From: Pseudobacteriovorax antillogorgiicola
Lineage (GTDB): Bacteria > Bdellovibrionota_B > Oligoflexia > Oligoflexales > Oligoflexaceae
Reading direction: 5' to 3'
DNA: 64,000 nt
Assembly (NCBI RefSeq): GCF_900177345.1
Contig: NZ_FWZT01000004.1
Coordinates: 310,001 to 374,000 of the forward strand
Of the stretch, positions 1 to 64,000 are shown piece by piece. A program made the translations under genes and the position numbers. Below the pieces are notes generated by a model. It made no database searches. It had not been told where the DNA came from and saw nothing but the letters and a program-made list of their open reading frames with translations. Positions within the stretch are counted from its first letter, which is position 1. The number at the start of each line of letters is the position of its first letter.

Positions 1-171
1 TTGAGCCCGACTTTGTCGGTTGCAAGACCCGAATGCGATTTTTTTTAGAGCCTTATCTTTGAGGGAATCGATATTCGAACTTGCGTTGGCTAAAGCTGGT
101 TTTGCCATGCTAACAAGCCCACTGCCTGCGAGAATTGAACTGGCGCCTACTAGGAAACGACGACGATCCAT
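1..171 (-). CDS. PhoD-like phosphatase, N-terminus only (runs off left edge)
   Basis: Only the first 57 residues are in the window. They begin with a twin-arginine signal (MDRRRFL, then a small/hydrophobic stretch ending near AKPALANA), so the product should be exported folded by Tat. The mature part starts KKIAFGSCNRQ. The FGSC-N-Q pattern is typical of the start of the PhoD/alkaline phosphatase D metallophosphoesterase domain, which is usually Tat-exported and removes phosphate from esters in the periplasm. A strong Shine-Dalgarno AGGAGG lies at 184-179, seven bases before the ATG at 171. The metal-binding residues lie outside the window, so the family call rests on the signal and first strand. 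Confidence 0.7.
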   Translation of the reverse strand, partial: MDRRRFLVGASSILAGSGLVSMAKPALANASSNIDSLKDKALKKIAFGSCNRQSRAQ

Positions 172-310
172 AGGGTAGCCTCCTGATATATGTAGTTTTC
201 TTCAAAAATGTGTCGTTATTTGAGCACTCGAACTTAGGCCGCGGATGAAGTGTAATTAAAGATTCTGAAAAGTCATTTCAATTTCCTAAAAGCAAGGAAA
301 ATGGGCTTTA

Positions 311-2254
311 CTATGCGGAAATGAGATTCTCGTCGGAGTAGGCTTTAGCAGGTGCTTGAAACTTAAACCAGGCTTGCTCTGCATGGTGATCGTCCCGAAT
401 AGTTCCTCCATCTGCTTGACAATCCCAGCGTAGGAATCCTTCTTGGTAGGTTTTGCTCAAGCTTCGATAGACGCGATCTTGGATAAACACGACGCTGCCT
501 TGGTAGCCATGTTTTGATAGAACAGGTTTACTCATCGCTTGGTAGTGACGGGCAAGGCCCACAGCACGACCCTTGATATCATACTGCATCGATCCAGATT
601 TTGGATACCGACCTTCAAGATCGCCAATGGTGATACCAACACCGCAGTAGAGATCTTTGCTGTAAGCCATGCTCTCCATTTCCTTGCGGAAGATATAACA
701 AAGCTCCTCCGCTAAGAGGTAGGCATGATCCACCTTGCTTAGTTCAGTGGGAATATGAAAGGGAAAGCCAACTGTAATCATCATTCCGTCATTCCACTGC
801 TGAAGCCGGTAGGCATTCGAGCTGGTAGATGCTGGATCGTAATACTGCTGAAGAGTTTTTTCGATGCGAGCCAGCATGGAATCCAAGTGCTGGGTGTATT
901 GAGGGTCCTTAATATCCTTGCTACTGATAACATCGAAGCATAGCACAACAGCCTCATGGGTGCCGGTAGGCATGGTTCGTTCAAGAGGAGCTCCCTGGCT
1001 AATCTGCTCTAGCACATGGGGGTGAACCATTTTTGATAGTTCAGCTTTGATATGACGAACCGTAGCGAAGCTCTTGGAGAAGCGATTGGTAAGGATCAAC
1101 GATTGACAAACTATCAATGCGAGAGTGGTGTAAGCTACCAATGCAGAGCCATCGAAGACTTGTTGTGTTTGGAGAATATCATGAATCGTTCCACCAAACA
1201 GAATCAAGAAGCCTGCGCTTAGTATCATGGCACCATCCATATTTTGTTTCAGTGCCTTGGCAAGTGACAGGATCGAAAAATAGACTGCTGATAAAGTTAT
1301 AAAGTGAAAAACCCAATTCCGAGGGCCATAGGTCTCTAAAGACGTGAATAATACCAAGAAGCAAAAACAAGAAGATAGAAACCATAGTGTCTTAGTATAG
1401 TTCTCTGGGATTGTGTGCGGGAATATCTCCTGCTGGAATGCTAAGAGGGTCGGCGGTGCGAGATAGTAGGCGATGAAAGAAATTTTCCAGCTCCATTCCC
1501 AACCTAGAGGAAGAATGGCCAGAAGAAATCCAGTTTCAGAATCTACAGCCTGCCTCGCCCCTATGAATAGGCAAAACAATGCAAAGTACAAAGGCGATCG
1601 GTCGTATCGGTTTCGGAGAAAAAATACGACTTGGTAGACGGCCGTAATAAGCATGGCACCGACAACGAAGATATTGAGGTAGTCCAGTCGTTTAAAATTC
1701 GCTTGCATAGCCTCCGGTTTGCCGATACTTATGGGTGGGATACCCATAAACCAACCGTGCCGCATGTTAGTCGTCTGTAGAACAATGTCGTAACTAAGGC
1801 GACCAGGCAAGATGACCCTTGACGACAGCCTTTCAGCTATCACCTCCCGAGCTTCAATCGACATGGTACCCTTGCTACCAACGAGAACATTGTTAACATA
1901 GAGCTTGTAAGCAGGGATCTCTGGTATTTGTAACATTAGAATCTGAGGTTTCTTCACATGAAGCCGATACCGAAACGTGGCGAATTTGCTCTCAATCTGC
2001 TCTACAGCTAGGAATTCGAAGTCAAAGAACTTCTGCAATGCCATCTTTCGATCCGGTTTTATTTTTTTTAGTTCTTTACTAGCCAAATGGCGATCGAAAT
2101 ACACGTCCCAGTCTTGGTCTAGGGGTAAGAGCAACTCGTCTTCCAGTTTTGTGATATCGACGAAGTTTGAATCTTTAGCCTTTGGTTTGCCGCTAAGGGG
2201 CAAAGCTGTAAGCAAGCCACAAACAATTATCCATGTTGGCAAGGCTTTGATCAC
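311..2254 (-). CDS. 7TMR-DISM receptor fused to a degenerate class III nucleotide cyclase domain
   Basis: A 647-residue protein with a signal peptide (about 1-22), a periplasmic sensor domain (about 25-180, 7TMR-DISM extracellular type), seven membrane helices (about 185-395) and a cytoplasmic cyclase-like domain (about 410-640). In the last, AVVLCFDVISS matches the first metal-Asp strand and NDGMMI the second metal Asp. The strand that normally reads YTV-GD-VN-AAR reads YDIKGRAVGLARHY, so the base-selecting Asp is replaced by Arg and the transition-state Asn by Gly. I infer impaired or altered catalysis, perhaps a regulatory pseudo-cyclase. It starts at GTG and overlaps the stop of the upstream gene by four bases (GTGA), so the two are probably translationally coupled. 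Confidence 0.75.
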   Translation of the reverse strand: MIKALPTWIIVCGLLTALPLSGKPKAKDSNFVDITKLEDELLLPLDQDWDVYFDRHLASKELKKIKPDRKMALQKFFDFEFLAVEQIESKFATFRYRLHVKKPQILMLQIPEIPAYKLYVNNVLVGSKGTMSIEAREVIAERLSSRVILPGRLSYDIVLQTTNMRHGWFMGIPPISIGKPEAMQANFKRLDYLNIFVVGAMLITAVYQVVFFLRNRYDRSPLYFALFCLFIGARQAVDSETGFLLAILPLGWEWSWKISFIAYYLAPPTLLAFQQEIFPHTIPENYTKTLWFLSSCFCFLVLFTSLETYGPRNWVFHFITLSAVYFSILSLAKALKQNMDGAMILSAGFLILFGGTIHDILQTQQVFDGSALVAYTTLALIVCQSLILTNRFSKSFATVRHIKAELSKMVHPHVLEQISQGAPLERTMPTGTHEAVVLCFDVISSKDIKDPQYTQHLDSMLARIEKTLQQYYDPASTSSNAYRLQQWNDGMMITVGFPFHIPTELSKVDHAYLLAEELCYIFRKEMESMAYSKDLYCGVGITIGDLEGRYPKSGSMQYDIKGRAVGLARHYQAMSKPVLSKHGYQGSVVFIQDRVYRSLSKTYQEGFLRWDCQADGGTIRDDHHAEQAWFKFQAPAKAYSDENLISA

Positions 2255-3156
2255 TCTTTTACTTCTTCCTGATACTTGGCCTGCGTGTATCCACAGGTGC
2301 GGTCCGTTTGCTTCTCAATTTTGTAGGTCTCCTTTACACATACTTCCTGAGGCTTATCAATGGGGGTAATACCCTGTGCGGTTTTGAGGTGTTTTACTGC
2401 GGCCTTATATTCAGGGTGATCATTGTCCGAATGGTATTTGCAGAATAGCGCGACCGAAAGCATCAACAAGGAACAAGGGTTGTTATCGTCATAACTAATC
2501 GCTTTCTTGTGTAGGGCTATGGACTTGCTTAAATTGCCACGAATTCCCCAGAACCAGTCTACTAGAAAGACATCCGGAACGAGCCTATAAAACAGACCCA
2601 AGCCGTAATAGGCTGCTCCAATGAGACTAACATTAGGGCGAAACTGCATGTTGTAGGAGCTTCGCGTGACTGCAAAGAAGGCATCATGGATTGTTTTTCC
2701 GTGGCGCAACGAAGCGAAAATGCCGTCAATGCTTGATATCTTAGCCAACAGGGAGCCTTGGAAGAACCGGCAGAGAAGGTGATCTCCTTTTATCTCCAAG
2801 CAGGTCTCAACTTTTTGTAAACCGTTTGCCAATATATTACGGGCGATGGGAAAATCATCTTCTGACGAGTAACTCGATGCAAGGATAAAGCTTTCGCTAC
2901 CATGGAGCCAGTAGCCATCGAGCCATTTGCCTTCCTTTTCCAAGACGGTTTCTAGAATGTCGATTCTTTGCTCATGCTCCTTGATAGTAAGAGGAACTTT
3001 TTGAAATTTGTCATGCAATCTCTGAAACTCCTTCGCTAACGAAGGGTACTTAAATAGTGGTTTGGTGTTCACCTCATAGCTGTCCAACGCTTGGGCTGAA
3101 ATGGGCAAAATGAATACAGCGACTAGAACTCGACAAAAGTTTGAAACGATGTGCAT
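2251..3156 (-). CDS. secreted TPR-like protein of unknown function
   Basis: A 301-residue protein with an N-terminal signal peptide ending near ISAQA-LDSY, so it is probably periplasmic. The body is alpha-helical with amphipathic segments like tetratricopeptide units (for example SKSIALHKKAISYDDNNP and PEYKAAVKHLKTAQGITP), together with cysteines that could form disulfides (CLEIKGDHLLCRF). It is the first gene of a two-gene operon with the 7TMR-DISM receptor, whose GTG start overlaps its stop. An accessory or ligand-presenting role for that receptor is plausible but is inference. I do not recognise a named family beyond the helical-repeat character. Confidence 0.6.
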   Translation of the reverse strand: MHIVSNFCRVLVAVFILPISAQALDSYEVNTKPLFKYPSLAKEFQRLHDKFQKVPLTIKEHEQRIDILETVLEKEGKWLDGYWLHGSESFILASSYSSEDDFPIARNILANGLQKVETCLEIKGDHLLCRFFQGSLLAKISSIDGIFASLRHGKTIHDAFFAVTRSSYNMQFRPNVSLIGAAYYGLGLFYRLVPDVFLVDWFWGIRGNLSKSIALHKKAISYDDNNPCSLLMLSVALFCKYHSDNDHPEYKAAVKHLKTAQGITPIDKPQEVCVKETYKIEKQTDRTCGYTQAKYQEEVKE

Positions 3157-3450
3157 GTGAAATCCGTTGTCTCAGTCGTGGCTATTGGTTGTCATCGGTG
3201 GTCTTAAAGAGAAGCTAAGGGAAGAAACTAAAAGAGTCAATAAATTAGGTGCTTAGGGGAAAAACGGCGGGCCAAGGATCGACTGGTGGCAAATCAGGCA
3301 TAGTTCGAATTTAGAAATTAAAGTAGCTTATTACAGAATCTATTTTGGGTTTTTTAAAAATGCAGCTGAGACTTGCCAAAGATTTTAGTGACGGGCCTCA
3401 ATTCTCAGATCAGCTGGTCGAAGGAGAGAAGACGACTGCAGGAGGTCAGG

Positions 3451-4242
3451 ATGATACGTATGGTAAGAGGAATGTGCCTTGTTGCGTCTTTCTTGATGGC
3501 AAGCCCTGCCTTTGGATTTCTAGGGGTGGTATGGGAGTACATCAGTCAATATCAAATCGGTATCGATTATTCTGCATCAACTGATGTAATTGTGATGTCT
3601 TATGAGATGGATCGCTCGGGAGGCATCCCATCGTCCTGTGTGGAAAGTATAAAGAGCGATCTGAGGCAGATCTGTACTCATGATATTGTTGGGGGGCAAA
3701 GTAGTGGCTTTGGGTTATTTCTTCAGCAAGCGTTTCGCCGGCAGGGCGATTATCATGTTGATTTTGATCTAAGCCTCGGGGTGCGCTACCTCACTGGTCA
3801 GATTCCGGAAGATGAGCTGCTTGCAATAGAAGCTCAAGGCCTACCACTCACCGAGGCATCTTTCACTTTGGGAGTTGCCATTGCCAAACCCTATATCGAA
3901 CTGGGCTACACTCCACTCATGGGTTTTCCAGATATCTTGCTGCGATTTGGTCCCGTGATTCAAGCAGGAGCAGGTGCAGTTTCGATTAACGAAGAATCGA
4001 AGGACGTAGCTGTTGCTGTGTCATCGGGAGTGACTGGCTACGTAGAGCTTGAAATTGTATTTCTACGCTTTGGCGACGGAGCATTTTCTATTTACTCGTC
4101 TAAGGATGGTGCGGGCCGTGACGGGACGCCCTTATACCCAGATTCCGTTGCTGGGATGGATGATTTTGAAGGCGAGTTTAAGCGTAGTGTCGGGGGAGCA
4201 GCCCTAGGCTATGGTATGAAGTTGGTCCTTAACTGGCCGTAG
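3451..4242 (+). CDS. secreted protein, possible small outer-membrane barrel
   Basis: The ORF is open from 3373, but an AGGAGG at 3440-3445 places the start at ATG 3451, giving 263 residues. The N-terminus is a clean signal peptide (MIRMVRGMCLVASFLMAS, cleavage near SPAFG). The mature part has alternating hydrophobic/polar strands rich in Gly and aromatics (VDFDLSLGVRYLTG, ASFTLGVAIAKPYIELGY, GYVELEIVFLRFG). It ends in a beta strand (LGYGMKLVLNWP), as in an outer-membrane barrel or periplasmic beta protein. Two cysteines near residues 66 and 79 could pair. No catalytic motif is visible, and it stands alone between divergent and downstream genes. Confidence 0.6.
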   Translation: MIRMVRGMCLVASFLMASPAFGFLGVVWEYISQYQIGIDYSASTDVIVMSYEMDRSGGIPSSCVESIKSDLRQICTHDIVGGQSSGFGLFLQQAFRRQGDYHVDFDLSLGVRYLTGQIPEDELLAIEAQGLPLTEASFTLGVAIAKPYIELGYTPLMGFPDILLRFGPVIQAGAGAVSINEESKDVAVAVSSGVTGYVELEIVFLRFGDGAFSIYSSKDGAGRDGTPLYPDSVAGMDDFEGEFKRSVGGAALGYGMKLVLNWP

Positions 4243-4384
4243 TTCCACCCGTAAGCTCACCATTCTAGTCCATAAAAATTAGTTTTTAAAATTATATTGA
4301 TTACAGTAGTTTGGAAAAATCTTTGAACTCTTGCAAAGAGACTACCGATAAGAAAAAGGCAAGGGATCATTAGAGGTGCATTTC

Positions 4385-5617
4385 ATGAAATACTCTCTGA
4401 CATTTTTATGTCTGCTGGTATCGGTGCTGGCCTGTAAGCGGTCGCGAATCCTAACGGACGATATCGGTGAGAATCAAGAGCTATCGAGTGGGGCAAATCT
4501 TGAGGCGCAGCCTATTGTTGACAACGCTCCCAACGGTGAGTCGAGAATCACTCAGCTACAGATTGCCGTGACCGGCCCAGGGTTAACTCACTTTATCTAT
4601 AAGATCGGCCCCAGTGACCAAACAAATTGTTTACTGGCGTCAGGCTATAACACGCGAGCGATCTCTGAAGGTATTACAGACGATATCTCTTCGTTACCTG
4701 ACGGTCCGATCACTCTATGCATCGTGGTGCAAAAGGGTGATCAATGGCAGGATTATGGAGAAGCAACAAAACTTACCTGGACTAAGGCAACAGGTGCTTT
4801 GGAATCAATTCAAGGCCTGACATCGGTGATTACAACCCAGAAAATTAGCCTTTTTTGGGAAGCTAGTTCTAGCTCCGAAGGAACGTTAGTGGTCCGTAGT
4901 CAACAGCCGATAGCTTGGAGCCCTGAAGACGGGCAAGTTTACGCTCCCGGCGAGACGATTGAGGATGTGGAGATTCTAGCGAGTGGTGACATCCTGAGCT
5001 ACGAAGACGATGGCTTAACCGATAATCAAAGCTATTATTATGCGGTATATGCCTACGATATTGAAAATCGATACGCTCCACCTAGTTTAGAAGCTGGTAT
5101 CCCGAGTGCAACACCATATACTTGGATTTCTCTTTCGTCCGGTGCCTTGACGAGTGGTGCCGTGCAAGGCGGAACTCGTTTTGATGGTTCCCGTGAGCTG
5201 TATATCTGTCGCGCGATATTGAAAGATCAAAGTGGAACGGTGATTACTGCGCGACATCCCGGCAAGTTTATACCAGACTTGAAGGGTGATCCCAGTGCTG
5301 GCAGGTGTTACTATGCCTTCGGTGAAGGGACGGTGCGGGCTGATGAGTTTGAAATCCTAGTTCTGACCCGTGGAACGTTTGAAGAAGCCTTCCAGTGGCA
5401 GGATTTTACAGTGGGTGATCCTTTAGACCCTAAGGTGTTTGTCGCTGGTAATGAAGGAGCTGACCGCGATTTGTTTGTTTGCCGCTTTCAGAATGGAGTT
5501 AACAACCTATTCACTCCAGGGAAAACCTTCCAGGGAGACCCTTGTCATATCGATGCCATTGGCGCTCCGAATAGCCTTCGGCAAAGTGCAAGCTTTCAGA
5601 TTTTGCTAAGCAAGTAG
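4385..5617 (+). CDS. lipoprotein with FnIII-like and two DM9/DUF3421 repeats
   Basis: A 410-residue lipoprotein; lipobox VSVLAC sits after the signal peptide. The GTG at 4376 overlaps the apparent ribosome site (GAGG, 4373-4376), so ATG 4385 is preferred. After a low-complexity linker, residues about 45-235 look like beta-sandwich modules, the second FnIII-like (ISLFWEAS ... YYYAVYAYD). The C-terminal 160 residues hold two copies of a pattern I recognise as DM9/DUF3421: xVxGG(T/N)xxDG then LYICRA or LFVCRF, then PGKFIP or PGKTFQ, then a CYYAF- or CHIDA-type strand. DM9 domains elsewhere bind carbohydrate, so a surface glycan-binding lipoprotein is a reasonable inference. A hairpin terminator follows directly. 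Confidence 0.65.
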   Translation: MKYSLTFLCLLVSVLACKRSRILTDDIGENQELSSGANLEAQPIVDNAPNGESRITQLQIAVTGPGLTHFIYKIGPSDQTNCLLASGYNTRAISEGITDDISSLPDGPITLCIVVQKGDQWQDYGEATKLTWTKATGALESIQGLTSVITTQKISLFWEASSSSEGTLVVRSQQPIAWSPEDGQVYAPGETIEDVEILASGDILSYEDDGLTDNQSYYYAVYAYDIENRYAPPSLEAGIPSATPYTWISLSSGALTSGAVQGGTRFDGSRELYICRAILKDQSGTVITARHPGKFIPDLKGDPSAGRCYYAFGEGTVRADEFEILVLTRGTFEEAFQWQDFTVGDPLDPKVFVAGNEGADRDLFVCRFQNGVNNLFTPGKTFQGDPCHIDAIGAPNSLRQSASFQILLSK

Positions 5618-5642
5618 CGCGAAGAACGATCCGCGCTTTTTT
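5616..5642 (+). terminator. Rho-independent terminator after the DM9 lipoprotein gene
   Basis: AGCGCG at 5616-5621 pairs with CGCGCT at 5632-5637 around a ten-base loop, followed by a run of six T (5637-5642). It overlaps the stop codon of the upstream + gene and lies just before the stop of rsmE on the opposite strand. Confidence 0.75.
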
Positions 5643-6366
5643 ATTCTTCGAGCAAGCCTCGTGCTTGCGCCACCAAGGTTAGAGCTGCAATAAATGCGGT
5701 ATCGCTACGCATCACTCTAGACCCCAGTAAATATGAGCTTATCTCTAGCTCCGCCATCAATTGGCGCTCACGATCACTCCAGCCTCGTTCTGAACCAATG
5801 TATATGCTTGACGCGAGACTGGGCGTCGGGGCCATGAATTGTTTGAAGCTTCTAGCGTGGACGTTGTTGTCAAAGGCGATATGCTGGCTATCGAGCACCA
5901 AGCTATGAGCGTCACGTAACGATAGTCCTCGCTGCACTTTCGGCAGGCGGGTGGTATAAGTTTGGCTGGCACCCTGCTTGAGAAGCTCTCTCACTTGGCT
6001 CGCTTCCCAAACGTGAGAGTCCCGGTAGGATTTTTCACCGAGGTCGCTATCGATAAAGGTGAGGGATGCGACACCCATACAGGTGGCATCACGGAGCATT
6101 CTCTTCGCGCTGTTGGGCCGGGGTGTTCCGCAAATAAGGTGAATGGGGAAAGGGGCCGGTGCAGCTTGGTGCCATTCGTGTCGGAAGTAGATCTTCTGAT
6201 CTTCCATTCTTAAGATCGTACTGTATCCCAAAGGCCCATCAACCAAGCCAGAGCGGAATTGCTCTCCGACGCCTAGCTTCAGAATCTTACGAATATGCTT
6301 CGCCCGAGGATCGTTAAAGGCGAGAGCGGCTTGTGCTTCCTGATCTTCAAACAGAACGAGATTCAT
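5641..6366 (-). CDS. rsmE: 16S rRNA m3U1498 methyltransferase RsmE
   Basis: A 241-residue SPOUT-fold methyltransferase that methylates U1498 of 16S rRNA in assembled 30S subunits, using S-adenosylmethionine. The N-terminal PUA-like part carries DPRAKHIRKILKLGVGE. The knotted C-terminal SAM site shows the RsmE signature: IYIGSERGWSDRE followed by LGSRVMRSDTAFIAAL (family pattern IGPEGG-s--E then LG-RILR-ETA). The usual GPEGG reads GSERG here, a mild deviation. ATG 6366 (MNLVLFEDQE) is preferred over the longer frame to 6426 because AAGGA lies just upstream and homologues begin near this point. It stands alone, convergent with the DM9 lipoprotein gene. Confidence 0.9.
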   Translation of the reverse strand: MNLVLFEDQEAQAALAFNDPRAKHIRKILKLGVGEQFRSGLVDGPLGYSTILRMEDQKIYFRHEWHQAAPAPFPIHLICGTPRPNSAKRMLRDATCMGVASLTFIDSDLGEKSYRDSHVWEASQVRELLKQGASQTYTTRLPKVQRGLSLRDAHSLVLDSQHIAFDNNVHARSFKQFMAPTPSLASSIYIGSERGWSDRERQLMAELEISSYLLGSRVMRSDTAFIAALTLVAQARGLLEE

Positions 6367-6746
6367 GGCTGTCCTTTTCCCAATGTCCGTTGCAGGGCAA
6401 ATTAGCACAGGTGAGCTTGGGGGCAAGGCTTAAATTTGTCTTCATCTCGGTTTCTTATATGGTAAGAACTTTGGGCTCTCTCAGCCAGGAGCTAATAGAG
6501 CAAAACTATAGCTCTTTGTGGCAATCCTATAGTCATAAAAAAAATAAAGAGTTTAGCGACTTAGCCTTGCAGACGGGCAATTTTTACCTTGCGTAAATAC
6601 TTAAGCGACCTTATTTCATACAGTGATTTCAGTGGGATAGTGATTTATGTGAACTAGGAAAATTTTAGCTGCTAGCGCTTCGCATCGATAGGGTTTAGGA
6701 ATTCAGGATGAGTTCAAAACACCCAGAAGTCAGGAGGATGTTCATA
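6367..6746. other. intergenic region, rsmE/flagellin divergent promoters
   Basis: 380 bases separate the divergent starts of rsmE and flagellin. There is one small inverted repeat (AGAGC 6497-6501 with GCTCT 6511-6515) and an A/T-rich stretch near 6536-6560. I looked for sigma-28 (TAAA then CCGATA) and sigma-54 (GG-N10-GC) flagellar promoters and found no convincing match. A strong AGGAGG at 6732-6737 serves the flagellin start. Confidence 0.5.
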
Positions 6747-7670
6747 ATGGGATTGCGTATTAGAACCAACGTGGCGTCGATCAATGCTCAAAGACGATTG
6801 GCTCGTTCGACACAAGCGTTGACAGACTCTTCAGGAAAGTTATCGTCAGGTAAGAGAATTAACAAAGCTGCTGATGACGCTGCTGGTCTAGCGATATCAT
6901 CAAACTTGAATGCTGATGTTCGCTCCTTGTCACAGGCCAAGCGAAATGCGGCTGATGGTATCTCGCTGGTGCAGACCGCGGAAGGTAGCTTGGTCGAGAC
7001 TACATCCATGCTTACGCGCCTTCGTGAGCTAGCCGTCCAGGCTGCCAGTGATACCGTAGGGCAGACAGAGCGAGCCTTTCTTAATAAGGAATTCGTTGCT
7101 CTTAAAGACGAGATCGACCGTATTGCTAATGCTACAGAGTATAACGGCACTCGTTTGTTAATTGGCCAAGCTGACGTTGGAGACGAAATCGCCAACCAAG
7201 AGGGAACGTTTCCACTGGAAATCCAGATCAGTAAAGACTACTACGAAGAAGTTGACGATGTTGAGCAAAGAAACCAAGTCAACATTATTAAGATCGACTT
7301 AGGCAACATCAATGCCTTCACGGATGGTGAAGGATCTCTCGATATTGGCCGTGCCGAAGAAGGTACACAGGTCGATAACAAGCAAGATGCCCAGAATAGT
7401 ATCATGAAGCTCGATGACGCGCTCGTTAAAGTGAGTGACTATCGTGCCTATCTCGGTTCGATTCAAAACCGTCTCGGATCGACAATTAACAACTTGGGTG
7501 TGCAAATTGAGAACTTGTCTGCAGCACGGAGTCGTATCGAAGATACAGACTTTGCCAACGAGACAGCTCGCTACACCTCAGAGAAGATCCTTCAGCAGGC
7601 TGGTTCTTCTGTGTTGGCGCAGGCCAATCAGCAGCCTCAGATTGCACTTGGACTTGTCCAGGCTCTCTAG
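6747..7670 (+). CDS. fliC: flagellin
   Basis: A 307-residue flagellin, the filament subunit exported by the flagellar type III system. The conserved D0/D1 ends are both present: [17 protein letters not shown], then [20 protein letters not shown] and AISSNL at the N-terminus; [19 protein letters not shown], then [16 protein letters not shown] at the C-terminus. The central variable region (about 150-225) is short, typical of small flagellins without an elaborate D2/D3. Start is ATG 6747, nine bases after AGGAGG; the in-frame ATG at 6738 directly abuts the Shine-Dalgarno. It is monocistronic with a hairpin downstream. No chaperone or cap gene is adjacent, so it is probably one of several flagellin genes. 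Confidence 0.95.
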
Positions 7671-7700
7671 CTTATTCACGACTTCATCCAGACCGATTCA

Positions 7701-7740
7701 AGGGGCAAGGCATAGGCCTTTCCCCCTGTTTCTTCGCTTT
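7701..7740 (+). terminator. hairpin terminator after flagellin
   Basis: AGGGGCAAGGC (7701-7711) pairs with GCCTTTCCCCCT (from 7716) with one mismatch around a tiny loop, then a T-rich but interrupted tail. Its position 30 bases after the flagellin stop fits a terminator. Confidence 0.6.
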
Positions 7741-7841
7741 TACCCTATCTTGTTGTAGTCCGATAAACCCTCTACTAGCCAGAATCAATACCCTTTTGTG
7801 GGTAGGCAGACATTTCCTTATGAGGACTGTTGTGCTCTCCG

Positions 7842-8465
7842 ATGGTCTCTTCAGAGAAAAACGATGGGTGGGCGTACGGGTTGATCACGAAGCAGGATAT
7901 TAAAGACATTCTGAAAAAGGACTTTTACGAAGACCTTGCGCCTTCCTTAAAGCAACTGTGGGAGCTTACTCCTCAGCAGGATGGTCACTCAGGGGAGCAT
8001 GTTGAGGCCAGGTTTCCGAAAAAATGCACCAAGTGTGGACATATTTACCATTCTCCAACTGAATTCATGAGTGAAACGAATGTTTTGGATACCGAAGAAA
8101 GAGATATCTGTTATCAAATCGCAGGCCGCACTAGAATTTTCCGCTATCGTAATTGCCCACCCCCATGCAATAGCACGTTAGTAGTAGTTACCGAAGAGCG
8201 ACGGGATACCAGCAAACTAGGCTTAGAGAGGCGCCGATTATTTGGAGTCGTTCATCGTCAGATGAATGAGACTCTCGCTAATTTATCTCCCGGTGTAACC
8301 CATAGTCTTACACTTTATCTATTTCGTGCCATCGCTTTTGAAGGCTTGTCACCTATGGAAGCCTACGTTCTCATGAAACGCGATATTGAGACTAAACGTT
8401 TCCTAGGATTCGAAGATGAAGCGCCGGTACTGGTAGAAAATGTTGATGATAGCAAGGCGGGATAA
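7842..8465 (+). CDS. unknown protein with a four-cysteine zinc-ribbon-like core
   Basis: About 207 residues from ATG 7842; an in-frame TTG at 7830 is also possible, and GAGGA at 7822-7826 fits neither ideally. There is no signal peptide, so it should be cytoplasmic. The central region has CTKCGHIYHSPTEF, then DICYQ and CPPPC, which looks like a metal-binding ribbon. The C-terminal half is helical (GLSPMEAYVLMKRDIE). I do not recognise the family. It follows flagellin but is separated from it by a hairpin, and it is followed by a strong hairpin shared with HU, so it is its own transcription unit. A regulatory or flagella-linked role is only suggested by position. Confidence 0.6.
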   Translation: MVSSEKNDGWAYGLITKQDIKDILKKDFYEDLAPSLKQLWELTPQQDGHSGEHVEARFPKKCTKCGHIYHSPTEFMSETNVLDTEERDICYQIAGRTRIFRYRNCPPPCNSTLVVVTEERRDTSKLGLERRRLFGVVHRQMNETLANLSPGVTHSLTLYLFRAIAFEGLSPMEAYVLMKRDIETKRFLGFEDEAPVLVENVDDSKAG

Positions 8466-8467
8466 GA

Positions 8468-8489
8468 AGAGGCGGAACAATCCGCCTCT
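8468..8489. terminator. perfect hairpin between convergent genes (bidirectional terminator)
   Basis: AGAGGCGG (8468-8475) and CCGCCTCT (8482-8489) form an 8-bp perfect stem with a six-base loop. It sits between the + strand zinc-ribbon gene stop and the HU stop, so it could end both transcripts. T tracts are weak on both sides. Confidence 0.65.
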
Positions 8490-8495
8490 ATTCGA

Positions 8496-8792
8496 TTACT
8501 TCTTTTTCTTAGGCTGGATGTGAGTCTTAAGCTCAGTACCAGCGCGGAAAACAGGAACCTTACGCTTAGGAATCTTTACCTTGTCGCCAGTTTGTGGGTT
8601 GATACCCGTTCTAGCAGCGCGCTCAGAAACTTTGAACTTGCCGAAACCAGGAAGAACGAAGTCGCTTTCAAGCTTATTCTTCTTAAAGTGCTTGTAGCCT
8701 AGGTCCTTATAGGCGTCGAAAACTCGTTTAACATCTGCTTTGCTAAGTTCGGTTTCTGCTGCGATCGCGTCGAACAATTCTGCTTGAGTCAT
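8496..8792 (-). CDS. HU/IHF-family histone-like DNA-binding protein
   Basis: A 98-residue member of the bacterial HU/IHF family, which bends and compacts DNA as a dimer in the nucleoid. The N-terminus MTQAELFDAIAAETELSKADVKRVF is the canonical helical dimerisation region. LPGFGKFKVSERAARTG and NPQTGDKVKIPKR form the beta-arm with the Arg/Lys and Pro intercalation region, and KVPVFRAGTELK is the C-terminal helix. A lysine tail (KKKK) extends it slightly beyond the usual 90 residues. GGAGG lies seven bases before the ATG. I cannot distinguish an HU homodimer subunit from an IHF-like subunit. Confidence 0.95.
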   Translation of the reverse strand: MTQAELFDAIAAETELSKADVKRVFDAYKDLGYKHFKKNKLESDFVLPGFGKFKVSERAARTGINPQTGDKVKIPKRKVPVFRAGTELKTHIQPKKKK

Positions 8793-9106
8793 TTGCTACC
8801 TCCACATGGTGCATTAAAAATACTTCAAAAATCGTTTAGCGAGATTTTTGTACATCAGACTTTTAGGATTTGCAAGCCTATGATTTCACATAGGCCTTTT
8901 GCCATCAGTGATTTGCTTTTGCTATTTCCAATCCCCAGACCCCTAGGATGGAATTTGATATCCTTGACCAAGCTTTAGACAAGCGATCATCCTGTGGCCA
9001 TGAATATTGTGAAATATCTTTTAAATACAGCTACTTATAGATCTAAATTCGGGCCTGTTTTTGCATCTTATACCACTGCATGTGTATCACTATGGGTGGA
9101 ATAGTT
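8793..9106. other. intergenic region between HU and a small + strand gene
   Basis: 314 bases upstream of both divergent genes. It contains one clear hairpin: GCCTATG (8876-8882) with CATAGGC (8889-8895), followed by CTTTT on the + strand. This could be an attenuator or the end of a short transcript. The rest is A/T-rich and presumably carries the HU promoter. No RNA gene is recognised. Confidence 0.4.
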
Positions 9107-9304
9107 ATGTTTCGAATTATCCTTGCTGATGATACAGCCTTCAACAAGACCTTTAAAAGTTTCCAAGATGCAGAGTTTTATCGCTCTTACCAAATCAAGG
9201 ACCTATTTACAAGAAAGCTGATCTTTGAAGATCGTAAAGACTACTATAACTTCCGATTGAAAGACTGGATGCTAAGTCGGATTGAGGGAGAGTCGAGCCA
9301 TTAA
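9107..9304 (+). CDS. small hypothetical protein, 65 residues
   Basis: A short basic/acidic protein (MFRIILADDTAFNKTFKS ... LKDWMLSRIEGESSH) with no signal peptide or membrane segment. The frame is open from ATG 9080, but GGTGGA at 9095-9100 fits ATG 9107 and no ribosome site fits 9080. It is followed by a perfect 8-bp hairpin, which supports a real short transcription unit. Family unknown. Confidence 0.5.
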   Translation: MFRIILADDTAFNKTFKSFQDAEFYRSYQIKDLFTRKLIFEDRKDYYNFRLKDWMLSRIEGESSH

Positions 9305-9318
9305 GATTAGGTTTTTGG

Positions 9319-9346
9319 CCGATGCCGCCATTCTTAGGGGCATCGG
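9319..9346 (+). terminator. hairpin after the 65-residue gene
   Basis: CCGATGCC (9319-9326) pairs perfectly with GGCATCGG (9339-9346), 14 bases after the stop codon. There is no long T run, so termination strength is uncertain. Confidence 0.55.
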
Positions 9347-9580
9347 TGCCATTTAAATCTTGTCATGTTAATTAATCTTCATACTTCGCCCCAACTTTCC
9401 CAGCAGAGGCAGCTGACTGATCCTACGATCGATTTTAACTATTATTTACATTTACTAAATAGCGAAGCTGCTCCCTTTAGAGAGCCAGGTGAGAGCTAGG
9501 AATTTTCGGTTCTAAAGCAATGCTATGAGAAGCCGATCGCAGTGAGGCTAGGAACCTATTTCGAGTCGAAGGTGAAAGTG

Positions 9581-12298
9581 ATGGCGAGTTTATTAGGACC
9601 CAAGATGGCTGATTCCGACGAGGGGAGTGAACGCAGTCACCAGCTGTGTGATGCTCTCGATCGTTGCCAGGCAGTCGTGGAATACAATCTTGATGGCACA
9701 ATTCGAACCGCGAATCAGCAGTTCTTGTCAACCTTTGGCTACGCCCTTGAAGAACTGCAAGGAGAGGATCATGGTCGTCTCTGCCCTAAAGCCTTCGCAT
9801 CTAGTATCCAGCATAGGCATTTTTGGGAGAAGCTGAACCGAGGTGAGTCTGATATGGGGGAATATCAGAGGCTCAATAAGAATGGTCAAACGGTGTGGCT
9901 GCGAGGAGCCTACGTTCCCGTCTTCGATGACGACGGCAAGCCTACAGGTGTCTTCCAGATAGCATATGATGTTACCGTTGCAAAAGCCAAGGCTTTGGCT
10001 GATGAAGGCAAGGCCCAAGCTCTTTCGAAAGCCCAAGCAGTGATCGAGTTTGACATGGATGGTCAGATTTTAAATGCTAACGATAATTTTTTGCAGCTCA
10101 TGGGATACAGTCTTAAGGATATCGTGGGAAGCCACCACTCTCGGTTTGTTGGCGACGCGGAAGCGAAGAGTCCAAAATATCGCGAATTCTGGGATGAACT
10201 GAGGCAAGGGAAATTTCACTCAGGTAAGTTTAAAAGGCATACTAATAATGGGCGTGAGGTTTTCATTCAAGCGACGTACAACCCCATTATGGATTCAGAG
10301 GGACGACCCTATAAGGTCGTCAAGTTCGCATCTGATGTTAGCGACGAAATGAAAAGTCAGCGAGAGGTGGAGGGAAGGCTGGCTGCCATCGACCTTTCAT
10401 TTGGAGTCATCGAGTTTGATCTGTCCGGTAACATCCGCGATGCGAATCAGAACTTCCTCAATCTTATGGGTTACAAGCTCCCCGATGTGGTCGGTCAAAG
10501 CCACAAGATGTTTTGCGAGCCTAGTTTTGCGGCCAGCAAGGATTATCGTGATCACTGGGATAAGCTTCGGCAGGGTAAATTTATATCTGGCCAGTTTAAA
10601 CGCATGAATCGTGCTGGAGAAGCTGTTTGGATTCAAGCCGTGTATAACCCGATTCTTGATTTTGATGGCCGACCAGTCGGTGTGGTAAAGCTCGCAAGTG
10701 ATATTACAGATGAGAAGAATCGTGAGTTAGAATCCCAGGGCAAGATGAACGCAATATCTCGTTCTCAAGCCGTTATCGAGTTTGACATGAGCGGAAAAAT
10801 TATTACTGCAAATGAGAATTTTCTCAGCGTCATGGGCTATAGCCTCGAAGAAGTGGTCAATCAACATCACCGACTTTTTGTAGAGCCCGCTTATGGTCGA
10901 TCGGCAGACTATCGCGAACTTTGGGATACGCTGAATCGAGGCCAGTTTGCATCTGGGCAGTTTAAACGCTTGGCAAAAGGTGGGAAAGAGGTCTGGATCC
11001 AGGCAAGCTATAATCCCATTTTAGATGAACAAGGCAAGCCTTTTAAGGTTGTTAAATTCGCAACAGATATTACCGAGCAAAAGCATCGTGACTCTGACTA
11101 CATGGCGAAAATCGACGCCATGGATAAGTCACAGGCGGTCATTGAGTTCAATCTCGATGGCACGATCATTACAGCCAACGAAAATTTTTTGAAGGTCGTT
11201 GGCTACTCTTTGAAAGATATTAAGGGTAAACATCACAGCATGTTTTGCGAACCATCCTATGCTGGAAGCATGGAGTACCGCCAATTCTGGCAGAAGTTGA
11301 ACAATGGTCAGTACGATCAGGGTGAATACAAGCGACTTGGTGCCGGTGGTCAGGAGGCTTGGATTAGGGCGTCCTATAACCCCATCCTGGATCTGAATGG
11401 CAAGCCTAAAAAAGTTGTGAAATACGCTACCGATCTAACTCGTGAAAAGAAAGCTTATTTTGAACTGGTTGATAAATTTGCCCAGGCCAGCGTTGAACTC
11501 GGTTCAGCAGCCGAGGAATTATCGGCTACTGCCAAGCAAATGACTGCCGGATCCGAACTCACATCAACTGAAGCGGATCGCGTGGCTCAGGCTTCTGAAG
11601 AGGTTGCAAACAATGTCCAAGCAGTTACATCTAGCACCGAAGAGCTGAGCGAAACGGTTCGAGAGATTTCACAGAAAGCATTGGAAACATCTAAGATATC
11701 AGACGAAGCTAAAAACTCAGCCGAGCGTGCTGGAACGATGATATCTGAATTAAATCGAGCATCAGATGAAATTGGTAGCGTTATCAAGCTCATCAGTACT
11801 ATAGCTCAGCAAACAAACCTTCTGGCCCTCAATGCAACTATCGAAGCAGCTAGAGCTGGGGATTCCGGCAGAGGTTTTGCGGTTGTAGCAAACGAAGTTA
11901 AGGAACTAGCTAACCAAACTGCCGATGCCACTGAGCAGATTACAAACAAGGTTAATAAAATACGAGAGGTGTCCGGTGGCTCTATTGGGGCAATCAAAGA
12001 GATTTCTGGTATTATCGAACGAGTTTATGCCAATGCTGCAACAACCGCTGCTGCTACAGAGGAACAAGCGTCAACAGCTGCAGAAGTTACAGGGCTTTTA
12101 GAAGGATCGAAGCAAGGAGTCGATGACATCGTGCAAAATATTCATCGGGTAGCGACATCGTCGCGGGAAACATATATTGGTGCTAGTGACACGTTAAAAG
12201 CTGCGGAGAATCTGGCAAAGATGGCTGTTAGCCTTAAAGAATTGATTCGTGCGGTTCGCGACAAAGAGCACCAATCCCATGAGAAGTCCGCTGCCTAG
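9581..12298 (+). CDS. cytoplasmic chemoreceptor with five tandem PAS domains
   Basis: A 905-residue methyl-accepting chemotaxis protein without membrane segments. Five PAS domains of about 122 residues each start near residues 25, 148, 270, 392 and 514. All carry a (Q)AVIEF(D/N)xxG strand, then N-x-NFL and the MGYSL helix; PAS 2, 4 and 5 keep HH(S/R). Four of the five end with a Y(N)P(I/V) strand. From about 626 on is the coiled-coil signalling domain, with the conserved hairpin tip QQTNLLALNATIEAARAG then GRGFAVVANEVKELA. There is no C-terminal CheR/CheB pentapeptide. Such receptors sense cytosolic signals (redox, heme or flavin ligands) and control a CheA kinase. Start ATG 9581 is chosen over GTG 9542 because GAAGGTG precedes it. 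Confidence 0.92.
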   Translation: MASLLGPKMADSDEGSERSHQLCDALDRCQAVVEYNLDGTIRTANQQFLSTFGYALEELQGEDHGRLCPKAFASSIQHRHFWEKLNRGESDMGEYQRLNKNGQTVWLRGAYVPVFDDDGKPTGVFQIAYDVTVAKAKALADEGKAQALSKAQAVIEFDMDGQILNANDNFLQLMGYSLKDIVGSHHSRFVGDAEAKSPKYREFWDELRQGKFHSGKFKRHTNNGREVFIQATYNPIMDSEGRPYKVVKFASDVSDEMKSQREVEGRLAAIDLSFGVIEFDLSGNIRDANQNFLNLMGYKLPDVVGQSHKMFCEPSFAASKDYRDHWDKLRQGKFISGQFKRMNRAGEAVWIQAVYNPILDFDGRPVGVVKLASDITDEKNRELESQGKMNAISRSQAVIEFDMSGKIITANENFLSVMGYSLEEVVNQHHRLFVEPAYGRSADYRELWDTLNRGQFASGQFKRLAKGGKEVWIQASYNPILDEQGKPFKVVKFATDITEQKHRDSDYMAKIDAMDKSQAVIEFNLDGTIITANENFLKVVGYSLKDIKGKHHSMFCEPSYAGSMEYRQFWQKLNNGQYDQGEYKRLGAGGQEAWIRASYNPILDLNGKPKKVVKYATDLTREKKAYFELVDKFAQASVELGSAAEELSATAKQMTAGSELTSTEADRVAQASEEVANNVQAVTSSTEELSETVREISQKALETSKISDEAKNSAERAGTMISELNRASDEIGSVIKLISTIAQQTNLLALNATIEAARAGDSGRGFAVVANEVKELANQTADATEQITNKVNKIREVSGGSIGAIKEISGIIERVYANAATTAAATEEQASTAAEVTGLLEGSKQGVDDIVQNIHRVATSSRETYIGASDTLKAAENLAKMAVSLKELIRAVRDKEHQSHEKSAA

Positions 12299-12326
12299 TA
12301 GGTTTGGAACATGTGAAGGGGTGGCA

Positions 12327-15215
12327 ATGTATCGCAATCTGTCTATATTTTATTTTCTAATGGTCTTTTTCCTAGCTTGTAAACCTAAATCAGAAAATCG
12401 ACCTCAAGCTTTAGATCGCCTGGAGGCTCCAGCTAGACTCCTTCCCTATCAATTAAAAGCTGGTCAGCAAAAACTTGGCCCACAAGAGATAGCGAGCTGC
12501 AAAGATCAAGGTGCGATGTATACCAATGGTGCCTGTCTCCATGGTATTGCACGGGTGTATTCAGGCCTTCACTCGTTTGTGGCTCAGAGATCCGATGGTG
12601 GTATTGTCGCTTGGGGACGAGGGGGAGAAATAGAAGGATACGAGCAAGTACGTGACAATCTTCAACTTAATAAAACACCCATCAAGGATGTGGTATTCGT
12701 CCCGCAACTAGCGACTGCTGTGCTGCTAGAAAATGGTGATCTGTTCTATTGGGGGAAGACACTCAAAGGGAAGCATGCTGAAGGTAAAGTCTACCGTGGG
12801 ATCAAACAAGTTGCTGCCTCCAATGAAGGCTTGGCTTTGCTACACGATCCTGATGGCGACGGCTGTGATGATGGCTGCATCATACGTACTTTGGGAATTC
12901 CAGCACCAGAGCTTGCCGACGGGGTGAGGTTATTCTCGAATCCAAGGTTGAGCAATGTTTTTATTGTTCTAAGGAAAAATGGCCAGCTCACCCAATTTCC
13001 CGACCGGGATCACTACGTGAGTGCTCATAATTGGCTCGACCTAACAAGCTTAAAGGATAATGAGAATATGGCCTCGGCCCATATCCTAAAGACGGGAGTC
13101 ATCGTCGGATTGAGTCTTTCTGGTCATATGATAGCCTGGGGACAGCAAGACAAAGGGGCGAATCTTGAGGGCCTTGCCATCGCCTCCCAAAGGATTGCAA
13201 GCGTATCTTCGAATCGCTGGGTCAACTATGGTGTGACTCGTGAAGGTCTGCTTATTCCTTGGGGCGATGAGCGCTTTTTTAAGCAGGACGACGAAACATA
13301 TCGATCATTGACTAAGCAACTGGATGGGGTGCGTTCAGTTAAAAAGCTGGTTCATACAGAATCGGCAAGTATGGTCTTGCAAGAAGATGGACGTGTAAGA
13401 GCTTGGGGGCTTCGGGAGCCCGTTGATGATTTATTAACAAGGCTTGGCGATCAGTCGGTCCGTGACATATGTGCCACCCACAGCGATTTTGCGGTCCTAA
13501 GCTCCAAGGGAGAATTACTAACTAGCAGGGTCGACGAATCTCTGACAGAGATAAAGTCCGTCGTGCAAGTTAGAGAAATCATCTGCAATCGAGTTGCCAT
13601 CTCTTATGTGACTGAAAACGGTGAGTTTGGAGTGCTTTCAGCACCACGTTTTCGTTTGGGCTCGGGGGCCGTCGGAGCTTCGGACTGGGGCGTACGCTCG
13701 GTTTTTACCAATCCTGATGGTTATGCAAGCATTGTACAGACAGAAGATCTCCTTCTCCATGGGGTTGGGCCAGCATTATACGGAGCAGATCTTACCATGA
13801 TTCCTGAACACTTTGATCGGGTGATAGGGGATGGTGAAGAGGGCTTCGCGACCGTACACGGTAAGTTCATAAGAATACGTGGTGATACCGCTGACAACCG
13901 CTTTATCCAGGACATCGATGGTACTGGCTTGATGGGACTTGCAAAGTTTCGTGCCAACGTCATCTTACATCTTGATAAAGGGGAAGCCTATCACCTTGAT
14001 ACATTCCAGGGAACAAGGCAGCATCTTTCTCAGATCGTTGATGTGCAAACCTCGAAAAATGGATATGCCTTGCTTCAGGCCCAAGGTAGCCAGAACTCTT
14101 GTGAACACGGTTGTAACGTCATTCCTTATGCTGCAATCGCTGATAAAGTGAAGCTCTTTGCAGCGGATAGGGACCCAAGCAACGATATACGCCTTACCGG
14201 CATTATAGCGATGCACCTTTCTGGTAATTATGTTTATCTGTTTGATAGAGACGGTGGGCTCCAGATGTTTCGTGATGACTATCAGAACAATGAGTTTTAT
14301 TCCTATCGACCTGATAACGAAGTTACCAAACTCCAGAGCTTTGTTGCTGCCGGTGAGTCTATTGCAGCACTCACCCGTGGGGGAACAGTCATTAGCGGTG
14401 GACCTTTTGCAAGCCAGGGGGAGCCCAGCTGTTCTCGGATTGGCTGCATCTTGCCTCATCGAGATTTAGAGAACGTCGTGAGTCTAGTGGTAAGTCGTAC
14501 TTCGTTCACGGCTCTTATGAGTTCCAAAGGTCACTGTCATGATGGTTGCTCCGTGACAAGCTGGGGTTATATACCGGACTTAGAAGATACGGAAAACCCT
14601 ATGGCTGAGATCCATCAATTTGAGGACTTTGAGCATGTTTATGCGTCGGCTTCGGCATTTTTGGGTATTCGAACGAATGGCCAAGCAGCAAGTTGGGGTT
14701 CTGCGCGTGCGGGGGCTGATGAAAATTGTGATGCAGCGGTAAGCCGGCCAGAAAAGTCGTGTCATCCTTTTGCAAACGGGTCATTCGATCGTCCATTCCA
14801 GCTTCATTACGAAAAAGACTTTGGCATTTATTCCCAAGGCTTTTTCACATCCTATGGTAGTACTGTTGATTTTTTTGGTGAATCTATCTACTACAGTTCC
14901 ATGGCTCTGGATAAGGCGATTGAACATCCTGTTAAGGTTCACTACACAAAAAACCTCGCAGTCGCCCTTCATAGCCAAGTTGGGGACTGCCAAGACGGAT
15001 GTAACTTTTCCCTTTGGGGTATGCCAACAATTACGGGGCAGCGTGCTGACACTGGGGAGAGGGTGACTCATGCCGAGGTGTTCGCTGATTACATTATTCT
15101 TCATAAGAAAGCTGGGGGTAAGATGTACCTTGGGCTACCGGACTGGAAGCCAAATGTCACCGAGGATGATTACAAAGTACTAATCCCACAGTTGGTGGAT
15201 CCCTTGCAAGGCTAG
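12327..15215 (+). CDS. RCC1-repeat beta-propeller lipoprotein
   Basis: A 962-residue lipoprotein: MYRNLSIFYFLMVFFLACKP carries the lipobox, and ATG 12327 is preferred over upstream codons. The body is built from RCC1-like blades, recognised by a repeated strand-turn pattern with WG: IVAWGRG, LFYWGK, MIAWGQ, LIPWGD, VRAWGLRE, CSVTSWGY, AASWGS and FSLWG. Several blades carry an inserted Cys-x3-Cys clip (CDDGC, CEHGC, CSRIGC variant, CHDGC, CQDGC), probably a disulfide. The length suggests two propellers. RCC1 folds bind partner proteins; here the site is the cell envelope and the partner is unknown. It lies 28 bases after the chemoreceptor gene and 12 bases before the next small secreted protein. 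Confidence 0.8.
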   Translation: MYRNLSIFYFLMVFFLACKPKSENRPQALDRLEAPARLLPYQLKAGQQKLGPQEIASCKDQGAMYTNGACLHGIARVYSGLHSFVAQRSDGGIVAWGRGGEIEGYEQVRDNLQLNKTPIKDVVFVPQLATAVLLENGDLFYWGKTLKGKHAEGKVYRGIKQVAASNEGLALLHDPDGDGCDDGCIIRTLGIPAPELADGVRLFSNPRLSNVFIVLRKNGQLTQFPDRDHYVSAHNWLDLTSLKDNENMASAHILKTGVIVGLSLSGHMIAWGQQDKGANLEGLAIASQRIASVSSNRWVNYGVTREGLLIPWGDERFFKQDDETYRSLTKQLDGVRSVKKLVHTESASMVLQEDGRVRAWGLREPVDDLLTRLGDQSVRDICATHSDFAVLSSKGELLTSRVDESLTEIKSVVQVREIICNRVAISYVTENGEFGVLSAPRFRLGSGAVGASDWGVRSVFTNPDGYASIVQTEDLLLHGVGPALYGADLTMIPEHFDRVIGDGEEGFATVHGKFIRIRGDTADNRFIQDIDGTGLMGLAKFRANVILHLDKGEAYHLDTFQGTRQHLSQIVDVQTSKNGYALLQAQGSQNSCEHGCNVIPYAAIADKVKLFAADRDPSNDIRLTGIIAMHLSGNYVYLFDRDGGLQMFRDDYQNNEFYSYRPDNEVTKLQSFVAAGESIAALTRGGTVISGGPFASQGEPSCSRIGCILPHRDLENVVSLVVSRTSFTALMSSKGHCHDGCSVTSWGYIPDLEDTENPMAEIHQFEDFEHVYASASAFLGIRTNGQAASWGSARAGADENCDAAVSRPEKSCHPFANGSFDRPFQLHYEKDFGIYSQGFFTSYGSTVDFFGESIYYSSMALDKAIEHPVKVHYTKNLAVALHSQVGDCQDGCNFSLWGMPTITGQRADTGERVTHAEVFADYIILHKKAGGKMYLGLPDWKPNVTEDDYKVLIPQLVDPLQG

Positions 15216-15227
15216 AGGATAGATGGA

Positions 15228-15593
15228 ATGTTTCAAATGATAGTATTAATCTTGGGTTTCCTATTGAGCCAAAACCTTTTTGGTCGGATCAAGTGTAGCG
15301 TCTCAATCAACAAAGAATTCGAGCCTCAGGTGAAGGTGGATGTTCCTCAGGAGAAAAAAAATAGTTTCGATATTGAGAATAGCAATCTCAAATGTGAAAC
15401 AGAAAAGGCTGTTGGTGATGGTGTAAATTGGACTCAATCACTCTGCTGCCAAGAACGGACATCGCCACTGGTCTTCTGTACCTATGCCATAGTCGGAGAG
15501 AGTGTCGAATCCCAGAGTTGGGACTTCTCTCGCTTAGAAGTCCGTCAGAAGTCGGAAAAAATGAACTTGGAGCTCTACTGTAAACGCAGTTGA
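15228..15593 (+). CDS. small secreted cysteine-containing protein
   Basis: 121 residues with a signal peptide (MFQMIVLILGFLLSQNLFG). The mature domain has paired cysteines (KCSVS, LKCETE, SLCCQE, VFCTY, LYCKRS), suggesting a disulfide-stabilised beta domain. GAGG at 15215-15218 overlaps the stop of the RCC1 lipoprotein, so the two are very probably co-transcribed and may interact in the envelope. No family recognised. Confidence 0.6.
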   Translation: MFQMIVLILGFLLSQNLFGRIKCSVSINKEFEPQVKVDVPQEKKNSFDIENSNLKCETEKAVGDGVNWTQSLCCQERTSPLVFCTYAIVGESVESQSWDFSRLEVRQKSEKMNLELYCKRS

Positions 15594-15602
15594 AGGTTTG
15601 CC

Positions 15603-16370
15603 TTACCATGGTAGCTCCTTCCCATCCCAACTAAAGAACTTTCCACTCCCTGTAGCCGCTTCTCGATCAATGACATTAAGAATGTTAGTAGCTGTCTCTT
15701 CTGGCTTGTGAAGTTTAAGCTTGGTTCGCGCAATGAAAGGCTCAGATAATTCTGTAATGGTGGTACCTGGATGGATCGATAACACAGATGTATTGCAATT
15801 GCGTCTTTTAAATTCTAGGGAAATGTTTTTTAAAAACATGTTAAGTGCTGCTTTGGAAGCACGATAGCCATACCATCCACCGAGCTGATTATCTTCGATG
15901 CTACCTACCTTTGCCGAGATACTTGCAAAACAGGACTGCTGATCATGGCGTAGAAGATGAAAAAAGTAGCGGGCAAGAAGAGGTGTGACGACACTATTGA
16001 CTCGAAAGCTCTCCATGAGCTGATCCATGTTTACATCCCGCAGGCTTTTCTCTGGCTTAAATTCTGAGTTATGAAGAAAGCCGATGCTGTTGATCAAAAG
16101 ATCAATGTGCTGAGTCTCTGCTTCAATTTTTTCCGCGAAAGATTTGTAGTTGTTCTCGGAGTTTGGGTCCCACTGATATGTCTTAAGTCGGCTTGAAAAC
16201 TGTTTTGCCAGGGCCATCAGCTTGTTCGATCTCGTGGCATCCCGATAGCTGGCGAAAATTCTGGCTTCTGGTGCTCGATCTAGAAGGCTTTCAACTAAAC
16301 TTAGGCCAATGCCATGGCCGGCACCAATGATAAGCGTGCTGTGAATCTTGGGCAGGTTAAACTTGTTCAT
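15603..16370 (-). CDS. short-chain dehydrogenase/reductase (C-factor-like)
   Basis: A 255-residue Rossmann-fold oxidoreductase of the classical SDR family. The nucleotide-binding glycine motif is GAGHGIG near residue 17. NSIGFLHN corresponds to the NNAG strand, ASISAKVGSI holds the catalytic Ser, and YGYRASKAALN holds the YxxxK pair. R43-D44 after the second strand (FASYRDATR) suggests NADP(H) use. The sequence resembles CsgA/C-factor and YciK-type SDRs of unknown substrate. Its start overlaps the stop of the upstream membrane-protein gene (ATGA), so the pair is translationally coupled. Confidence 0.85.
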   Translation of the reverse strand: MNKFNLPKIHSTLIIGAGHGIGLSLVESLLDRAPEARIFASYRDATRSNKLMALAKQFSSRLKTYQWDPNSENNYKSFAEKIEAETQHIDLLINSIGFLHNSEFKPEKSLRDVNMDQLMESFRVNSVVTPLLARYFFHLLRHDQQSCFASISAKVGSIEDNQLGGWYGYRASKAALNMFLKNISLEFKRRNCNTSVLSIHPGTTITELSEPFIARTKLKLHKPEETATNILNVIDREAATGSGKFFSWDGKELPW

Positions 16371-16804
16371 ATTTGTCCCCCTAGTTGATCCATAAAGAAT
16401 AGGCTCAGAAGTGCGGTACGTACGGTCCAGAGAATGGTTCGTGGCCAGTTAGTTATTATCAACCTATCGATTGTCTTTGGGTCTCTAGATTTCTGTAACT
16501 TGCTATGGCAAGGGATGCTAAACCCTAGGGTAGACATCCAGATTCCTATCACTAGTAGCCCATTGCCAATCGTGAATAAACGCTGATGAGGGAGTAGGTA
16601 GATCAACCCCAGGGCAGTTCCTAGCTCCAATAGCATCATAGGGCCTACTATATAAGTGATCCTCTGAGCATGAAAACGCGCGAAAGCTTCAAAGCGGTTG
16701 TCTGCAATCCAGTGGAAACTCGGATAGTGAACCAGTTGGATTGTCCATATTAACCCAGTTAAAAATATGCAGCTAAAAACGTGTAAGAAAAGAACCAGTG
16801 ACAA
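16367..16804 (-). CDS. four-helix integral membrane protein
   Basis: 145 residues with four predicted membrane helices (about 1-20, 50-72, 78-98, 122-140). FLHVFSCIFLTGLIWTIQLV, then HYPSF and RFEAFARFHAQRITYIVGPMM resemble a conserved inner-membrane family seen next to oxidoreductases and photolyase-type genes in other bacteria; I recall no established function. Two His residues in HYP and HAQR are conserved in that family as I know it and could bind a cofactor. It is translationally coupled to the downstream SDR gene, which suggests a shared redox role. Confidence 0.65.
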   Translation of the reverse strand: MSLVLFLHVFSCIFLTGLIWTIQLVHYPSFHWIADNRFEAFARFHAQRITYIVGPMMLLELGTALGLIYLLPHQRLFTIGNGLLVIGIWMSTLGFSIPCHSKLQKSRDPKTIDRLIITNWPRTILWTVRTALLSLFFMDQLGGQI

Positions 16805-16943
16805 GGTGCAGTCTCCTTTAAGCTAACTCATTTCATACTCTACAGGATGCCACATAGGGTCAAGGCTTGAAGGGTGGCAGACCATACAAGCTTCATTTTC
16901 TTGAGTATCGTTGGTGACTTTCAGAAATAGTGGTAAAATCTAT

Positions 16944-16987
16944 TTGGCATGGCTTAGCCAATTTCGCATTCATTATCCTGCGAAATT
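16944..16987. promoter_or_regulatory. two adjoining inverted repeats upstream of the BLUF gene
   Basis: AATTTCGCA (16960-16968) and TGCGAAATT (16979-16987) form a perfect 9-bp inverted repeat. It adjoins TTGGC (16944-16948) with GCCAA (16957-16961). The block ends 25 bases before the BLUF start codon, a position expected for an operator or a 5' leader hairpin. Confidence 0.4.
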
Positions 16988-17011
16988 TCAATCATGGGGA
17001 GAACGTTCGAA

Positions 17012-17431
17012 ATGATTTACAGAGTCGCCTACGTTAGTACCGCATCTCATGCTTTTAGCGAAGAAGAAATACAAGACCTGTTGGTAAAAGCACGAGATAA
17101 GAATAAGGGCCTTGATATCACGGGTGTCTTAATTCATAGGAAAGGCCACTTTTTGCAGATATTAGAGGGGCCTGAACAGAATGTGGAAGAACTCTACGAA
17201 GTGATTTCGCATGATCCAAGACATGAGGCCGTTAGCATGATCCATCGCCAATACGACGAAGATCGCATCTTCAAACTTGGCTGGTACATGGCTTACAAGG
17301 GTTTCGAGGAGTACTCCGAAGATATTCGGAGTCTGATCGAAGACATGATCTACTCCAAGTCAGGTGGGGAAACAGTCGATAGCCGAGATGAGTTGATCGA
17401 ACTAGCCAGATCGATCAAAAATGTTGCCTGA
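17012..17431 (+). CDS. BLUF-domain blue-light sensor
   Basis: A 139-residue single-domain BLUF photoreceptor that binds FAD and changes its hydrogen-bond network under blue light. From ATG 17012 the key residues are Tyr7 (RVAYVS), Asn31 (DKNKGLDITG) and Gln49 (FLQILEG). Their 24- and 18-residue spacing matches well-known BLUF proteins. D-x-RH (SHDPRHEAV) and the W-x-M pair (GWYMAY) are also present. A short helical C-terminal tail (about 100-139) replaces any fused output domain, so it must signal through a partner. ATG 17012 follows GGGGAGA; the ATG at 16994 lacks a ribosome site. Confidence 0.92.
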   Translation: MIYRVAYVSTASHAFSEEEIQDLLVKARDKNKGLDITGVLIHRKGHFLQILEGPEQNVEELYEVISHDPRHEAVSMIHRQYDEDRIFKLGWYMAYKGFEEYSEDIRSLIEDMIYSKSGGETVDSRDELIELARSIKNVA

Positions 17432-17448
17432 CTAGCCTTAAAAATCGC

Positions 17449-19734
17449 CTAATGGCTCATAGGCTTGATCACGGTGACATGTGTGTTAAACGTTGAGCGC
17501 ACCTTGCTCATTGATAGCGGCACCTGGATATACTCCCCGTTTCGCCATAGATCAAGCTGATCCGTGAGGTTCGGGGTTGAAAGCCAACCATCTTGCCCAC
17601 CCTTCAGAATAAAATAGTTTGCATCGGGGTCGCCCATATCACTGATATGTCTTGAGCTAGCACCATAGGTAACGCTTTCTTGTTTTGGGCTGAATACCCG
17701 TCCTGTCTTGAATAGGGTGTCGTTACCACCATCTGCTCCATACTGTCGAAAGCGAAACCGTTCCCCGACAAGTGGCAGCATCCCGAGGGGAGACTGCATA
17801 GTTTGTATGTGAATGTCACCCCAAGTCTGACCTTCGTGCCAATGTTCCTGGCTTGACGGAAGCCAAATTTCTGCAAGAGATTTGAACCGATCACCATCTA
17901 ACTCGTCTAACCATTTGCTCAAAATGGGTTTCCACCCCCCATATCCTGTTAGATAAGCCTGTAGGGTCGGTCGGCTCGCGAAATCCTCAACATAGCTTTG
18001 CCATGCTTGATAGGATAGAATTTCGAAGGCCACCGCTCCTGCACTAGAAGCATTGTACTTACCGTCCCAAGAAATGAGTGCTTTGATGAGAGAATAGTCC
18101 TTAAGTTGTGGAATCTCATCCAGGCGTCTCGCCCAGGTCTGTTTCAATTGAAATGCCGACTGTGAATAGACATCCCCTTGCAGCTCCTTGAGATCTTCAA
18201 GGGTTACTTTGGATTTATCCTTCAAAAGCTCGATCATTCGCTCGTGGCGATCGTTTGGTGCGTAACCATGAGCAATAGGTATAGGGGGTGATGTAAAAGG
18301 TTGGTTGTTTGCTGAGGCAAGAAGACCACTTTTGGGGTTATAGGCCTTTGGTAGATCTCTCGGTGTGAGCACTCCTTGGATTTTATTATTTGGTTCCTTG
18401 ATGAGCTTGAGCGTTTCGCTTGGGTCCTTTAAAACTGGTTGCCCGTATGCGAGTACCATCCCAATATTACCATTTTTGTCTGCGTAGACCATATTTTGGG
18501 CAGAAACTCGATAATCATGGAATGCCTTTGAAAACTCCTCCCAGTTTTTAGCTTTGTTGGCTTTGAGAAACGCTGTGAGTTCATCGGAACCTTGTCGTCC
18601 TAGCCAGTTGATGGCTACCACCGGAATCTTATCCTGATCAAAATAATCAAGATCCGATAGAATGGGGCCAACCGGTGTTTCTCGGATCTCGACCTCACGG
18701 CTCCACCACCAGCGTCGTTTCAAAGTCTCCTTGCGGACTTTAATTTGCTCGGCAGGCATTTGGCTGACATCGTAGAGGTGGGAGCTGATGCCACGCATAT
18801 TGGTGCCACCCCAGGAAATATTTTGATTTCTACCTAGGCCAAAGAACGGCAAGCCAGGAATCATGAGTCCAACGCTGTGGAATTGGGGTGTTTTAATTCC
18901 TGCAATAAGCCAAAAATTGGGCAGAAAAAGGCCGACATGAGGATCGTTGGCGATGAGTGCTCCTGTGCTGGCTGCGTGGTCCTTGTGTACAACAATGGAG
19001 TTACTACCTGATCGCGAAAGTTTCATAATGAGTTCGGATAGTTCGGTTGCAGTCTTATTTTGAAAGCTGGCAATATCGAACTGTTTTTTATTCAAAAAAA
19101 CTTGATAGGCCTTCTCCCAGCCTTGTTTTTCGGCAAGCTTTAGAAATCGAAGGTAGACCCCCCAAGTAAGATCCGCCGATGCAAGGCGAGCAATTGTCAT
19201 CATATCGAGGGTGGTCAGCGGATCGTTTTCAAGGTCAAATAAGCTGAACTCAACAGGTAAGTCATCAAGCTGAGCTTTATACCAGTTGATTCCATCAGTA
19301 AACCTCTCTAGCCAACGTTTCGTTTGAGGCTCCATAATCTCCAAAGATCTTTCAGCGCTTGCTTTGAGTCCTAGAATTCGGATTCCATGATCGATGGTTG
19401 CTACTTGAGGAATTGGTCCAGAGAGTTCGGAGATGCGGCCTTGGCTGATATGTTTGAGTAGCATGATTTGGCCCAGCCGGAGGTGACCATGAACCACACC
19501 CAAAGCAAAGGCGCCATCGCTCTCTGATTTTGCTTCGATAAAGGGGATGGCGTGCTGATCCCAGTAGATCTTAATGCTAGCATCTACGGGAGCTACTCCT
19601 CCTTTGACTGCCATCATTCGTTGGCTTGTGGTGAGAGGCTCGGGGTTGCTGGTAAGAATACTACAGGAAACCAAATAAAGATTAAGAAAAGAAATGTAAA
19701 AGAATTTAAAAGTAGAAGGGAACTTTTGTACCAA
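17449..19734 (-). CDS. penicillin acylase-family Ntn-hydrolase lipoprotein
   Basis: About 761 residues. A signal peptide with lipobox LVSC is followed by an alpha chain with the family start (IKIYWDQHAIPFIEAKS, then DGAFALGVVHGHLRL). The autoprocessing junction is SRSGSNSIVVHKD, whose Ser becomes the N-terminal nucleophile of the beta chain. ALIANDPHVGLFLPNFW and GRNQNISWGGTNM are standard beta-chain landmarks. The family hydrolyses amides: penicillins, acyl-homoserine lactones or lipopeptides. An AGGAGG at 19746-19741 sits six bases before a TTG at 19734, so a TTG start is proposed; the upstream ATG (19779 or nearby) has no ribosome site. Being membrane-anchored, it probably acts on periplasmic amides. 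Confidence 0.85.
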   Translation of the reverse strand: MVQKFPSTFKFFYISFLNLYLVSCSILTSNPEPLTTSQRMMAVKGGVAPVDASIKIYWDQHAIPFIEAKSESDGAFALGVVHGHLRLGQIMLLKHISQGRISELSGPIPQVATIDHGIRILGLKASAERSLEIMEPQTKRWLERFTDGINWYKAQLDDLPVEFSLFDLENDPLTTLDMMTIARLASADLTWGVYLRFLKLAEKQGWEKAYQVFLNKKQFDIASFQNKTATELSELIMKLSRSGSNSIVVHKDHAASTGALIANDPHVGLFLPNFWLIAGIKTPQFHSVGLMIPGLPFFGLGRNQNISWGGTNMRGISSHLYDVSQMPAEQIKVRKETLKRRWWWSREVEIRETPVGPILSDLDYFDQDKIPVVAINWLGRQGSDELTAFLKANKAKNWEEFSKAFHDYRVSAQNMVYADKNGNIGMVLAYGQPVLKDPSETLKLIKEPNNKIQGVLTPRDLPKAYNPKSGLLASANNQPFTSPPIPIAHGYAPNDRHERMIELLKDKSKVTLEDLKELQGDVYSQSAFQLKQTWARRLDEIPQLKDYSLIKALISWDGKYNASSAGAVAFEILSYQAWQSYVEDFASRPTLQAYLTGYGGWKPILSKWLDELDGDRFKSLAEIWLPSSQEHWHEGQTWGDIHIQTMQSPLGMLPLVGERFRFRQYGADGGNDTLFKTGRVFSPKQESVTYGASSRHISDMGDPDANYFILKGGQDGWLSTPNLTDQLDLWRNGEYIQVPLSMSKVRSTFNTHVTVIKPMSH

Positions 19735-19868
19735 GGGAGGCCTCCTGGATCCAGAAAAATACTCATGCAGTGGGTACATCAACACGCAGAACGATTCGAC
19801 CGTCTCTACATACTAATCAAAAAGCATGCTAACGTCGATGACAAGTGGTAATTTGCGGCGCTAGCCTA

Positions 19869-22268
19869 CTATATAGCTTCATCAAGGTTGCTGTTGATCA
19901 AGGTAGGTGCCGTTATATAATAGACTGCCTGGACATCTGGAAACGATCGGACTTGCAAACCCAGCTCATGTAGATCGATCTGCCTAGCCCTGGGATCTTG
20001 TAGCTGCTCCTGGGCTTCGACTGAAATCAAGACTCCATTGGCACCAATCAGCTGCCGAACTTGTGGATCTTTAGTTAGCTCTTCCATACGAGCGGTTTGG
20101 TTTACGTTTGGCCCAACCACAGTATAGTCGATGCAGTTGTCCGATGAGAGGTTGCCGACAATGGCTTGGCCATAGTGAATAGCGATTCCGAAGTTTAGCG
20201 GTTGCCCATTGCGATCGGCGTTACGGCGACTGGTTTCGCGAACGAGTATGCTCGCCAATTCAACCATCTGTGCGACAGAATTCTGCTCTTGGTCCTCAAT
20301 GAAAATAAAGAGGCAATCTCCAATAACTTTTACCTGACCGACCTTCTGAGCTTCATTGACCGTGGTTTCATAGTAACCTTTGACTAGCTTGGCGATCTCC
20401 AGGGAATCCATTTTTTGAAATAGCCCTGAGTAGCCCCGTATATCAGCTTGTAGAATGCTGGCTTGAATGGGATGGGGAGTGAGCAAGTCTTGAAGCTTTG
20501 AGTCTAGGTCTGCTCCCTCCTTAAATCGACTGGTGATGCTTTGGGTTAGAAATTTGCTAAGAATATCTTCTTTCAGGGAGTGGAATACGAGACTCATTTG
20601 ATGGGCTTGCTTTTGAGCTTCAATCTCGACCCGCCGCCACTGTTTTTCTAGCTCTTGCAAGCTACTTGTGATGAGTTCGGTTGCAGCATATTGCTGCCAA
20701 GCTGGTATCTGTAGCTGAAACCTTATCTCTCCAAGCTCGGGAAAGGATCGATCGATACGAATCGTGAGGATAAACGAGAATCGTTGGCGATGAAGTTCAA
20801 CAAAATCTCGGTTTGGTAGCAATTCTTTGCTCGTCATGGGGGCTAGTTTCGTTATCTTTTCAGAGGCTAGGGCTTCATGGAGGTCTTTGTTCTTGCTTTG
20901 AATCTCGAACCCATCGACTTGGCCTAAGTTATTTAGATACGCAAGCCATGACCCCCTGAGGTCTTGCCAGGATCGTACATCGTTCCAGGTTTCATGAAGT
21001 TTATGACGGCTCTGATTGATGAGTTTAAAGCGAACAAATCGAAGGTATAAGACTAGGGAAGCTAGGAACGCTGCACTGACAAGAAGATAGAAAATGCTAT
21101 GGATTGGAACGATGACCGTCTGATTATAGATCATTTGCAAGGCACTCCAGGCTAATAAGCCGCCAAGGCCACAAAGCGACGTGAAGAGGGCTATGGGAAG
21201 ATTGCCAAGAAGTGCAGTGATAAATAGCAGCAAGGACAAGCCTAGAGGAAGAATGCCAGTTCTCGATTGTAGCTCAATAGGCTCGCGGAAGAGAATTCGG
21301 CCAGATAGGAAATTGTCTAGGAAACGGGCTGTCAAATGGTGCTCGGGAATGATCCGATCCTCTGTAGCCGCAGACCAAGAGCCGGGGCCTTGGAATCGCC
21401 TCATTTTATGACTGGCAAGGAGAACGACTTTGCCTTCCAAGGACGAAATCTGGCCTTGGAGCACGGAATTTAGGCCAACAATCGGAATCTGAGCCTTGGC
21501 GAAGTATTCCTTGGTTGTGACTGCTGGTTCTGATAGGCAATTCTTGCGTGCCACATGAAAGGCATTTTCACTTTGCCATCGCTTGCTGCTCAGGCCAAAG
21601 CTAGTTTTAAAGTCGGATTGACTCAGATGAGAGAGAAGCCATAGTATCGAACCAGGAAGTACGATACCGCCTTCTAATCCTACAGTGTGAGTGTAGAAGG
21701 GCGCGCAGTAGATACTTGATTCCGTTCCATAGCGAGGTGGGAGCCCAAAAGCTTTCTGCGCTTTCACATACTGGGGACTTTCAGTAAATTTCAGGGGCAA
21801 GGCTTCGATAGGTGCATCGTTGTTAGACAAGACGAGGCTTTGTCTCAAGAGGGGGTAGAGGGATTCGGGAATATCGCCATCGCTGCCAATATCCAAGCCA
21901 CTGCCTATATAGCGATCGTAGTTACGAATCATTTGTTCGAGAATTTCGTCGTGGGGGTCAGATGTGTCCTGTAGCTGGAGAAGGGAAAGGATCCAAGGAC
22001 GACCGTTCAGTGCCAAGCGACTGAGTGCCTGTGCCAAGACTCTTCTAGGTAGGGGCCAGCCAAACTCTTGCTCTGTTTGCTCATTGATCTCAACAATCAC
22101 AACTGGTGATGGTCTTAACTTCTCGTGGCGATATGATAGAGTTAGGCTGTAGATCTGCTCGATGGCATCTTCATACCAGGCTGTAGGGATGATGGGATAT
22201 GAGCCTTGAAAGACGATGGCTGGTAGGATGCATGCTAATGTCAGTAGTCTGTAGAATGGGTACTTCAT
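19869..22268 (-). CDS. CHASE2-domain adenylate cyclase
   Basis: A 799-residue membrane receptor: N-terminal helix, periplasmic CHASE2 domain (about 35-320, with VVIVEINEQTEQEFGWPLPR as its signature), three helices (about 335-412), a linker and a class III cyclase (about 595-799). The catalytic set looks complete: ADIRGYS and VIGDCLF give the two metal Asp residues, VKVIG the adenine-contacting Lys, and DYTVVGPNVNQTARMEE the transition-state Asn and Arg. It should convert ATP to cAMP in response to a periplasmic signal. The gene is monocistronic and diverges from the lipoprotein at 22681 across a region holding a large inverted repeat. Confidence 0.92.
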   Translation of the reverse strand: MKYPFYRLLTLACILPAIVFQGSYPIIPTAWYEDAIEQIYSLTLSYRHEKLRPSPVVIVEINEQTEQEFGWPLPRRVLAQALSRLALNGRPWILSLLQLQDTSDPHDEILEQMIRNYDRYIGSGLDIGSDGDIPESLYPLLRQSLVLSNNDAPIEALPLKFTESPQYVKAQKAFGLPPRYGTESSIYCAPFYTHTVGLEGGIVLPGSILWLLSHLSQSDFKTSFGLSSKRWQSENAFHVARKNCLSEPAVTTKEYFAKAQIPIVGLNSVLQGQISSLEGKVVLLASHKMRRFQGPGSWSAATEDRIIPEHHLTARFLDNFLSGRILFREPIELQSRTGILPLGLSLLLFITALLGNLPIALFTSLCGLGGLLAWSALQMIYNQTVIVPIHSIFYLLVSAAFLASLVLYLRFVRFKLINQSRHKLHETWNDVRSWQDLRGSWLAYLNNLGQVDGFEIQSKNKDLHEALASEKITKLAPMTSKELLPNRDFVELHRQRFSFILTIRIDRSFPELGEIRFQLQIPAWQQYAATELITSSLQELEKQWRRVEIEAQKQAHQMSLVFHSLKEDILSKFLTQSITSRFKEGADLDSKLQDLLTPHPIQASILQADIRGYSGLFQKMDSLEIAKLVKGYYETTVNEAQKVGQVKVIGDCLFIFIEDQEQNSVAQMVELASILVRETSRRNADRNGQPLNFGIAIHYGQAIVGNLSSDNCIDYTVVGPNVNQTARMEELTKDPQVRQLIGANGVLISVEAQEQLQDPRARQIDLHELGLQVRSFPDVQAVYYITAPTLINSNLDEAI

Positions 22269-22680
22269 AGCTGCCTAGGTAACGGACTGAACTTCTTGAT
22301 CGACCCTTGCCTTTCGGACAAAATCTGATGCCGGAACTGGGACATTTTTGCCTATATATGGCTATCATACAATCATCCCTGGGCAATTTTAGGAAGTTAA
22401 GATCAGCGCCAAAAACGAAGTATTAAGGGGAGCAAAACCAATGATACTCCGCTACGCCTAAAAAATACCCGTCACGCTACGATTTGTTCGATCTCCTCGC
22501 TTTTTTAACCAAGCCTCGTCTCATTGGTTTTGCTCCCCTTAATATCTTGTGATCGGAGGCATCTTACTTGTAACATAGCATCGCTAAGGTCCGTAGTCTT
22601 AGATGAGAGGCAAGACCTTGCCTCGGGGATCAGTTAAGATAGAGGTATCCCTTTGAACCAGTAAGCCCTAGGAGGATTCG
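22269..22680. other. 412-base divergent intergenic region
   Basis: Lies between the divergent starts of the CHASE2 cyclase and a small lipoprotein. Its centre is taken up by the inverted repeat at 22421-22544 (listed separately). TAGGAGG at 22669-22675 is the ribosome site of the lipoprotein gene. I see no ORF or RNA gene here. Confidence 0.5.
22421..22544. repeat. 124-bp element with perfect 24-bp inverted arms (MITE-like)
   Basis: The left arm 22421-22444 begins TATTAAGGGGAGCAAAACC. The right arm 22521-22544 is its exact reverse complement, ending GGTTTTGCTCCCCTTAATA. The 76-base interior has no coding potential. Both ends are TA, so the element can be read as 120 bp with 22-bp terminal repeats flanked by a TA duplication, which is the target of IS630/Tc1-mariner transposases. 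Transcribed, it would fold into a long stable hairpin. No second copy is visible in this window. A structured regulatory RNA is the alternative. Confidence 0.55.
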
Positions 22681-23070
22681 ATGAAACTTGTAGCACTGGC
22701 ACTTGGCGTTCTGCTCTCAGCCTGTCAGGGTGATTTTGAGCTTAAAAATCCCTATACATATAAAAAGGCCGAGCCTACATATTTTGAGCCTTACGTTAAT
22801 GCCAAGGACAAGGAAACAGCATCCCTAGTCAACCCCGCGTATCCTATTACCATCCAGCTGTACGACAACCAAACCTTTCGCTATGAACTCGATGTTTTGG
22901 GTGAAGGTAAGGGAGAATGGGCCTTTGAAGATGGGTACCTTCGCTTATATGCAGAACGTGATCTTTTTGTGATGAATATGTTTTTGCATCAGGCAGACGG
23001 TCTTACAGAACCGGTTCTTGAGTTTCGCGATCGTTTTGGTCCAAACTTTTTAGAAATGGAACGCAAGTAG
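22681..23070 (+). CDS. small lipoprotein of unknown function
   Basis: A 129-residue lipoprotein (MKLVALALGVLLSACQG, lipobox LSAC) with a strong AGGAGG five bases before the ATG. After a short linker the mature part has a beta-rich segment ending in charged strands (ITIQLYDNQTFRYELD, GKGEWAFEDGYLRLYAE, PVLEFRDRFG), compatible with a small lipocalin-like or META-like barrel. No family assigned. A good terminator follows at 23134. Confidence 0.65.
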   Translation: MKLVALALGVLLSACQGDFELKNPYTYKKAEPTYFEPYVNAKDKETASLVNPAYPITIQLYDNQTFRYELDVLGEGKGEWAFEDGYLRLYAERDLFVMNMFLHQADGLTEPVLEFRDRFGPNFLEMERK

Positions 23071-23133
23071 GGTTGTCCGCCAATGGCCATCAGTGGCCCA
23101 AATTGGGTCGCCTAGTATAGTTGATTTACCGTG

Positions 23134-23160
23134 ATCGCCGATAATATTGGCGATTTTTTT
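23134..23160 (+). terminator. Rho-independent terminator after the small lipoprotein gene
   Basis: ATCGCC (23134-23139) pairs with GGCGAT (23149-23154) and is followed by an uninterrupted run of T to 23160. Confidence 0.85.
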
Positions 23161-23202
23161 GGTTCCTACCTTGCAAAAGGATCAATTTAAGGAGGTTCCA
23201 AT

Positions 23203-23466
23203 ATGAAAATTGACGTTTTATTAAATAGGCTGTGGGACGATGAAAAGCGACTCCAGCGCTGGCCGAGAAAGCAAAAGCAGCAGTTCGTTTGCCTGGAATA
23301 CGTGATCGATAAAGTTCCTAAAGCAAAGCAGTACACGGAGAAAGAAATCAACCGATTGATCAAGGCCTGGATCACCTTTGAGGACTATGTGCGCGTCAGG
23401 CGACAGCTTGTAGACTTTGGGTTCCTAGGACGAACCAAAGACGGCTCATCCTATTGGCGTCTCTAA
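23203..23466 (+). CDS. DUF2087-domain protein
   Basis: An 87-residue protein matching the small helical DUF2087 domain: LQRWPRKQKQQFVCLEYV, then YTEKEINRLIKAW, then DYVRVRRQLVDFGFLGRTKDG and SYWRL. In other bacteria this domain appears alone or behind ArsR-type winged helices and is thought to be a regulatory module. AAGGAGG precedes the ATG by seven bases. Its stop overlaps the stop of the convergent dehydrogenase gene by four bases. Confidence 0.85.
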   Translation: MKIDVLLNRLWDDEKRLQRWPRKQKQQFVCLEYVIDKVPKAKQYTEKEINRLIKAWITFEDYVRVRRQLVDFGFLGRTKDGSSYWRL

Positions 23467-24941
23467 GAGTAGACAGTGTTGCTTAACTCGGGGCCCCGCT
23501 TGCCGGACTCGTATTCCTTGATATTAGCTAGGGTGACCTCGGTAATCTTGTCTAGGGCCTCTTCGGTCATAAAGGCTTGATGACTGGTGATCAAAACATT
23601 GTTGAACGTTAAGAGTCTGGCAAGCACATCGTCGGAAATACCTTCGGTGGATTTATCCTGGAAGAAGTACTCAGCTTCTTCTTCATAAACGTCCAGAGCA
23701 GCGCCGCCGATTTTCTTACTTTTTAAACCTTGAATCAACGCCACGGTATCGATCAAGCCACCACGGCTTGTGTTTACAATGTAGACGCCCTCTTTCATGG
23801 TACGGATGGCATCTCCATCAATCAGATGCTTCGTTTCAGGGGTCAACGGAGCGTGTAAGCTAATAATGTCGGAAGATCTTAGAAGCTCTGCAAGGCTAAG
23901 GTATTGAACGTTGTCCAAAGCCTCCAGCTCTGGGTCGGGGTACTTGTCAAAGGCTAGCACCCTGGCTCCAAAGCCAAGCATCTGCTGCACGAAAATACGA
24001 CCTATTTTACCGGTACCAATTACACCAACTGTTTTGCCATGGAGATCGAAACCCACTAGCTCGTCCAACTTGAAGTTACCTTCTCGGACTCGGTTGTAGG
24101 CCCTGTGAAGACGACGGTTAAGGCAGAGAAGCATAGCGGTACCATGCTCAGCGACGGCATAAGGCGAATAAGCCGGAACTCGCACGACATCAAGCCCATA
24201 GCGTTGGCATGCTTTGAGATCCACGTGATTGAAACCCGCACATCGCAGTGCGATCAGACCAACGCCACAGTCTTGTAAGATTTTGGCGGCATCGTCGTCG
24301 ATGGTGTCATTTACGAAGGAGCACACCACTTCATGACCAGATGCTACGGGAGCCGTCTTGGCAGAAAGGCGAGCCTCGACAAACGTGAATTCGAACTGTT
24401 CTCCACCTGCGGTGATGAACGGCTTCTTCATGTAGGGCTGACTATCGAAGAACGCCACTCGTGTTTTTTGGCTAACTTGAGGAGGCCTTTGATCGACGAT
24501 GATTTGGTTTTTGCTCCGAATTTTTTGGCCCATATGGGAAAGCAGGGCTTGCAAAAGGGAGTCACTATCTCTTCTAGGGTTGTAGAGGTAGGACCTCAGC
24601 TCTACAAAGGGAATGCTCCTCACCGCCACCGAACTTCTTGCAACGGCACTTGCAGAGCGGCTCGCTCCTGTTACAAAACTGGTTAAACCTAGGAACTGAC
24701 CCGTTTTAAGATAGCGAATTGATGTATTGGTACCATCTGTGTTGCGGCGCATGGTCTCTACCTGGCCGGAGAGTAGAATCATCAGTCTCGGGTCGTCCTG
24801 ACCCTCTTCAAATATCGTTTGATTGGTTTCAAAGCGCAGTTCCTCGCTTTGATCGACAATGAATTGGATCACTGAGTCTGGCAAGGCACTCATCTCGGGA
24901 AACCTTGCTACCGCAGTTTTTAGCCTATCGACTTCGCTCAT
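23463..24941 (-). CDS. CRP-like sensor domain fused to a D-lactate-type dehydrogenase
   Basis: 492 residues in two parts. Residues about 15-145 are a cyclic-nucleotide-binding-like domain (FEEGQDDPRLMILLSGQVE, then GQFLGLTSF, then SRSASAVARS). The phosphate-binding Arg is kept, but the ribose-contacting Glu after the Gly is Leu. Residues about 160-492 are a D-2-hydroxyacid dehydrogenase of the fermentative D-LDH group. They carry catalytic Arg in LRCAGFNHVDL, NAD motif GVIGTGKIGR, Glu in DVYEEEAEYFF and His in TSHQAFMTEEAL. It should interconvert pyruvate and D-lactate with NADH, with the N-terminal domain probably imposing ligand control. The frame is continuous with no internal start signal I can see. 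I do not know this fusion from characterised enzymes. Confidence 0.88.
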   Translation of the reverse strand: MSEVDRLKTAVARFPEMSALPDSVIQFIVDQSEELRFETNQTIFEEGQDDPRLMILLSGQVETMRRNTDGTNTSIRYLKTGQFLGLTSFVTGASRSASAVARSSVAVRSIPFVELRSYLYNPRRDSDSLLQALLSHMGQKIRSKNQIIVDQRPPQVSQKTRVAFFDSQPYMKKPFITAGGEQFEFTFVEARLSAKTAPVASGHEVVCSFVNDTIDDDAAKILQDCGVGLIALRCAGFNHVDLKACQRYGLDVVRVPAYSPYAVAEHGTAMLLCLNRRLHRAYNRVREGNFKLDELVGFDLHGKTVGVIGTGKIGRIFVQQMLGFGARVLAFDKYPDPELEALDNVQYLSLAELLRSSDIISLHAPLTPETKHLIDGDAIRTMKEGVYIVNTSRGGLIDTVALIQGLKSKKIGGAALDVYEEEAEYFFQDKSTEGISDDVLARLLTFNNVLITSHQAFMTEEALDKITEVTLANIKEYESGKRGPELSNTVYS

Positions 24942-25035
24942 GTTTGCTCCCGTATTAACGACATCGCCTCCTCCATAGCAAGACTGGGCGATTGTCGCAA
25001 CCGGAAGAACCCCGATGAACTCAGGTGATCACCAG

Positions 25036-25986
25036 TTAAGGGCTAAGTTGAAGGGTGACGGAATCTGACTTTCCCGCGTAGTCTGACTCGAAGGTGATGA
25101 GGATTGGTGTAACGAGTTCATAGGTTTTGCTACCTTGGCCTGTTAGGGTGTACTGGATTAAGTTTCCATCCTGGACTTTAACGAAGTCGTAGCCATCCTC
25201 AACCCTGAAATTTATACTGAACCTGGCAGTATCTAGCTCATTGCTAGGGATATGGTAGAGAAGTCGGCTCATATTGTTGCCAAACGGGCCCCACGTCTTG
25301 CTTTCACGGCGTTGATTTTTAAACGCTAGCCATTGACTCTGGTCTGCAAAAGCTAGAGGCAGAAGGCTGCCGTAATTATATCTTTGGCTGCGATTACCAT
25401 TGTGAACTCCAACGACTTTGTGATCGGATGCCCTAAGAACCGGGCTACCGCTGTGACCAGGAAGGGTTGAGCATGTATGAGTGAAGCTGTTCGTGGATTC
25501 CACGGTGCGGTGGCAATTCTCCGAAACGTGGAGTTCCTCACCTTTCGGAAACCCATAGATCACCACGTCACTGGACTCCGTGTCGGCAAGAAAGTGGTCG
25601 GTTTCTGCAATCTCAAAGTAATCTTGTGGGGCAGGGTCCACTTCAAAGACGGCTATGTCTCGCTGATTTTCGAATTCAAGAGCCATGACCTGCACACACT
25701 GACTTATGCTTCCATCGTGCCATGCAACCTGGTGAGGGAGGCAAGGATCACCAGCTTTGGCTTGAGGTGCTAGGCAGTGAGCTGCGGTGGCGACTAGACC
25801 GGAACCAATATGGAATACAGTGCACTGACCATCGAGCGTTCCTATAGCACCGCTGATTGGTAAATCATGATCTTGCCAGGGACGGAGCTGGCCAGTACCA
25901 AGCTCGGCATTGAGTTGGCTTGTGTTGTCTTGTCCGCAAGAGATTACAAACAATAAGGTACTTGATACTAGCATCGTGAATTTCAA
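25036..25986 (-). CDS. trypsin-like serine protease lipoprotein with a CUB-like tail
   Basis: A 316-residue S1-fold protease with lipobox VISC after the signal peptide. The triad is visible: His in VATAAHC, Asp in RDIAVFEV and Ser in PGHSGSPV. This most resembles V8/Glu-specific and short secreted S1 proteases. Paired cysteines (CTVF with AAHC; CLPH with SQC; ENCHRT with HTCS) suggest disulfides. The last 75 residues (GYDFVKVQDG, then ITFESDYAGKSDSVTLQL) look like a CUB domain, which often binds glycans or protein partners. As a lipoprotein it should act in the periplasm or at the cell surface. Monocistronic. Confidence 0.85.
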   Translation of the reverse strand: MKFTMLVSSTLLFVISCGQDNTSQLNAELGTGQLRPWQDHDLPISGAIGTLDGQCTVFHIGSGLVATAAHCLAPQAKAGDPCLPHQVAWHDGSISQCVQVMALEFENQRDIAVFEVDPAPQDYFEIAETDHFLADTESSDVVIYGFPKGEELHVSENCHRTVESTNSFTHTCSTLPGHSGSPVLRASDHKVVGVHNGNRSQRYNYGSLLPLAFADQSQWLAFKNQRRESKTWGPFGNNMSRLLYHIPSNELDTARFSINFRVEDGYDFVKVQDGNLIQYTLTGQGSKTYELVTPILITFESDYAGKSDSVTLQLSP

Positions 25987-26319
25987 TCTAAACCTCCCAT
26001 GTTCTGAACTTACCCTTAAGTTAGGGGATAACTGGCTGACCAGTCAATGACTAGTTCCAAATGATTTAACTCGGGTGATTTCGCAACATTCTCCAACGAG
26101 CCACGAAGCTTCGGTTCGTGTTCTTGCAGAGCGAAGTTATTTCAGTATCTTATTTTAAAGTTAGTGACTGACTTGGTAGAGGCGATGGTTCAACTGCCTG
26201 AAAATCCGTCATCGCCTTTGAGGGTTCTTGAGTGTGATTGCGTAGTGTAAATGTAGGAGGGTGAATTCGCCCACTGCTTCAAATGAAGCAATGAGCGAAG
26301 ATCGTCCTGAACCTACCGC
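25987..26319. other. 333-base intergenic region with several hairpins
   Basis: Lies downstream of the gene ending at 26320 and upstream of the protease gene, both minus strand. Inverted repeats: TGCTTC 26275-26280 with GAAGCA 26285-26290; GGCGATG 26181-26187 with CATCGCC 26210-26216; CACGAA with TTCGTG near 26106-26124; and ACTGG 26031-26035 with CCAGT 26040-26044 close to the protease promoter. The first two could end the upstream transcript. No ORF is supported. Confidence 0.45.
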
Positions 26320-27051
26320 TTACATGGCAGGAATGTCTAGAAAGCGGTTGAGTGAGTTGCCATCTAAAACGCGAACATGAAGTAGTCCTTCACCAAAGAA
26401 CGGCTGCGCAAGACCCTTAGTCACTTGGTATGAGCGATCAGCTGGTTGCTCATCACAGCGCGCATCATCAACAATTTCTGTGATCGGTTGCACGACCATC
26501 ACATCAGCTGGATCATTGAACACCCGTACTTCCTTCATAATCATACAGCCAATAAACAAGTGGGGGAAGGTTCCCTGCAACTTGAGAGCTTGCTTGCCGG
26601 TATCGTAGTCCACATCGATAAAGGCGTTTGCAACCGGAGCGTATAGAAAATCATCCGGTGATTCTGTGGTCCGCTCTTTAACAGCAAATGTTTCCGTTAC
26701 CGTTGGGTCATCACCGAAGCTGACTTTATATTCTCCTTTCTCTAATACCCCTGTTTTCACCGTTTGGATGTATGGTGTAATACTCTGGATACAGTAGGTG
26801 TCGGGGTAAAACAACACATCGGCATCAACTTGGATCGACTTGTCTTTGCTATTGACCTTAGCCTTTGCATCACCAGTGTGATAGCAAGTACTGGGTAGCT
26901 TGCCATGGATAACAACTTCGGTGTTGTCGTTGTTATCGAACCCGTTCGGGATGAAAAACTTTGTGATCGGAGCTTGTTCACGAATCGGGCCGCCTGCAGC
27001 GAGTAAAGAGCTAGCAACAAACAAAGAGCCTAGAGTTAATGTGCGTATCAT
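26320..27051 (-). CDS. secreted beta-rich protein of unknown function
   Basis: 243 residues with a signal peptide (MIRTLTLGSLFVASSLLAAG), probably periplasmic. The mature part alternates beta strands and has four cysteines (STCYHTG, DTYCIQS, IGCMIM, ARCDEQ), suggesting two disulfides. ITKFFIPNGFDNNDNTEVVIHG and KGEYKVSFGD suggest an Ig-like N-terminal domain. I do not recognise a family. It diverges from the beta-lactamase-fold gene at 27411 across a 359-base region. Confidence 0.6.
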   Translation of the reverse strand: MIRTLTLGSLFVASSLLAAGGPIREQAPITKFFIPNGFDNNDNTEVVIHGKLPSTCYHTGDAKAKVNSKDKSIQVDADVLFYPDTYCIQSITPYIQTVKTGVLEKGEYKVSFGDDPTVTETFAVKERTTESPDDFLYAPVANAFIDVDYDTGKQALKLQGTFPHLFIGCMIMKEVRVFNDPADVMVVQPITEIVDDARCDEQPADRSYQVTKGLAQPFFGEGLLHVRVLDGNSLNRFLDIPAM

Positions 27052-27410
27052 GGTTTGGTCTCCCTAAAAGATGTTTTAGAACTCTGCCTTTGATGAAGCA
27101 AAGCCTATACCAAGTCTAGATAAAAAAATGAGGGCTTGCGGCTCAAGGCTTTCACGGGAAAGTTTTTTTACTTATATAAACATACCAGCACGCATTTGGT
27201 ATCGAATCGCTAGCTATGACGAAGCTATGGTGTGAGAAGAAGCAATAGTAAGGCTTTCTACGGAGGGCTCAGTGTGAATTGGAACATTGAACCTTTGTGT
27301 ACTGTTTGAATGTCACAGAGTAAACCTGCAGCCAATCTGATCTTGTTTATCCTAACTAAATCTGTAATCATTTTTTTCATCGCAAATAATTTACTTTTTT
27401 TGGAGCTAGC
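27052..27410. other. 359-base divergent intergenic region
   Basis: A/T-rich region with several T runs. One short hairpin, CTTTC (27149-27153) with GAAAG (27158-27162), is followed by seven T. This looks like an intrinsic terminator on the + strand although no + gene ends here, so a short transcript or chance are both possible. TGGAG at 27401-27405 is the ribosome site of the next gene. Confidence 0.4.
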
Positions 27411-29219
27411 ATGAGCTATTGTCGCTTCCTAGGGTTGCTTTGTCTTTTTTTGGTGAGTGGGCCTCTTTCGGCTCAGCTTGAAATCAATCGCGACGGGATT
27501 CAAGCGGAGTTAGAGGAATATAATTTCTTCAGTCAGGCGCCGGGAACGGTCCTATCTATTTGTCTAATGGATGAGTGTCAGGAGTTTTCAGCGGGGGTGA
27601 AAGATCCAGCAGGGGATGAATCTATCGCGATAGATAGCTTGTTTCGCATTGGTAGTCTCACCAAGACCATGGTCGCTGTGCTAACCTTGCAATTGCTTGA
27701 AGATGGAGTGATTGCCCTGAACGACCCACTTAGTATGCATTTGCCACAGTTTGGCGGCTGGGGAGAGGTTACCATCCGGCAGTTGATGCAGATGCGTTCC
27801 GGGGTTCCCGCCTATCTTTTCCGGCCTGAAGCGCTTTTCAGTGTGCTCGGAGATGTATTTAAGCATAAGAAAGTTGTCTATGATCCAAATCAACTACTTA
27901 ATGATATTAAAGGGCGAGAGCTTGACTTCACACCAGGTACTGCCAGTGCCTACAACAACACAAACTACGTGCTCCTCGGTCTCATCCTGGAAAAATATCG
28001 AGGCCAAAAGCTCGAAACGATTCTAGCTGAAGGAATTGCCGAGCCCCTTGGGCTTAAAAATACTTATTTGGATATGTCCACGGAAGATGACCCCCAGCTA
28101 ACACGAGGGTTTTTGCAAAGTCACTTCTCAGGATTACCAAGTTGGCTAAATTTGTTGCTACCTAAAGAACTGCGTCGTGGTTGGGATACAATTGATATTA
28201 CCAATGGCTTTCCAGCTAGCCGTGCCTGGGCAGCAGGAGGTGTGGTTTCATCACCGAGAGAGATGAATACGTTCATTCGAGGGCTTATGAATGGCAAGTT
28301 GATCAGTGATCATAGCTTGGCACAAATGATTGCCGTTCGTGAAGGAAATATTTTGGGCAATCCAGTTCAGTATGGCCTTGGGATCATGAAAGAACAAACG
28401 CCCTATGGCGATTTCTATGGCCATGGTGGTGTAGGGGTTGGCTATCAAAACATGACTTACTATTCTCCGGAACATGATTTGGGAGTCGTTGTTACCCAGA
28501 ATGTAGGCCCCGCAGCCACCGGATCTATTTTTGTAAGCCTGATCACCAAGATCTTCGAAGGCAAGGCAGTTAAGCCTTTCGATGCGCGACGGAATGAAAT
28601 TCCAGATTGGTTCTGGAATGGTCTGCATCTGAAGGTCAAGGGCAATATCAATCCGATGGCTAGCGAAGATGATGATTCAGAGAATAAAGATAAGTCACTT
28701 TTTGGGCCAACTGTAGGCTACGCCTATGACAAAAGGCGTTTCGTACCGGGGCAATCATTTAATAACTTCTCTAGCACCTACGTGAAGGCTGACGATCAGG
28801 ACTATATTCAACTAACGGCCTTCAGCCAAACTGCTGTCGGAGGATTCCTGAGTCCTGAAAGCCTCTCATTCCCAGTGACGATGATTTATCTAAAACGCGA
28901 TCGTTTGATCTCTTATGAAGACGAAAACAAAAAAGTTGTCATCGAAAAAGATCTAGATCTGTCTTCGACTCCCGTGTTTGTTTTTGTAGGAGAGGTTCGA
29001 TTTGATCAATCCAGCGGCTCTGTTTATACTTGCGCAAGCCGTTTGCTAGATACAGGCCGCGAAATGGCGTTTCAATTTTCGGGGAACTTTGAAGAAAGTT
29101 ACGGGACAGGAGAATCAATAAAGATGCTAGGTAACTTCCCGTTGCGCAATGTCTCTTGGCTTTGGGATCAAGATCTTCTTAGCCTTTTTGGCTTAAATAG
29201 ATGCCCAATTTTTGGCTAA
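27411..29219 (+). CDS. beta-lactamase-fold serine hydrolase (class C/DD-peptidase/esterase type)
   Basis: 602 residues with a signal peptide (cleavage near GPLSA-QLE). The serine-hydrolase domain (about 35-390) has all three motifs of the class C beta-lactamase/DD-carboxypeptidase/esterase superfamily: S-L-T-K in RIGSLTKTMVAVL, Y-N-N in SAYNNTNYVLLGL and H-G-G in YGHGGVGVGY. About 210 further residues form a separate beta-rich C-terminal domain found in larger members. Substrates in this superfamily range from peptidoglycan stems to esters and cannot be read from sequence. The periplasmic location suggests cell-wall or ester hydrolysis. Confidence 0.88.
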   Translation: MSYCRFLGLLCLFLVSGPLSAQLEINRDGIQAELEEYNFFSQAPGTVLSICLMDECQEFSAGVKDPAGDESIAIDSLFRIGSLTKTMVAVLTLQLLEDGVIALNDPLSMHLPQFGGWGEVTIRQLMQMRSGVPAYLFRPEALFSVLGDVFKHKKVVYDPNQLLNDIKGRELDFTPGTASAYNNTNYVLLGLILEKYRGQKLETILAEGIAEPLGLKNTYLDMSTEDDPQLTRGFLQSHFSGLPSWLNLLLPKELRRGWDTIDITNGFPASRAWAAGGVVSSPREMNTFIRGLMNGKLISDHSLAQMIAVREGNILGNPVQYGLGIMKEQTPYGDFYGHGGVGVGYQNMTYYSPEHDLGVVVTQNVGPAATGSIFVSLITKIFEGKAVKPFDARRNEIPDWFWNGLHLKVKGNINPMASEDDDSENKDKSLFGPTVGYAYDKRRFVPGQSFNNFSSTYVKADDQDYIQLTAFSQTAVGGFLSPESLSFPVTMIYLKRDRLISYEDENKKVVIEKDLDLSSTPVFVFVGEVRFDQSSGSVYTCASRLLDTGREMAFQFSGNFEESYGTGESIKMLGNFPLRNVSWLWDQDLLSLFGLNRCPIFG

Positions 29220-29252
29220 AGAAGATCTCTCTCGGGTACGCTTGCCCATGAA

Positions 29253-29591
29253 CTACATCGCTTCCGTGGCAAGGTCTTTGGAAAGATATGTTCTTAAGCG
29301 AGCCAAGAAGCCTTCTGGCTTCTTGGCCGTGAGTATAAGGTCGAGTTCACCTTTGTCAAGGTAGACTCCTAGGCAGCTCTCACACTGGTCAATCATAACT
29401 CCAGCTAGTTCGCGTTCTTCCAGCTGACAGCCACATTTTGGACACTTCATCCAGTGCAGCTTTTGCTCTGAAAGATGTTCCTTGTTTTTCCGCACCTCGT
29501 CCAGGTATTCCCGTTGCTTACGGATTAAGTCCCTATTTAGAAGGAAAAAGTACTCTTCTTCCGTTTGAGTATGAGGCTTTCTAAGTTCCAT
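29253..29591 (-). CDS. zf-TFIIB-type zinc-finger protein
   Basis: 112 residues. A charged helical N-terminus (about 1-47) precedes the ribbon MKCPKCGCQLEERE, VMIDQCESCLGVYLDKGELD. This CPxC-(n)-CxxC-G-x-(W/Y)LDxGEL pattern is the small zinc ribbon annotated zf-TFIIB in bacteria, of unknown function. It follows the CBS protein gene by 13 bases on the same strand, so the two form an operon. Confidence 0.8.
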   Translation of the reverse strand: MELRKPHTQTEEEYFFLLNRDLIRKQREYLDEVRKNKEHLSEQKLHWMKCPKCGCQLEERELAGVMIDQCESCLGVYLDKGELDLILTAKKPEGFLARLRTYLSKDLATEAM

Positions 29592-29604
29592 GGCTCACTC
29601 CCTT

Positions 29605-30084
29605 CTAGCCCACGATAAATCGATGGTTGACCAGTTGATGAAGATCCTTCTTCTGAACACGATTGAGTAGATGGCTATCCTCTGCTTTGATCAGCTTTAA
29701 AATTTTGTCGAGGACTACCCGTCGACGAACCACTCCCACTAAATAACCTTGAGCATCCAGAACGGGTAAGAGACGGTATTTGGTGTCCATGAAAATCCTA
29801 GCTAGTTCGAAGATCTCTACATCTTCACCAACGCAGTAAGGGTGATTGCGCATGAGGTCTTTTACGGTCATGTTAGGTTGGTCGAAGTACACTTGATTGG
29901 AGCAAAAGTTAAGAAGGTCAGCCTCAGATAAAAAGCCTACAAGCTTCAATCGAGGTCCTTGATCCACGACTACTGGAACACTAGACAAGCCTTTTTGAAT
30001 TAGGTATTCACCAGCTTTCTCCACGTCTAGGTCAGGATTTATGTAGGTAATGTTTTTCGTCATGATCTCTTTAGATGTAAGCAT
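29605..30084 (-). CDS. CBS-domain pair protein
   Basis: 159 residues made of two CBS domains forming one Bateman module: EIMTKNITYINPDLDVEKAGEYL with GFLSEADLL, and DLMRNHPYCVGEDVEIFELA with GVVRRRVVL. Such stand-alone modules bind adenine nucleotides or related ligands and regulate partner proteins. The first gene of a two-gene operon with the zinc-ribbon protein; a GGAGG-like site precedes the ATG. Confidence 0.88.
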   Translation of the reverse strand: MLTSKEIMTKNITYINPDLDVEKAGEYLIQKGLSSVPVVVDQGPRLKLVGFLSEADLLNFCSNQVYFDQPNMTVKDLMRNHPYCVGEDVEIFELARIFMDTKYRLLPVLDAQGYLVGVVRRRVVLDKILKLIKAEDSHLLNRVQKKDLHQLVNHRFIVG

Positions 30085-30527
30085 TCCCTTTCCTCCTTCG
30101 GGTTGGTCATAGTTCTTTCAGCAAGGTCTATTCCAATCCCTCAATCCCCTGAAAATACGTAAAAAAATTAAATCTAGTGGCATATGGAGCCTAAGGCTGT
30201 GCCATTCCAGACAGCCCGTTGGGCAATAAGCCGCTGCTTTAAGTTCACTTGTCTTTTGCCAAATCTGACTTTTACGGCAGTTTCTCAAAAGTTCGCAAAT
30301 AGCGACTTAAGGCCTCTCATTTTTCTACATGGTTTTATTCGTTATTCCGAATATTTATCAGAAGAGTTCATGCTGCGAATTGTGGAGACTAAAAAATCAT
30401 GGCTAAAGGCTGCTATCTAAGGCTACGAACTCACACCTTATTTATCCAATCATCAAGTCTCGCTCACGTAGTACCCTGAGGCTAGTCGATAGGGCCAGCA
30501 TGGCAAGAACTGGAAAGGTAATCAAAC
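30085..30527. other. 443-base intergenic region
   Basis: Divergent gap between the CBS operon and the cysteine-repeat lipoprotein. A 78-codon open frame at 30184-30420 has no ribosome site and looks like chance. No tRNA, riboswitch or strong inverted repeat is evident. Confidence 0.45.
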
Positions 30528-32912
30528 ATGTTGCGTTTGACGGAAATGAATAAGTTTGTAGGCTTCATATTAGTACTAGCGCTCAGCTCGTGTACTAAGT
30601 CCGGCGGTGGTGATAGTGCCGATGAAGTTGCGATAGTCGACGATCAGCCTAAATTAGTTATGGATGAAGCGGCAGCAGGGGATGAAGCCGGCGAAATCAT
30701 TTCGACTGCAGAAAATCGTAACAACCTCGATGGAGAAGTTCTGATTCAGGATCAGACCTTAGCACTGACCATCGGTCTCGACCCCAACGCAGAGGAACTT
30801 TCTAAGCAGCCGGAGAATGCCAAGGTTACTTACTACGACCTAGAAAGTCTGAACGGGGTTGAGCTAGGAGAGACAGAGACTGATTTGGATGGTGAGGCAT
30901 CGATTACCCTCGATCTACCTAAGTACTATGTAATCCGTGTCGAGTACCAGGATTTTGGAACAGTGAAGGCTTTGGTCGCTCCAGAGATGATTGAAGGCTC
31001 TCAACAGGGCGATGAGATGGATATCCGTCTGAATCGCAAAACTACAATTACCACCGATATTTTTGAAGAGTTACTCAAGGATTCAGCGATGCTGGCGAAG
31101 GCTCATAGCCTTGAAATTCCCTATGACACTCTACAGAAAGCTGCCGATGGCTTGTACGGAAAGGTTAGCAAGACAATTGCCAAGAGCCAAAAAGGCGATT
31201 ACTTTAGGAGCGAAGACTACCAACAAGTGCTGTCAAGTTACAGCCAGTTTTTAATAAAAAGTCTCTTTAGTTTGAATGACTATGATGAGAGTTTTGCCAA
31301 CGACAGAATTCAGGAGGCTCTAGCTGAACTTTCAATGACTTCTCCAACTGTGGATTTGAGCTTCGAGCTGAAGGACGAAGAGCCAACTAGCTGTATTATT
31401 AAGCAAGAGGTTTGCGTTAAGAGACCCACGAGAGTTGGCGAGTTCCGCGATAATTATCAGGGCGCTGGCTCGGATTATGACCGATGTCTCCGGCGAGCCC
31501 ACGAGTATCATCGTTGGTGTGGAAATAGTGCCGATGATGTCACCACCGCAGAATTCAAGCAGAACGGGGACACCCTTGTGACTATGAGCTCCGCCTCGCC
31601 CTTTTCTGGTTGCTTTATCAAGCAAGACCAATGTCAAAGAGATCCCAAGCGGGTAGGGCAGTTTATCGATAATCACAAGCAAGCATCCAGCGATGTGGAT
31701 CGCTGTATGATGCGGGCCCACGATATGCATAAGTGGTGTAAGAACAGCTCTGACAGTATTACTTTAGCGTCCTTCTATCACAAAGGAGTCCTGCAAAAGC
31801 AAATCGATTCTCGGATGCCATACACTGGTTGCTTTATTCAACTCGATATCTGTCAGAAAAAGCCTGAAAGAGTTGGCTACTTCATCGATAATCATCAAAA
31901 CGCCAGTACTGACGTGGACCGCTGTATGATGCGAGCCCACGATTTTCATCGGTGGTGTCGAAATGATTTCGATGATCGGACGGTGGCATCCTTTTATGAC
32001 AAGGGCAATCTTGTCCAGGAGTTGGATTCTCAGACTGCTTACACGGGTTGCTTTATTGAACAGGACACTTGCTTTGCCCACCCCGAGAAAGAAGGTCTAT
32101 TCATTGATAATCATAAGACAGCTCACACTGACCAGGATCAGTGTTTAGCGCGAGCCCACTTCTATCATGCCTGGTGTAAGAATGGAGCAGATGGGGTCAC
32201 GACATCGTCGTTCTATGACAAAGGGAAAATTTTAGCACAGAGTAGTTCTCAAGTACCTTATACCGGTTGCTTCATTCAGCAGGATACTTGTACCAAGCAT
32301 CCAGAGCGAGTTGGACTATTCGTCGACAACTATCAGAATGCGAGTTCGGATCCAGATCGCTGTATGATGCGAGCCCACGACTTCCATCGCTGGTGCAAGA
32401 ATGATAAAGAATCGGTAACCATCGCTTCGTTTTTTGATAGGGGGACTCTGATCAAAAGAAACGATTCTGAAACGCCGTACACCGGCTGTTTCGTTAAGCT
32501 TGATGTTTGCCAAAAGAGACCAGAGCGAGAGGGTTTGATCTATGATAACCATCAAAATGCCTCTCACGACCAGGATCGATGCTTGATGAGGGCCCATGAC
32601 TATCACCGCTGGTGCGGTAACAAGACTGATCAGATCGTGAGTGCATCGTTCTATGAAAAAGGCAGCGTTCTAGCGACTATCAACTCAGATATCCCATACA
32701 CGGGTTGCTTTATCCGGCAGGATCAATGTCAGCGTAATCCAGATCGTGTCGGTTTGTTCAGCGATAACTATAAAAATTCGTCTTTCGATCAGACTCGATG
32801 TATGGAACGAGCATCTGACTTCCACAACTGGTGTCGAAATAGCGATGGTGAGGCAAGCGCAGCTGAGTTCTACCAGGCAGGTACTTTGATTCAAAAAACG
32901 GTGGTGAATTAA
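30528..32912 (+). CDS. lipoprotein with seven 73-residue cysteine repeats
   Basis: A 794-residue lipoprotein (MNKFVGFILVLALSSC; the start could be ATG 30528 or 30546). Residues about 30-280 form a linker and an alpha/beta domain. From residue about 289 to the end there are seven tandem repeats of exactly 73 residues. Each runs GCFI-x-QD-x-C, PERVG-x-F-x-DN, DRCMMRAHDFHRWC-x-N, ASFYDKG, then PYT before the next. Each repeat has four conserved Cys, an RAH motif and H-x2-WC. The regular spacing suggests a rod or solenoid of disulfide-linked modules projecting from the membrane. I do not recognise the domain. The conserved His and Cys could alternatively bind metal. Confidence 0.8.
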   Translation: MLRLTEMNKFVGFILVLALSSCTKSGGGDSADEVAIVDDQPKLVMDEAAAGDEAGEIISTAENRNNLDGEVLIQDQTLALTIGLDPNAEELSKQPENAKVTYYDLESLNGVELGETETDLDGEASITLDLPKYYVIRVEYQDFGTVKALVAPEMIEGSQQGDEMDIRLNRKTTITTDIFEELLKDSAMLAKAHSLEIPYDTLQKAADGLYGKVSKTIAKSQKGDYFRSEDYQQVLSSYSQFLIKSLFSLNDYDESFANDRIQEALAELSMTSPTVDLSFELKDEEPTSCIIKQEVCVKRPTRVGEFRDNYQGAGSDYDRCLRRAHEYHRWCGNSADDVTTAEFKQNGDTLVTMSSASPFSGCFIKQDQCQRDPKRVGQFIDNHKQASSDVDRCMMRAHDMHKWCKNSSDSITLASFYHKGVLQKQIDSRMPYTGCFIQLDICQKKPERVGYFIDNHQNASTDVDRCMMRAHDFHRWCRNDFDDRTVASFYDKGNLVQELDSQTAYTGCFIEQDTCFAHPEKEGLFIDNHKTAHTDQDQCLARAHFYHAWCKNGADGVTTSSFYDKGKILAQSSSQVPYTGCFIQQDTCTKHPERVGLFVDNYQNASSDPDRCMMRAHDFHRWCKNDKESVTIASFFDRGTLIKRNDSETPYTGCFVKLDVCQKRPEREGLIYDNHQNASHDQDRCLMRAHDYHRWCGNKTDQIVSASFYEKGSVLATINSDIPYTGCFIRQDQCQRNPDRVGLFSDNYKNSSFDQTRCMERASDFHNWCRNSDGEASAAEFYQAGTLIQKTVVN
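31392..32912 (+). repeat. seven tandem 219-bp coding repeats
   Basis: Equivalent Cys codons that open each unit lie at 31392, 31611, 31830, 32049, 32268, 32487 and 32706, exactly 219 bases apart with no indels. Units are diverged in sequence, so the array is old and under protein-level selection. Units 1 and 7 are the most diverged. Confidence 0.9.
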
Positions 32913-32981
32913 GGCTTAATTATTCTAAACAGAAGACGTTGTTGAGACATAGTTTTAAGTAGTATATTAATCTGGGTTCCT

Positions 32982-33359
32982 ATGATCAAGAAAGATCACT
33001 CAATGTACATGAACTTCAACGATGATGGTAGAGGTTTAGATATCGTCTCTATCGCCGAGATCGCAAAAATCAGGGGTATTTTCAAGCCAGAGGTTCACAC
33101 TAGCGAAGATTCTATAGCTGACTTGATCTTCGAATCAGGTTTTACCACTACAGAAGCGGTTTCTGAAATATCTGGCCGGGGTGTTGGAATGGACGCTGTG
33201 CGAAAATACTTGGAGAGTATCGATGGCTATATTAAAATCAAATTAGATCCAAATGATGATCGTACGGAAGAAGGATATCGGAAATTTCATTTTGAAACTA
33301 TGATATCAATACCCTTCTTTATAGAAAATCGGCCCTTAACAATCGTGCAAGCTTCTTAG
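32982..33359 (+). pseudogene. orphan C-terminal half of a HATPase domain (kinase remnant)
   Basis: 125 codons that match only the G1-to-G2 part of a CheA-type ATPase: DDGRGLDI, then FESGFTTTEAVSEISGRGVGMDAVRKYLE. The N-box, HPt and dimerisation regions are missing, and the preceding 69 bases hold no kinase sequence. No clear ribosome site precedes the ATG. The sequence closely parallels the end of the kinase gene at 54844-57060 (DDGRGLN, SDISGRGVGMDAV). I infer a truncated remnant of a hybrid kinase rather than a functional gene, though a small ATP-binding regulator cannot be excluded. Its stop overlaps the convergent gene's stop by four bases. Confidence 0.6.
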
Positions 33360-33802
33360 TCTGCAATTGCACACGGTTCAGAAGCTACAACAAGGGTTTG
33401 ACTAGAGCCTGGTAGCTTACTGATAGCCCGGCCGTCTTTACTCTTCACATTAACGATAATCCCGTAGGCATGATACTCGCCAATGATGTCTGTAAGGTCG
33501 AAAACCAGAGTCCCACTGGACTGATCGGGCAATACTCTTTGGCCCTCAGTGTAGACTAAAATATTCTCCCTCAGCTCCCTTGAGATCCCTCCAAAGCCAC
33601 CGGCAGCTAAAAAGCGAATACCACACTGTTGGGAAAGCTCGCCAGGATAGTGAATGAAGATATCAAGGCTGGTTTCTTCACCATCGACGATCGCTGCACT
33701 ATCGAGTCCACTGAGGTGTACCATCTTGGTATCACTAGCCTGGCTCGTAAGGCTGCTTAAACTAGCTAGGGCAATGAGAGATGAAGTAATAAGTTTTCGC
33801 AT
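33356..33802 (-). CDS. small secreted protein next to a LysR regulator
   Basis: 148 residues with a signal peptide (cleavage near SQASD). The mature part is beta-rich with two cysteines (QQCGIRF near 60 and SEPCAIAD at the end) that may pair. I recognise no family. It diverges from the LysR-type regulator gene at 33906 with a 103-base gap that contains a dyad, so it is a likely target of that regulator. Confidence 0.6.
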   Translation of the reverse strand: MRKLITSSLIALASLSSLTSQASDTKMVHLSGLDSAAIVDGEETSLDIFIHYPGELSQQCGIRFLAAGGFGGISRELRENILVYTEGQRVLPDQSSGTLVFDLTDIIGEYHAYGIIVNVKSKDGRAISKLPGSSQTLVVASEPCAIAD

Positions 33803-33868
33803 ATGAAGTCCTTTTCTTATGAGTTTTTTTCACTACTCTATTTCTAACTCATTTGGTTTATGCTATCT

Positions 33869-33898
33869 ACCCTATGTTGTTGATATTTGATATAGGGT
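33869..33898. promoter_or_regulatory. candidate LysR operator dyad
   Basis: ACCCTAT (33869-33875) and ATAGGGT (33892-33898) form a perfect 7-bp dyad with a 16-base spacer. It lies between the divergent LysR and secreted-protein genes and overlaps the ribosome site of the regulator gene. This fits LysR autoregulation, but the long spacer is not the classic T-N11-A box. Confidence 0.35.
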
Positions 33899-33905
33899 GG
33901 AACCT

Positions 33906-34736
33906 ATGAAAATGAGCTTTCAAGATCTAAGCAACTTTCTAGCGATTGCGGATAGCCCTAGCATCAGTCATGCAGCTAACCTACTCGGTGTTAGACAACC
34001 TAGCCTCTCCGAGTCTCTTAAAAAAATAGAGTCAGCTGCTGGGGTCGCTCTTTTTTACCGTTCTCGAACTGGGATCAAGCTGACCCCAGCAGGGCGAGAC
34101 TTTCGAGCTAGGGCTCGCACAGTGATGGACCAACTTGGGGAGTTGAGCCAAGTTTTCGCCGGTCAAAAGCCAATGGTTGGCCATAGCTTGATCATAGGTT
34201 GCCATCCATCTGTTGGGCAGTTTACTTTGCCTAAAGCTTTTCAGATTTTGGAACAGGAGCTACCTAAGCTTAAAATTGATCTGATTCATGGCTCCTCCCG
34301 TGATATTCAAACTAAAATTCAAAAGGGAGAGATCGATTGTGGTGTGGTGATCAATCCGGTGCCGGTGCCTGATCTGGTGATCGTGCCACTTTGTGAAGAT
34401 GTTGTCAGCGTATGGTCTGTTGATGAGCCTTCAGAGCGTATCATTTGCGATCCTCAGCTCATTCAAACTCAATCGATTCTTAGACAATGGCGGGACGCTC
34501 CGGAGCAGATAGTTCCGACAAACTCCCTCGAATTGATTGTTAAGCTCGTAAGCGCAGGTCTAGGCTATGGTGTCATTCCACAAAAAGTTGTTGAGACTTG
34601 GGGGGCGGGCTTGCATCGGCATAGTGAATTGCCAGTGTATACGGATCGAGTTTGCTTGGTCCATCGCCCCGAGTTTGCTCGGCATCAGGTGGAACGGTTG
34701 GTAGCAGATGCGCTGAAATCAGCCTTGATGGGCTGA
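33906..34736 (+). CDS. LysR-family transcriptional regulator
   Basis: 276 residues. The N-terminal winged helix-turn-helix (SFQDLSNFLAIADSPSISHAANLLGVRQPSLSESLKKIE) and linker are canonical for LysR, and the rest is the periplasmic-binding-protein-like effector domain (GHSLIIGCHPSVGQFTLPKAF, then KGEIDCGVVI). ATG 33906 is preferred over GTG 33897 because GGTGG sits just upstream. LysR proteins usually control a divergent neighbour and themselves; here that neighbour is a small secreted protein. The inducer is unknown. A 7-bp hairpin (34737-34758) follows the stop. Confidence 0.92.
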   Translation: MKMSFQDLSNFLAIADSPSISHAANLLGVRQPSLSESLKKIESAAGVALFYRSRTGIKLTPAGRDFRARARTVMDQLGELSQVFAGQKPMVGHSLIIGCHPSVGQFTLPKAFQILEQELPKLKIDLIHGSSRDIQTKIQKGEIDCGVVINPVPVPDLVIVPLCEDVVSVWSVDEPSERIICDPQLIQTQSILRQWRDAPEQIVPTNSLELIVKLVSAGLGYGVIPQKVVETWGAGLHRHSELPVYTDRVCLVHRPEFARHQVERLVADALKSALMG

Positions 34737-34758
34737 AGACCCTTTTGCTAGAGGGTCT
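34737..34758 (+). terminator. hairpin after the LysR gene
   Basis: AGACCCT (34737-34743) pairs with AGGGTCT (34752-34758) directly after the stop codon. No T run follows. Confidence 0.45.
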
Positions 34759-34963
34759 GGCGGCATATGAAATATCGATAAATCTACTTCAGGTAAGAAT
34801 TCCTATATAGCTCAATAATTCCTGGCGTTCCAAGTTCCACAACTCAATCCTCTGGGCAAATAAGTACGTGATTATCCTTTCTTAGAAAGCTTGTTTTAAG
34901 TCGGGACCAAGGGAGTCCGAATTTCTCCTAGTTAGATAAAGAATCTCCTAGGAGCTTTGAATT

Positions 34964-36541
34964 ATGACGAGCAAGACACTTGAGAATCTACTGATATCTT
35001 CAGCAATCTGCTGCGGAGGGCTACTCTTGGGGAGCTGTGGGGAGTCTGACAGCGATGATGAAGTAGCAGCAACCGATCCAAGTACGCCGGGCGTTGTGGT
35101 GAGTGACTCTGATACTGTTTCATTGAGCGGTAAATTGGCTATTGGATCCGGGCTTAGGCTTGCTGCTGATGGTTCTGGGCTCCTTGCGGTGAATATGTCC
35201 GGAGGCACACCGATCGGCGATCCAGCGGATATCGAGGTAGCTGCAGACGGTTCCTTTAGCTACTCTGCATCGAAGATTAACGACCAGGTCGATGAAATCA
35301 ATGCAGAACTTGCCAAGGACGAATCCGAGTGGGACTGGGACACCTTAGCTGTGTTAGCGTCGGACTTGTTCGGTGAGAGTCTCACAGGTGAGGAGCTGCA
35401 AAGCTATGGGGCAGATGATGTTCGCACCTACATGGAGCAGTTTGCGAGCCAGCTTGAGACCCTGGGTACCACAACCTTATTGATCGCCTACGATCCCTCA
35501 GATGACGTCACCGCCGAGGCGGAATCATTCAGGTTTATTGGTCTCCCAACATCGAGTGGTAAGAATCTAATTGCCCTAGCTAATCAGTCGATGGTGGGTA
35601 ATCTAAGCTTGGGCGACATCTCCGATGGCGATGATGGGGAGAGTACAGCCGAGCTGGAAGCAGAGACTGGATTCGATTTGAGCGAAAGTGTCATCGATAC
35701 CCTGGCCGAATCAGGAAAGGCTCTTAAAGACTTCAAGAATCGCTATATGAATGATGATTGGAGTATAGAAACATTTTGGGCTTGGCGTGGTGAAAAAGCG
35801 GATGCCATCGATCAATACAACACTCCTTCGGAGCTAAGTTACAGCGGAGTCGGCTTCTATATTGGCTCACAAACTGACACCCCCTTCGTCTATGACGAGC
35901 TTTGTAGTACTAAACTTGGCTCTCTGGTATTTACACCCCCATCCTCGGTGCAAGTAAAGGCTGGGGATGACTCCATTAGCACCTATACGACCTTTTCAAA
36001 CGCCGACGCAACGCAGAGCACTCAAGGGGATAATCGAATTTGCAGCGGTGGAAGCTTCTATGGCCGCGAAGATGGAACCAATGACTTCATGATTAACTTT
36101 GGCACTGGTGGAGGAATTCAGGGTGATTTACCTTCAGGGCTATGGCGCATGACTTGGGACGGTACCGAGGTTGCCCGATTCGATGTCGCGCTCACAAAGC
36201 CGTTTGATAGTGATGGCAATCCCACCGTCTTCATCCCGAGTGCTAAGTTTGTGACAAGTAATAGTCAAATTAATTCAGTAACGATCAAGTTTTATATTTG
36301 GAATGGCACGGAGCTGAGCGAGTTGACCGATATCACGGCATTCCAAAGGCTGGTATCACAGGTTAACGCTAGTATCACGAAAGAAGATACCAATGGCGAG
36401 GTCCGCGGTACAGCGACGTTTGCTGATGGGGCAACCGAGGCCACGTTAACTTTCGATGAGGCTGTAGCGACGAGCAACGCTGCTTACATGTCTGTGTCCT
36501 ACACAATTGGTACTGCCAATTACCGAACTGAATATCGCTAA
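34964..36541 (+). CDS. large lipoprotein of unknown function
   Basis: 525 residues with lipobox LLLGSC and a mature start CGESDSDDE. An acidic low-complexity linker and a beta segment (about 50-105: SLSGKLAIGSGLRL ... GSFSYSASKIND) are followed by a helical middle region and a beta-rich C-terminal region from about 300 with cysteines (YDELCSTKLG, DNRICSGGSF). AGGAGC precedes the ATG. I recognise no domain. Similar acidic-linker lipoproteins are common in this window. Monocistronic, with a strong hairpin after the stop. Confidence 0.7.
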   Translation: MTSKTLENLLISSAICCGGLLLGSCGESDSDDEVAATDPSTPGVVVSDSDTVSLSGKLAIGSGLRLAADGSGLLAVNMSGGTPIGDPADIEVAADGSFSYSASKINDQVDEINAELAKDESEWDWDTLAVLASDLFGESLTGEELQSYGADDVRTYMEQFASQLETLGTTTLLIAYDPSDDVTAEAESFRFIGLPTSSGKNLIALANQSMVGNLSLGDISDGDDGESTAELEAETGFDLSESVIDTLAESGKALKDFKNRYMNDDWSIETFWAWRGEKADAIDQYNTPSELSYSGVGFYIGSQTDTPFVYDELCSTKLGSLVFTPPSSVQVKAGDDSISTYTTFSNADATQSTQGDNRICSGGSFYGREDGTNDFMINFGTGGGIQGDLPSGLWRMTWDGTEVARFDVALTKPFDSDGNPTVFIPSAKFVTSNSQINSVTIKFYIWNGTELSELTDITAFQRLVSQVNASITKEDTNGEVRGTATFADGATEATLTFDEAVATSNAAYMSVSYTIGTANYRTEYR

Positions 36542-36543
36542 CA

Positions 36544-36572
36544 GATAGAGCCGTTTTGAAAGCGGCTCTATC
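36544..36572 (+). terminator. 10-bp perfect hairpin after the large lipoprotein gene
   Basis: GATAGAGCCG (36544-36553) pairs perfectly with CGGCTCTATC (36563-36572) around a nine-base loop. A T run is lacking, so it may act as a transcript-stabilising hairpin or Rho-dependent end. Confidence 0.6.
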
Positions 36573-36670
36573 GCCAGAACGCTCTCAAATCCTAGATAAC
36601 CTTGAGACTCCCCCAAAAATGAGCTAAGACTGAATGATTTGTCAAAAATATCATTTGTTGGAGTCTTATT

Positions 36671-38197
36671 ATGATTAAGGTAGCGATTCTAGGCCTGCTC
36701 ATCGCTGGTGGGGCTATCGCCGAGACTAAAAAGGATAGCTCAGAAAAGGAAAAGGAAATTCCCAAACCCCTCTTGGCCAAGACGGAGCATGAGGGGCGGT
36801 TTGGCAAGGTGCGTATGAAGTATAGGGCTAAAGCAGGGGAAACCTACCTCTACGATCGGGAAGGAAAGCCCAAAGCCAGTATCTTTAGCACAGCCTACAC
36901 TGCGCTAGATATTGACGATCCTGCCAAGAGGCCTGTGACATTTATTTTCAACGGTGGGCCAGGGTCCTCGTCTGTTTGGCTTCATATGGGGGTGATGGGG
37001 CCCATGGTTACTCGGGTTCCAAGTGACGGGGCTGGTGCTGGAGCTGCGCCCTACAAGGTGGAGTCTAACCCTTGGAGCCTCTTAGTGGCATCAGATCTTG
37101 TGTTTATCGACCCTGTGGGAACTGGCTATAGCCGAGCCCTGGGTAAATATGAAGATAAGCAGTTTTGGGGAGTTCGGGAAGATGCAGAGGTCATTGGGGA
37201 GTTTATCCGTTCCTACATCAGTAGCGAGAAACGCTGGAATTCGCCGAAATACCTGGCTGGGGAAAGCTACGGCACAGTTCGTGCGGCGGCCTTAGTTAGG
37301 GAATTGCAGGAAGGGTGGGAGGGCATTGCTCTAAACGGCGTGATGCTGATCTCTGCGATTCTGGACTTTCAAGCAGGGCGATTCCAGAAGGGCAATGATA
37401 CCCCTTTTGTTACGTTTCTGCCCACCTATGCAGCTACTGCTTGGTATCATAAGAAAGTTCCAGAACATGATCGACCCCTGGAAGAATTCCTTGCCGATGT
37501 AAGGGACTTCGCCAGCACAGACTATGTGGTAGCTTTATTTAAGGGAAATAATTTGTCAGTAGCGGATCGACAAAAAGTTTTAGATCAGCTCCATCGGTTT
37601 ACTGGTTTAGACAAAGCCTATCTCGAACAAACCAACCTCAGAATTCACGCATTTCGCTTTATGAAAGAGTTGCTCAGAGATCAGGGTAAGACTATTGGGC
37701 GCTTTGATAGCCGCTACCTTGGGAAAGACTACGATGCAGCGGGGGAGTTTTTTGATTATGATGCTTCTGCCTATGGCATCACGGGTGCCTACGTTGCTAG
37801 TATCAATCATTACTTGGGACACACCCTACAACTAAAAACCGACCGCAAGTACCTGATCCTTAATGGCGAAGTGGGCAGTAGCTGGAACTGGGGCCAAGCC
37901 AAAGGTCAAAAAACTGCCACTGGGTACCTAAACTTAACTCCAACTCTGGCGACAGGAATGATTCAAAACCCGGATTTCAGAATATTTGTGGCCAATGGCT
38001 ATTATGATCTAGCAACTCCATTTCACTCGACAGAATATACATTGGCTCACCATGGCATCGACCCGAAGCGCGTGACAATGCAATACTATGAGGCCGGACA
38101 CATGATGTACGTTCATCAACCTTCTTTGGAAGCGCTCGGCAGGGATTTAATGGAATTCGTTAGCTCTCACAAGAAAACAGGTAGAGTTGCTCACTGA
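36671..38197 (+). CDS. S10-family serine carboxypeptidase
   Basis: 508 residues with a signal peptide (MIKVAILGLLIAGGAIAE). S10 hallmarks are clear: FIFNGGPGSSSVWLHMG forms the oxyanion region, LVFIDPVGTGYSRA follows, and the triad is Ser in LAGESYGTVRAA, Asp in GYYDLATPFHST and His in AGHMMYVH. Bacterial S10 peptidases act in the periplasm and remove C-terminal residues, often at acidic pH. It fits the window's set of exported hydrolases. GGAG precedes the ATG. Confidence 0.93.
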   Translation: MIKVAILGLLIAGGAIAETKKDSSEKEKEIPKPLLAKTEHEGRFGKVRMKYRAKAGETYLYDREGKPKASIFSTAYTALDIDDPAKRPVTFIFNGGPGSSSVWLHMGVMGPMVTRVPSDGAGAGAAPYKVESNPWSLLVASDLVFIDPVGTGYSRALGKYEDKQFWGVREDAEVIGEFIRSYISSEKRWNSPKYLAGESYGTVRAAALVRELQEGWEGIALNGVMLISAILDFQAGRFQKGNDTPFVTFLPTYAATAWYHKKVPEHDRPLEEFLADVRDFASTDYVVALFKGNNLSVADRQKVLDQLHRFTGLDKAYLEQTNLRIHAFRFMKELLRDQGKTIGRFDSRYLGKDYDAAGEFFDYDASAYGITGAYVASINHYLGHTLQLKTDRKYLILNGEVGSSWNWGQAKGQKTATGYLNLTPTLATGMIQNPDFRIFVANGYYDLATPFHSTEYTLAHHGIDPKRVTMQYYEAGHMMYVHQPSLEALGRDLMEFVSSHKKTGRVAH

Positions 38198-38220
38198 GGG
38201 CCAAACTGATATTGAGTTCT

Positions 38221-39144
38221 TTACAGGAACTCGATATCATCATCTTCGGGCGGCTCTTCATTGCTGGCGATAGTGAGAAGTCGAAGAAACTCGCTGGCCT
38301 TCTCATACTCATCAATTTGAAGCATGACACAGCATAAGATCTCACTGCTTTGATCATCACCATCGAAAATTTTCCAAACCATGCCATGATCGGCACAGCC
38401 GAGGCTCTTGCATGTCGCTTGATCGACTTTCTCTGTGCACGGCATTCGAACCCGAAAGTTTTCGCAGGTGGCTTGATCGACGCTTTGGTGGGATAGCAAC
38501 CAACGTTTTATGCTTCCAGCGATGATGTTGGTCTTTTCTCTCATATAATCATGGATTTTCGAATCGGGAGCATCGTCTCCTAGCCTTGCGAACGAGCGAG
38601 CCGAATCCAGGTTGTAATTTATGTAAAAGCGGGTTGTGAGAATTTGGGACGAGAGTCCGATAAACGATGTCCATTGGTTCTGTGAAAGTTCAACCCAAGC
38701 CTTCTCCTTGCCGAGCCGCTCCGATGACGACCGTTGGAAAGCCTGGCTCGAAAGAACTTTGATCTGCTGTAAGAATTCGTCCGTGTGTCCGACCTCCAAA
38801 GTGGAGTCCTGACGATCGAAATCTTCGTGGTGGTGGATGTAGTGGGTCAGGCCCTTCTTGAGGTCTGTGATGACCTCAGCGCCTAAATAGAGGCCGGTGT
38901 CTCGAAGAGAGAAATGTCGGATCTCAAGCGAGACATCGATGATCTCGCTACCCACTTCGCAGCGGAGGATGACTAGACCCTCCTCTTCGGGGGACATCAA
39001 TTCTGGCGCCACGAGAATTCCGGCACCTCGTTCGCTCACGTTTAAGAGCCTTGCAGGTACGGACCGTCCTTTCAGAATAATCTGCATATCCTTATCAACA
39101 GGATAACGGACGAATTGTCGTTTTTCATGCGTTGCAAGTTGAAT
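38221..39144 (-). CDS. PilZ-domain protein, probable ATT start
   Basis: The first ATG in frame (39087) would begin inside a PilZ domain. The frame stays open upstream and encodes RQFVRYPVDKD just before it, supplying the RxxxR half of the c-di-GMP site; the NxSxxG half is NVSERGAG. No ATG, GTG or TTG exists between 39087 and the upstream stop. An excellent Shine-Dalgarno (AAGGGAGGG, 39160-39152) sits seven bases before an ATT codon at 39144, which would give 307 residues. I infer AUU initiation, as known for infC. The C-terminal 200 residues are an unknown domain with several Cys (ATCENFRV, MPCTEK, ATCKSLGCAD, ILCCVM). It probably transmits c-di-GMP binding to an unknown target. Confidence 0.7.
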   Translation of the reverse strand: MQLATHEKRQFVRYPVDKDMQIILKGRSVPARLLNVSERGAGILVAPELMSPEEEGLVILRCEVGSEIIDVSLEIRHFSLRDTGLYLGAEVITDLKKGLTHYIHHHEDFDRQDSTLEVGHTDEFLQQIKVLSSQAFQRSSSERLGKEKAWVELSQNQWTSFIGLSSQILTTRFYINYNLDSARSFARLGDDAPDSKIHDYMREKTNIIAGSIKRWLLSHQSVDQATCENFRVRMPCTEKVDQATCKSLGCADHGMVWKIFDGDDQSSEILCCVMLQIDEYEKASEFLRLLTIASNEEPPEDDDIEFL

Positions 39145-39353
39145 GGCTTTGCCCTCCCTTAATATTCCCGCTCGGTGGGATGAGGGTGGCCTTGAATATT
39201 TCCTCGTAAATATTATAGTTCCTTGAATTTATTATGGAAATATGATTTTTTTGCAATTTATTTCCGTCCTTCCTTCCTATGAAAACGCGATTTCCAGGGG
39301 AAAAATATGATAAATCAGGCAGATAGTAGTGATTTTGAGTTAGGCCATTTCAT

Positions 39354-40370
39354 TTAGCTAGCATTCTGCGATCTGCCGACGGTACTCGGATGGGTCCGTA
39401 GCTTTTGATAGGCTACTATATGAGCTATAGACCGCCCCAGCTTGTGGGGGATAAGCTGTATAGACGAATCATAGAGTTCGAGAAGCTGTAAATCTCCTAG
39501 GTCATCGAGGGAGCTAATCTCAAACTTTACGCCCGCCTTACGCTCTAGGTGAGCAGTAAGCTCATCATAGCTTAGAGTGATGCTTTTCTTAGTGTCGTAG
39601 CCCATGTTTCGGGCATAGACCACAATCGCGCGGGCAGTCCGAATGGTTTTATCACGAAAATGATGCTGGGCACGTTTCTTAGTCAGGCCAAGCTTTGCAT
39701 CTTCAATGAAGCGGGCCATGTCTATTATAGAAACCATGACATTGTAGGGAATGATATGTCGATCTTTATCGGGATCTTTCTCTAGCTTCAGCAGACCAGC
39801 ATCTTGAAGCACTTTGATGATGGCATGAATTCGTTCCTCACTGAGTGATAGGCAATCCATGAGTTCATCTTGAATCTCATCAAGAGCTACATAACTTGAA
39901 CCATCGATGTCTTGCTTATGATACTTGGCGAGGGTTGAGAGGGTACCGCAAAGGGTCTGTGCCTGGAACGTGAGGTCAATCTGTTCTAGGCGTGCTGACT
40001 CTAGCTGCTCTTGCTGACGAATCATAAAATCGAGTAGGTCAGTCAACCGTATTGAGAATTCTTTGATGATGATTTCTATCCACGGAGGCACGTCTTTAAG
40101 GGTTTTTTTAACGCTGTCGGCAGGAATCTTGCGAACGGTAACATGACCAACAGCCTTGGCAGAAGCTGTCCGCGGCCTTCGATTAAGGCAGGTTAAAAGG
40201 CCAATGACCTCTCCGGGGTGCATATAACTGAGAGTTAGATGGATGGTATCTTTCTCCCGGTAGATCTCAACTTGCCCCTCTTCGATGACAAATAAGTCAC
40301 CACCCGGATCGCCGTGGGAAAAGAGAACCTGCCCGTCCTTGAATTGCAGTAATTCCTTAGTTTCTACCAT
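39354..40370 (-). CDS. CRP/FNR-like cyclic-nucleotide-domain protein
   Basis: 338 residues. The N-terminal cNMP-binding fold (about 5-115) shows FSHGDPGGDLFVIEEGQVEI, then HPGEVIGLLTCLNRRPRTASAKA. The phosphate-binding Arg is kept, but the Glu expected after the Gly is Leu, as in the dehydrogenase fusion at 23463. A long helix links to a winged-helix-like region (about 155-215: ALDEIQDELMDCLSLSEERIHAIIKVLQD, GLLKL). A further 120 residues form a second helical unit with a possible helix-turn-helix (SYDELTAHLERKAG). Probably a transcription regulator. GAGG lies six bases before the ATG. Confidence 0.82.
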   Translation of the reverse strand: MVETKELLQFKDGQVLFSHGDPGGDLFVIEEGQVEIYREKDTIHLTLSYMHPGEVIGLLTCLNRRPRTASAKAVGHVTVRKIPADSVKKTLKDVPPWIEIIIKEFSIRLTDLLDFMIRQQEQLESARLEQIDLTFQAQTLCGTLSTLAKYHKQDIDGSSYVALDEIQDELMDCLSLSEERIHAIIKVLQDAGLLKLEKDPDKDRHIIPYNVMVSIIDMARFIEDAKLGLTKKRAQHHFRDKTIRTARAIVVYARNMGYDTKKSITLSYDELTAHLERKAGVKFEISSLDDLGDLQLLELYDSSIQLIPHKLGRSIAHIVAYQKLRTHPSTVGRSQNAS

Positions 40371-40782
40371 ACCAACCTCGCGTCCGTTGTTCGTACTCTG
40401 GGAGCTGTCGACGTTTGGAGCACAAGCATCTGGTATGCCTTGATAAACGTAATCCGTCGTTGCTCACCGTCAACATATTCCCGATATGCCTCGTCCTCTC
40501 TCCTAGCCTTGTCTTCATCCAGTCAGACCAGCTAAGTCTGTTCTAAACGCCAACAGCTCCTATTATAACCTGATTTTTCGTTGGGCTTGCTAGAGTTGAT
40601 CTCAAAACTGCCAATCTGGTAACCATTCTCTGCTGATGCTGAAGTTTTGGGCTGCCCCCCGGTACAGTATGGCAAGTATACTTGGGGTTCTGTGAGGGCG
40701 AGGGCAGGGATAAAGATGTGCTTGCCCCTCATTCAATGGCGTGCGAGTCTTGTGAGGCTTGAATCACAAAGAGGAGACGATT
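40371..40782. other. 412-base divergent intergenic region
   Basis: Lies between the CRP-like regulator and the GST gene. No supported ORF, RNA gene or strong inverted repeat. GAGGAG at 40771-40776 is the ribosome site of the GST gene. A short G/C-rich stretch near 40655-40665 is unremarkable. Confidence 0.45.
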
Positions 40783-41367
40783 GTGAAGTTATTTTATTCC
40801 AGTGCCTCACCTTATGCGCGCAAAGTTAGGGTACTGATCCGAGAATTCGAAGTGTCTGTGACTGAAAAAAAGATCAACACCAGTGACAATGATCCTGACT
40901 TCATCAAGAGTAACCCTCTTGGAAAAGTTCCAGCAATGACCTTGGAAGATAATACGATAATTTTCGATAGCGGCTTGATTGGCTACTATCTTGACGAAAA
41001 ATATAACGATCGCCATTGGCAAGCAAAGACTTGGGATCACAAGCAGCTTGAAGCCTCCATCCAAGGCATCCTCGATCAGTCTGTTACGATGATCATTGAA
41101 AAGCGCAGGCCAGAAGAGATTGTCTATGACTACTGGATTGAGCGATACAAGCACGCAATTCCAAGAGGGTTGGCGTGGATTTGGCAGCGCTATGAGAGCT
41201 ACCTCAGCGAGGGAATGAGCCTGGCTAGTGTGAGCCTTGTCTGTGCGCTTGAGTACCTGGACTTCCGACATCCAGAAATTCAATGGCGTAAGGATTTGCC
41301 AGATTTGGAAGCATGGTTGAATCATTGGAAGGGTCGGCAATCATTTTTGGAAACGAGGCCGGAATAG
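40783..41367 (+). CDS. glutathione S-transferase family protein
   Basis: 194 residues from GTG 40783, six bases after GAGGAG; the in-frame TTG at 40759 lies before the ribosome site. The thioredoxin-like N-domain has LFYSSASPYARKVRVLI (SPYARKVR at the active site), NPLGKVPAM (cis-Pro loop) and IFDSGLIGYYLDEKY (glutathione-contacting Asp-Ser). The helical C-domain follows. GSTs conjugate or reduce electrophiles with glutathione; this one resembles the bacterial YfcF/YibF-like group. Monocistronic. Confidence 0.9.
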   Translation: MKLFYSSASPYARKVRVLIREFEVSVTEKKINTSDNDPDFIKSNPLGKVPAMTLEDNTIIFDSGLIGYYLDEKYNDRHWQAKTWDHKQLEASIQGILDQSVTMIIEKRRPEEIVYDYWIERYKHAIPRGLAWIWQRYESYLSEGMSLASVSLVCALEYLDFRHPEIQWRKDLPDLEAWLNHWKGRQSFLETRPE

Positions 41368-41513
41368 GGAACTCTCTTTTACCAAGGGTAACGTTGCTGA
41401 TTTGCCAATAGCTATTAAATGATAGCTATACCGACGCTTTACATCAGAAGACTAAAGGAAGGTGATTCCCAATCCGAAGCCTCGCCCATCAAAACGGGAT
41501 CAAGAGGGGACCC

Positions 41514-42722
41514 ATGGAAAAGCTTACCAATGGCGATGCCATCATCGTTCAAATTCTTCTTACGTTTGCGTTAGGTTTACTTGGATTGGGGTGTAGCCCC
41601 AAGAATGACAGTGGCGGCGATGGCGGGGCACAAGCTTCGCTAGACAGCGTGACTCCTAGTTTAGCGACGCCGGTGCTGCGGATCACAATGAATCAGGATA
41701 CCAATGAGATATCTTGGGACGCTATCGAGGGGGCGAGTCGTTACGATCTTTACATCTCAGCCCCAGAGAGCGTTAGCATTGATGAAGCGATCGTACTAGA
41801 GCGAGTTGCTAGTCCCTATACCCATATCAAGGCTCCGGGACAAAGCTACCTCTATACACTTCGGGCCCTTGGGGATACCCCTGATGTCGTGAGCGAATTT
41901 TCCGTGGCGATTAGCGATATTCCTTCAGGCTTTCTGTCGAGCTGCTTACAGCAGCAAGGAGTGGCTAGCCCCATTATCGAAGGGCTTTTGCTTGCTGCGG
42001 CAGCAGATGATTGCTATCAGCTTACTCAGGTACGCGAGCGGGTCACAACTCTCGACCTAGCCGGTGCAGGGCTCTCCGATCTGTCTCTGCTCAGTGAGTT
42101 TCCAGCCATCGAATCATTAGATCTTAGTCAAAATCAAATCCAAGATCTTCAGCCTTTGTCTCAGCTTCTAGGATTAAAGAGCCTCATGTTGCGCGATAAC
42201 CCGGGTCTTTCAACACTAGCTGGCCTCGAAAACTTGCAAAACCTTGAGGTTCTCGATATTTCAAATTCGGTCGTGGCTGATCTGGGCCCCATCAAAGATT
42301 TGGTGAACTTAAATTCAGTTGCTCTGGAATCGACCGCAGTATCGTCACTTACAATCTTAGCGTCACTTCCCCAGCTTACATCTGTTAGCCTTGAAGGTAA
42401 TAATGTCGAGCGCCAAGAGGATGTTTGTCCAACGGTGACAGTTGCTGAAGATATCGCACGATTCTGTCTAGAAGGAGTCACGTTATCCTATGGTATTCAC
42501 ATCAACAAGCTACTTGGCCAGCACTGCGTCGCTTGTCATAACGGGAATACAGCGCCTCGCGTGAATCTCGATAATCAAGCTGATGTAGAAGCTAATGCAG
42601 CACTGATCAACGCACGGATCTCGGATGGATCAATGCCACCACTTGGGCCATTGAGTGCAACGGATCAAGCTATATTCGCCAGATGGTATGCGGATGTCGT
42701 TCTAGCAGATGGAGATAGTTAG
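41514..42722 (+). CDS. lipoprotein with FnIII-like, leucine-rich-repeat and cytochrome c domains
   Basis: 402 residues. Signal peptide with lipobox LGLGC, a linker, an FnIII-like domain (about 50-140: ISWDAIEGASRYDLYIS), then leucine-rich repeats (about 175-300: VTTLDLAGAGLSDLSLLSE, IESLDLSQNQIQDLQPL, and so on). The C-terminal 75 residues are a short c-type cytochrome: heme attachment LLGQHCVACHNGN (CxxCH) with a likely distal Met in SDGSMPP. Related short cytochrome domains occur in surface proteins of Planctomycetes and myxobacteria. The product should be an outer-leaflet or periplasmic electron carrier with a protein-binding arm. GAGGGGACCC precedes the ATG. Confidence 0.85.
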   Translation: MEKLTNGDAIIVQILLTFALGLLGLGCSPKNDSGGDGGAQASLDSVTPSLATPVLRITMNQDTNEISWDAIEGASRYDLYISAPESVSIDEAIVLERVASPYTHIKAPGQSYLYTLRALGDTPDVVSEFSVAISDIPSGFLSSCLQQQGVASPIIEGLLLAAAADDCYQLTQVRERVTTLDLAGAGLSDLSLLSEFPAIESLDLSQNQIQDLQPLSQLLGLKSLMLRDNPGLSTLAGLENLQNLEVLDISNSVVADLGPIKDLVNLNSVALESTAVSSLTILASLPQLTSVSLEGNNVERQEDVCPTVTVAEDIARFCLEGVTLSYGIHINKLLGQHCVACHNGNTAPRVNLDNQADVEANAALINARISDGSMPPLGPLSATDQAIFARWYADVVLADGDS

Positions 42723-42741
42723 AGCTGGCCTCATAGGCTGC

Positions 42742-43773
42742 CTAGTTTGAATCTGTGAGGCAACTTACTTTATAGAGTTGGTTGCCGCTTTGTTCAGAAC
42801 TAAAGATAAACGAGTTTTCATTTGGTAAAAAACTTACAGCCTCTTGCTGAGGTTGGCCAGGAATGGTCACTCTTTGGTAGTTGGTACCTGGTATCAATTC
42901 TTCGGCGACCTGATCAGCCTTACTCAGATTCATACGAATCTCGTAGACGTCTTGATAGTCTAGGATTAATATCCGATCTCCACTCGGGGAAATGGATGCT
43001 CCTGTGCTAATAGGAAACGGGAAGGATCGAACGTAGGACGCAGTTAGCATGTCGCTATTTTGATCAAGGTCCTGACGAGATATGCGAAACACATCGGTTT
43101 GATCTTCTTTGGTAAAAATATAGAGGTCACCGGTTTGGGGGTGGACAGCGGTTCCCTCGGCATTGTGGCTAGCGCCATCCTCATAACGGAAACGAATGGT
43201 TCGTACCCCATTGCCGCTAGTTAACTGGGATTCGTCAATGCTGTAGAGCGTATAAGTCCCTCGAATGAACATATTATCGCCGATATCTGCAACATAAAGG
43301 CACTGCTTACTATCCAGGCAAGGCCCAAGTGAAAGGGATTCCCAGTCTGTGTTCTGACCAAGAAATACCTGATCTCTGAGTGATCCATCCTGGCGAGCCC
43401 GGTAAACAGCGTTCGCATTGCCTGAATCGTCGATATGATAGTACATATCATCTTGGCTTGCGGATATCGCTAGGCCAGAGGCCTCTGAAATAAATTGAAT
43501 AGAGCCAAGAGATTCCCCAGCAGACCATTGCTTGCACAAATCTTCCCTAGTTTCTCCAGGGGGCGGTAGAAGGTCCTCAGCTTCTTGACTGGTATCATCG
43601 TCATCATTCTTAGGCGCTTTTTGCTCCTGCTGAAACTCAGGTTCCATAGGGTTTTGCCGTGAAGTAGGAACGTTGCCGTCCAGTAGAGATTCTGAAGGGT
43701 TCGACTCAATCAGTTTAGGTGGTTTCGTACAGTTCCATAAGGCTAAGGTCAGTACTAGAATCAGGTAGCGCAT
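42742..43773 (-). CDS. beta-propeller lipoprotein
   Basis: 343 residues with lipobox LWNC and a Pro/Gln/Asp-rich linker (about 20-75). The rest is a probable six-bladed propeller: SGLAISASQDDMYYHIDDSG, then TDWESLSLGPC, YVADIGDN, NAEGTAVHPQTGDLYIFTKE, PISTGASISPSGDRILILDY, EAVSFLPNENSFIFSSEQSG. The DWE-(S/D)(L/I) and ADIGDN motifs resemble a bacterial family of predicted esterase-like or SdiA-regulated propellers. Function unknown; the location is the envelope. The gene converges on the LRR-cytochrome gene. Confidence 0.72.
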   Translation of the reverse strand: MRYLILVLTLALWNCTKPPKLIESNPSESLLDGNVPTSRQNPMEPEFQQEQKAPKNDDDDTSQEAEDLLPPPGETREDLCKQWSAGESLGSIQFISEASGLAISASQDDMYYHIDDSGNANAVYRARQDGSLRDQVFLGQNTDWESLSLGPCLDSKQCLYVADIGDNMFIRGTYTLYSIDESQLTSGNGVRTIRFRYEDGASHNAEGTAVHPQTGDLYIFTKEDQTDVFRISRQDLDQNSDMLTASYVRSFPFPISTGASISPSGDRILILDYQDVYEIRMNLSKADQVAEELIPGTNYQRVTIPGQPQQEAVSFLPNENSFIFSSEQSGNQLYKVSCLTDSN

Positions 43774-43927
43774 GGTTTATCCGTCCAAACAATCACATTC
43801 GTTGGTCACTAGAGTGACTAAACCAGCGGAAATGCAATTCCAAGGCCTAATTTATAAACCAGATATTAGTTACTTATGCTTGAAAGTGGTGATCAGACCT
43901 AAGACCTTGTCATTTTTGTGACGGAAC

Positions 43928-43944
43928 GGCCCCCGGAAGGGGCC
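43928..43944 (-). terminator. GC-rich hairpin after the TonB receptor gene
   Basis: GGCCCC (43928-43933) pairs with GGGGCC (43939-43944) around a five-base loop, 10 bases beyond the receptor stop. No U tract on the minus strand. Confidence 0.5.
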
Positions 43945-43953
43945 TGGTTACTG

Positions 43954-46479
43954 CTAAAACATTTGGTTCATCTGAGCATAATAGGTAAGACCGTTAGGAG
44001 AATAGAGTTCCTGGACCCGCGTGTCATCCCCAACTCGCTCCGTGCTGTCCCTTGGAAAGTCTGTATCAAGCACATTGATAGCACCAATGGTAATCGAACC
44101 ATCCCAAGGATGATTCCAAGTATATTGGCTATCGTAAGTAGAAAACTCGCCAATTCTCTCGTCACCTTGGGCTGTTTTGGTGCTGGCAATACGGTTGTTC
44201 CGAATGCCAATGATGTGGCTGGTGCCAATGCCGAGATTGACTCCATTCACAAAGCGCCACTCAGGCTTTCCTCGTTCGCCAAGGGTATCGGTAAGGGGAG
44301 CGCCGGGAAAGTCAAGCTCCCGAGAATAGAGTTTTGTGGAGTAGTTGCTAAAGTAGCTCAAGCGATATGAGCTAAGCTGCGTGCGATATGCGAGATTTAA
44401 GTCGAATCCCGCATCCTCAGATTCACCAAGATTTTGGATAGGCAGTTTGATACGTTCTAGTTGACCAGATTCGTCGCCACCAATTCTCTGGATTTCCACT
44501 CCAGAAATACTTTCTCCCCCATATACTGCATCTAAGAGTTTTTGAGGGTCCATGACACGCACGATATTATCGATCTTAGTATACCAATAGTCTGCGCCTA
44601 AAGATAAGCCATCGATAGGCTCAGTAACGAAACCCAGGTTATAGGATAGGGAGGTTTCCTCTTTAAGATCGCGATTGCCCTCAGTTTCGATTTCTACCTC
44701 AGTTGTCAGGGTATCACAGGGTTCGCCACAGGTTTGCTTGTCAGCTAAATTTACCAGTCTTACCTGAGTTCCTTGATAGATTTCTCGAAGAGTTGGGGCT
44801 TTGAATCCTGTTGCTACATTACCGCGCACCAGGAAGCGGTCGAGTGGGCGATACATAAAGCCGAATTTAGGGTTGGTTGTTTCACCGAAGTCGCTGTAGG
44901 AGTCTAGTCGTACGGCAAGCTGAAACTCTAGGGATTGGAACATGGGAATTCCAAGTTCGGCATAAACTGCATTGATCGATCTTTCGCCACTATCCGACTT
45001 ATCTTCCGGCTCGCCGAAGGTATTGAAGTTCTCTGTTTGTTTATCGATTGTTTTCGCATAGTTCTGTTCGATCCGATTTGCTCCGATCACGAGACCGAGG
45101 CTGCCTCCGGGAAGCTCCAATAGCTCTCCTGCGGCATTGATGTCATAGGTGCTCATAGCGGTGTCTGTAACGATAAACGGCTGGTAAGACGTTTCCGATA
45201 CCACAGCTAAACTTGCTTCAGAAAGCTCAGTTTCGAACGGGTTGAAGCGGCCTTCGGAAATGGCTCGGACGACTCCATCCTTAAGAAAGAAGCCGTTGGG
45301 GCTAATGGAGGTTTTCTTCGAAACAGTTCGTCCGGCTGTCGCCTGCCAATCCCAGAGCCCGAGTGAGCCGCGTAGGCCCAGATTGCCGCCAAATAGAGTT
45401 TTTTCCTCTTCCCATGTGCGCAATCCCCACGGAATGGCTCGATAGCGAACCTTGACATCACTATTGATCCCGCTGAGTCCGAATGCTTCTTGCTTATCAG
45501 TTGCGATCTCTTGGGGGATGGTAAATTCACCAGCATTGGGTGCCATATTCCATTCGTTGGTATTCTTAACAGCTCTTAAAGTGGATACAAGGCTTATATT
45601 GTCGTTAATGCGATATTCTAGGTTGTTAAGCAGACCAATCTCAGTGGTTTCTGGGGAAAATGCCATGGTCGCACCATAATTGTAGCTACAAACCATGTTA
45701 TCGCCCACCTGAATCGCTGTAGAGTCACAGTTGGGGTGTTTCTGAAGGCTGGCACCTGGTGCGTCTTCCACGTAGTTTGCTGGGAACGAGTATGAGCTTA
45801 ATCCGATCTCTGTCCACTCTCGATCTCGGTGAAACACTGGCTCCACCTGACGATAGCTTAATGCTGTTAGCATGCGGAAGTTGTTTGTGTTGATACCTGT
45901 AACATAGCTAAATTGCGATTCCTGTCCGCCTTTACCATCTGGTACGCTGGTGCGAGCAAAGAAGGAACTACCTTCCATATCTTTCTTAGTGATGATGTTA
46001 ATCACCCCACCCGTTGCATCCGAACCGTAAATTGCAGATGCACTATCTTTTAAAATCTCGATTCGTTCAATTGCAGCCATAGGAATGGTTGACAAGTCGA
46101 TAACGCCTTCCCCAGACTCATCTGGAATCCGTTGACCGTCGAGGAGGATAAGCGTGTTTTCTGCTCCCAAGCCACGAAGGTTAACCTTGGTCACAGAAAC
46201 ATTGTTTTCGTTGACTGTGGCCGATGAATAAGAGCCTTCGGAAGAGATCGCCATGTTTTTGATCAATTCGCTCACGGTAGACATGCCGCTCTGCTTTATG
46301 GTTTGCTGATCAATCTGAATGACTGATGAGACTCCTTCAACGTCCGTTCGCTTCAAACGCGATCCTGTGACTTCCATCTTTTCTACAGAGTTTTGCCCCA
46401 CTGCAGGCAAGCTTAGTGCTCCGCTAAAGAGAATGATGGCCCAACTTTTCTGTTTCCGCCCTCTTGCATAGATCTTCAA
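43954..46479 (-). CDS. TonB-dependent outer-membrane receptor
   Basis: 841 residues with a signal peptide (cleavage near PAVGQ-NSV). The plug domain is clear: EVTGSRLKRTDVEG, STVSELIKNM, VNLRGLGAENTLILLDGQRIP, AIERIEILKDSASAIYGSDATGGVINIITKK. A 22-stranded barrel follows and ends in Phe (YAQMNQMF). Start is TTG, preceded by CAGGAGA seven to eight bases away. The plug/barrel type (RLKRTD, GSDATGGVINI) resembles receptors often annotated for vitamins, glycans or peptides rather than classic siderophore receptors. No transport partner or regulator is adjacent, so the substrate is unknown. Confidence 0.93.
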   Translation of the reverse strand: MKIYARGRKQKSWAIILFSGALSLPAVGQNSVEKMEVTGSRLKRTDVEGVSSVIQIDQQTIKQSGMSTVSELIKNMAISSEGSYSSATVNENNVSVTKVNLRGLGAENTLILLDGQRIPDESGEGVIDLSTIPMAAIERIEILKDSASAIYGSDATGGVINIITKKDMEGSSFFARTSVPDGKGGQESQFSYVTGINTNNFRMLTALSYRQVEPVFHRDREWTEIGLSSYSFPANYVEDAPGASLQKHPNCDSTAIQVGDNMVCSYNYGATMAFSPETTEIGLLNNLEYRINDNISLVSTLRAVKNTNEWNMAPNAGEFTIPQEIATDKQEAFGLSGINSDVKVRYRAIPWGLRTWEEEKTLFGGNLGLRGSLGLWDWQATAGRTVSKKTSISPNGFFLKDGVVRAISEGRFNPFETELSEASLAVVSETSYQPFIVTDTAMSTYDINAAGELLELPGGSLGLVIGANRIEQNYAKTIDKQTENFNTFGEPEDKSDSGERSINAVYAELGIPMFQSLEFQLAVRLDSYSDFGETTNPKFGFMYRPLDRFLVRGNVATGFKAPTLREIYQGTQVRLVNLADKQTCGEPCDTLTTEVEIETEGNRDLKEETSLSYNLGFVTEPIDGLSLGADYWYTKIDNIVRVMDPQKLLDAVYGGESISGVEIQRIGGDESGQLERIKLPIQNLGESEDAGFDLNLAYRTQLSSYRLSYFSNYSTKLYSRELDFPGAPLTDTLGERGKPEWRFVNGVNLGIGTSHIIGIRNNRIASTKTAQGDERIGEFSTYDSQYTWNHPWDGSITIGAINVLDTDFPRDSTERVGDDTRVQELYSPNGLTYYAQMNQMF

Positions 46480-46828
46480 GGGTTTGTCTCCTGATAGTGA
46501 AGTTTTGTTTGCAGTGTTATAGCAATCAGGTTGGAAATGTTAAAGTCCGTACTTATCTACCGTTAGTGCTAACATATAGCCTGAGTATTATCACTAGTTT
46601 TAGCTTTGAATTGCGATGATTCTAAAAGAATAGAAATAGATTTTTTTGATAATCCAATATTTTAATACTATATATATCTTAAAATATAAATTAGTAATAT
46701 TATCATGATTTATTTAAAAGATTCTTTAGTCTTCTCAGAGAGAGTTGAGGGTTGCTAAGGAGGCGTTCTCGGAATGGCTCAAGGCCGGGTGGCTTCAGAA
46801 CCACCTAGCCTTAAAAGCTAAGTAAAGA
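46480..46828. other. 349-base very A/T-rich region upstream of the TonB receptor
   Basis: 46600-46730 is strikingly A/T-rich (poly-T, TATATATAT-like and AATATTAT tracts) and lies in front of the TonB receptor, so it probably carries its promoter. Near 46781-46812 there is an interrupted hairpin (AAGGC with GCCTT, GGTGG with CCACC) that would lie just after the stop of the next minus-strand gene. Confidence 0.5.
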
Positions 46829-47695
46829 TTACTGCGCTGCGTCTTTCATGTGCTCCTGATAAGACTCGCGAATCGATATCTCGAAGAACTGCATGAATTC
46901 ATCTCTCTGGCCATCTTCAACATTACCACCACCACGATCATTCATAACCATATTCACAAGATTGAAGCCATAGACCATGTTTGGGTTCTGCGGGTCTGTT
47001 AGAAATGCTTTAAGAACAACTGATCTTTTGAATTGTTCAGTAACCTCGACTTGGGTTCGTGCAGCTAAGAAGAAGTTAAAATTGTCAGGAAATAGCTGAT
47101 AGACTTTAAGGTCATGGAGAGATGTGTCATTGAATTTCACATCCCGGCGCTCGTTATTGACATCGATGAACTGCTGGACGAGGAAAGCTGAGTTCGAGTC
47201 ACCTAAATTTTTTGGTGGTTCCATAAAGGCATTTTGGATCTTAAGAACACTACCATTGTAGGGTAGGACTGCAATAGGCTCTTCTTTGATGACGGTTTTA
47301 ACAATATCCTTCGTCATCTTAATCCCATAATAAAACTTTACCTGCATCTCATCGTTGTTAAGGTCGTCTCGATCGAGATTCCTAATGAAGTTGTCAACGT
47401 TTCCGCTACCTTGATATGGGTTGTCCATCATCCTCTGAAGATCTTCTGATGGAAGGCCGTTAGGGCAAAGTATGGCAACCTCATTGGCAAAGTCTTGTTT
47501 GGTCTTGTTCAAAAGTTCGGTAAGACCCATACACAGGTTTTCTAAACTTGGTTGAATGGATGCTGAAGATATTACCGCCTTGGCTGCGAATTGAGCCCCT
47601 TTAGATTTTGTGCGATTTGCTTCTTGGGTATTCGACTTCGCCGTACAAGAAATGCTGGCGAAGGTCATTAGACCAACGACAAGGTGTTGTTTCAT
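46829..47695 (-). CDS. lipoprotein of unknown function
   Basis: 288 residues with lipobox ASISC. The mature part begins with a polar linker, then LENLCMGLTELLNKTK ... VAILCPNGLPSEDL (two Cys, likely a disulfide). It continues with an alpha/beta domain with long beta strands (MQVKFYYGIKMTKD, NFFLAARTQVEVTEQFKRSVVLKAFLTDP, VYGFNLVNMVMND). The LC-x-L-(n)-C-x-(G/D)-L pattern near the N-terminus recurs in the lipoprotein at 49315, which may be a distant relative. AGAGGT precedes the ATG. Confidence 0.65.
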   Translation of the reverse strand: MKQHLVVGLMTFASISCTAKSNTQEANRTKSKGAQFAAKAVISSASIQPSLENLCMGLTELLNKTKQDFANEVAILCPNGLPSEDLQRMMDNPYQGSGNVDNFIRNLDRDDLNNDEMQVKFYYGIKMTKDIVKTVIKEEPIAVLPYNGSVLKIQNAFMEPPKNLGDSNSAFLVQQFIDVNNERRDVKFNDTSLHDLKVYQLFPDNFNFFLAARTQVEVTEQFKRSVVLKAFLTDPQNPNMVYGFNLVNMVMNDRGGGNVEDGQRDEFMQFFEISIRESYQEHMKDAAQ

Positions 47696-48062
47696 GGCTA
47701 CCTCTCTTGTTAGTTTTGCTCAATTGGAATCAGGTCACCAAGGGATTCCCAAGAGTGCTTGATTAGAACTAATAGTTGAGGAGAAGCAAACTTAGGGCCA
47801 AAGTATAAGGTCACAAATATTTGCTACTTAGCCCATTCCGGATGTCTGTCTATTGATCGGCTACCATTGTTAGATTGTCTGTAAATTATGAATATTATTG
47901 TTTGAAATGTGGTTGGGCGTCGCTTATTTCTTTCTATTGCGGATTATAGATGGTGTGAGGGTCTATGAGGGCGCGGACACTATGGGACCCACCATCTGCT
48001 CGCGAAAGAAGGTTCTACAATTGATCTGTAATGTGCTGATTTTCAATCTTTTATGTCAGTGA
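47696..48062. other. 367-base intergenic region with a nested hairpin
   Basis: Holds AGATGGTG (47948-47955) with CACCATCT (47990-47997), nested around GGTC/GACC. This lies about 66 bases beyond the stop of the lipoprotein at 48063 and could be its 3' end structure. The remainder is presumed promoter for the gene at 47695. Confidence 0.4.
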
Positions 48063-48914
48063 TTAGTCGCTAGGGAAGGAAAAATCTTCTACTGAAAGAG
48101 TTAATGTCAAATCGCCTACCAGGTTGCTGATTCCTTCCGCATCTTCTCCAAGAAAGACAAGGGGATTTGTTGTTATTGATATTTGGGGAATCATCAAGGG
48201 GCTAGTACTCCACCACCACTCGATTTTTTGAAATATGATTCCTTCTAGAACAGCTTCAGGGCTAAAGCCTGTACTGGTTATCTGCCAATTAATAACATGG
48301 GGAAGTGCTTCCTGAGGAGTATCAAATGAAAAATCAGCTTGATTGACTTCGACCTCGAAGACTCCACGGGAGCTTTGGATGTTTTCGAGTTCATCTGTCC
48401 ACTCCATAGTAGATTCTATTTGATTGTAGTATCCCGCATATTTTTCCGCTTTTACGATTAACGGGCCTAGAAGTACGGGGCGTGGCGGGTTATAGCTCAC
48501 ACTCCCAGCCTGACCAATGTATAGCATATCGCCATCATGGCTCAAACCTTCGAGAAGGTTTCCGTCAGTATCTTCCTCGGTGCTCAAACTACTCCCCAGT
48601 AGGTCGCTATTTAGAATCCGAGAGAAATCGAAGCTTAACCCCAGGCAGTCTAGCTGAGACGTTTCAAAGTTTAGATCGATATTAGACAAAATCTGAAGCC
48701 GCACTTTGCCAGTGCAGTAATTTCCACCGTCTTGATCGGAGAGTGTTAGGTCATAGCTGGCATCGGCAATGAGTTTGATCCTTTCAGAAATTTCAAAATC
48801 AGGAGTTGCACCAGATGCATTGGATCGTTGCTCTGTATTTTCAGAAATAAAGTTACGTTCGCTTTCGCAAGCTAGAAACAGTAGTGCCAATACAGTTAGG
48901 ACTATATAGTTCAT
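48063..48914 (-). CDS. lipoprotein, paralog of the one at 51499
   Basis: 283 residues from ATG 48914 (GAGGG five bases upstream; the frame is open to a TTG at 48929). Lipobox LFLAC. The mature domain shares a pattern with the + strand gene at 51499: a Cys strand (YCTGKVRLQ), LDCLGLSFDFSRILNS, a DMLYIG strand, SYNPPRPVLLGP, a KYAGYYN segment and a final VGDLTLTLSVEDF. I recognise no named family. The two paralogs flank a lipoprotein/barrel pair, and this copy is transcribed divergently from that operon. Confidence 0.7.
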   Translation of the reverse strand: MNYIVLTVLALLFLACESERNFISENTEQRSNASGATPDFEISERIKLIADASYDLTLSDQDGGNYCTGKVRLQILSNIDLNFETSQLDCLGLSFDFSRILNSDLLGSSLSTEEDTDGNLLEGLSHDGDMLYIGQAGSVSYNPPRPVLLGPLIVKAEKYAGYYNQIESTMEWTDELENIQSSRGVFEVEVNQADFSFDTPQEALPHVINWQITSTGFSPEAVLEGIIFQKIEWWWSTSPLMIPQISITTNPLVFLGEDAEGISNLVGDLTLTLSVEDFSFPSD

Positions 48915-49314
48915 TGAGACCCTCAGCAAAGTTTGACTTTAAGAATGCAAGAACCGCTACCATAAATTTAGCCACGATTTCTAAGGTGTTCTGTACAGAT
49001 GCCGTGGCACTTAGAAATCGTTGCCATGAATTAACCAGCTGAAAGTATTTTTTTAATCTTTTACTCTCTGGGATCGTAACATGTCGGGCTGGATTTGTTC
49101 GAAGCTGAAGGTCGCATAAGTTCATAAGTTCCGCTGCTTATCCAAAAAATTATTTTGGATGAGAGTCTCAATTTTGTGACCTAATTTTGAGAGAATTATG
49201 AGTTTTAACAATAAAACCAATTACCCTTCCCGCTTTTCTGTTCATCACATTCTTAAGGAATGCCTCTTGCACCAGTGTTGTAAGAATATTTAGACCAGAT
49301 GCGGAATTGCTGTT
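48915..49314. other. 400-base divergent region of the paired-lipoprotein locus
   Basis: Separates the divergent lipoprotein genes at 48914 and 49315. Contains the inverted repeat at 48971-49024 (listed separately). A 90-codon minus-strand open frame (48853-49125) overlaps the lipoprotein start and shows no good coding signs. Confidence 0.45.
48971..49024. promoter_or_regulatory. long inverted repeat in the divergent promoter region
   Basis: ACGATTTCTAAG (48974-48985) is exactly complementary to CTTAGAAATCGT (49010-49021). Allowing one mismatch, the stem extends to 15 bp (48971-49024). The 24-base spacer itself contains the palindrome TCTGTACAGA (48990-48999). It could be an operator for a dimeric regulator or a structured RNA; as a stem it would be about 60 bases upstream of the minus gene's start. 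Confidence 0.5.
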
Positions 49315-50160
49315 ATGTATAACTATACTATGCTTGGTATTATTATCGGCCTTCAGATGTCATGCGGAGCGCCAACTCGAACTGCTAGCTCTGTAGGAGA
49401 AATGTTAGCTGAGCCTCGCACCCTCAATGAAAAAGTAAAAAGTCTTTGCTTGGCTTTAGAGGCAAGAGGAGACGATCTTTCGCAATCCATCAGCGATAGC
49501 CGTTGCGATGACTCTGGTCTTTATGCCACTGATTATCAATCTGGACAAACGGTTAGGTTCAAAGGCTCGGATCCCATTGTTCAAGAAGAGACGATGCAGC
49601 TTGCATCCCGTGGTCAGGTCTGGCTAGGGACGAGTTTAATAGGTTTCTTCGGGCGAATTTTGAAAGACTTGAATAATAACAGCGTAGAGAGTGTTTCCGG
49701 AATTCAAGCCGGTGATTCCCTAGACTTTGGTGAAACTCAATCACTTAACAACTTGGTAGAGGTCAATATAAGCTTTCTATCGATACCTGAAGTTGATTTT
49801 GACGACCTACTCATTGACTTCGAACTGGCAATTGATATCAAAGGCATTATCGATGTGGATATGGATATCAAAATAACCGTTGGCATTTTTGATCGAAGGA
49901 TTGTTGCGATTGTTAATACCACTCGATCATCTGAAGAGTCAGCATTCAAGGATCTAGACCTTTCCTTCTTCCTCGTTCCCCATGCAGGGGATATTTATGT
50001 TGATGTTTATGCAGGAATTGAAATGATCAATATTGGTCTGACGGCTGTTTTGCAGGAGCAGCTCGACCAAATTTTATCTCTCGGTCTAGAGTTTGTCTTT
50101 GATCAAGTTTTCATCGAGCCGGCAGAAGACTCAACACTCTCCTTAGAATTGAGTCAATAG
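49315..50160 (+). CDS. lipoprotein, first gene of the lipoprotein-barrel-lipoprotein operon
   Basis: 281 residues (start ATG 49315, or ATG 49330). Signal peptide with lipobox LQMSC. The mature part has two early cysteines (KSLCLALEARGDD, SRCDDSGL), then strongly alternating beta strands with Asp/Ile periodicity (LVEVNISFLSIPEVDFDDLLIDFELAIDIKG ... IDVDMDIKITVGIF), as in an extended amphipathic sheet. No family recognised. The next gene starts two bases after its stop, so the products are co-translated and probably form a complex. Confidence 0.68.
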   Translation: MYNYTMLGIIIGLQMSCGAPTRTASSVGEMLAEPRTLNEKVKSLCLALEARGDDLSQSISDSRCDDSGLYATDYQSGQTVRFKGSDPIVQEETMQLASRGQVWLGTSLIGFFGRILKDLNNNSVESVSGIQAGDSLDFGETQSLNNLVEVNISFLSIPEVDFDDLLIDFELAIDIKGIIDVDMDIKITVGIFDRRIVAIVNTTRSSEESAFKDLDLSFFLVPHAGDIYVDVYAGIEMINIGLTAVLQEQLDQILSLGLEFVFDQVFIEPAEDSTLSLELSQ

Positions 50161-50161
50161 C

Positions 50162-51463
50162 ATGTTAGCAATGTCGATCCATAAGGCGACTCTTTTTGTA
50201 ACGATAGCCCTGATCTTATATTCATCAAAGAGTGATGGCGGTGTTCTGATAGGAGATGCCGGATTAAGTCAATCAACCATTGATGGATTTAATTTGAATC
50301 CTGCTAACTTGGGTTTTTCCTCCCTCAATTACCTAGATTTTAAACTTTTGATTTACTCTGAAGATACCCTAGCGATTCAGTATCGAGGGCTTGATCCAAT
50401 CGTAAAAAAGCAGAAAGGGTCGTTTATAAATACTAAACTTAGTGCATTTCAATCGGGAACTCCCGTGAGTGCAACTCTTTCTCATCCTGAGTATAAACTT
50501 GCTTATACATTCGTTTTCGTTCCTCCAGTAGCTATTGGCTCTAGCCTAACCCTGAGGAATATTCCTTTGGTTGCTCTTGAATCTCAAAACTATGTGGATA
50601 TCAAGGTAAAAAATCTAAAGTTAAATGGCTATCTTGCAGGAAAGATAGGCAAGCGATTTGGTAAATCTTTCTCTATCGGTAGTTCGATTAGGTATCTATC
50701 TCTGGCTGCTGAGGCGGACGTCATAGAGTCTGCGAGCCAGATTTCCTTTCTAAGTTTAGATCAAGAGATCGCCATAGGTAATATATCAATGGGAATGAGA
50801 TATGATTTCAGTTCGAGTTTCAGTCTGGGCTTAGTTTTCGATCTTTTTTCGATGGGTTTTACTGACATCAAAACGGATCTGGTACCATCCCCTAGTGGTG
50901 AGACAAACTATGAACTACAGAATCCAACAGATAGCTTTGCTGTTGGTATTGAATATCGAAATAAGAGTCGGAGCCTGTGGCTTGATAGCTACTATAAAAG
51001 AGCCAAGGAGGAGGAAACCGTTTCTCTTGCGTCTGGAACGTTAAAGCCAAAAGATAACTATACAACAATATCTTTTCGGGCCGGTCTCCAAGAAAAATTT
51101 AGTAGAAGGCTATCACTGCTATCTGGGTATCGGTATGAACCTGCGAGCGTCGGTTCAGGTGGATCGGGACCTGACAGCAAAGCTGGATTCGGAACATTTG
51201 AGATGATCCAACTAGTTGCATTTGGGAGTGATCTAACCCCCTTCCACCAGCTTTCAGTTGGTGGGCAAGTGAGACTAGGTAGGGTGAGAGTAAAGGGTAA
51301 GAAAGGCAAGAAGGCCAAAGGTAAAAGCTTCTATAGTTTTATTATAAGTAGTGGCCTAGTCTACAAGGAGGCGAGCCTAGGAGTTGATGACGAAGGCGAT
51401 CAACCCGGAGCTTACTATCAGAAATCCTTTTCTGTTCCCCTTGATATTACATATAGATTTTAA
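50162..51463 (+). CDS. outer-membrane beta-barrel protein
   Basis: 433 residues with a signal peptide (cleavage near SSKSDG). It begins FNLNPANLGF, a pattern seen at the start of FadL/OmpP1-like and PorV-type barrels. Amphipathic strands run throughout (KLAYTFVFVPPVAIG, SIGSSIRYLSLAAEA, SLGLVFDLFSMGFTDIK, YTTISFRAGLQEKFS, LSLLSGYRYEPA), and it ends LDITYRF with the C-terminal aromatic. A lysine-rich loop (KGKKGKKAKGKS, about 380-392) is odd. The middle gene of a three-gene operon between two lipoprotein genes. Barrel class inferred; substrate unknown. Confidence 0.75.
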   Translation: MLAMSIHKATLFVTIALILYSSKSDGGVLIGDAGLSQSTIDGFNLNPANLGFSSLNYLDFKLLIYSEDTLAIQYRGLDPIVKKQKGSFINTKLSAFQSGTPVSATLSHPEYKLAYTFVFVPPVAIGSSLTLRNIPLVALESQNYVDIKVKNLKLNGYLAGKIGKRFGKSFSIGSSIRYLSLAAEADVIESASQISFLSLDQEIAIGNISMGMRYDFSSSFSLGLVFDLFSMGFTDIKTDLVPSPSGETNYELQNPTDSFAVGIEYRNKSRSLWLDSYYKRAKEEETVSLASGTLKPKDNYTTISFRAGLQEKFSRRLSLLSGYRYEPASVGSGGSGPDSKAGFGTFEMIQLVAFGSDLTPFHQLSVGGQVRLGRVRVKGKKGKKAKGKSFYSFIISSGLVYKEASLGVDDEGDQPGAYYQKSFSVPLDITYRF

Positions 51464-51498
51464 ATTGGTTTGATCATGTTTGCTACTGTGAGGATATT

Positions 51499-52410
51499 AT
51501 GCAATTAAAAAAACTCTTTGGCGTATGGTTTGCCATGTTTTTATGCGCTTGTGGTAATGAAGTGCTAGTTACTGAAGGCCCTACGCAACAGCAAGTAACA
51601 GGAAGGGCTCAAGGTCTTTCAACTACTTCAGAGCCAGACTTAGCAGATGATGAGGAGCCTGAGAAAATTCAGCCTATCCCCGCTCTGACCATGGCGTATA
51701 ACCTGTCAGTGACCTTTATGGACGATGTATTGAATAGACTTGGGACTGAAATCCCCACCTGCAGTGGATCTCTTGATGTAATGTTCTTGGACAATTTTGA
51801 GCCAAGTACCAACTTGAGTTTGAACTGTCTAGGGATCGATCTTTCAGGGCTAATTAATTCTGAAACCGCGTTAAATGGTATCGATGGCCTAGGAATAGGC
51901 TTGAAGGACGTCTTATATGTAGATGGGCTGATTCGCATCTCAAAATTTATGGGGGCGAGTTATGATCCTCCGAGACCAGTATTTATCAAACCCTTTTTTC
52001 CTGATGAGGAATTTTATACTGGGTTTTCAGAACTGAGGAGTTTAACTCTAAAAACGCCCCAAGGTGAAAGCGCGCAAGGATCTTACGAGTTTTCAGTTTT
52101 GAACTTAAGTGCAGCAAAAACTGTAGAAGGGTTGGGTGAGTTGAGAAAAGTTCGTCATGTTTCATGTAATGCCCGAGGTTTTTCCGGTATTTCACCGTTC
52201 GACGGCTTTAACTTCAAACTAATGGAAGTGATGTTTCATGAAGATCCTGTGGCAATTCCAAGGCTTGATCTAGGTTTCGCAACTGCTGATGCAATCGGTT
52301 TTGCTTTTCCACTGCTGCCAGCTGAAGTGCTCATAACACTTGATCTTGTTCGTCAAGACTTCCTCGCACCCTTTGCAGTTTCCAGTGACCTGGTTGCCGC
52401 AGAGGAATAA
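51499..52410 (+). CDS. lipoprotein, paralog of the one at 48063
   Basis: 303 residues with lipobox LCAC. An acidic linker (about 20-60) precedes a domain matching the lipoprotein at 48063: TCSGSLDVM, LNCLGIDLSGLINS, DVLYVDG, SYDPPRPVFIKP, EFYTGF, and a closing LITLDLVRQDF. It follows the barrel gene by 35 bases and completes the operon. The pairing of two such lipoproteins with a barrel suggests an outer-membrane assembly, which is inference. Confidence 0.7.
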   Translation: MQLKKLFGVWFAMFLCACGNEVLVTEGPTQQQVTGRAQGLSTTSEPDLADDEEPEKIQPIPALTMAYNLSVTFMDDVLNRLGTEIPTCSGSLDVMFLDNFEPSTNLSLNCLGIDLSGLINSETALNGIDGLGIGLKDVLYVDGLIRISKFMGASYDPPRPVFIKPFFPDEEFYTGFSELRSLTLKTPQGESAQGSYEFSVLNLSAAKTVEGLGELRKVRHVSCNARGFSGISPFDGFNFKLMEVMFHEDPVAIPRLDLGFATADAIGFAFPLLPAEVLITLDLVRQDFLAPFAVSSDLVAAEE

Positions 52411-52419
52411 TTCAGAGAT

Positions 52420-54249
52420 TCAAAAGAACTTGGCTATTCCAAAACTAATGTTAGATTCATATCTACTTCGCTGTAGGGCGATTCGTATCTGTCTGGATTC
52501 GTCTAGTTCAAGCCTGGTTTCCATGCTTATGGTCGTTTTGTCGTCTCTATCAGTTGGAGAATTTCCCAAACTAAACAGTCTAAAGTGCGACTGAAAAAGG
52601 CTTCGGATTCGATGATTCCATCGGCTCAGAACTCCAAGCTTCATATATAACGGCGCTAGCCATTCCGAGCTACCATAGCTTAAGTCTGCAGAAAGAAGGC
52701 CAAAGACCGTCCATTGACCATGCCAAGCCCATGACTGGGCCTTACCAATGCCACCTGTAAAGTAGGCAGCATCATAAGCAAGGCCATCGGGGCGATAAAC
52801 GCCTCCTCCGGCTTCCCAAGCCCAAGCTGTGTCAAATGCTGTATCTTCATTTAGGGCAAGAATATGGATGAGACTAGCATCGTAATTGAAATTGCTATGA
52901 TAGAAGGCCTTGATGTCCAGATAGTTCACTTGATAGTGAGGCTCAAAGCCTTTATAGGAATCTAGAATGTCGTGAAAACCATACTTAAATCGAAACTCGG
53001 GACCCCATCGATCTCCTTGCATACTTAATCCAAGTCGAACTTTTCTAACTTTGTGTCCTAAGCTAGGATCGTTGCTCGCAGAGCGTAGAGCCTTTGAAGG
53101 GACTGGTTGATCGATGCTAGCAACTTTAAGAAGTACCTGATTCTCGAAATCGATAATCTTCTGTTGTTCGTCCCAAGACGATATTCTTTTCTTGTAAGTA
53201 ATCAAATCCAGCTGGGCATCCAGATAAGCAGGGCTTGCGATCTGATCGTTCTGCATGTTGAGTTGATCTATCGATGCTACCAATGATCTTACTTGACTAT
53301 TAGGTAGGTGCGAGATTTTGTAGAGCACTTGATCACGCAATGAGGGCTTATACTTAATACTGGTTAATGAGATATTTTCGACGAGAATTGATACGATCTG
53401 GTGTGGAGATACAAAAACACCTGTTTTGTCAGCTAGCATCGCGTTTGGAAAGAGAACATCGATAATCTCTAGCAAAATAGAGGCACAGTTGTCATCGATG
53501 AAATAGTAGTCAATCAGCGCAGTTTGATAGAGTTCCCAAATATGTTCGATGAATAGAAGACGCTGAGGCTCAGATAAGCTAATTTCATACTCCCAAAGGC
53601 TACGATTTTCACTCAGGTTATATTCGTTAACCATCTTATAGTAGGGTTCTAGACTAAAGACTCCGTAGTAGCCTCCGACCATGCCTTTCACTATGTATAG
53701 CAGGCCGTCGTTAGGGTCGAGTGCCGCTGCAAACGATAGTCCGTAATTTAGGTAGTCATACCCTTGCTGTCGTTTCAGATTTAGTTTTATGAAAGTATGA
53801 CCAAAAAGCGATGATGGATTATTTTCGTAGGCCGAGGCATAGACAAGGCTAATACTTTCTAAGGCAAGCTTTGTTCGCCAGTGTGCGATTCCCTCGCAAT
53901 GTGGTTTCTTCCTGCGAATGAACTTCTCTAGGAAACGGTATCGGGCTGGGAATAGGCATATAGGATCAATATATTGACCTTTATGGCGAAGTTTCTTTCC
54001 GGAGTTCATAAATTGAATTGTAGCAGCTTTTTCCGCGACTGGATCACTATTGCCCTCTGGGTGAAAGAAGAACGATGGGTGGTCTATGGTACTTTCGTAC
54101 CCAAACAACGACTTCTGATAATGCAAAAGTCTTAGCCACTGTGGGTCGAGGGCGGTGAGTCTGGAATCGGCGAAGGCTTCTTCTGATATAAGTACCCTCA
54201 GAAGAAGCCACAAGAGATAGTTGTATCTAGAAGGCGCTAAGCTTGACAC
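52420..54249 (-). CDS. DUF4105-domain envelope protein
   Basis: 609 residues with a signal-anchor or signal peptide (cleavage near EEAFA-DSR). The DUF4105 domain spans about 125-300, with SAYENNPSSLFGHTFIKL (conserved His), YDYLNYGLSFAA and YYFIDDNCASILLEIID (conserved Cys). This NlpC/P60-like His/Cys pair is typical of the family. As I recall, a DUF4105 protein was reported as a lipoprotein N-acyltransferase in Bacteroides (Lnb), which would suit this lipoprotein-rich genome. That transfer is tentative. The C-terminal 230 residues look like a beta-barrel. It starts at GTG, overlapping the end of the DUF3015 gene by 13 bases. Confidence 0.82.
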   Translation of the reverse strand: MSSLAPSRYNYLLWLLLRVLISEEAFADSRLTALDPQWLRLLHYQKSLFGYESTIDHPSFFFHPEGNSDPVAEKAATIQFMNSGKKLRHKGQYIDPICLFPARYRFLEKFIRRKKPHCEGIAHWRTKLALESISLVYASAYENNPSSLFGHTFIKLNLKRQQGYDYLNYGLSFAAALDPNDGLLYIVKGMVGGYYGVFSLEPYYKMVNEYNLSENRSLWEYEISLSEPQRLLFIEHIWELYQTALIDYYFIDDNCASILLEIIDVLFPNAMLADKTGVFVSPHQIVSILVENISLTSIKYKPSLRDQVLYKISHLPNSQVRSLVASIDQLNMQNDQIASPAYLDAQLDLITYKKRISSWDEQQKIIDFENQVLLKVASIDQPVPSKALRSASNDPSLGHKVRKVRLGLSMQGDRWGPEFRFKYGFHDILDSYKGFEPHYQVNYLDIKAFYHSNFNYDASLIHILALNEDTAFDTAWAWEAGGGVYRPDGLAYDAAYFTGGIGKAQSWAWHGQWTVFGLLSADLSYGSSEWLAPLYMKLGVLSRWNHRIRSLFQSHFRLFSLGNSPTDRDDKTTISMETRLELDESRQIRIALQRSRYESNISFGIAKFF

Positions 54250-54716
54250 GTTTCAACAGCTATGGGTAGTTGATTGAGAAGTCGCTCGGTGCTACCTACT
54301 ACTGCCATAGGTGTATCCTGGCCATTAAAGAGTGTCGTAAAATGAGCTCTGAGGTGAGCTTTGATCCTAGGGCTGCTCAAGAAGTTACAGCCGAACGTAC
54401 CTAGATAGGAATTCAGGTACTCTCCCTGACCCCGCGCAATGTCTTGCTTCAGCTGATAAAGATTGTGCTCAGCATACATGATACTTTCCTTTTCAGCTTT
54501 CACGATTGAATGCTTTGCACAGTTCGAGGTGCCTAGGGTCATCCCTAACGTTGAAATGGGGAGCAAGACACCGTTAGTCACCCACCGAGCGGCAGATGAA
54601 AGCAAACTATTTTTTTTGAGGATGTACCAACCAGGGCCGCAGCCACTGCTACTATCAGCACCTTGGACGGGACTGGTTAACAATGCTAGTGCCATGGCGA
54701 CAAAGGCTAATTTCAC
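54237..54716 (-). CDS. DUF3015-domain periplasmic protein
   Basis: 159 residues with a signal peptide (cleavage near VQGAD). The family signature is present: GCGPGWYILKKN, then TLGTSNC, then an AEHNLYQLKQDIARGQGEYL segment and GTFGCNF. Four cysteines are probably paired. Function unknown. GTG start with AAGGAG seven bases upstream. The downstream DUF4105 gene overlaps it by 13 bases, so the two are translationally coupled; I have seen these two families paired in other proteobacteria. Confidence 0.88.
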   Translation of the reverse strand: MKLAFVAMALALLTSPVQGADSSSGCGPGWYILKKNSLLSSAARWVTNGVLLPISTLGMTLGTSNCAKHSIVKAEKESIMYAEHNLYQLKQDIARGQGEYLNSYLGTFGCNFLSSPRIKAHLRAHFTTLFNGQDTPMAVVGSTERLLNQLPIAVETCQA

Positions 54717-54843
54717 CGCTAGCTCCTTATTAAGCTCTAATTTGTGATAATTAGCTTATAGGTTAGTGCATTTCCATGAACATGCAACCAGATAAATGCC
54801 ATGATTTTTTGACCGAGAAGATCTTCTAGGTTTGCCTCCCGAT

Positions 54844-57060
54844 CTATCCTGCTTGGAGCACCGTTTCTGGAGTTTTCTTCAAGCTGGTGAGAGGAATCTG
54901 AATCTTGAATTGAATGGCAGCAAAGCCTTCTTTTTCCTTCGACAGTTGCTCAACAATGATTCGGCCACCTAGATCGTTTTCGATGGTATACTTCACTGCA
55001 TCCATTCCTACACCGCGACCAGAAATGTCTGAAACCCGCTCCGCTGTGCTCATATGGGGTTTGAAGATAACTTCGACGGCCTGCTCTAGGGGAGCATCCT
55101 GAGGAAGATTACCGATCTCGCGCAACTTCTTCAAATTGAGGCCTCGACCGTCGTCTCGTAAAGTGACTTCTAACGTATCATTGTTGATTTTCGAATGAAG
55201 ATAGATCCGACCTTCAGGGCTTTTACCTAGCTTTTCTCGCGCTTCTGGAGTTTCGACTCCGTGATCCATGGAGTTGCGAATCATGTGTGTGAAAGCGCCG
55301 TCTAGTTTATCCCAGTCGTCTCCAGACACGATCATGTCTTGCCCCGAGTACTCGAAACTCAGTGGGATCTTTCCAAGTTCAGGAGCAACTTCCGAGACTC
55401 TTTCTATAATCTCGTGAAGATGATCTTGGAGAGTTCGGTGGTTTCGGCTGGTAAGTAAATTTGACATTTCATAAAGCATTGACTCAGCTTGCTTGGTGTC
55501 TATGAGGAACTGATCAATGATTTTTTTGACTTCGGCCATGTCTTCATCAGAAATTTGGCCCGGACCTTCCTTACGCCCTAGTTTCTCATCGTTGATCGTC
55601 TGATACTCATCCAAAGTGTTTAAGATTGTTTGGGTGGAATCGTGGAGTTGGCTCAACACGTCTTTTGAAAAGTCTGTTTTTGGACTATTCTTGATTTCTA
55701 GGAACCTTTCCTCAACTTCGTGAACGGTGCTGCTGACGATTTTAAAGCCATACGTTCGCAATATCCCCTTGGCAGTGTGCAAATTTCGAAAGAGTATGGC
55801 AATGTCATCCTCATCAAAAGACCCTTTGGTAAGTCGTGTCACACATTCGTCGAGCAAGACCCGAGATTTACCAATTACCTCTTGGAACTTTCCAACATCA
55901 AGTTGGACAATTTGCTGGATTATTTCGAGTTCCCTAGATTTTTCTAGGGATGCTGCTTGGAGTTTCTTTAGTTCTGTGACGTCACGTACGGTAACCATCA
56001 TTTTCTCGATCTTCTGGTGCTTTAGGATCGGACACCAATCGAGCTCTAAAAATTTAGTTTGGCCGTCTATCTCGATTTGAAACTCATCAGGAAGATGTTT
56101 ATGGTTGAGTTTGAAAGCGACGCTCTTATTGCCTAGTGATGCAATAATCGCGCTTTTTGCACAATCAATTTCCTCGCTGCCCATGGAGGAGGACCTTTGG
56201 AATAGAAATTCTTCAAACGGTTTGTCTGCGATATCTTTGTCAAGAAATATATTCTCAAGAAAAGCAGAGTACTCTGGGTGAACTTTGTAGTCTTTAGTAA
56301 TGGTGAATATACCTTGCTCGATGTTTTTTAACATGGATGAGATATCTTCTGTTTTTTCTTCGATCATCTCTTGTAAGTTATTGGTAAAAGCTTTTATCTT
56401 ATCGCGCATATAGTCGAAGCCAGAAGCCAAGACTCCTAACTCATCCTCACGGCTTGTATCGATCTCTACATCCCAGTCTCCTTCAGCAAGCTTGACGGAA
56501 TTTTGTTGAAGGGCATCAATGGGCTTTTTTATAAGATTTCGTATTGAAATATTAAGGGTGGCTCCAACGAAAATCAACAGGAATAGGGCGAGAACAGTGA
56601 CTCCCATCAATGTGAATTTTATGGATTGAATGGGGCGGGCCTTGGAGACGACAACCACGATCGTTCCAATCATTTCCCCTTCTTTAACAAGATCAGCGTC
56701 GCTAACAATGTAACTGCTTCCAGATCGATAATCCTCAATCTCATTGGAGAATCCATCTGTCGTTCTCTTATACTGTTCTGTTCCGTCCTTATCTCGGACA
56801 AGAAAGCCAACCACATCTGGGTCCTGAACTATCGCCTCGGATAGAAGCTCTATAGCTTCGTTGTTGTAGTTCCAAATGGGGTCAGTGAGAGCTAGTTTGG
56901 CTAACCCACGGACATTCTCACTTTTCTGCTGGATATTTTCATTAACTTCCTGGGTTGTGTATATTCCTATCGCTGCTGCAAAAAGTGTAATACTTCCAAA
57001 GATAACGGAAAGAATAACGGCTTGTAATCTACCTGATATACTTTTTTTTGGCGTCTTCAT
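54844..57060 (-). CDS. membrane HPt-HATPase sensor kinase (CheA-like, no CheW domain)
   Basis: 738 residues from ATG 57060. TM1 (about 10-35), periplasmic sensor, TM2 (about 145-170), HAMP (about 170-225), a PAS-like domain (about 250-375), an HPt domain with phospho-His in FRNLHTAKGILRTYGF, then a CheA-type HATPase (about 570-735): MIRNSMDHGVETPEAREKLGK (N box), LRDDGRGLNL (G1), SDISGRGVGMDAV (G2). No P5/CheW-like domain follows, so it is not a classical chemotaxis CheA. The last gene of a four-gene minus-strand cassette, 54 bases behind the CheY gene. It probably phosphorylates that CheY from its own HPt. Confidence 0.88.
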   Translation of the reverse strand: MKTPKKSISGRLQAVILSVIFGSITLFAAAIGIYTTQEVNENIQQKSENVRGLAKLALTDPIWNYNNEAIELLSEAIVQDPDVVGFLVRDKDGTEQYKRTTDGFSNEIEDYRSGSSYIVSDADLVKEGEMIGTIVVVVSKARPIQSIKFTLMGVTVLALFLLIFVGATLNISIRNLIKKPIDALQQNSVKLAEGDWDVEIDTSREDELGVLASGFDYMRDKIKAFTNNLQEMIEEKTEDISSMLKNIEQGIFTITKDYKVHPEYSAFLENIFLDKDIADKPFEEFLFQRSSSMGSEEIDCAKSAIIASLGNKSVAFKLNHKHLPDEFQIEIDGQTKFLELDWCPILKHQKIEKMMVTVRDVTELKKLQAASLEKSRELEIIQQIVQLDVGKFQEVIGKSRVLLDECVTRLTKGSFDEDDIAILFRNLHTAKGILRTYGFKIVSSTVHEVEERFLEIKNSPKTDFSKDVLSQLHDSTQTILNTLDEYQTINDEKLGRKEGPGQISDEDMAEVKKIIDQFLIDTKQAESMLYEMSNLLTSRNHRTLQDHLHEIIERVSEVAPELGKIPLSFEYSGQDMIVSGDDWDKLDGAFTHMIRNSMDHGVETPEAREKLGKSPEGRIYLHSKINNDTLEVTLRDDGRGLNLKKLREIGNLPQDAPLEQAVEVIFKPHMSTAERVSDISGRGVGMDAVKYTIENDLGGRIIVEQLSKEKEGFAAIQFKIQIPLTSLKKTPETVLQAG

Positions 57061-57114
57061 GAATCCATTTTCCCATCTATCTGCTCGCAATCCAGAAAGT
57101 GCTCGGCATGCAGC

Positions 57115-57489
57115 CTAAGCTGCATCTTCTAACACAGCGTCAATTGCTTCGATTATTTCTTCCTCATCAAAAGGCTTCACAATCCAAGCCATCACACCAG
57201 CTTCCTTGCCCTGTTGCATCAGTTCTTTCGTTGACTCAGTTGTTAGCATAAAGGCTGGAGTTTCTTTAAACTGAGCCTGCTCTTTGATCCTCTTTATCAT
57301 GGAAATGCCATCTAGTTCCGGCATATTGAAATCGCTGATGATCAGGTCAATATCTTGATTGGCTTCCGCAACTTCACAACCGTGACGGCCATGATGCCCC
57401 TCTACAACTTGATGCCCTGCTTTTTCAATGACGTCTCGAAGCTGATCCCGTAGTGTTTCCGAATCGTCGACGATCAAAATCTTTGCCAT
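57115..57489 (-). CDS. CheY-like single-domain response regulator
   Basis: 124 residues, receiver domain only. The acidic pocket is VDDSE at residues 7-11, the phospho-acceptor Asp is in LIISDFNMPELDG, the conserved Thr is in MLTTES, and the Lys is in IVKPFD. With no output domain it must act through a target protein, as in CheY. Third gene of the cassette; AGAGG precedes the ATG. Its neighbours on either side are a CheX-like phosphatase and an HPt kinase. Confidence 0.93.
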   Translation of the reverse strand: MAKILIVDDSETLRDQLRDVIEKAGHQVVEGHHGRHGCEVAEANQDIDLIISDFNMPELDGISMIKRIKEQAQFKETPAFMLTTESTKELMQQGKEAGVMAWIVKPFDEEEIIEAIDAVLEDAA

Positions 57490-57506
57490 GGTGTATCCTC
57501 TCCCTT

Positions 57507-58115
57507 CTAGAGAAATGCGATCTTGCGCTTCTTGGTTTTAATCGGTTCTTTAGGAACTTCAATATGAGCAACCCTTTCAGGTCGAACAATGTCGATATGA
57601 GTCGAGCAGACGAGGTTACCCTGATCTGTGGCTAGCAACCAATAGTTCGACTGATGGTGATAGTTCTTTCTCTGGGAAAACATGATTTCATCGGAGCCGC
57701 GTAAACTTAGTGGCAAGCTAAGCCCTACCACAATCTTCTGTTTATCTAGAATGGCTTTCACTTCCCCTGCGCAGGTATTACAAAGCTCTTGAAAAAAATC
57801 TGATACTTTCCCTTGAGGGTCATTACTGAGTCCTTTAGGGAGGCAGGATTCTAAAATCTTGATAGCTATCGGCAGATCATAATGAAGCTTGAAGGTGACC
57901 TCAAGGTCCGGGCCACATAGCAAAATCATCGCCATCCATTTGCCAAATACCATAGACTCCACTTCGTGGGGCTCCACTTTGATATCGACTTTGCTACGGG
58001 TCGAAACATCTAGTTTGTCTTTAGAGACACTTTCGACGATCGAAAAGAGACTTTTGAGAGCTGGAGATGGCTCGTGGGCCTCATTGATATCAACTTGCTG
58101 AACTTGAAGGCTCAT
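57507..58115 (-). CDS. CheX-like CheY-phosphatase domain protein
   Basis: 202 residues. The CheC/CheX active-site pattern E-x2-N then Pro about 22 residues later is present: FFQELCNTCAGEVKAIL then LSLPLSL. These proteins dephosphorylate CheY-P. N- and C-terminal extensions (KTKKRKIAFL tail) are unusual. Its ATG overlaps the stop of the upstream kinase gene (ATGA), and it lies 17 bases before the CheY gene, so kinase, phosphatase and receiver are made together. Confidence 0.78.
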   Translation of the reverse strand: MSLQVQQVDINEAHEPSPALKSLFSIVESVSKDKLDVSTRSKVDIKVEPHEVESMVFGKWMAMILLCGPDLEVTFKLHYDLPIAIKILESCLPKGLSNDPQGKVSDFFQELCNTCAGEVKAILDKQKIVVGLSLPLSLRGSDEIMFSQRKNYHHQSNYWLLATDQGNLVCSTHIDIVRPERVAHIEVPKEPIKTKKRKIAFL

Positions 58116-60058
58116 GCTGCCACCTCCTCAAAGTTTTTGATTGAAAATTCGAAGCCGGCGCCATTTTCGTGATTGTAGATTCGAAGTCCTTCGCCACCGA
58201 GTTCGATAACTCGTTCATGAATGGTCGATAAACCTACTCCTCGACCACTGTGAATTGTAGCAACCTCCTTGGTACTAAAGCTCGGTAGTAGTAGGAACTT
58301 CAGGACCTCTTCTTCACTCAGGTCCGTAAGAGGCTTATCGGTTACATTCATCTGGATTGCTTTACTATGGATTTTGAGTAGGTCGAAGCCTAAACCGTTA
58401 TCTTCAATGCGGAGGTTGATCTTTCGACCATCCGACCAAGCCTTGACATTGATCTTTCCTCGTTCCTTAGCTTTCTCCTTTTCAGGTAAGCCATGATCGA
58501 TAACGTTGGTGATAAGGTGCATGAACGACTCACGGAAGAAGTGCTCTAGATGAGGGCTGTAGGTAATATCCTTCCAGTCGAAGATAATATCAACGTCCTT
58601 ATATAGATTTGTAGCAGTTTTTTCAGCATAGGACTTGAGAAACTCTTCCAAATCTTTACAGCGATGAAAGCCTATTTTCTCGATAGAATTTACAATTTGT
58701 TCTTTTAAATCAGCTTTCAAATTCAATGTTTCTAGCAGGTTATAGGTGTCAGTTTTTTGTTCCGCTAGCCGGTCGGTTTCTTTAGGGTCGATCGAGTGAT
58801 TATCAAGAGCTAGGGTTATCATCCCTGATATCTCGCGCCATTCACCAGCGAGGTTTTTACCGATCACATGAAGGAAAGCATCGAGTTCTTGTGAACTCAT
58901 CATGTTATCTTCCAAGTTTATTTCCCAGCCGTGAATCATTTCAGTCAGATTGTTGATGTCGACGGCACGGAAAAGGGATTTGATGCTATGCAGGGCGAAT
59001 TTTATATCTTTGATGTTTGTGGTCGCAATTCCATGATAAAGCTGCTTTTCGTATCGTGGATAGTCCTGCATGATCGATTCAAGTGTCGTTACAGGTGCCT
59101 TCTCGATACACATATAGTAGCGAACCTTTTTTTGAAGTTGCTTATTCTCGTCCATATTTTCCATGCGCATCTTAACGACTTCCGTGATGTCTGATATGAC
59201 GACAAGGATATTAGTCACCTTACCTTCTTTGGCAATGGCATGAAACTGAGTCCCCAAGTAGAGAATATCTCCACCTCGTTCAAATTTTACTTCTTTAGGA
59301 AATCGTTCTTTCGCAAACTGAAACCACATCTCCTCTTCACCGATGCAAAGCTTCATTTCAGCGACACCGTCTCTTTGTACGGGTGTCAGGTTCTCAACGT
59401 TATCTTCGAAGAGAATTTTGAAAACACTATTTTGCTCCAAGTTGTGCAACCCGAAGATGTGTCTTGTGAATGCCGAGTAAGGCCCTACAATATAGCCTTC
59501 TTCATCAAGAATAAAGATACCAAGAGGCACCGCAGAAAAAATCTGAGAGAGCTGTCGTTCTAGCTGTCGAATTTCGGTAATGTCACTGGCTACGATTGAA
59601 AAGAGGTGCTTCCCATCGCGGGACCGGCTACTAAGTTTATTGATTGACCAATGGTAGTCCTGTGTCACGTTACCAATCTTTATAGGTAACTCAAAATTGA
59701 TAACACTATTCGCATCCCAATCATCCTGATCAACTTCGTTGAGTTTGGACCAGAAGATCTTGCGAATCTCTGAGGTAAAAAGAGTCGCAAAGTCGAATCT
59801 CAGCCACTTTTCTTCAGGTATTCCAAAAATTCGACTGGCGCTTAGGTTTGCCTTCAGTACATGGCCCGAGTGATCGATGATGAAGAACATCTCGTGAAGG
59901 CGATCGATGATAAGTTCAGTTTCTTCCTTCGATTGCGAAAGAGCTTCTAAAATTTTGTGACTTGCACGTAAATTCTGGGCTATAAGATTCTGCTCGTCAG
60001 AAGCATGTGAGTCTGATTTTGTGGTCAGGTCTTCTGCTGAACTACTGTTGTTGCTCAT
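58112..60058 (-). CDS. cytoplasmic PAS-PAS-HPt-HATPase sensor kinase
   Basis: 648 residues from ATG 60058 (AAGGAGGG just upstream). Two PAS domains (about 50-165: MFFIIDHSGHVLKANLSAS; about 170-305: GIFILDEEGYIVGPYSA) are followed by an HPt-like domain with candidate phospho-His in ALHSIKSLFRAVDI. The HATPase (about 500-645) has LITNVIDHGLPEKEKAKERG (N box), IEDNGLGFDL (G1) and SGRGVGLSTIHERV (G2). There are no membrane helices and no CheW domain. First gene of the four-gene cassette, overlapping the CheX gene. Two kinases with the same HPt-HATPase plan in one operon imply signal integration onto one CheY. Confidence 0.88.
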   Translation of the reverse strand: MSNNSSSAEDLTTKSDSHASDEQNLIAQNLRASHKILEALSQSKEETELIIDRLHEMFFIIDHSGHVLKANLSASRIFGIPEEKWLRFDFATLFTSEIRKIFWSKLNEVDQDDWDANSVINFELPIKIGNVTQDYHWSINKLSSRSRDGKHLFSIVASDITEIRQLERQLSQIFSAVPLGIFILDEEGYIVGPYSAFTRHIFGLHNLEQNSVFKILFEDNVENLTPVQRDGVAEMKLCIGEEEMWFQFAKERFPKEVKFERGGDILYLGTQFHAIAKEGKVTNILVVISDITEVVKMRMENMDENKQLQKKVRYYMCIEKAPVTTLESIMQDYPRYEKQLYHGIATTNIKDIKFALHSIKSLFRAVDINNLTEMIHGWEINLEDNMMSSQELDAFLHVIGKNLAGEWREISGMITLALDNHSIDPKETDRLAEQKTDTYNLLETLNLKADLKEQIVNSIEKIGFHRCKDLEEFLKSYAEKTATNLYKDVDIIFDWKDITYSPHLEHFFRESFMHLITNVIDHGLPEKEKAKERGKINVKAWSDGRKINLRIEDNGLGFDLLKIHSKAIQMNVTDKPLTDLSEEEVLKFLLLPSFSTKEVATIHSGRGVGLSTIHERVIELGGEGLRIYNHENGAGFEFSIKNFEEVAA

Positions 60059-60272
60059 GTATCCCTCCTTCAACACTGCTCACCCCTAAATGAGTCGGCT
60101 TACGCAGCTCAACGGCTGGCTGAGAAGAGAGTTTAGGAAAACTCCAAAAATGATGGTAAGTAGCAGATAATATGCGGTAAAAAATATTTTATCATCAAAT
60201 CTATTAATCTCGATTCGAGCAAGCACAAAGTAAGCGGCTTATTTTGAAAAGGTGTTGCACAGGTAAAATTAC

Positions 60273-62210
60273 CTATGAAACCCGATCGAGAATGATAAAA
60301 GCTGAGTCATCCGTGTCTTCAGTTTTAGCAAAATCTTGTACGATATTGAGCAAGGCTGCCTTCAGTTCGTGGCTGTCTTTTAGACTTTCGACAACTCTAA
60401 TGAGCTGCCTTATACTCGTTGAACTGCCCCGTCGATCCAGGTTCTCAATCAATCCATCCGTATAGATAAGAATTCTGTCTCCTGCCTCTATGTCTAATTC
60501 AAGGACGTCCCAAGTTGAATCAATAGCAACGCCGAGAGGGGAGCCCCGTGCTACGAGAGGTGTAACACGATCACGACTCTTCATAAGAGGGAAAGGGTGG
60601 CCGGCATTGAGAAAATATAAGTGGTTTTTCTGGTAGTCGATGCAAATGAAGTTCATCGTCATCCAACGACGACTTTCTTGAGCCATAGCCAGAACCGTTT
60701 TGTTTGCAGTACTAGCCAATAGTTTTAAGTGGCTGGTTGGATCAAGCTTTTCTTTACCTTGAGAAAGTATTGTCGAAGACTGAATGCTTCCTGCGACGGA
60801 ACCAGTGACCATCGCTGAGGCAAGGCCATGGCCCGTAACGTCGCCAATGTAGAAAAAGGCCAGGTGATTGATCGGGTCGTGATGGAACGAATACCAGTCT
60901 CCACCGATCTGGATTGCAGGCTGGTAGTGAGACTCAATAAGATAGTTTTCAATATTTGGAACTTTTTTAGCGAAGGATTTTTGAACTTCCCTAGCCGCAT
61001 TGAGATCTCTTTGGATGAGAGTATTTTCAAATTCCGCCTTGCGCTGGAGGGACTCCGCAAGACGAAGCTTGTAGCCGACAGCTAAAGACAGAATGATGAC
61101 TTCGATACCTGATCCCAGTAAACTAGCATACTCGGTAAATACACTGCTGGGAATCCAACCAGCAATAACAGACACCTGTATTAAATTTCCTGAGATATAG
61201 AATATCCAGCCAATACTAAAAAAATACGCTGGAATATACTGATTGAAGAGACTAATGAGTGCTGTGAGGCTGATGGATGCACTTACCAAAACAGCAAGAA
61301 TTGTAAGAAGAAATCTTCCCCATTGATAATCGATCCACGTAAAGATCAGAGCTGGAATGCACATCACACAAGCAGTATTTAGAAAAAGGCTCATTATTGG
61401 TATGCGTTTGTCACTTGCAAGAAAGTATCGTGTAAACTGAGCTGAACTTAGTAGTGCCAAAATGAGAAACGACAGGTAGAGCTTGGCTATCCACTCAGGG
61501 TTGGTATTAGAAAATATTTGATAGGCCGTACCGTGTAGATATGATTGTGCCATGCCATAGAAAAAGAGGAGTGCTGTGTAGTAGAAAAAGACACGCTTGG
61601 GATTGAGTGAAAACAGGAAGATGTGATAAAAGAAGAGGCCAATAAAAACTCCATACCAGACATTGACGATGATACCGCTAGAGTTCATGCGAACCCAAAA
61701 CGATTTCGGCTTGCTGATGGTAAAGTCCATTTGAACAGATGTTTGGGTTTCAACTTTGATAAACATCGTAGTTTTTCCGGGGGGAATGGCAAGAGAAATT
61801 GCCGGTAAACGGCTTTTCATAGACTTACTATGGGGCTTGTTCCAGGGGCCAAATTTAAATGCCTGAGTAGAAGTAGCAGTCATCATGTAGACGGAAATCT
61901 TCTGCGTCGGTGCGTAGTGAGCATGGAGAATCACTTTCGTAGGAATTGACTCCCTGTTGATAATTTCAACCTGGCCCCAATGTGGTAAGGAGCTAGGCAG
62001 AAACCGAGTGCTGCGAGTTTTAATGTCTTTGAACAGAGTTGGCGAGTTAGCGATAGTGTCGAAAGGGAGGGGAGGCTGATGATCGTCGATAAAAAATCTC
62101 ATTCTCTCATCTAAATCGATGTGCTGAATATTGCGATCGATCAGTACAGGATCAGCTGTCACTAGAGTGCTGTAAAGACACGAAAAAATTATCAAAAATG
62201 CTTGAAGCAT
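60273..62210 (-). CDS. 7TMR-DISM receptor with SpoIIE/PP2C phosphatase
   Basis: 645 residues: signal peptide (about 1-19), periplasmic 7TMR-DISM sensor (about 20-180), seven membrane helices (about 185-385), a coiled-coil linker (LRLAESLQRKAEFENTLIQRDLNAAREVQKSF) and a SpoIIE/RsbU-type PP2C domain (about 410-645). The metal-binding motifs are IGGDWYSF, IGDVTGHGLASAMV, LNAGHPFP and ILIYTDGLIEN. Such phosphatases dephosphorylate anti-sigma antagonists or similar Ser/Thr-phosphoproteins in response to an external signal. It shares sensor architecture with the cyclase-fused receptor at 311-2254. It lies 214 bases upstream of the kinase cassette on the same strand, possibly in the same regulon. 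Confidence 0.9.
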   Translation of the reverse strand: MLQAFLIIFSCLYSTLVTADPVLIDRNIQHIDLDERMRFFIDDHQPPLPFDTIANSPTLFKDIKTRSTRFLPSSLPHWGQVEIINRESIPTKVILHAHYAPTQKISVYMMTATSTQAFKFGPWNKPHSKSMKSRLPAISLAIPPGKTTMFIKVETQTSVQMDFTISKPKSFWVRMNSSGIIVNVWYGVFIGLFFYHIFLFSLNPKRVFFYYTALLFFYGMAQSYLHGTAYQIFSNTNPEWIAKLYLSFLILALLSSAQFTRYFLASDKRIPIMSLFLNTACVMCIPALIFTWIDYQWGRFLLTILAVLVSASISLTALISLFNQYIPAYFFSIGWIFYISGNLIQVSVIAGWIPSSVFTEYASLLGSGIEVIILSLAVGYKLRLAESLQRKAEFENTLIQRDLNAAREVQKSFAKKVPNIENYLIESHYQPAIQIGGDWYSFHHDPINHLAFFYIGDVTGHGLASAMVTGSVAGSIQSSTILSQGKEKLDPTSHLKLLASTANKTVLAMAQESRRWMTMNFICIDYQKNHLYFLNAGHPFPLMKSRDRVTPLVARGSPLGVAIDSTWDVLELDIEAGDRILIYTDGLIENLDRRGSSTSIRQLIRVVESLKDSHELKAALLNIVQDFAKTEDTDDSAFIILDRVS

Positions 62211-62368
62211 CGGTTTCCATTTTGGGTTTTAGGCTATTCTCTGATCGACGGATAGGGGAAGCATTAGATAGGAAATATCTGCAGTCAAAGAAAAAGTGGC
62301 TGATTTCTTTAACTGTTGGGTGGAGATTCCGATGGTCACCATAGGCCTAACTACTAGACATTCTTACC

Positions 62369-63325
62369 ATGAAGTTATTGTTGTTCATTCTTAGTTTTCT
62401 ACTGGCTTGTTATCAGCCTTGCTACGCTCAGGATTCCTTGCGCTCTAATGAGGGCCTACGGGCACAGTTCGTAGAAAACAACAAGAATCAAGCGCTTTAT
62501 GGTTCTGCACCTTTAACCCATATCAGTCCCGATCAGAATCAAATTACCTATGCATTGGGTTTTGAGTGGCCTGATTATACGATCACAGCAGATACCGAAG
62601 ATCCTAGCTATCAGGAACAAGAAGGGGTTGATGCCAGCTTGAAGATTTCCGGCTGGAGCGTAGCCCCACATCTTGCCGTATCGCTTAAGAATATCGGCTT
62701 GGGCTTTTCTGTAGGCCGTGGTGAGAAGAAGGCTGCCTATGAGTACAATGTAAACTACGGTGGGAACTCGACATTTATTGCTCAGGAATCCAAGTTAGCT
62801 TATGGTGATGTGGGTCTTCTCGCCTACTTTATTCCTTACCCCAAAATCAGCAAAGGTTTAAGGGCAACCGTGATACTAGGCGGGCGAAGCATCAACGCCA
62901 AACATACTGTCGGTGCGACGACAGCAAGCTACAATAGCCCAAGCAGCAGTTTTAGCGATCAAATCTACCGCTACAATGTCAACGAACTCAATGCGGGGTT
63001 GAATCTGAAGTTTAAAATTTTGCGACGATTTGCCATCATTCCTTGGGCAGACTATCGTTATACTGACACTTCTGCGATTGATGCTACCGCAGAGGAGGAA
63101 GCTGGCAATAGTATCAATAAAACAGAACTTCAGAACGACATCGAATTGTTCTGGCACAGTCAACCCGAAGTTCGATATGGGATCGATTTTTCAATTCAGA
63201 TTATGCGTCTTGAGATCAACATTGGTGGTCTGTTGGGAGCCCTTGCACTTTCCGGCAATGGTAAGGAATCGGTGTCGGATGACGGTTTCATTATCAACTT
63301 CGCCATCCATCAGAAGGGCAATTGA
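62369..63325 (+). CDS. outer-membrane barrel-like protein
   Basis: 318 residues with a signal peptide (MKLLLFILSFLLACYQPCYAQ; the cysteines in it make a lipobox possible but a standard AxA-type cut after CYAQ is likelier). The mature part is made of amphipathic strands (ITYALGFEWPDYTITAD, ASLKISGWSVAPHLAVSLKN, LGFSVGRGEKKAAYEYNVNY, LRATVILGGRS, LNAGLNLKFKI, MRLEINIGGLLGALAL), as in 10-12-stranded barrels. It ends beyond the last strand with HQKGN. No recognised family. There is no clear ribosome site before the ATG. Confidence 0.65.
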   Translation: MKLLLFILSFLLACYQPCYAQDSLRSNEGLRAQFVENNKNQALYGSAPLTHISPDQNQITYALGFEWPDYTITADTEDPSYQEQEGVDASLKISGWSVAPHLAVSLKNIGLGFSVGRGEKKAAYEYNVNYGGNSTFIAQESKLAYGDVGLLAYFIPYPKISKGLRATVILGGRSINAKHTVGATTASYNSPSSSFSDQIYRYNVNELNAGLNLKFKILRRFAIIPWADYRYTDTSAIDATAEEEAGNSINKTELQNDIELFWHSQPEVRYGIDFSIQIMRLEINIGGLLGALALSGNGKESVSDDGFIINFAIHQKGN

Positions 63326-63578
63326 AGTCTTCCAGTCTTAACTCATTTCCAAGGCAAATTGCAGATCTTTCTGGCAAAACTCAATGAATTCAAAGTCTTT
63401 TACGATGTAAGCGAGCGTCTGAGCTAAAGAGATATGCTAAAGCACTAAATTCACAAGAATACTCTCCTATATTTGAGAGAAGTATCGATTATGCCGATTA
63501 GTCCTATACAGCTAACGCATTTCAATTGAGACCCTAGAGAGATTGGTCCTCAGCGCTCATGAATAATGGGAGTCACCT

Positions 63579-64000
63579 ATGCGTCTAGCAACCTTACTCA
63601 TAATTATGAGCATCGCGTCTTGCGAGAAAAAGAATAGTGACGATCAGTCAGAAATCCTTGAAGTCCCCGAACAAGAGACCAACTCAGAAACTTCAGATTT
63701 CTCATCGGTGGATACTGATGGAGACGGTATCTTGGATGCGGTCGATATCTGTCCTCAGGATGCGGGTGAAGAACAGAAGACTATGTATGCAGATGGAGAT
63801 GGAGATGGGCGAGGAGATAGTAGTCAAGCAGTTCAGCTTTGCTTCAGCGAGATTGAAAGCTCCGACATCGCCTTCGTTGATAACGGCGATGATACTGATG
63901 ACACCAACCCCAGTATCTACCCCGAGGCGTCCTGCGATGGGATCTCTCACGGAGAGCAGGATTCAAGGGTTCGCTATCGCTTGGCCCAAGCACCTGTTGC
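63579..64000 (+). CDS. lipoprotein with TSP3/MopE-type acidic repeats, N-terminus only
   Basis: The first about 140 residues of a gene that runs off the right edge. MRLATLLIIMSIASCEKK carries the lipobox ASC. An acidic linker leads to DTDGDGILDAVDICPQD, a thrombospondin type 3 calcium-binding repeat. Next come DGDGDGRGD and DDTDDTNPSIYPEASCDG, matching the MopE-type putative metal-binding repeat (DxDD-x-(n)-NPG/P-A-x-E-x-CDG). Such repeats are common in surface proteins of myxobacteria and Bdellovibrionota. GGGAG precedes the ATG by eight bases. Confidence 0.8.
   Translation, partial: MRLATLLIIMSIASCEKKNSDDQSEILEVPEQETNSETSDFSSVDTDGDGILDAVDICPQDAGEEQKTMYADGDGDGRGDSSQAVQLCFSEIESSDIAFVDNGDDTDDTNPSIYPEASCDGISHGEQDSRVRYRLAQAPV

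What the first reader, a model, noticed from the sequence alone, without database searches (positions are those of the whole stretch)
23463..24941. CRP-like sensor domain fused to a fermentative D-lactate dehydrogenase
One uninterrupted frame joins a cNMP-fold domain to a complete D-2-hydroxyacid dehydrogenase with the catalytic Arg, Glu and His and the GTGKIGR nucleotide motif. Known D-LDHs of this group are about 330 residues without a sensor. This would be direct ligand gating of a fermentation enzyme. The sensor keeps the phosphate Arg but lacks the usual ribose Glu, so the ligand may not be cAMP.
Basis: partly seen in the sequence, partly recalled or inferred. Interest (0 to 1): 0.72.

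Follow-up and report, generated by a model that had tools for sequence, protein, structure and literature searches.

The report
Lactate dehydrogenase with built-in nucleotide-type sensor
A bacterial fermentation enzyme that makes D-lactate carries a cAMP-receptor-like sensor domain at its front end, and the same fusion is kept in two distant bacterial phyla, so lactate production is probably switched directly by a small-molecule signal, which in this species is likely not ordinary cAMP.

Summary
On the minus strand, 24941..23463 is one 492-codon frame: a CRP-type cyclic-nucleotide-binding (CNB) domain, a C-helix, a short disordered linker and a complete LdhA-type D-lactate dehydrogenase with catalytic R393/E422/H454, GTGKIG and D332. 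It is not an assembly error. Intact or near-intact copies occur in two other genomes of the window's phylum and in four Bipolaricaulota genomes; a tree of the LDH part alone puts six of them in one clade (93/89), away from stand-alone LDHs of the same phylum. The window-type sensors keep the phosphate Arg-Ser but share E72->L, S62->R, T127->K and S128->N (E. coli CRP numbering), a more cationic pocket. The Bipolaricaulota sensors keep the canonical GE..RS cassette, and in three of four genomes the fusion lies two genes from a soluble-adenylyl-cyclase-like gene. Best reading: a ligand-gated tetrameric D-LDH; probably cAMP in Bipolaricaulota, probably another anionic ligand here. Gating, ligand and catalysis are inferred, not shown. 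CNB-gated enzymes and allosteric D-LDHs are each known; I found no report of this combination in the open-access library searched (UniProt/InterPro could not be searched). A new variant of a known kind.

The parts
23463..24941 (-). Complete gene: CNB domain fused to D-lactate dehydrogenase, 492 aa (P0001)
   Evidence: One open frame; Pfam cNMP_binding + 2-Hacid_dh + 2-Hacid_dh_C; only LdhA-type D-LDH found in the genome
24588..24941 (-). N-terminal CNB (CRP-type) sensor domain, residues 1-118
   Evidence: PF00027 3.4e-15; AF2 model of residues 1-150 pLDDT 81.6, Foldseek to GlxR/MtbCRP with cAMP, E ~2e-11, TM ~0.8
24651..24704 (-). Altered phosphate-binding cassette TGQFLGLTSFVTGASRSA, residues 80-97: ribose Glu -> L86; Arg R95 and S96 kept
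   Evidence: Alignments with CRP and with the other fusions; G85/R95/S96 invariant in A1
24495..24566 (-). C-helix (CRP dimerisation-helix equivalent), residues 126-149, with conserved K144-N145 at the CRP T127-S128 positions
   Evidence: AF2 helix 126-149 (126-143 in full model); residue mapping
24471..24530 (-). Low-confidence linker region, residues 138-157, between sensor and enzyme; no HTH domain
   Evidence: AF2 pLDDT < 50 at 138-157 in full-length model; no HTH hit in Pfam
23466..24467 (-). D-lactate dehydrogenase moiety, residues 159-492; R393, E422, H454 catalytic; GTGKIG 309-314; D332 (NADH-type)
   Evidence: 51% identical to E. coli LdhA
19869..22268 (-). Neighbour (possible signal source, weak link): CHASE2 + class III nucleotidyl cyclase, 799 aa, with catalytic motifs ADIRGY(608), KVIGD(647), IDYTVVGPNVNQTAR(713)
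   Evidence: PF05226 2.9e-8, PF00211 4.8e-11; motifs; 1.2 kb from the fusion but the genome has 25 cyclase domains

Best explanation
This is an allosterically gated D-lactate dehydrogenase (pyruvate + NADH -> D-lactate + NAD+). Its LdhA-type catalytic part carries its own CRP-like sensor in place of the poorly defined effector sites of ordinary Gram-negative D-LDHs. Proposed mechanism: D-LDHs of this clade are cooperative tetramers; each subunit adds a CNB domain whose C-helix pairs with that of a neighbour, as in CRP; ligand binding at the G85-L86..R95-S96 cassette moves the C-helix, and through the short linker (residues ~138-157) this shifts the tetramer between low- and high-affinity states. 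Shown: one intact frame, both folds, catalytic residues, conservation of the fusion across two phyla, and two conserved versions of the ligand site. Inferred: LDH activity, tetramer, coupling, sign of regulation, ligand. Ligand: in Bipolaricaulota most likely cAMP. In the window's lineage the pocket has lost the ribose Glu and gained positive residues (R76, K144), so I favour an anionic ligand other than classical cAMP (about 55%), with weak or relaxed cyclic-nucleotide binding second (30%) and a sensor that no longer senses third (15%).
For: Two full domains in one frame. The fusion recurs in G001 and G056 of the same phylum and in Bipolaricaulota G058, G149, G152 (coding sequence interrupted between the halves) and G150 (split over two contigs). 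LDH-only tree: 6 fusions one clade, 93/89, one change, 0 of 500 shuffles as low. A tree holding all LDHs of the window's phylum together is rejected, p-AU 0.002. Among the three window-phylum fusions the CNB parts are only 28-35% identical while LDH is 54-68%, yet G85, L86, T87, S88, R95, S96, K144, N145 and R76 are shared by all three, which suggests a selected pocket. Bipolaricaulota keep G-E, R-S, and three genomes have a twin-cyclase + AAA_16 + TPR gene two genes away. G056 has a lactate permease gene (PF02652, 4e-93) about 15 bp downstream on the same strand, supporting lactate as the metabolite. The same genome fuses canonical CNB domains to other enzymes (two CNB-EAL proteins; also a CNB-histidine kinase).
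Against: No experiment shows gating or activity. The full-length model gives no interface (pTM 0.51, linker pLDDT < 50). Sensor conservation is low, so in the window lineage it could be a structural relic. The cyclase neighbours are not in an operon with the fusion; the window genome has 25 cyclase domains, G001 and G058 have no cyclase next to the fusion, and the three Bipolaricaulota loci are close relatives, hence not independent. A CNB domain could act in localisation or oligomerisation only.
Confidence: 0.7

Rival explanations
1. The sensor binds cAMP (or cGMP) despite the lost ribose Glu, and the enzyme is a straightforward cAMP-gated D-LDH fed by one of the genome's many cyclases.
For: CNB fold closest to cAMP-bound GlxR and MtbCRP; Arg95-Ser96 kept, plus the beta2-beta3 Gly (G59) that Kannan et al. 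link to the phosphate Arg (PMC2246266; G59 invariant in A1); 25 cyclase domains in the genome, one 1.2 kb away with the class III motifs; relatives in Bipolaricaulota have the canonical cassette.
Against: L86 replaces the ribose Glu in all three fusions of this phylum, and the adenine-contacting T127/S128 positions are K/N; the same genome keeps GE..RS cassettes in other CNB proteins (L084, L085, L086, L088), so loss is specific.
Confidence: 0.3
2. The sensor is a degenerate, structural N-terminal domain that only promotes assembly; the LDH is constitutive.
For: CNB part only 28-35% identical between the window-phylum fusions versus 54-68% for LDH; Glu lost; linker low-confidence.
Against: Ligand-pocket positions stay identical while the rest drifts, and the fusion itself has been kept over the depth of the clade.
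Confidence: 0.18
3. Two separate genes joined by a sequencing or assembly error.
For: None found; only the general possibility for a draft assembly (68 contigs).
Against: Same fusion in independent genomes of two phyla in one frame; GC and GC3 are the same in both halves.
Confidence: 0.01
4. A transcription factor of the CRP/FNR family that acquired an LDH-like ligand domain (moonlighting regulator) rather than an enzyme.
For: CRP-like N-terminus including a C-helix.
Against: No HTH domain, only ~10 residues between C-helix and LDH; all catalytic residues kept.
Confidence: 0.03

Closest known systems
Gram-negative allosteric D-LDHs (LdhA of P. aeruginosa 5z20, F. nucleatum 5z21, E. coli; Furukawa et al. 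2014, PMC4230899)
   Same: LDH half 51% identical to E. coli LdhA, best PDB matches, same catalytic triad and NAD motif
   Different: Those are ~330-345 aa with 'no additional protein domain' and uncertain effector sites; here a 158-residue CNB domain is added
CRP/GlxR/MtbCRP cAMP receptors
   Same: CNB fold and C-helix (TM ~0.8), phosphate Arg-Ser
   Different: No HTH domain; E72->L, S62->R, T127->K, S128->N; output is an enzyme
D-3-phosphoglycerate dehydrogenase with ACT/ASB domains (same superfamily; serine-gated)
   Same: 2-hydroxyacid dehydrogenase gated by an added small-molecule-binding domain (described in PMC4230899)
   Different: Regulatory domains are ACT/ASB there, an N-terminal CNB here; different substrate
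CNB domains fused to other output domains (HisK, AAA ATPase, CBS; Kannan et al. 2007, PMC2246266) and cAMP-gated Mt-PatA acetyltransferase Rv0998 (the latter from memory)
   Same: CNB as a plug-in regulator of a non-transcriptional output
   Different: 'Dehydrogenase' does not occur in that survey's text, and none of the CNB families in the passages I read is an LDH or 2-hydroxyacid dehydrogenase
NtcA (2-oxoglutarate sensor)
   Same: Cassette lacks the Glu but keeps the Arg: GVLSLLTGSDRFY (PMC2246266) versus GLTSFVTGASRSA
   Different: NtcA is a DNA-binding regulator; its other 2-oxoglutarate contacts were not tested here

Membership tests
LdhA-type D-lactate dehydrogenase | 2-Hacid_dh and 2-Hacid_dh_C domains over the whole enzyme | tested here: met
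   residues 162-484 and 269-456, far above cut-offs
LdhA-type D-lactate dehydrogenase | Catalytic Arg/Glu/His and GxGxxG with NAD-binding Asp | tested here: met
   R393, E422, H454 (29- and 32-residue spacings), GTGKIG 309-314, D332
LdhA-type D-lactate dehydrogenase | Closest to characterised D-LDHs rather than PGDH or glyoxylate reductase | tested here: met
   PDB: D-LDHs of this group 1e-109 to 1e-78, PGDH 1e-39; fold search
LdhA-type D-lactate dehydrogenase | Single-module ~330 aa chain without regulatory domain | tested here: not met
   492 aa with N-terminal CNB; this makes it a variant, not a plain LdhA
LdhA-type D-lactate dehydrogenase | Pyruvate reduction with NADH; tetramer with cooperativity | not testable with these tools
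   Needs purified protein
Canonical cAMP-binding CNB domain | CNB fold with C-helix | tested here: met
   PF00027; model and fold match
Canonical cAMP-binding CNB domain | Phosphate Arg (CRP R82) and the beta2-beta3 Gly | tested here: met
   R95, S96, G59 invariant
Canonical cAMP-binding CNB domain | Ribose Glu (CRP E72) | tested here: not met
   L86 in window, L in G001 and G056; E in Bipolaricaulota fusions
Canonical cAMP-binding CNB domain | CRP adenine contacts T127/S128 | tested here: not met
   K144/N145 by alignment; helix register carries some uncertainty
CRP/FNR transcription regulator | C-terminal HTH DNA-binding domain | tested here: not met
   No HTH in Pfam; C-helix runs into LDH within ~10 residues
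NtcA-type 2-oxoglutarate sensor | Cassette without Glu, with Arg | tested here: met
   GLTSFVTGASR versus GVLSLLTGSDR
NtcA-type 2-oxoglutarate sensor | Second Arg and Glu of the C-helix that hold 2-oxoglutarate | not tested
   NtcA was not aligned residue by residue; K140/K144 lie in that region

The most novel reading that the evidence does not exclude
A fermentation enzyme gated in one chain by a CRP-fold sensor whose pocket has been re-tuned, in one of two lineages of the same fusion family, from cAMP to another anionic metabolite (for example a 2-oxo acid as in NtcA): a natural pair of cAMP-gated and metabolite-gated D-lactate dehydrogenases.
Probability: 0.35. Interest if true: 0.75.

Novelty: new variant of a known kind. 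Interest (0 to 1): 0.6.

Why it matters
D-LDHs of this group are cooperative, yet in 2014 their physiological effectors and binding sites were described as uncertain (PMC4230899). Here evolution has attached a well-understood sensor module directly to the enzyme, so the question 'what signal controls lactate output' becomes a binding and kinetics experiment on one polypeptide. The family offers an internal comparison, with a canonical ligand site in one phylum and a changed site in another on the same enzyme. A D-LDH switchable by a defined ligand would also be useful for D-lactate production.

Tried and rejected
Assembly artefact: rejected by independent copies. Operon with a cyclase: not seen; the window cyclase is 1.2 kb away with two oppositely oriented genes between, and with 25 cyclase domains in 7.3 Mb such closeness is expected a few percent of the time (my estimate). 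CRP-site control of the gene: TGTGA-N6-TCACA matches in the window are at chance level (27 versus 28 expected) and none lies upstream of the gene; promoter and terminator scans were uninformative. Plasmid records: no place covers 80% of the query, so no fusion found there. Viral contigs: only stand-alone LDH. Surveys of 199 Marinimicrobia, 398 Bacillota and 395 Bacteroidota genomes found nothing above a threshold that excludes stand-alone LDHs; these are samples in which only the first few candidates per genome were scored, so they limit frequency but do not prove absence. First alignment A2 misplaced CNB-only rows and was not used. My first reading that Bipolaricaulota keep CRP's T127-S128 was dropped after alignment: the register gives E and T. 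Paper searches for CNB + LDH fusions returned nothing relevant.

Full report
WHAT IS THERE. The finding's coordinates hold a single gene on the minus strand (24941 to 23463, ATG, 492 aa). Pfam places cNMP_binding at 35-117, the 2-hydroxyacid dehydrogenase catalytic domain at 162-484 and its NAD-binding domain at 269-456. The second half matches fermentative D-LDHs of P. aeruginosa and F. nucleatum (9.7e-109, 3.3e-102) and is 51% identical to E. coli LdhA. R393, E422 and H454 are spaced 29 and 32 residues apart, as in the catalytic Arg235/Glu264/His296 of Lactobacillus D-LDH (numbering from memory); GTGKIG 309-314 and D332 complete an NADH-type site. In the own genome it is the only LdhA-type enzyme found; the next-best matches are about 30% identical.

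STRUCTURE. AlphaFold2 on a 15-sequence alignment gives mean pLDDT 78 with both domains folded and a low-confidence stretch at 138-157 between them. The full-length model matches D-LDH structures (5z20, E 7e-38). Modelled alone, residues 1-150 form a CNB beta-roll with a cassette helix at 86-91 and a long C-helix at 126-149 (pLDDT 82), closest to cAMP-bound GlxR and M. tuberculosis CRP (E ~2e-11, TM ~0.8). There is no HTH domain. The quaternary arrangement was not modelled.

IT IS A FAMILY. The same architecture occurs in G001 (same family, 510 aa, 57% identical overall), G056 (same class, 530-codon open frame) and, far away, Bipolaricaulota: G058 (485 aa) and G149 (503 aa) intact, G152 with its coding sequence interrupted between the halves, G150 split across two contigs. 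In the window's phylum 3 of 58 genomes carry the fusion and 9 carry stand-alone LDHs at the same cut-off. Among 100 Bipolaricaulota genomes, 4 have any match at 1e-60, and all of these are fusions (G152 and G150 as qualified above). A tree of the LDH part only puts six fusions in one clade (93/89), sister to stand-alone LDHs of Bacillota, Bacteroidota, Fusobacteriota and Marinimicrobia, while the stand-alone LDHs of the window's phylum lie elsewhere. Forcing all LDHs of the window's phylum together is rejected (p-AU 0.002). A single fusion event followed by transfer between phyla is the simplest reading; replacement of the CNB part in one lineage is not excluded, because CNB identity across the phyla is only 19-24%.

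THE SENSOR SITE COMES IN TWO TYPES. Aligned with E. coli CRP (crp taken from NC_000913), Bipolaricaulota fusions keep G71-E72 and R82-S83. Window, G001 and G056 keep R82-S83 but all have E72->L, L73->T, S62->R, T127->K and S128->N. These positions are identical although the CNB domains are only 28-35% identical overall, so the altered pocket looks selected rather than decayed. It has lost one negative and gained two positive residues, which points to a more anionic ligand than cAMP. NtcA, the 2-oxoglutarate sensor, shows the same trait of no Glu with Arg kept (GVLSLLTGSDRFY, Kannan et al. 2007, PMC2246266). That paper also describes non-canonical cassettes binding other ligands (heme in CooA, chlorophenolacetic acid in CprK). 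In trypanosome PKA, exchange of the cassette Arg and a neighbouring residue goes with a ligand switch to nucleosides (PMC10959531). In the window's own genome, other CNB proteins keep the canonical GE..RS cassette, including two CNB-EAL proteins, so the genome probably does use cyclic nucleotides, and the LDH sensor departs from them specifically. Another window protein (39354-40370, CNB, 338 aa) also lacks the Glu (GLLT..RTA).

NEIGHBOURS. In G056 a lactate permease gene (PF02652, 4e-93) follows the fusion on the same strand after about 15 bp, which supports lactate as the metabolite. In G149, G150 and G152 a large gene with two cyclase domains, AAA_16 and TPRs, the layout of soluble adenylyl cyclase (resemblance from memory), lies two genes from the fusion, in genomes with only a few cyclases. 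In the window a CHASE2-cyclase gene with class III motifs lies 1.2 kb away, but the genome has 25 cyclase domains, so this is weak. G001 and G058 have no cyclase next door.

MECHANISM. Furukawa et al. (PMC4230899) describe D-LDHs of this group as cooperative tetramers whose effector sites and physiological effectors are uncertain, and contrast them, 'no additional protein domain', with the ACT/ASB-gated phosphoglycerate dehydrogenases. The fusion fits as the D-LDH counterpart of the latter. CNB domains would pair through their C-helices, and ligand binding would be passed through the short linker to the tetramer, changing affinity for pyruvate. Activation or inhibition cannot be told. These steps are inference.

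WHAT IS NOT SHOWN. No activity, binding or regulation was measured. The statement that the combination is undescribed rests on an open-access library and on my memory; protein databases such as UniProt could not be searched. The Marinimicrobia, Bacillota and Bacteroidota surveys are samples with shallow scoring.

VERDICT. Interest 0.6.

Noticed in passing
window 39354-40370 (-): A second CNB protein (338 aa, no other Pfam domain) that also lacks the ribose Glu but keeps the Arg (GLLT..RTA).
   Followed up: partly
window 19869-22268 (-): CHASE2-class III cyclase with complete-looking catalytic motifs, 1.2 kb from the fusion; one of 25 cyclase domains in this genome.
   Followed up: partly
L085 948-2183 and L086 670-1917 (own genome): Two CNB-EAL proteins with canonical cassettes: possible direct cAMP control of c-di-GMP breakdown. 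L092 is a CNB-histidine kinase; L093 combines a CNB with a metallo-beta-lactamase fold.
   Followed up: partly
L096 32-3088, L097 8644-11985, L104 3646-7671 (Bipolaricaulota): Twin-cyclase + AAA_16 + TPR genes resembling soluble adenylyl cyclase beside the fusion and a repeat-rich secreted-looking protein.
   Followed up: partly
L009 fusion protein P0003; L080: Bipolaricaulota fusions have Ser-Arg where the window enzyme has the NADH-type Asp-Lys (YSRT versus FDKY), suggesting NADPH preference.
   Followed up: partly
window 23203-23466 (+): DUF2087 gene whose stop overlaps the fusion gene's stop by 4 bp, convergent.
   Followed up: no
window 17449-19785 (-): Penicillin-amidase family gene (PF01804, 5.6e-134) next to the cyclase.
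   Followed up: no
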